NCBI GenBank assembly: GCA_018524725.1
Contig: JAEUWP010000361.1
Coordinates: 1 to 20,128 of the forward strand
Length of the DNA stretch: 20,128 nucleotides
Reading direction: 5' to 3'
Origin: Podaxis mareebaensis
Taxonomy: Eukaryota; Basidiomycota; Agaricomycetes; Agaricales; Agaricaceae
Shown: piece after piece, positions 1-20,128 of the stretch
How the letters are laid out: each line of letters begins with the position of its first letter
Position numbering within the stretch: the stretch's first letter is position 1
Program-made: the position numbers and the translations under genes
Notes under the pieces: model-generated
Seen by the model: the letters and a program-made list of their open reading frames with translations, nothing else
Told to the model about the DNA's origin: nothing
The model's database searches: none

Positions 1-121
1 TTTGGGTATGTTCTTTTCCTTGTTCAGTAACTGGGGAGGGTCCGCTTAATTTACTATGTTATTTTCACAGTCTAAACAGCTGAAATTGTTTAGATCCATC
101 CCTATTTTTGTTTGGGGCATA

Positions 122-3100
122 TCACTGTAATGACTGTGGGCATCTGGGCAAGCGATAGTTATATCGCTTGTTCTCCTCGATGAGGTGAATCTCGTGATTC
201 ACCTCTCAGAATGGAGGTAGGTGAGATGGTGTTCCTTGCATCATATCGTGGTAGTCATGCATCAACCACTGCTTAATCTGCGGTATTTTGTGCTGGTTCT
301 GATCACCCAGATTATCGGGTGGTTTATGTGTTTTGAATCGAGCACACATGTCCTTGATTCATTTTATGCAGTCATCTTCCATTGGTAGACGGACAACGGT
401 CATACTACGGATATAATCCCTGAGAGACCACTCAGGATATCTTATCCTGGTGAATTCCTCTGTGTGGACAATATCATCCACACTGCTTGGAGTATATCCT
501 GTAGACGGTGGGTGTCCGTCTGTGGGTCGTTTCATTGACCAGACACCTGATACCATGGCGTTCCATTCATCAGGCATCTGCAGGTCATAGTACCAGTCAT
601 ACATTGCCTTGGCAACCAGTGTTTCGATGAGCCATTTGTGGGCTGGTGGTCCTTGCTTTTGATGAGCTAGTAACTCGTCTTCGACTGAGACAATAGGGTG
701 AAATTTAGGTTCACTTGCATATCATGGACAGGGGAGTTTCTCCCCATGGTCTTCATTTCTTGTCCTTGAGGGAATCTCCTTGAGGATATGGGGATAATTG
801 TGGGGGAGTTTTTCCCTAGCATGTATTCCACTTGTTTCAGTGATGTCTTCTACCGTTACTCGATTTGTAGTGGGTTCTTTGCCTCCATATAGTCATGTTG
901 ACTGATGTTTATCAGTCAAACAATGGCAATGGAGCCACATATCTGAATTACTGACAGTGTTGGTAGCTGGAATGCTGACTCCATCAATGATCACTGCTCG
1001 ATTCTCGAAATCGAGCTTCACTTTATGCTGATGCATAAAGGGGGTTCCAATTATCATGTCATAGTGATTGAAGTTCACTATGTCAAGGTACAATGAAGTT
1101 TTTATAGGTCTGACTGTTAATTCAGCAGTCGTGCTGTATTTCACAGTGGATCTACTACCAACTGTGCCCAGTTGGAGTGTGTGCGGATCTTCTAATTCAC
1201 TGACTTTAATGTCAGCAACTTGAGCAAAGGTGGGGGTCATTCCGGAGGTTGTACTCCCTGAGTCCCAAAGTGTCCAGGCTTCGATGCCGTTAACACTGAT
1301 ATACAATGTGAGACATTGCTTCTCACAAGGGGCAATCTGTGGGTGTAATATCTTTCCTTTATTGGTTCAAAGAGTGACTCTTCAAACCCATTGATTTCGA
1401 GGCTCATCTTCCTCAGGGTAATCAGTGAGCGCATTTATTTCACTCTCTGCAGGATTATCGTCAATACTTGCGAGGAAGTTCATGTCCTCACTATTGGATC
1501 CATAGTCCGATTCGATGATGGTTACTTCAGCGTACCCATCTTCCAAGGCTTGTGTTGATGCATGATCTTCGTCAACATCATCCTCCTCTTCTTCATAATC
1601 AGGCCGGTCATCTTCTGCCTGATCATCATCTTCTTCTTCTGTGTGCAACACTCTGTCTTCAGGTATTGCTGTATGAGCTGCTCGAATCTGTGAGGGTTTA
1701 CCCTTCAAAGGGCACTTGTCTGAGCTAGCATAATGGTTACCGCCACAGTGATAACATTTTATGGCATTGGTAGGTTTATTGGCATTGTGGTCCAGTGGTT
1801 TACTGGGCCGCCTTGCACCTTGGTGGTTGCTCAACTTATAATCCGGTCAAGCTGTTTTGTTCTTTGAGTCATGTGAGAGTTGCTGTAACTCTCAAATGTG
1901 CATTTGCTTTCACCCATTGGCTACCTTCTTGGGTACGAATGCCATTTGAGATCTAGATTGCTCTCAAATTGGTACTGGGCAATTATTATGCATCAGGGGA
2001 TCTACTCCCCTGTTATTCAGATGAAGAGCCTGATGGTAGTATGATGTCAGTTTCCATTGGCTTTCGTATGAGACTGCATAGGCGAGGAACTCATCTAATG
2101 AGTTCACTTCAGGGGACAGACCTCAATGAAACAGCAGGTCTGTCCTCATGTCCTCAGGTATTCCTTCCAGGAATAACTCAATGAGGGTATAATCATCAGG
2201 ATGCACAGTCATGCACTGTGCATTGTCCATGATGGAGTCATAGTATCCTTGTACTCCAATGTGAGGGTTATAATGGACTCATTTGAGTCCTTCTCTCGCT
2301 TTGTGCATTGATGTAGGTAGCATGAAGTGATCGTACAGAGTGAGGATTGCTTCCTCAAAAGTCCAATTGAACTTTGTTCGATTAACATTTATAACATGCT
2401 GAATGATCATTCGTTTGGCCTCTCCAGCTAGGTGGTAAGGTAGGGTATACAGGCACAGCCTGTCCCTTGCATGATCCATTCCACCTAGACCTTTTAATGC
2501 AAGGTCTAGGCAGAGTGTGGATACAAAGTTTTCAAGGTCACTAAACCTCAGACTTCCACTGTAAGGCTCCAGGCCTTTCTTGGTGGGGGGTTTCCCATTT
2601 CCGGGCCTGTACCCCTCTGGGAATTCAAATGGTTGCAAGAGGTACTCTCGGATTGTTGCACTCAATCGATCATGCATTAGTCGTGTGTGGTTGCAAATGG
2701 TGTTCACAATGCCTGGGGACCCAAAGGTCAGTGGTATGTCTCTAACAAGGGACTATCCTTGCCTTGGTCTTTCAGGGGGTTGGTATAATTCCTCCCCTTC
2801 ATCAGATCCTTCCTCTTGATGACTTCCACAACTGGTTGGTAGTTGTGGTACTGTTGGGGGGTATACTGGAGGAGTGGCTGGGGCTGCTCCTCTTAGTGTG
2901 GCTGCATGAGCTATAGGTGGTGGTAACAATGATTGTCGAGGATGCAAGGCTCCTCGCCTTAGGTCATTATCATCCAAGACATCCCCATCTACAGGGGTTG
3001 TTCCTATGAACCAGATGCCTTGGTCTGGTATTTTCGACCTTCTGTATAGTCGAATATCTTCATTCCACATCCGCTGGAGTGCCACTCAATCACTCCAGTA

Positions 3101-4117
3101 TTCCATGTGTTCTATACTGGGCTTGGATGGCCCAGTTTCAAACCGCTTTTCTCTCTTGCCTCCACTCAGGTTAAGATCAATTTTAACAGAGTGCTTTTCT
3201 GAACTCTGTATAGGTCTTGGTTGAGTGATAGAGGCATTGGGGATCACCCTATTGAGGGCAGTCAGCACTTGTGTTTGGCTTTCTAGATGATGGGAGTATT
3301 CGTTGTCATTTTCGCCAATCTTTCAAGGGGCGAACAGTTTGTCTAAGGCTTGTTGGGTTGAGTATGTTGTGATACTCGACTCTGAAGGGGTTGGTTCCAC
3401 AGAGGATGATGTTCCTCTGATCAGTGCTTTTCCTTTGTCAAGGGTGCCACCAAGTGCCGCCATAGGGTTGGCCTCAGATGGTGATTCTACCTGTGAAAGA
3501 GGATTGTACAGGTGCTCATCACCTGTGTTATCCATTTCTTTCCTTGATCGAGCCATAGGCATGGCTCAATAGATCTCATTCATGGGGGTTTTGGGTCGTT
3601 CCCCTTTATGTTGCTTTGCTGTCTTGTACAGTGAAGCAAGTTGTTTAATTGTTTTACATAGGAGATTCTTGTACATCTCCGATGTAGGGTCTATTGGTAT
3701 ATCCATCGAGCTCTTGAACAGCTCGATGGTATATTCTTCTGCATGGAATCATAGTTCTGCCCTTCGTACAGGGCTTTCGACATGATTCATGTTGAAAATG
3801 AGGGAAATTCTTTCTTTGAGTGTATATAATTCACTTGATATTGCTGTGTTAAATTCAGGTGATGGTGCCCTGTCGAGTGACGACAGTTGCTCACTCTCCT
3901 CTTCTATTGGTGGCAGCGTGTGTGAATTGCTTCTGGCTGTGGTATTAGATCCCATAGTTGGATTCTCTGCATTGTGTCGACTATTGTCGACAGGTTCTAA
4001 TTTAAATAGTCTGGAGTGGGGATAATTTCCCTTTCCTCCATTATTGTCGGTGCGGCTACTGCCACTAGGTAGTGAATCCAATGTGTTATCATGTCGAAGC
4101 TTGTTGGGTGTTGTCAT
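122..4117 (-). pseudogene. gypsy Gag-Pol polyprotein (Gag, zinc knuckle, protease), broken by TGA codons
   Basis: One frame starts at the ATG at 4115-4117 and stays coding-like to about 120, some 1,330 codons, with no frameshift. I count 17 in-frame TGA (for example at 3749, 3566, 3323, 3086, 2279, 2123, 1964, 1910, 1892, 1847, 1382, 1367, 893, 722, 359, 206, 122), one TAG (2753) and no TAA. The N-terminal part is a polar linker. The capsid-like Gag core lies at about 2700-2000 and includes a GLSPEVN motif. A zinc knuckle (C-X2-C-X3-H-X6-C) is at 1712-1756, followed by a very acidic linker. The retropepsin has DSG at 1256-1264 and a downstream IIGTPF motif. Gag would package the RNA and the protease would cut the polyprotein. 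It cannot be expressed as written. Replacing TGA by Arg gives sensible context throughout (inference). Confidence 0.85.
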
Positions 4118-4118
4118 T

Positions 4119-4131
4119 TTTGGTTGCCACG
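4119..4131 (-). other. candidate primer binding site of the first gypsy element
   Basis: Immediately inside the LTR candidate the minus strand reads CG then TGGCAACCA, ending a few bases before the Gag ATG. TGG fits the complement of a tRNA 3' CCA end. The tRNA cannot be named from the sequence. Confidence 0.35.
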
Positions 4132-4309
4132 TGTATGCAGTAGTTAGGTATTATAGGGTGTTTTGCTTGTGCGTTAGTCCACTCAGTGAACTAAAAAAAA
4201 TGTAAAGCTTTATGCTTTATGGTTAGAAGACCTCATGCTCACACCAAATAGTTCAAACCTGTTTATTGGGAGACTATGTGGCACAAGCAAAGGTCAGTTG
4301 TCCCCAACA
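4132..4309 (-). repeat. candidate 5' LTR of the first gypsy element
   Basis: On the minus strand the segment begins TGTTGGGGAC at 4309 and ends TACA at 4132, so it has the TG...CA ends of an LTR and lies directly upstream of the primer site and Gag start. It contains an AATAAA motif soon after the start. At 178 bp it is short but within the range for gypsy elements. The partner LTR is outside the window, so the boundaries cannot be confirmed by comparison. Confidence 0.45.
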
Positions 4310-4439
4310 ACCGAAGTGCCCTAATATACAGTAGATACAAACATGTGATGGAGTGATGGGTAAACAAGACAGATAGCAAAATATAACACAATGACATGGG
4401 TTAATTGATTTTTGAATTAAGTGTAAGGGTGTGCCCTTA

Positions 4440-6411
4440 CAAAGATCTTCAATATGGTTTACAACAATTGTGTCAAGAGGAAGGGAGTGGCCTGATGAAT
4501 GGATAAGTGACAATATAGGTTCCTCCACTTCCTTGACTGATGAAACTGTTGCTGGGGCTGTAGGAACTCTCTTCAATGTGACTTGGTCTTTTATGAAGTG
4601 ATGAAGGTCTGGCAAAATCATGAGGAGTTCTCATTGAGTTAGAGTAACTGTACTCTCCATCCCTTTCTCAATGACCTTCTGGACCAGTGACAAGTCTTCT
4701 ATAGGAGATGTGTAGTGAAACTGAGGTGCAGACAATGAAGGTGAAGATGTAGATGATGGTCCAGGGGGTTGAGACAAAGGAGATGAAGATGCCAAGGGTG
4801 GAGATGGAGTAGTAGTAGATGTCACAAGTAAGAGTTGTCACCCTTTAGCCCCTTCTTTCATGCTAATGCTCAATGTCCCTTTTCCCTTCATAGAACTCCC
4901 TAACTTCTTCTGGATGTCTTCAGCCCTCTTGAGAGATGAAACAACAACTGAGTCTAGGAGTCAGAGCTCTTCAAGCTCATCTGTAGTGACTTCTCCTAGG
5001 CTCTCAGAGGTGTTGGAGGTAGCTGGTGGCATAACCCAGGTGTATTGATGAATGTCTGGAGAAGGGGTAGCTTCAATGATGTTTGATGTAACAGGAGGTG
5101 TGTTTCAAGCCTTATAGTAATTATCCAACCTCTCCTTGATGTTTCTCCCAGGTGCAAGCTTGGATGTGATAACAGTGCTGTCTGGGAGAGCAATACAATG
5201 ATCCTCATTGTGCTTGCACAGCCCTTGAGTAATGTAGTTTTTGGCCTCAGAACATCAGTGATGGAAGTGGTTGGGGTCTGAGCAAAATGTGCAATCAGTG
5301 TTGTGAGGACAAGAGGATGAGGTACTTTCCTGGGGCCTATTTCTGTTTGAATGACTTCCCAACTTCCCAGCTAACTTGTCAAGAAAGGCATCTGAAACAA
5401 GGAATTGCTCAAGTGATGACATATTGAAAGTTTCACAAGCTTTTGGGGGTGGTGGGAGTACTGATGGAGAGTGTGATGAAGGGGTATAAGAGGATGTTAC
5501 TGGTGGTAAGGGAGAGGGACCTGAAATTGTGTATGATGGTGGACCATAGGCTGAGGGAGGGGGATAGTAAGGTGTATGACTTGGAAAGCCTCCAAGTTTA
5601 CTTGCAGCTGAGGTAGTGTTGAGAAGGAATTGAGCAGCTTTGACTACCTTGTCCATGGGCCATGGTTGATAGAGAGGGTGGTTGGGATTCTTGAGACAAA
5701 GTCAAGAGGTAAGCTTGTCACAAAAACTTGGGTCAAATCCACTAAAGAAAATCATATCCCTCTCACAACAAGATACTGTATCTTGTTCCTGCCCATAAGC
5801 CAGTCACTAATAGTCAAGAATTGATGGTAGTACTCACTGAATTGATATTGAGATTGCATAGGAACAGTTGCCTGATGATCAGCTAGAGCTTTGAGGTCAT
5901 AGAATGTATATTTACAATCCTCTTCAGCTCCTGGGTACAAGGCCATGATGTCTCACTTGAGCTACTCCCAGTCTCCTCCACTTGCACTGGGTCTTCCCTT
6001 CCACATCTCATATTCTCTCCAGCTCAGGTATTGTAATGTATAGTGAATCATGTCTTGATTGTCTAGCTGACAAGACCTACCCAAGGTCTCAATTTCATTG
6101 AAGAAGTGTTGGAGGGAAAGTGGATGACCATTGAATTTTGGAGCACTTTGATCACCTGGGGCAGGCATACTATGAGGGTTGGGGGGAGCTTGGATAACAA
6201 TAGGCTAGGGTGGAGATGGTGGTACAAGTGGTTGTGGAGTGACCATATGACCATCAGGAGTGCACCAATTTGCAGGAATGAATTGGGGACAAGCAGGAGT
6301 GTGAGTGCCAACATTTGTGTCATCTCCTGACATGCTGAAGTAACAATAACAAGGGTGATAGTTGTAGTGACACTGCAATAAGACTTCTGATTCATCTCCA
6401 GCCTGAGACAT
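4440..6411 (-). pseudogene. gypsy Gag with CCHC knuckle and DUF4100-like domain, frameshifted and stop-containing
   Basis: Start ATG at 6409-6411. The Gag core reads through NHFP-poor, PAPG...FNGHPLSLQHFFNEIE and ALYPGAEED motifs typical of basidiomycete gypsy Gag. A frameshift near 5765 moves the reading from one frame (6411-5765) to another (5765-4440), where it resumes with a FSGFDP motif and VVKAAQFLL. The zinc knuckle at 5252-5293 is a canonical C-X2-C-X4-H-X4-C, with a TGA (5255-5257) occupying the residue before the last Cys. The DUF4100-like part shows SPIED, then VTLTQ followed by TGA (4631) and ELL; Arg is the usual residue there in the family as I recall it. Stops seen: TGA at 5953, 5702, 5255, 5105, 4961, 4838, 4631 and TAG at 6205, 5962. 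No CpG remains anywhere in it. Confidence 0.72.
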
Positions 6412-6581
6412 GTTGAAGACTGAAAGATGGAGGCTAGGTGATGGGAATGAAGTATCTGATGGAGTGAAGGAGTAGAAAATAGTATGTGGAGAAAGAGGGT
6501 GGAGAGGAGATAAGAGGGGATTGTTAAGGATGAGAGAGATTTCTTTGGCAAGATTTCAGTCTGGAATCTTGAGTTAGATGC

Positions 6582-6600
6582 CCCTCACAGTGGGCTCCAA
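6582..6600 (-). other. primer-binding-site-like sequence of the second gypsy element
   Basis: The minus strand reads TTTGGAGCCCACTGTGAGG, the recurrent arrangement of a TTTGG-start primer site followed by GCCCAC directly after an LTR. It lies 171 bp upstream of the Gag ATG. The primer tRNA is not identifiable here. Confidence 0.4.
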
Positions 6601-6601
6601 A

Positions 6602-6907
6602 TGATGAGGTGAGTTTGGGGTTGTAGCAAAGAATGCCAGCATCTGTCTGGCATTGGGAGTGGTTATGGGATAAGGCAAGGTAGAGAGTTGAGAGTGAGAA
6701 GAGAGCTGAGGAAAATATGAGGGTAAAACAACTTGTATTCATCATACCTATGACATGGTTTTATACTACAACTAATAAAGTTTTTGTTCATTAGGGAAAA
6801 TGCTAGAAAACAGTCAAGAAAATAAAGAAATGAAAGGAAAGGTACAAATATTGTATTTATGATGATATTCCATTCTAAAGTGTCTGTTTACAAGTATAAT
6901 GGGAACA
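6602..6907 (-). repeat. candidate 5' LTR of the second gypsy element
   Basis: The inner edge is fairly well placed: minus-strand sequence ends CA at 6603-6602, directly before a TTTGGAGCCCAC primer-site-like motif. The outer edge at 6907 (TGTTCCC) is a guess from the TG rule. A TATAAAACC box at 6757-6765 (minus) and a downstream pyrimidine-rich leader fit an LTR promoter. No second copy is available for comparison. Confidence 0.35.
6757..6765 (-). promoter_or_regulatory. TATA box in the second gypsy LTR
   Basis: The minus strand reads TATAAAACC about 350 bp upstream of the Gag ATG at 6411, inside the LTR candidate, followed by CT-rich leader sequence. Position and sequence suit a Pol II LTR promoter. 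Confidence 0.4.
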
Positions 6908-7407
6908 TACTTTAAATACAAGACATGAAGTCAAAACAATAATCAGATGTCAGATGCCTCTTGATGGCATAGTGCATTTGGAGAGTGGATCCCATCATTG
7001 AAGGGGTCAGACACCACCTTCCAAAGATGGAAGGAGATGGTGTGCAGAATGTTGAGGACTTCATTTGCATGTTCTGGAGGCATTGGAGCAATGAATTATA
7101 AACCAGCAGTGATTTTGTATGAGAGGAGGGAGGATGGTGTCACAAGACACCAGGCAAGCTCTGATCTCTATAATGTAGTCCACAGTCATTAAGGTTCAGA
7201 GGAATTTGTGAAGTTTTCTGGTAGAAGCATAGACATCATCATAGGCAGTGTGGATTCCCTAAGTCCTTTATACAAAGTTGATTGGTCATGTGATTTTTTG
7301 TGAGGGGTGATGAGCATCACACACAAGGGTCACTGCAGGGCTATATAAATCCTTCAGATTAATTGTGTCTGTTCTAATGATATAGACCAGAGCAACCAAT
7401 GCACATC
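6908..7407. other. 500 bp without an identified gene
   Basis: Between the second gypsy LTR and the kinase relic. It contains no CpG. On the minus strand at about 7082-6950 there is a short open stretch beginning MPPEHANEVLNILH and containing FHLW, about 43 residues, which looks protein-like but which I cannot assign. A TATATAAAT string occurs at about 7342-7350. Nothing else is recognisable. Confidence 0.3.
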
Positions 7408-9682
7408 TCAAGTTGACAACTCAGAGCCCTCCAATACAAATAAATGCATGTCAAATACATGAGAAAGAGCAATGAATGAGACATTGTCACCTAGTGTCAC
7501 ATCATCAAATGGTGTTGCAGGCTGAGCCCAAGTGTCAAGATTCTTCAATAGGTTTTTCATCCAATCCAAGAAACCAAGCACAAATGCAGTGTGAATGGGA
7601 ATAAGCCACTTTGAGAAGGCTTCAAAACCAGCACATGGAGGCAATGGCCCTTTGCTAAAGAAAAATGTCTTTGCTGCATACAAGGCATCACCTCTCAGGG
7701 TAAACCATTTCTGAATAATGGGGTCTGTTTGATCACAAACAGCACAGACAAAAACATAGTACAGAGATTCAAGATCATGATGGTAGAGATGGGCTGGAGG
7801 TAATGGTCCCAGGAGATCAATGGCCATATATGGCATCATCTCCATGTGCTGACAAGAACTTGGGCTGTCCCATTTCATGTCTGTCTGAATAGCAAGGTCA
7901 TAGTCATTGAGGACTCCATATGGACAAGGGCTGCCACAACAAACCATGATGTTTGCCTCACTCAGATCACAATGAAGTATGTGGGCATCTTTGACCAGCC
8001 ATTGATAGCCTAAAGGCATAAGAAGGGGGTATGGCATATAAGATGAATACACTCACAGTTAAAGATGTCCCTAAAGACCAACTCATAGTCACTAGATTCA
8101 GTGAGAGTCATAATTGGGCTGAGCTCCTCAATGACAGCAAAATGAAAGACATGGAGCTCATAGTCCTCTGGGTAAAAAGCAGCCAAACATTGTTGAATTG
8201 CTGTAAATGGCAGATTGGCAGAAAATCATATATCAGGGAGATGTTGCAACACCCAGTGTGTATTGTCGTGAGATGCCTCCTCATGAATGGTTTTGATCAA
8301 GTTTGGCTTGGACAGCCAAGATTGTGCTGGTCAGGAGAGCTTGACTACACATGCAGTGCCTTGTTGCTGGACAAGATCTGACTCAGGCCTAGCTTCACTG
8401 GCTGTGGCCCAGATGACAAAGATGCCTCTGCCAATAATCCCATGCTGGTAGAACAGAGTCTTTCCTAGGGTCAAATGGGAGTGATCCCTGGGAAGAGACA
8501 GTGTGCCACCCTCAAAGAGATTGAGAGTTGGCTTTCAGTGGTGTCTGCACTCAGGGGGTTGGGGAGGTAGGGTGATGATTTCAGAGTGGCCCCACTTCAT
8601 GTAGGTGGTGGCATCCAGAAGATGAATGAAATCCCTGGGGTTGTTGATGATATGGACAAAGGACAAGACAATGACCATCAAATGATCATAGTAAATGAGC
8701 TGAATCTCCATGTCCTTGGTATACATGTACAGGACAAAGTCACAAATCCTACCATGGGCACATATCTCTAGAGAATAGCTTGCACACTGAACCTGGTCTC
8801 TGTCCCCTGTCTTCCATTTGCCCTTCAAGTCGAGCAGCATAGGAGACAGGAGTGATTGACCTGCAGAAGTTGAGGCCTCTAAAACAACAGCTGAATATTG
8901 CCTTCATAGAACATGGGGAACAAGACAAACTAGGAGTCCCATGCACATCCTTGTCAGTGCCTGTTCTTGGTTTCTTGGTAAGGCATGTTGATTCAGGAGG
9001 GTGGTCAAAGGATTGTTTCTTGCCAGCTGAGGAAGATTGAGGAGTCATGTCTGATATGAAAAGTTACCCTCAAATAGAAAAGAAATGGGAAGCAGGATGG
9101 ACCAGTAGTGGTGCCCCTGTACTTGAACTTGTTGAAACCCAAAATCTGATCCCACCAAAAGGGCATGCTGGGGCCCTTTGCATTGCAGGATTTGATGGTG
9201 AGGTTCTCAGAGAAGTGCATTGCATCAAGGACCACAAGGTCTGGCTTCCTGGGTGCATGAGAGCTGGATACAATTGAATTGTCATTACAATAGAAGCAAA
9301 ATTCCATGTGGCCAAGGCAATCCCAGACTACATTCACAAGGGTGATGAATGGGACATAACAGCTTGCCTCACTGGTGGAGGCTGCTTCATATTGTCACAC
9401 CATCAGTATGAAATGAGGATCTTGGGTTATCTCATCCCAAAGATCTTTTTAGATGTCTTTCTGCTTCTCATCACACCCACAGACCATATACAGAAAGTCT
9501 TCAAAGGGCATGCCCTTTGTGTGTTCAACATTGTGTTGGATATATGGTGCATAGTTGACCTGGGTGGTCTGGATATCATGAGAGACATGGCTGCTAGTAC
9601 CATAATTGTATGGAGTATTTTGGATCAGGCCTATGTTGACAGATGTGCTCTTCTGCTGGTGAGGGCTGCTGAGTGTGGCCAT
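7408..9682 (-). pseudogene. FunK1-type fungal protein kinase, pseudogene
   Basis: FunK1 kinases are a large, multi-copy basidiomycete family of serine/threonine-type kinase-like proteins. The likely start is the ATG at 9680-9682 (MATLSSP). The N-terminal FunK1 region spans about 9682-9070 (IGLIQNTPYN, MPFEDFL, then FWWDQ). A variable Ser/Lys-rich linker lies at 9048-8850, and the VQCASYSLE and IQLIYYD motifs follow at 8780-8690. The core follows in another frame down to 8057. A 47-bp GT-AG intron (8010-8056) leads into the catalytic loop, HCDLSEANIM at about 7974-7945, then NDYDLA, MAIDLLG and HDLESLYYVF. The HRD Arg is Cys here. In-frame stops are TAA 9449 and TGA 9395, 8535, 8331 and 8226; the joins near 9070 and 8850 change frame (missed intron or frameshift). 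The terminal TGA at 7408 may be genuine. Catalytic Asp and the DFG-equivalent DYD survive. Confidence 0.8.
8010..8056 (-). other. intron in the FunK1 pseudogene
   Basis: Minus strand GTGAGT at 8056 and TTTAG ending at 8010, 47 bp. Removing it joins the frame ending in RDIFN to the frame running QWLVKDAHILHCD through one split Cys codon, giving an uninterrupted catalytic loop. This is typical of the short introns of basidiomycetes. Confidence 0.7.
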
Positions 9683-10547
9683 ACTGCTTGTGCTTCTGAC
9701 TCCAAGCACCCATTGACACCTTTTACACTCACTCAGAGACCACATGACTTGTCTCACTTGGGAGGCTCCACATGTGCTTTTCCATTCTTGTGCTGTTGCC
9801 ACATGCCAGGGGACATGAAACAAAGACAAATAAGACAGGATACCAGACCATGAGAGACTACACCAGAAGCTCTGGAGTTGTGTTTCTGAGTTTTCAGGTG
9901 TTGGTTATAGTCATGAATACTATGACAAACCACATTGCATGCATCACAAGTGAGAACATTGTGGTTGTGTGGACAGCTGCCATCATTGCAGGTCCCAGAG
10001 GCAAGGTGTTAGGTTGGTCCTTATCACCAGTCACCTAAGCTTTGCTAGGGGGCAGCTATCTCACTAGATGGTTTGCAGAGGCACTAGGATCTAGCAAGAA
10101 GGATCACAATAAGAAGGTGGTGAGGCAAGTGTCCAGTTAAGCACACTTAGAGGTTGAACTTCTATTAGTCAAGGATATGACCAATAGAGAGTTTACTACC
10201 ACACTGATTGTGAGCTAACATCAATCCAGAGATAAAGCAAAAGCAATATTCTGAGATTTGAGAATATAGGAAGCTTGCACTTCCAGTACATGGGCAGCTA
10301 TTTAAGCTTTACTTCTAATGTCCTAAGAAGGTAACTATGATGAAGTAAGTTATGAGTCTGAGAGTCAGTAGAAGTGAAGCTATGGAGTGGAGTGAGACAA
10401 GAATAGAACTGAGACAAGAATAGAAACTAACAAGAAAGGAAACTAACTAACTAAGAAAACCATACAAAACAGAGTTCAGGCAAGATACAGGGATACAAGG
10501 TGAAGTGTCTGTAACAAGATAGAAAGGAAACTGTTTACTTAGTTATA
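9683..10547. other. 865 bp without an identified gene, with a short tandem repeat
   Basis: The region upstream of the kinase relic. No CpG is present. ORFs here on either strand resemble nothing I know; the kinase frame stays open to 9829 but without an in-frame ATG above 9682. A 17-bp unit (TGAGACAAGAATAGAAC) is tandemly duplicated at 10393-10427, followed by a CTAA-rich stretch. Confidence 0.3.
10393..10427. repeat. 17-bp direct tandem duplication
   Basis: TGAGACAAGAATAGAAC at 10393-10409 is followed immediately by a second copy with one extra A near its end. No function is evident. Confidence 0.6.
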
Positions 10548-11363
10548 TTACAAGTCCATATTGGGATGAAGATGTCCATTGGAATTGGAAGAGTATGAGT
10601 CTGGTGATGAGGTGGAACTGGGAATGGTGAAGTTCCCAATGGGAGGTGAGTCAGAGGAATCTGACTCGTGGATGACAAGCATGCTGTGATGAGGAGATGA
10701 TGATGATGATGATGACAATGAGATGTCTATGGTGATGTAGGGAGGTGGACAGGGAGGAGGATCCACAGTGGGTTCTGAGTCATCAATGCCAGGGACATTG
10801 GAGTCAATGCTGCAAAGTGGAGGGAGCTGCAATCTGCAGGGAGGAATGGCCAGAGGTTCATCAGAGTTAGGGTCGAGACAATAGACTTCTACTTCTTGAA
10901 AGTAGAGTCTGTGAGTGACTTCATATTTGATAATATGCAGGACAACCTCGGGTGGGTACATCATGTATGGATGAAGGAATATGATCAGCTCTCCAGCATA
11001 AGGGATCATCTTCCAACCATGTGCCCAGGCAGAGTTGAAGTTGTTGTGGATAGTCTGGACATACAACCTGTCAGAATTGAAGACATGAGTGAAGGGAGCA
11101 TTCTCCCAGGTGATGCAGAGTATCTCAGTCATCATACAGTCAGTCAAGTAGAATAGCAGTCTGGGTGTTGGCCAGTCTTCTGAGAATAGGGATGTGTGGC
11201 CAGGAAGGCAATGATTAGCAAAGGCTTCATTGCAGTAGCATACAGAGTCTTCAGCTGGTATACCTGTATCTTGGGTGGTGTGGTGGGAGGTGTTGGGAAG
11301 TCCAAGCTCATGGACTAAGGCATTGTAGATGTGGTTACAGCAGGGTGTGCTAGGAGGGTTCAT
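10548..11363 (-). CDS. intact 271-residue protein of unknown function
   Basis: An ATG at 11361-11363 opens a 271-codon frame with no stop. I do not recognise the family. The N-terminal two thirds look globular, rich in Cys, His, Trp and Tyr, with motifs such as FYLTDCMMTEILCITWEN and HPYMMYPPEV. The C-terminal third is low complexity, with acidic, proline-rich and serine-rich runs (Ser7 encoded by a (GAT)6 microsatellite on the plus strand). No signal peptide or membrane segment is obvious. A TATAAAAGG box lies 72 bp upstream. Its neighbours, RPT6 upstream and the kinase downstream, are broken by many stops in the same CpG-poor zone, yet this frame is clean, and three of the few CpGs left between 4.3 and 12.9 kb fall in it. 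It may be a real gene, a remnant spared by chance, or part of an unrecognised element. Confidence 0.5.
   Translation of the reverse strand: MNPPSTPCCNHIYNALVHELGLPNTSHHTTQDTGIPAEDSVCYCNEAFANHCLPGHTSLFSEDWPTPRLLFYLTDCMMTEILCITWENAPFTHVFNSDRLYVQTIHNNFNSAWAHGWKMIPYAGELIIFLHPYMMYPPEVVLHIIKYEVTHRLYFQEVEVYCLDPNSDEPLAIPPCRLQLPPLCSIDSNVPGIDDSEPTVDPPPCPPPYITIDISLSSSSSSSPHHSMLVIHESDSSDSPPIGNFTIPSSTSSPDSYSSNSNGHLHPNMDL
10696..10713. repeat. (GAT)6 microsatellite
   Basis: Six GAT units followed by GAC; on the minus strand it codes for the serine run near the C-terminus of the 271-residue ORF. Confidence 0.85.
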
Positions 11364-11725
11364 AACACAAGGAGATTGGGGGAGTTTCCCATGGTGGCAA
11401 TATTGGGGGAAGGAAGATAGAATCCAAGCACATCCCTTTTATATCATTGTTCACACCCTAGGATTCCCAGCATCCATTGAAATGTACATAAGGATCTTAC
11501 ATATGGGCATTCCCACTCAGAGGAGAGATCTGATAGTGGCTGATAACCAGAGAAGGGAAGGTGCTGGATATCATGGCCACTGTGGATAGCTGCAAGTCAC
11601 AAGAAGGGGAGGTGGAAACCACAAGAGGACACCACAAGGATGATAGGGAGATAATGATCCAAAGTACAAGGATGTAGTTAAGGGAGCAATTATGGATTGG
11701 AGATCCAATATGTAAAGTACAATAA
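11364..11725. other. intergenic stretch between RPT6 relic and unknown ORF
   Basis: Holds the TATA box for the ORF below it and whatever 3' flank the RPT6 copy had. No other feature is recognisable and no CpG is seen. Confidence 0.4.
11435..11443 (-). promoter_or_regulatory. TATA box upstream of the 271-residue ORF
   Basis: The minus strand reads TATAAAAGG 72 bp upstream of the ATG at 11363, followed by a pyrimidine-rich leader. Spacing suits a Pol II promoter. Confidence 0.45.
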
Positions 11726-12465
11726 CTATGAGAACAACTTGTTGATGGATGTATTCCCTTCCTGGTTCTTCTTCAACACCTACATCAAATGGATGAGTTG
11801 ACAGATCATGTGAAGCAAACCCAAGAAAGAAACCAACCTTAGCAACAGCAAATTTGAAGTCCTCCTGTGTGACATGTTGCCTTCACTCTCATAGAGCATA
11901 TATGCCTGCAGGCAACATCTACACCAACCCAGTTTACAGGATAAGAAGGACCCACCTGCTTCTGTGCAAATACCATGGACTTCAGCACCCAAACACTGTC
12001 CCATCTTCTCTGCCAATGCATGAAGGTTGATCCCATGTTGGAGTGACATCTATTACTACATATTAACCTATGCCCACTGTCTTCTGGAGGAGCCAACACA
12101 CCTTTCAAGAGTGGATACAGAGAACTGATACATGGGCCTCAGGGCCTGGAGGAGGGAACTCAATCTTACAATCAATATGACCAGGCCTTAGAAGCACTGA
12201 ATCAAGGATATCTGGCACAGAAACATTCAGCAGGATGTCTGGCACAGAAACATTCAGCAGGATGTCTGGCAAAGAGGGCAAAACAATACACCAATACAGT
12301 TTGTAGCCATGATAACCTTGATGTTCTTCATTGGTTCAAAACCATTGAGCTAGTTCAGGAGCTCCAGCATTGTTCACTGCACCTCTGAGCCACCTCCACC
12401 ACTTCCACTCTCTCCACATGAACTTCCAATTGAATCAATTTCATCCTTGAAAATGATGCTTGTGG
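11726..12465 (-). pseudogene. RPT6: 26S proteasome regulatory ATPase Rpt6, C-terminal half, pseudogene
   Basis: Rpt6 is one of six AAA+ ATPases in the base of the 19S proteasome cap. The copy begins at Walker B (SIIFKDEIDSIGS) at about 12465 and runs to the C-terminal KLFS and a TAG at 11726. Five exons are kept: 12465-12292, 12211-12102, 12049-11956, 11905-11838 and 11779-11726, separated by GT-AG introns of 80, 52, 50 and 58 bp; every join restores the expected frame. Retained motifs include [45 protein letters not shown] and FAVAKV. Premature stops are TGA at 12374, 12105, 11889 and 11883 and TAG at 12350. Conserved arginines have become Cys, His or TGA. Intron retention means DNA-level duplication, not a retrocopy. 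Walker A and the N-terminal coiled coil are absent, and a working RPT6 must exist elsewhere because the gene is essential. Confidence 0.9.
12206..12270 (-). repeat. 27-bp tandem repeat spanning an intron 3' splice site in the RPT6 relic
   Basis: Two full 27-bp units (12206-12232, 12233-12259) and a partial third (12260-12270). Each carries a CCAG acceptor followed by ACATCC or ATATCC, the start of the downstream exon. The intron GT is at 12291-12290. The lower acceptor gives an 80-bp intron and the middle one 53 bp; the upper would leave only 26 bp. Confidence 0.75.
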
Positions 12466-12596
12466 ACTTAAATTATGCTAATATTTAGTAAATATACCAA
12501 TAAATATTTATTGAGGACTAAATCATGTTTGTGCCAATGGCACAGGTATATAAACTCATAAGGTGTAGTGGGGGTAAATCCTTACTCTGAGCAGAT

Positions 12597-12734
12597 GTAT
12601 TTATACACCATCTCATATAATCATGTGCTTCTATTTGCATTTATTTAATAATAATAAACAAAGTTATGTGCTCATATAGCTATCAAATAAATACAAATGA
12701 AAGCACATGACTATGTGGGATGGTGTATAAATAC
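12597..12734. repeat. imperfect 50-bp inverted repeat (foldback, MITE-like)
   Basis: Arm 12597-12646 pairs with arm 12685-12734 around a 38-base loop. I count 44 of 50 matched positions, and all six mismatches are transitions. The arms start GTATTTATACACCATC. No target-site duplication was found, so it may be a small foldback element or just a palindrome. Confidence 0.65.
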
Positions 12735-12936
12735 TCATACTTACTTGTCAGTAAGAATTAACTCCCTTCCCCCCCACCCCACTCTTTTTTATAGTTTAAA
12801 TATTGCTGTAGCCTCAGTAAACTGAGTTATCCTTGTGTATAATCACCATATATAGAAATAACTTAGTTTCACTGAAACTACAACTATATTTACAGTATAT
12901 TTGAACTACAGTTGTTTATAAGTTAGAACTCTAGTA

Positions 12937-12941
12937 TATAT
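12937..12941. repeat. target-site duplication TATAT, left copy
   Basis: TATAT directly precedes the lower-coordinate LTR and matches the 5 bases after the other LTR (18286-18290). Five bases is the usual size for copia integration; the surrounding TA-rich sequence makes chance agreement somewhat more likely. Confidence 0.75.
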
Positions 12942-13298
12942 TGAAAGATATACAAATAGATTCAGTCACTTGAAATACGTGCAAGTACTAGATATATTCA
13001 ATACCTGAAAGATATACAAATAGACTAAGTACCAACACAATTAGTATAAGTCCAACTTGGTCAAGATATACAATACTCACTTCAGTCACTCAAAATATGC
13101 ATGAGTACTGAAGCAGAAACATACATGGTATATAGCTTTTATAATAAAAGCTGTTGTACAGAAAAATAATATAAGTCATATGAAAGTAAAAAATGAAATT
13201 CACTATTCCTCCTTTCAGCCTACACACCTCCTGACCACTTCAGGTATGCATCTCGGTGGCTGCTCAATATACATGACACTGCTTTGCTGACTCCAACA
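12942..13298 (-). repeat. 3' LTR of the copia element
   Basis: 357 bp, minus-strand ends TGTTGGAGTC at 13298 and ...TTTCA at 12942. It aligns end to end with the LTR at 17920-18285 apart from a 9-base gap (ACAGGAACA missing here) and 17 differing dinucleotides. It directly follows the polypurine tract. Confidence 0.95.
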
Positions 13299-13310
13299 CT
13301 CCCCCTCAAA
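13299..13310 (-). other. polypurine tract of the copia element
   Basis: The minus strand reads TTTGAGGGGGAG directly before the 3' LTR start at 13298. It would prime plus-strand DNA synthesis. The polyprotein's own stop codon (TGA, 13306-13308) overlaps it. Confidence 0.8.
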
Positions 13311-16300
13311 GCATGGCAAGGCCTAACTCATGGGTGAAATGCTTGACTTTGGGGGACAGAAGTGCTTTGGTGAAGATGTTGGCCACCATATCCATAGTAG
13401 GGCAGTAGATTAGACGAATCTTGCCTTCTTCAATAACCCAGCAAATGAAATGATACTGGATGTCGATATGCTTTGTATGAGCGTGGTACTGATGGTCTTT
13501 CGCAAGCACTATCGCAGATTGGTTGTCAGAGAAGATGGTGGTAGTGGGAAGAATCAAGTTGAAGACCTGTGACATGAGCGAGTGGAGCCACAAGGCCTCT
13601 TTTGCTACATGCATCGCACTGACATACTCTGACTCCGTTGTTGACAGAGTCACGATCTCCTGGCGTTTCACACTCCATGATACAGCACCGCTGTTGACCA
13701 AGAATGCATACCTGGATGTGGCACAATGGTCTTCTGTCATGTTCCCATCTGTGTCCATGAAGCCTTCCAATTCTTCTCCAGAGCCCCCATATGTCAACCA
13801 GAGTTCATGTGTACCTTTCAGATAACAAAAAACTCTTTTGACAGCTTCCCAATGAGCATCACCAGGGTTTTTCAAGAATCTTGAGAGAACTTGGACAGCA
13901 TAAGTGATGTCCAGGCATGTTCCAAGCACTGCATACATGATTGTGCCGACTGCTTCCTGATAGGGGATTTTGGCCATGTGAGTGATATCAGCTGTGGATT
14001 TGGGGGACATGTTGGATGAAAGGTGCGTGGAAGGGTCCATTGGTGTACTGATGGGTTTTGTGTCCTCAAGCCTGAAACAATGAAGGGATGTGTCAATGTA
14101 AGATCTTTGAGACAGGGAAATCCTGCCTGCCTCCCAGTCCCTCTTCAACTCAATGCCCAGCAACCAGTGGATCTCTCCCAGATCTGTTATCTCCATGAAT
14201 TCCTTCATTCCATTCTTCACCCAATCTACCAGCGAAATCGTCATAGCCATGATTGTGCAGTCATCAACGTGTATGAGGATGACTATCAGGTCTGGGTCTG
14301 CCACCTTGAAGAAAATGCTGTGGTCCACGTCGCAGCATGTGAATCCCAGGTGATCCACTAGGATTTTGCACAAATGTTGGTACCACTGCCTACCAGATTG
14401 TTTGAGTCTGTAGAGCATCCTTTTTAAATGGCACACTTTGTGTGGATGGGATGGATCAACAAAACCCAGGGGCTGATGCATGTATATCGTTTTGTCATTG
14501 TTGAGTTGGCCATTGAGGTATGCCCCCTTTATGTTGATCTGGTGGATTTCCCAATTTCGGGCTGCAGCAATTGTGAGGACTGTGTGGATGGAGGCGAGCT
14601 TGGCTACAGGAGTGAAGGTGTCAAAGTAGTTGATGCCTGGCACTTGGGAGAACCCCTGTGCTATGAGGTGCGCTTTGTAGCAGACTACATTACCCAACAC
14701 ATCTTTCTTGGCCTTGAACACCCACTTCGATCCAATGATGTTGGCATCAGCTTGTGGGTTGACTAGTTCCCACATTCTGGATTTGTCCAACATGGTGAGT
14801 TCTTCTTCCATAGCTGCCTTCCACAGCTCCCAATCCCCTCAGTCTTTCGCCTCTCTCAGGCTCCCTGGTTCCAGCACTTTGACATCTCCTGTATCTGCCA
14901 TGAATGTCTGGACTTCCAACCAGTCCAGCTCTTCAGCCAGGGTGACTGCTTCTCCTTCAAGGATGGCCCAGGCTTTCTGGCTTGGGTTTCAAGCATGTCA
15001 AGGGCATTCCTCAATTGCATTGGGTTTAGGTGTTTTCACAGTGGGTTCTCCATCATCAGTGGCTTTAGATGTGTTTGCAGTGGGTTCTCCATCATTATGT
15101 GCATTGATGACATCATTATTGAGCTCATCACAATTGCAGGGATAGGGGGCAAGTGGGGTGGGCTTGTCATTGTGTAGAGTGGCATTGCTCGGGGTGGGCA
15201 GTGCATTGGATCGGGTTGACTTCAGGTCAGGCAGCGGTGGCGGGTCATTATGAGGCTCGTTTGCAGGTAAGTGCTCCCCCTCAAGACTGGAATGACTAGC
15301 ATTTACGAAATGGAAATTTCATTTGATCCTGATGGTGCTGGAGTCTGGGAAATAGATGCACGATCCATTACTCTCTGTGTCATAACCCATCCATCACCCC
15401 TTTTTCACTCGCCCACTTAACTTATCTCCTCCTGCCTGGTGTACCCAAACCTCCTCTCCCCATGCTCTGACTGACTGGAGATCTGGCTTCTGCCCATATA
15501 ACACCTCAAAAGGTGTCCTATCTGCAACTGCTTTTGTACCCATTCAGTTCATCAACCACACAACATGTGCAACCACATCTGCCTATAAGAACTTGGGCAA
15601 TCGACTAGCGTGAAACAGAGCATGGGCGCATTTGACTATGGTTCGATTTCGACGCTCAGCAATGCCATTGTGTTGCAGTGTGTCATGTACAGTGAGTTTG
15701 ATTTCAGTTCCACATGATTTTAAATGTGCTCAGAACTCTGCTGACATGTATTCTCCCCCTCGGTCTGAGTGCAGTGACTTGATGTGTGTGTTGAATTGAG
15801 TTTCACACCATGCTTCAAAGTCTTTGTATGAGTGTAAGACCTCTGATTTTGCAGTGAGGAAGTCAATGTGCATTCAACGTGAGTAGTCGTCTATGAAGGT
15901 AATGTAGTATCATCACCCTTTCTTCATCTCTACCCTAGCAGGTCCCCACACATTGGAATGTATCTCTTCACCGAACGCTTTTGCCCTCTTGCCCTCTTGG
16001 ACCTTGGAGATCAGTGATTGGGTCACTTTCCTATACACACAGGACTCACAGAAAAAATCTGTGTCCATACCATCCTCCAACCTCAAACCAGTAACAAGTC
16101 CATCATGAAGGAGTTTCCTTGCTGCCTCAGGAGTGATGTGGCCAAGTCAACAGTGGAGAACGTCTAAAGTGAGTGGTTCATTGACTGTGTTTATCTCCTC
16201 CTCCTCCTCTCTGACAACTTTGTACAGTCCCTTCCCATTTCTGGGAATCTCTGCCATGTGAGCACCATTGACATCCTGAATAATGCATTTCCCATTCACA

Positions 16301-17877
16301 AAAGTTGTAGAGAAACTGGCATCATCTAGCCATCCAATGGAAACAAGGGTGTAACCAGCTTGTGGGGAGTAGAGCACCTCCGTCAGGTGTAACTGTGATG
16401 AGGTAGTGCTGTTGGGCAGGGTGAGGATGACCTCGCCCCTTCTGATGGCATTGAAGGCTTGTTTGTTGGTGGCTCATAGTGGCTTGGGAGGAATCAATTT
16501 GAGTGAGGTAAAGTTGCTCCTGTAAGGGGAGATGTGGGTGGTCATGCCAGAATCAAAGATCTCAACTTGTGTCTGGGGAGCAGGTTCATTAACAATATTT
16601 GTGTCTTCGGTGTCAATCAAGCATGCATTCATAGGTTCTTCATCAATGCTTTCTGTTTCCTCAAAATCTGACCAGTCCTCTGACTCAACAGCATACTCCC
16701 CCTCAACCAATAGCCTGTCAGACTCATCACTGACCCTGGGTTCAGTCTGACTCAATTCTATCTCATCGTCTGACATTTCTTCAACCATGAAGGCATAATC
16801 TTCATCTTCCTCTACTGCATTTGCACTGACATTGGGTTTGGCAGGTACATTTCTGCCCCTTCCCTCCCCCTTCTTTGCCTTGTCCTTGTCAGGACACTCC
16901 CTCTTCCAGTGTTCACCTCCACAAATCCAGCACAGCCCCTTTTTCTTTCCTTTCCCTTTCCCTTTCCCCTTATCCTTCCCTTTTCCACCCACTTCAACAC
17001 TCATAGCATCATCTGTCTGCTTTCCACCACCACAGGATCAGTCTGGGCAGGTACAGTCCCATTCATCACTGATCAGAATGATCAGGATCTCGGGGTCAAT
17101 TGTATGCTGGAGGGAACTGTGGAGTTGGGCAGCTGAAAGCTGATTTGAAGCATATGTTGCAAGCCAGTGAGGTAAGGATTGAATGATTGCACTCCTGTAG
17201 TCATCATCATTGATGACCACACCAATAGTGCCAAGTTCAGCTTTCTGAGTGCACAACTCACTCAAGAAAAGTCGAACATCACCTTTGTCAGGGCAATGAG
17301 CCATCATAAACTCTCGTTGAAGCCTAGCTTGCAAGAAGGCACTTTTGTATGTGTACTCCCATATGATGGCATCCCACATGGCCTTGACATTGTTGTAGGT
17401 TGAGACAACAATCAAGGTCAAGTCAGGGAGTTGCTGAGCAAGGAGGGAATGAGCAACACTTTCATCCCTGTCCCATGCCTCAACCATTTTGGGGGTAACA
17501 GTAGGTGGTGTCAATCCTGTAGTGGCTGCAGTGGATGATGCTGTGGCAGTTGGTGTAGTTGTAGGAGCAACAGCTGGGGATGGTGCAGGCGATCCCTTTG
17601 TGCCTGTAGGTGTTGTAGGTCAGGCTGGAGTTTGGGATGCTCCTCCAGCAGTACTCGGAATAGCAGCTGAGGGTGAGGGCATGGTGAGGGAATTTGAAGA
17701 TGGCACAGTCAGATGTGGCACACTTCCATCAAAGTGTCCCCACAGTCCCTTTCCCTGGATTACCATCTGGAAATGCAGCAAGAATATCACCCAGTTACCA
17801 CCAGACACATCCAACTTTGGGACTGAGGCAGGCAGAACATCGTTCACAGTAGACATTGTAGGATTTACTTCGAGCAT
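13306..17877 (-). pseudogene. copia Gag-Pol polyprotein: Gag, knuckle, protease, integrase, RT, RNase H; inactivated
   Basis: A single frame of about 1,520 codons runs from the ATG at 17875-17877 to the TGA at 13306 with no frameshift. Domains in order: UBN2/copia-type Gag (about 17520-17050), a lysine/glycine run and zinc knuckle CWICGGEHWKREC (about 16910), acidic linker, protease DSG with HISPYRSNF (about 16570-16520), GAG-pre-integrase and HHCC (about 16155-16040, FCESC), integrase core (15960-15600; SDRGGEY and QHNGIAER kept), RT (14750-14000; HVDD box) and RNase H (about 13790-13330; DNQSA, HTKHID). Premature stops are 14 TGA (17620, 17038, 16474, 16147, 15913, 15910, 15874, 15730, 15544, 15394, 15319, 14998, 14989, 14839) and one TAG (15583). 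The first catalytic Asp of both RT (14533-14535) and integrase (15952-15954) is Asn. The last 501 codons (RT-RNase H) are free of stops. Confidence 0.93.
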
Positions 17878-17901
17878 TGAATTTCTTTTCAGCAATGCAA
17901 T

Positions 17902-17919
17902 GGGTCGGGGCCCATAACC
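17902..17919 (-). other. copia primer binding site matching the initiator tRNA-Met anticodon arm
   Basis: The minus strand starts GGTTATGGGCCCC at the base next to the LTR end. Its complement, GGGGCCCATAACC, contains the anticodon-loop sequence of eukaryotic initiator tRNA-Met (CAU anticodon in GGGCCCATAACC). Drosophila copia is known to prime from a cleaved half of that tRNA rather than its 3' end, and this site has the same arrangement. Confidence 0.7.
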
Positions 17920-18285
17920 TGAAAGATATACAAATAGATTCAGTCACTCAAAATACACGCGAGTACTAGATATATTCAATACCTGAAAGATATACAAATA
18001 GACTAAGTACCAACACAATTAGTATAAGTCCAACTCAGTCAAGATATACAATACTCACTTCAGTCACTCAAAATACACACAAGTACTGAAGTGGAAACAT
18101 ACATGGTATATAGCTTTTATAATAAAAGCTGTCATATGGAAAAATAACAGGAACAATATAAGTCATATGAAAGTAAAAAATGAAATTCACTATTCCTCCT
18201 TTCAGCCTATGCACCTCCTGACTGCTTCAGGTATGCATCTCAGTGGCCGCTCGATATACACAACACCACTTTGCTGACTCCAACA
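17920..18285 (-). repeat. 5' LTR of the copia element
   Basis: 366 bp with TG...CA ends. A TATAAAAG box (minus) is at 18114-18121 inside a 19-base palindrome (AGCTTTTAT-A-ATAAAAGCT, 18112-18130). The LTR also holds internal direct repeats: CCTGAAAGATATACAAATAG occurs at 17918-17937 (first two bases in the primer site) and 17982-18001, and a CAGTCACTCAAAATAC motif occurs at 17941 and 18061. Confidence 0.95.
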
Positions 18286-18290
18286 TATAT
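18286..18290. repeat. target-site duplication TATAT, right copy
   Basis: Partner of 12937-12941, directly after the 5' LTR end. Confidence 0.75.
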
Positions 18291-18773
18291 GTACTACTAA
18301 TCATCCTATTATGATTTGGAATAAAGCTAATTGTTTAGTTTTCATATACCATATTTGTTTTACATTGTACCCTGTAAGTCATGGTACTTGTAGTTACCTG
18401 AAACTGCACCACTTAATATGCTGCAAAAAGTAGTTTGATTACACTTTGGACATTTACAATTCAGTATCATTAAACTATTCATTCCTCCTCTCCAGTGGTT
18501 GTAAAGCACAAATGACAACAACTTGCATATTGTAGTATACTCAAACCAGATGTAATTGACTGTGGTTTGTGTAAACCATAAATCCACTCTCTTATGGTTT
18601 ACAAAACCTATTCACTGAGTCAGATGTGATATCTGGGAACCACACCTCTATCTTGTTACCAGCTACTCCAACTACATGTTATTCTGTCCTTCCTTTCTCA
18701 GCAACCACCACCTACAACTTCGTGGAACAGTTATTCATAGCACAAGGAATACAAATTTCAGTTCTAATTCACT
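18291..18773. other. AT-rich non-coding stretch with a perfect 11-bp hairpin
   Basis: Before the copia insertion this joined the AT-rich DNA at 12,941. No gene is recognisable. GTAAACCATAA at 18571-18581 pairs perfectly with TTATGGTTTAC at 18592-18602 around a 10-base loop. The last 100 bases are pyrimidine-rich and probably form the leader of the ORF that starts at 18774. Confidence 0.45.
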
Positions 18774-20128
18774 ATGGCAGACTCCAAAGGTCCTTCGGGT
18801 ACTTCTGGTGTTCTGCAGAAAGCCACCTCAAAGCTCTTCCACTGCCATCGCTCAAGCACTAGTTTAGTGCCTTCCACTACCCAACCTCGGGCTGCCTCTT
18901 GCACCCCTTTCAATGACATCCAAGACAACGATAACTTTATTCATCGTCCACCATCTCCTACTCCCTCTCTCGGCAAACGATCCATCTCAACAGATCGTAT
19001 GCTATCTGAACAAGCTCACAAGAGCTTCAAACTCAATGATGACGATGACGCTGCCACTATTGCCCACGCTAATGAAGAGGAGTATGAATCTCAGTCTGAT
19101 GAGGACACTTCCACTCCTAAATCTATTGCTCAATCCCTCGTGCCAGTCCACAAAGAATTGGATCTCTCTCCAGAAATCGCCCCTTCCTCCCATTGCATGA
19201 TGACTCCTTCCCAAGCCATCGCGTCCTCTTATGGCTTCATCCCTCCTACTCCTGGAGCTGCATGGGACGAATCCCAACCCTCAGACCCCCTCCCATCTCT
19301 CCCGACCTTCACTCCAATCTCCCCTCCACCCATTTCTCAGCCTCAAGGCGAGAACCCTACGTCCACGGAATGGATTGGTCAGCAATCCGATCTACTCTTT
19401 GTGACATTTTCAGTGACATTGACATCACAACCACATCCGATCCCAAAGTGCTAAGTCTCATGACAGCACTTCTCTCCTACTCCTCTAGTTGGCTATCCTC
19501 GTGGGCTAACAATGGAGGAGATTTCTCCACTTTTGAGGGAACTTCATCCCTCATTCATCTCATGCAAACTATTGCTCATTCTGAGCAACTCAGAAACAAA
19601 TCTGTTCTGTTTAACGGACACAATGTGCGTCTATTCGACGCAATACCCATGCAATTCCCCCCCTCCCATACATTATCTCCTACTCCCATGCCCATGTCAT
19701 CTGGGCATCATCAACAATGTCAGGCTGAAAAGGCACCGGCAGTATCCTCCCCTTCCCACCAAGACGCCACTGGGATACTCCAGGGCTCTTTCCCATCTTC
19801 CCCCCCTGATGTCTCTGGGATACTCCAGGACTCAGATTCGCAACTCGCTAAGGATACTGCTCGTGCAATTGCCCTTTCGCGTCTCCCACCCGCCGACCCC
19901 ACTAAGCAAGGTGAGTCGTCAAATTCAAATTTAGATGCTGATATGTCCCCTCCCTCCCCTGTCCAACCCACTGCCCTTGCCGCTCCTGGTCCATCCAGCC
20001 AGGAAAAGGCTAACCCTAACCTCAGTGTGTGGTCCACAGTCAATCGTCGTCAGGCACCTCGCAAAACGGTAGCAGCCTCTAATCAGCATAAGCCTATCGT
20101 GGCCCCCGCTTTTCCTCCCAAAGAACCC
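18774..20128 (+). CDS. Pro/Ser-rich protein, possibly ORF1 of a non-LTR retrotransposon; one frameshift; continues past the window
   Basis: The frame opens at ATG 18774 and runs to a TGA at 19452-19454. From about 19,360 a second frame (offset by two) is open and protein-like to the end of the window, so a single frameshift near 19,360-19,385 joins them. The N-terminal part is Ser/Pro/Thr-rich with an acidic patch (LNDDDDAAT). The second part has DWSAIRSTLCDIFSDIDI, a leucine/serine stretch, a duplicated GILQ motif and, near the end, a basic WSTVNRRQAPRKT segment with FPPKEP. That basic end resembles the region before the nucleic-acid-binding part of ORF1 proteins of basidiomycete LINE elements, but the match is from memory and weak; a host gene is possible. 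No RT is in the window. CpG is abundant here, unlike the rest. The frameshift could be real or a sequencing error. Confidence 0.4.

Follow-up and report, generated by a model that had tools for sequence, protein, structure and literature searches.

Within single retrotransposon insertions of Podaxis mareebaensis, the two LTRs differ almost exclusively at former CpG sites, and in one insertion the loss of CpG ends at a boundary inside the element. We think it probable that this CpG mutation is gated by domains of 5-methylcytosine rather than by classical repeat-induced point mutation (RIP), the methylation being predicted and DNMT1-like and DNMT5-like genes being present in the genome.

LTR divergence in a copia element

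The window, a stretch of 20,128 nucleotides (JAEUWP010000361.1, positions 1 to 20,128), contains a copia insertion at 12942..18285, here called W; numbers beginning with C or L denote other stretches of the same genome. The features of W are the following:

12937..12941, no strand: target-site duplication TATAT, left copy (flanking sequence)
12942..13298, minus strand: LTR, the 3' LTR in W's own orientation (TG...CA ends, alignment to partner LTR)
12971..13281, no strand: region of the left LTR that holds the 17 differing dinucleotides derived from CpG (28 bases), with partners within 17949-18268
13299..17919, minus strand: internal region of the Ty1/copia element (56 CpG, O/E 0.21)
13306..14811, minus strand: open frame with a copia reverse transcriptase domain (RVT_2, E 1.3e-59)
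17038..17514, minus strand: gag fragment (Retrotran_gag_2, E 4e-16)
17908..17919, minus strand: primer-binding-site-like stretch adjoining the 5' LTR, identical in C374, C103, C420, C278 and C91
17920..18285, minus strand: LTR, the 5' LTR in W's orientation (alignment to partner LTR)
18286..18290, no strand: target-site duplication TATAT, right copy (flanking sequence)

The copia-type reverse transcriptase and gag, the LTRs with TG...CA ends and the 5-base target duplication place W among Ty1/copia elements, the duplication being weak taken alone because the surrounding DNA is AT-rich. We take the primer-binding-site-like stretch to resemble half of the initiator tRNA-Met. Two CpGs remain in the left LTR (O/E 0.20) and four in the right (O/E 0.38), which has 9 bases absent from its partner. 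The longest segment of W has 15 in-frame stops when read against the frame of another copy, and 11 of them are CGA-to-TGA changes.

A global MAFFT alignment of the two LTRs has 357 aligned columns, 28 mismatches and one 9-base gap. The mismatches form 17 dinucleotides, of which 11 are TG/CA, 4 CA/CG and 2 CG/TG, while substitutions outside CpG-derived sites number 0/28 and no site in the alignment is still CG in both LTRs. This reproduces exactly what the earlier note had counted from the letters (17 dinucleotides, eleven TG/CA and six with CG against TG or CA); its example pairs (12971/17949, 13155/18133 and 13265/18252) are all correct, and its statement that there is no other substitution and a single 9-base gap holds over the 357 columns. 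Of single transitions placed at random in the two LTRs, 16.5-17.2% would count as CpG-class, and the chance of 28/28 is P ~1e-22, or P ~1e-13 for 17/17 dinucleotides. At all 17 sites CG is present in at least one of 15 other aligned LTR sequences, which provides independent support for an ancestral CpG. Sites that are TG/TG or CA/CA in both LTRs of W where another copy has CG number 9, against 11 that are TG/CA, near the 1:1 expected if the strand is chosen independently; the corresponding numbers in the C420 pair are 13 and 14. Together these data bear out the proposal that ancestral CpGs were struck independently on either strand, and the insertion is young, as had also been suggested, in that CpG sites have changed without any non-CpG LTR difference having accumulated. 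Some of the nine same-state sites may never have been CG.

Rates in other LTR pairs

We counted eleven LTR pairs of this one genome (W, C374, C103, C318, C383, C425, C131, C200, C415, C420 and C240). In the nine pairs that are not exhausted of CpG, 185 of 193 substitutions are CpG-class, comprising all of those in W (28/28), C374 (11/11), C103 (10/10), C425 (38/38) and C131 (28/28) and most of those in C318 (12/13), C415 (12/13), C383 (14/16) and C200 (32/36). The exhausted pairs C420 and C240, with 0 and 1 CpG left, together give 41/66, and only here are non-CpG changes numerous (9/35 and 16/31, respectively). The earlier note would have been contradicted by clock-like numbers of non-CpG changes in other copies; among the ten other pairs, four have 0 and four have 1-4, and many are found only in C420 and C240. 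Nor is the pattern special to W, the eight other non-exhausted pairs being much alike. The count of non-CpG changes in C420 is 8 instead of 9 if taken from a multiple alignment.

For the nine pairs the pooled ratio of the rate at a CpG base to that at another base is about 239 (95% 121-554). It is 302 (129-929) without C383 and C318, has a lower bound of 230 for W, C374 and C103 together, and is 132 (56-406) for four gypsy-type pairs. The C318 pair dates a duplication rather than an insertion, and the ratio was computed both with and without C318. The left LTR of C415 is cut by the end of its stretch (559 columns), and the right LTRs of C200 and C131 run to the stretch edge. C425, C131 and C200 are about 94% identical and thus represent one family rather than independent families. 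Integrase_H2C2 matches were found in the elements called gypsy, an assignment that is partly presumptive. A 74.5% direct repeat in L036 (49/232 CpG-class) and two inverted rows in the same stretch (15/18 and 14/18) were excluded because they are not LTR pairs. The second LTR of C278 is split and this element was not used, and the LTR pieces in C208, C290, C91, C211, C324 and C294 are partnerless and outside the count. Stretches L037, L040, L041, L016 and L019 yielded no LTR pair.

These ratios bear on whether slow, ordinary decay of 5-methylcytosine, with a mammal-like ratio of CpG to other changes and a long time, could account for the data. The chemistry and the placement of the changes (at CpG, on either strand, one site at a time) fit such decay, but the human CpG excess of ~17-fold (PMC5619689) would give ~40 non-CpG changes in the W pair, where 0 are observed. 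The chance of seeing none is 2e-15, 1e-6 and 0.001 at a CpG excess of 20, 50 and 100-fold, respectively, and the lower bound of the pooled ratio is 121. Slow decay is thus refuted as to the rate ratio, and we consider it improbable as a whole. The fast, CpG-directed mutator that the earlier note had proposed stands insofar as the CpG process runs far above background; a mutator beyond the decay of methylated cytosine is not shown to be needed.

Differences between copies are of another kind, with 14 of 28 being non-CpG between the left LTRs of C374 and C103, and 68-84 non-CpG differences in 8.2 kb between gypsies. We take these to be older than the insertions, in which case they do not date a single insertion.

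Boundaries and distribution of CpG loss

C383 is bounded by TTATC on either side; 15 CpGs survive in its left LTR and 1 in its right. All 14 polarised hits are on the right LTR and none on the left (p=1.2e-4), and some 0.9-1.1 kb into the element CpG O/E drops to 0.08, having been about 1. This is a single case, for which gene conversion or an assembly join could be an alternative. In the pairs other than C383 both LTRs are hit. The right LTR of C318 is part of a 555-bp duplication (left flank plus LTR), by which 187 bp of flank gained a second copy inside the element; the two flank copies differ at 4 positions, every one a CpG changed in the inner copy, with 0 changes in the outer (p=0.125).

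A duplication of this sort makes it conceivable that the two LTRs of W also come from different copies by ectopic recombination, and that the pair does not date one insertion. We regard this as very improbable, since TATAT flanks W at both ends and its LTRs differ from those of C318, C374 and C103 by 4-17 non-CpG changes (six comparisons) but from each other by 0. Still less credible is a sequencing artefact, in which a long-read assembly misreads methylated CpGs as TG or CA. The differing bases are indeed ones that methylation could disturb, but in eight pairs the consensus would have to be wrong at 23-89% of CpGs by our estimate; non-CpG divergence is also present in old copies with CpG O/E 0, and the 15 CpGs of one C383 LTR are intact.

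Loss of CpG reaches several copia and gypsy-type elements. In this small sample it affects transposons and spares genes, with CpG O/E of 0-0.06 in five old transposon stretches (L012, L013, L015, L016 and L019) and 0.84-0.98 in six host-like stretches (L022-L025, L042 and L043). C415, C425 and C131 are little decayed despite adjoining CpG-poor DNA, which indicates that neighbourhood alone does not determine the rate.

CpG-type RIP, by which duplicated DNA would be recognised through homology, probably around mating, and the CpGs of both copies would mutate from C to T, is favoured by changes that are seen in repeats and are absent from the sampled host-like stretches, nearly exclusive to one dinucleotide and far over background; for Tricholoma matsutake, hypermutation of this sort has moreover been named repeat-induced point mutation (PMC6980582). 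Yet in C383 none of the 14 polarised hits falls on one LTR, whose partner is nearly exhausted, and the outer flank copy of C318 has none of the hits of the inner. With the strand patterns and gene content described below, we judge CpG-type RIP unlikely, if less so than the alternatives above.

We also considered whether LTRs, as homologous sequences within one element, decay more strongly than the body, and rejected this. W keeps CG at 50/297 body sites and 6/44 LTR sites that are CG in C374 (Fisher p=0.83). CpG loss was lighter in the LTRs than in the body in C318 (20/46 vs 50/295 kept, p=1e-4) and in C103 (34/46 vs 173/308 kept, p=0.02), and C374 leans the opposite way, with LTRs losing more, without significance (p=0.11).

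Strand tracts and sequence context

Runs of hits on one strand are not significant in seven copies (W, C318, C103, C420, C425 with p=0.08, C131 and C200), which speaks against CpG-type RIP, and hits are not clustered relative to kept sites except in C200 (nominal p=0.03, uncorrected). Bursts, which the earlier note raised as a possibility, are therefore not supported. In the body of C103 the two strands are hit unequally (84 CA vs 51 TG, p=0.006), a hint of event-like change that would suit CpG-type RIP. Strand biases in LTRs are small, differ among copies and are not borne out by three whole gypsy elements.

Among the four sequence contexts TCG is least hit, both in copia elements (W, C318 and C103; 0.288 vs 0.435 for ACG) and in gypsy (0.110 vs 0.190); chi-square over all four contexts gives p=6e-7 and p=1e-4, respectively. 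C420 was omitted from the pooled counts because it is exhausted; TCG is likewise lowest there. Human deamination is infrequent at TCG and frequent at ACG, and the context seen here is reminiscent of that spectrum, a point in favour of slow decay.

Methyltransferase and repair genes, and a proposed mechanism

A PF00145 search of the genome gave 5 exon matches in 4 loci. Two are DNMT1-like (C109 and C384), with exons best matching DNMT1 structures; one best matches 7r76 (E 5e-124), which we take to be DNMT5; and one is a DNMT2 locus. By best structure match, none of the four is plainly of the RID/Masc1 type, which may count further against CpG-type RIP. For repair, a PF03167 profile search of the whole genome gave 0 matches, probably because of introns. 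The ung model matches two loci (C150 and C4) below the curated cut-off. A single exon, scoring 23 bits and thus well short of the threshold, matches the mug/TDG model, and its translation looks TDG-like to us. HhH-GPD has 4 matches in 3 loci, with one frame matching endonuclease III. A lost mismatch glycosylase as the source of the high ratio was dropped as a candidate, given the sub-cut-off UNG-like loci and the weak TDG-like motif.

In the reading that we favour, gating by 5-methylcytosine domains, W would have inserted recently, and the CpGs of its LTRs and body would then have become TpG or CpA site by site on either strand, until each LTR had lost an estimated 89% of them while no other base shared by the two LTRs had yet been substituted. 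The DNMT1-like and DNMT5-like enzymes are predicted to methylate CpG across transposon-bearing chromatin domains, where 5-methylcytosine would deaminate to T and be left unrepaired. That the sites carry methylation is inferred, as are the identity of the acting enzymes, the spontaneous or assisted nature of the deamination and its timing in the life cycle. Equal loss in the LTRs and body of W, the boundary in C383 and the one-sided flank changes in C318 favour this reading; the unequal loss in C318 and C103, the strand imbalance of C103 and the mild decay of C415, C425 and C131 speak against it. With a ratio roughly ten times that in humans, plain spontaneous decay would require unusually poor repair. 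Such poor repair sits awkwardly with the UNG-like loci and the weak TDG-like motif. A bolder proposal, possible but in our view doubtful, is an active methylation-coupled CpG mutator in mushrooms instead of passive decay, working through deamination helped by an enzyme or through defective repair, limited to the chromatin domains of transposons, running at >100x background per base, stopping at domain edges within insertions and needing no repeat pairing. If true, RIP would have a counterpart gated by chromatin.

Comparison with known systems

That basidiomycete transposons undergo CpG hypermutation has been published before (PMC4352252, PMC6980582), and features of that process are found here: a CpG-only signature, targeting of transposons and not genes, and a DNMT1/Masc2-class gene. 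Our contribution is the near-exclusivity measured inside single insertions and the boundary within one insertion. Whether RIP or 5-methylcytosine decay causes the CpG bias is left open or argued by signature in the relevant parts of PMC4352252, PMC4014442, PMC6980582 and PMC5870257. LTR pairs offer an internal clock, in which CpG is exhausted before other sites start changing, and the question thereby becomes one of a measurable rate ratio. Insertions lying partly in and partly out of a mutating domain are natural test loci, and LTR ages in such genomes would be grossly overstated if CpG sites were left unmasked.

In Agaricomycetes, the passages on Tricholoma matsutake (PMC6980582) describe transposons, CpG and two Masc2-like genes, as here, but give neither an LTR-pair rate nor a domain boundary. 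Rhizoctonia solani AG8 (PMC4014442) and Heterobasidion parviporum (PMC5870257) share the C-to-T bias at CpG, which in the portions seen accounts for ~40% of C-to-T changes, compared with the near-exclusive CpG share of our pairs; genes of R. solani AG8 are described there as struck much like repeats (PMC4014442), whereas our sampled host-like stretches are CpG-normal.

RIP in Neurospora crassa also changes C to T in repeats and is described as RID-dependent and premeiotic, with a preference for CpA (PMC4352252, in part) that is absent from W. It strikes both members of a duplication (RIPCAL abstract), unlike C383 with 0 vs 14 hits (one insertion, gene conversion possible), although other pairs are hit on both sides. 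In Zymoseptoria tritici a Dim2-dependent mitotic mutator likewise changes C to T in repeats, but at CA, with CGs not targeted according to the sections concerned (PMC8016269); the targets here are CpG and a methyltransferase role is predicted.

In basidiomycetes the CpG signature in transposons has been reported for Microbotryum and weakly for Melampsora and Puccinia (Amselem et al. 2015, PMC4352252, in the part on these fungi). Similar to Microbotryum, the signature here is CpG-only, with a gene of the DNMT1 class (Masc2-like) and, judged by best match, none that is plainly RID; the bias there was described at the family level, against a consensus or the highest-GC copy, whereas ours is exclusive within single insertions. 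Microbotryum favours TCG (PMC5381629, relevant part), and this preference of Pucciniomycotina TpCpG hypermutation is reversed in our elements.

CpG-only divergence of the LTRs

Judged by the features listed here, the element at 12942..18285 (W) belongs to the Ty1/copia group and lies on the minus strand.

Features of the copia element W
Minus strand: reverse transcriptase (RVT_2, E 1.3e-59)
Minus strand: gag (Retrotran_gag_2, E 4e-16)
Ends: LTRs TG...CA, TATAT flanking both sides

Its reverse transcriptase has 2031 relatives; among the best 120, those that carry an organism name belong to Galerina, Psilocybe, Gymnopilus, Cyclocybe, Mycena and Amanita, all of which we take to be Agaricales. The host is likely an Agaricomycete. 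A stretch adjoining the 5' LTR (17908-17919) is common to other copies and resembles a primer site, presumably for half of the initiator tRNA-Met, as in Drosophila copia.

Aligned pairwise, the two LTRs (12942-13298 and 17920-18285) share 357 columns; 28 of these carry a substitution, and a single gap of 9 bases accounts for the rest of the difference. The differing dinucleotides are TG/CA at 11 sites, CA/CG at 4 and CG/TG at 2, with no others, and there are 0 sites at which CG is common to both LTRs. Random single transitions in these LTRs score as CpG-class (both dinucleotides being CG, TG or CA) in 16.5-17.2% of cases, and the probability by chance is about 1e-22 for 28/28 substitutions and about 1e-13 for 17/17 dinucleotides. 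The earlier note had claimed that these LTRs differ only at former CpGs, and this is confirmed, as every substitution is CpG-class and CG is present in some other aligned copy at 17/17 differing sites.

We compared 11 LTR pairs, all from the same genome.

CpG-class/all substitutions per LTR pair
W: 28/28
C318: 12/13
C374: 11/11
C103: 10/10
C420: 26/35
C383: 14/16
C425: 38/38
C131: 28/28
C200: 32/36
C240: 15/31
C415: 12/13

Pooled, 226/259 substitutions are CpG-class. No CpG is left in C420 and one is left in C240, and 25 of the 33 non-CpG changes sit in these two pairs; the remaining nine give 185/193. Divergence has two phases, in which CpGs are lost first and almost alone, and other sites start changing once the CpGs are gone. 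A fast CpG-directed process acting on a young insertion, as had been proposed for W, is supported, but it is not peculiar to W, since other LTR pairs behave alike.

The C240 element (stretch L015, 421-8724; 652-base LTRs) has lost nearly all its CpGs, and seems to be nested in a W-type LTR, because two pieces of such an LTR bracket it.

Rate of CpG loss

Tallying CG/CG, CG/other and TG/CA sites, we estimated 2.24 hits per CpG per LTR for the W pair, equal to 89% of CpGs lost, and 0.26-0.79 for seven other pairs. The ratio of CpG to non-CpG rate per base over nine pairs is 239 (95% 121-554); leaving out C383 and C318 raises it to 302 (129-929), the pool of W, C374 and C103 has a lower bound of 230, and restricting the count to the four gypsy-type pairs gives 132 (56-406). 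In humans, CpG transitions are in excess by about 17-fold (PMC5619689). With such a ratio, about 40 non-CpG changes would be expected in the W pair, which has 0; the chance of zero is 1e-6 at a ratio of 50 and 0.001 at a ratio of 100. Of the CpG-directed mutator that had been suggested, the fast CpG-directed process stands, and an active mutator beyond 5mC decay is possible.

Taking as reference the long frame of a copy that has decayed less, 11 of the 15 in-frame stops in the longest segment of W are CGA-to-TGA changes; the loss of CpGs has disrupted the reading frame of W at many points.

Distribution of CpG loss and possible domain boundaries

CpG observed/expected (O/E) is 0.84-0.98 in six host-like stretches (L022-L025, which contain methyltransferase exons, and L042 and L043, which are unannotated) and 0-0.06 in the old transposon stretches L012, L013, L015, L016 and L019. 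Within W the loss is alike in body and LTRs (CpGs kept 50/297 vs 6/44, p=0.83). LTR loss is smaller than body loss in C318 (p=1e-4) and C103 (p=0.02), and rather greater in C374 (p=0.11).

W sits at the edge of an old decayed domain, with O/E of 0-0.07 across 8 kb (5000-13000). About 200 bases to its left lies an imperfect palindrome.

Features beside W
7408-8052: Pkinase_fungal relic (fungal protein kinase), inside the CpG-depleted 5000-13000
12597-12734: imperfect palindrome, 138 bases, 79.7% identity to its own reverse complement, hairpin- or MITE-like

The C383 element (L034) has TTATC at both sides, its LTR being taken from TG. Its left LTR holds 15 CpGs and its right LTR 1, and 14/14 polarised hits (CpG losses assigned to one LTR) fall on the right (p=1.2e-4). 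Measured in 250-base steps, O/E lies between 0.92 and 1.28 across the left flank and near 1 in the left LTR; it then falls through 0.87, 0.68 and 0.46 to reach 0.08 at about 1.1 kb into the element and beyond.

Features of C383 and C318
L034, about 1645-2750: C383, a copia insertion within which CpG loss stops; left LTR and about 0.8 kb beyond keep much CpG, remainder O/E about 0.1
L009, 146-700 and 5365-5919: C318 direct duplication, copies 96.9% identical, placed after the initial 37 bases of the original right LTR

Homology-driven RIP should strike both LTRs and only the right one is struck, which fits a methylated domain ending within the element; such an edge would explain the one-sided loss. 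Gene conversion or an assembly join could possibly have produced the same boundary. Both the C383 boundary and the strong confinement of substitutions to CpG merit follow-up. The C318 element carries at its right end a duplicated 555-bp segment made up of 187 bp of left flank and the LTR. The flank copies retain 4 CpGs in both and differ at 4 sites, all CpG, with the inner copy hit at 4/4 and the outer at 0 (p=0.125), a second and weaker case of a boundary.

Placement of hits

There is no evidence that changes arise in bursts, as runs of TG/CA hits are not significantly different from random in W, C318, C103, C420, C425 (p=0.08), C131 or C200. Hits do not cluster relative to kept sites, except nominally in C200 (p=0.03). 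Strands are imbalanced in the C103 body (L011; CA 84 vs TG 51, p=0.006), and not significantly in W, C318 or three gypsy elements.

The hit fraction depends on the base before C, both in copia (W, C318, C103: ACG 0.435, CCG 0.390, GCG 0.298, TCG 0.288; p=6e-7) and in gypsy (ACG 0.190, CCG 0.140, GCG 0.196, TCG 0.110; p=1e-4). TCG is least hit in each, in copia barely under GCG, whereas Pucciniomycotina show the opposite, a TpCpG preference (PMC5381629).

Relation to known systems and candidate enzymes

Horns et al. 2012 is said to be an earlier survey of basidiomycetes. The kind of process is known: a CpG-only signature is reported in Microbotryum and weakly in Melampsora and Puccinia (PMC4352252, with a Masc2-like DNMT1, and MIP-like methylation plus deamination proposed) and in Tricholoma matsutake (PMC6980582), and a CpG bias in Rhizoctonia solani AG8 (PMC4014442) and Heterobasidion parviporum (PMC5870257). 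A 2026 review describes 5mC in most basidiomycetes as CpG methylation located in transposon-rich regions, with DNMT1-RFD and DNMT5 maintaining it (PMC13297926). The methyltransferase-dependent mitotic mutator of Zymoseptoria targets CA (PMC8016269), whereas the targets here are CpG. A literature search of partial coverage found no measurement of CpG decay on fungal LTR pairs.

A PF00145 profile search of the genome (36.95 Mb, 429 contigs) found five exons at four loci. The C109 and C384 exons match DNMT1 structures, C150 matches DNMT2, and C147 matches 7r76 (E 5e-124), deposited as Rad8, which we take to be DNMT5. By sequence comparison, no plain RID gene was seen among these four loci. Because the genome has UNG-like loci and a weak TDG-like motif, simple loss of UNG/TDG repair genes fails to explain the rate ratio. 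Seven Tet_JBP domain hits (L027-L033), four with internal stops, lie in DNA at CpG O/E 0-0.60 and are possibly transposon-borne TET/JBP genes.
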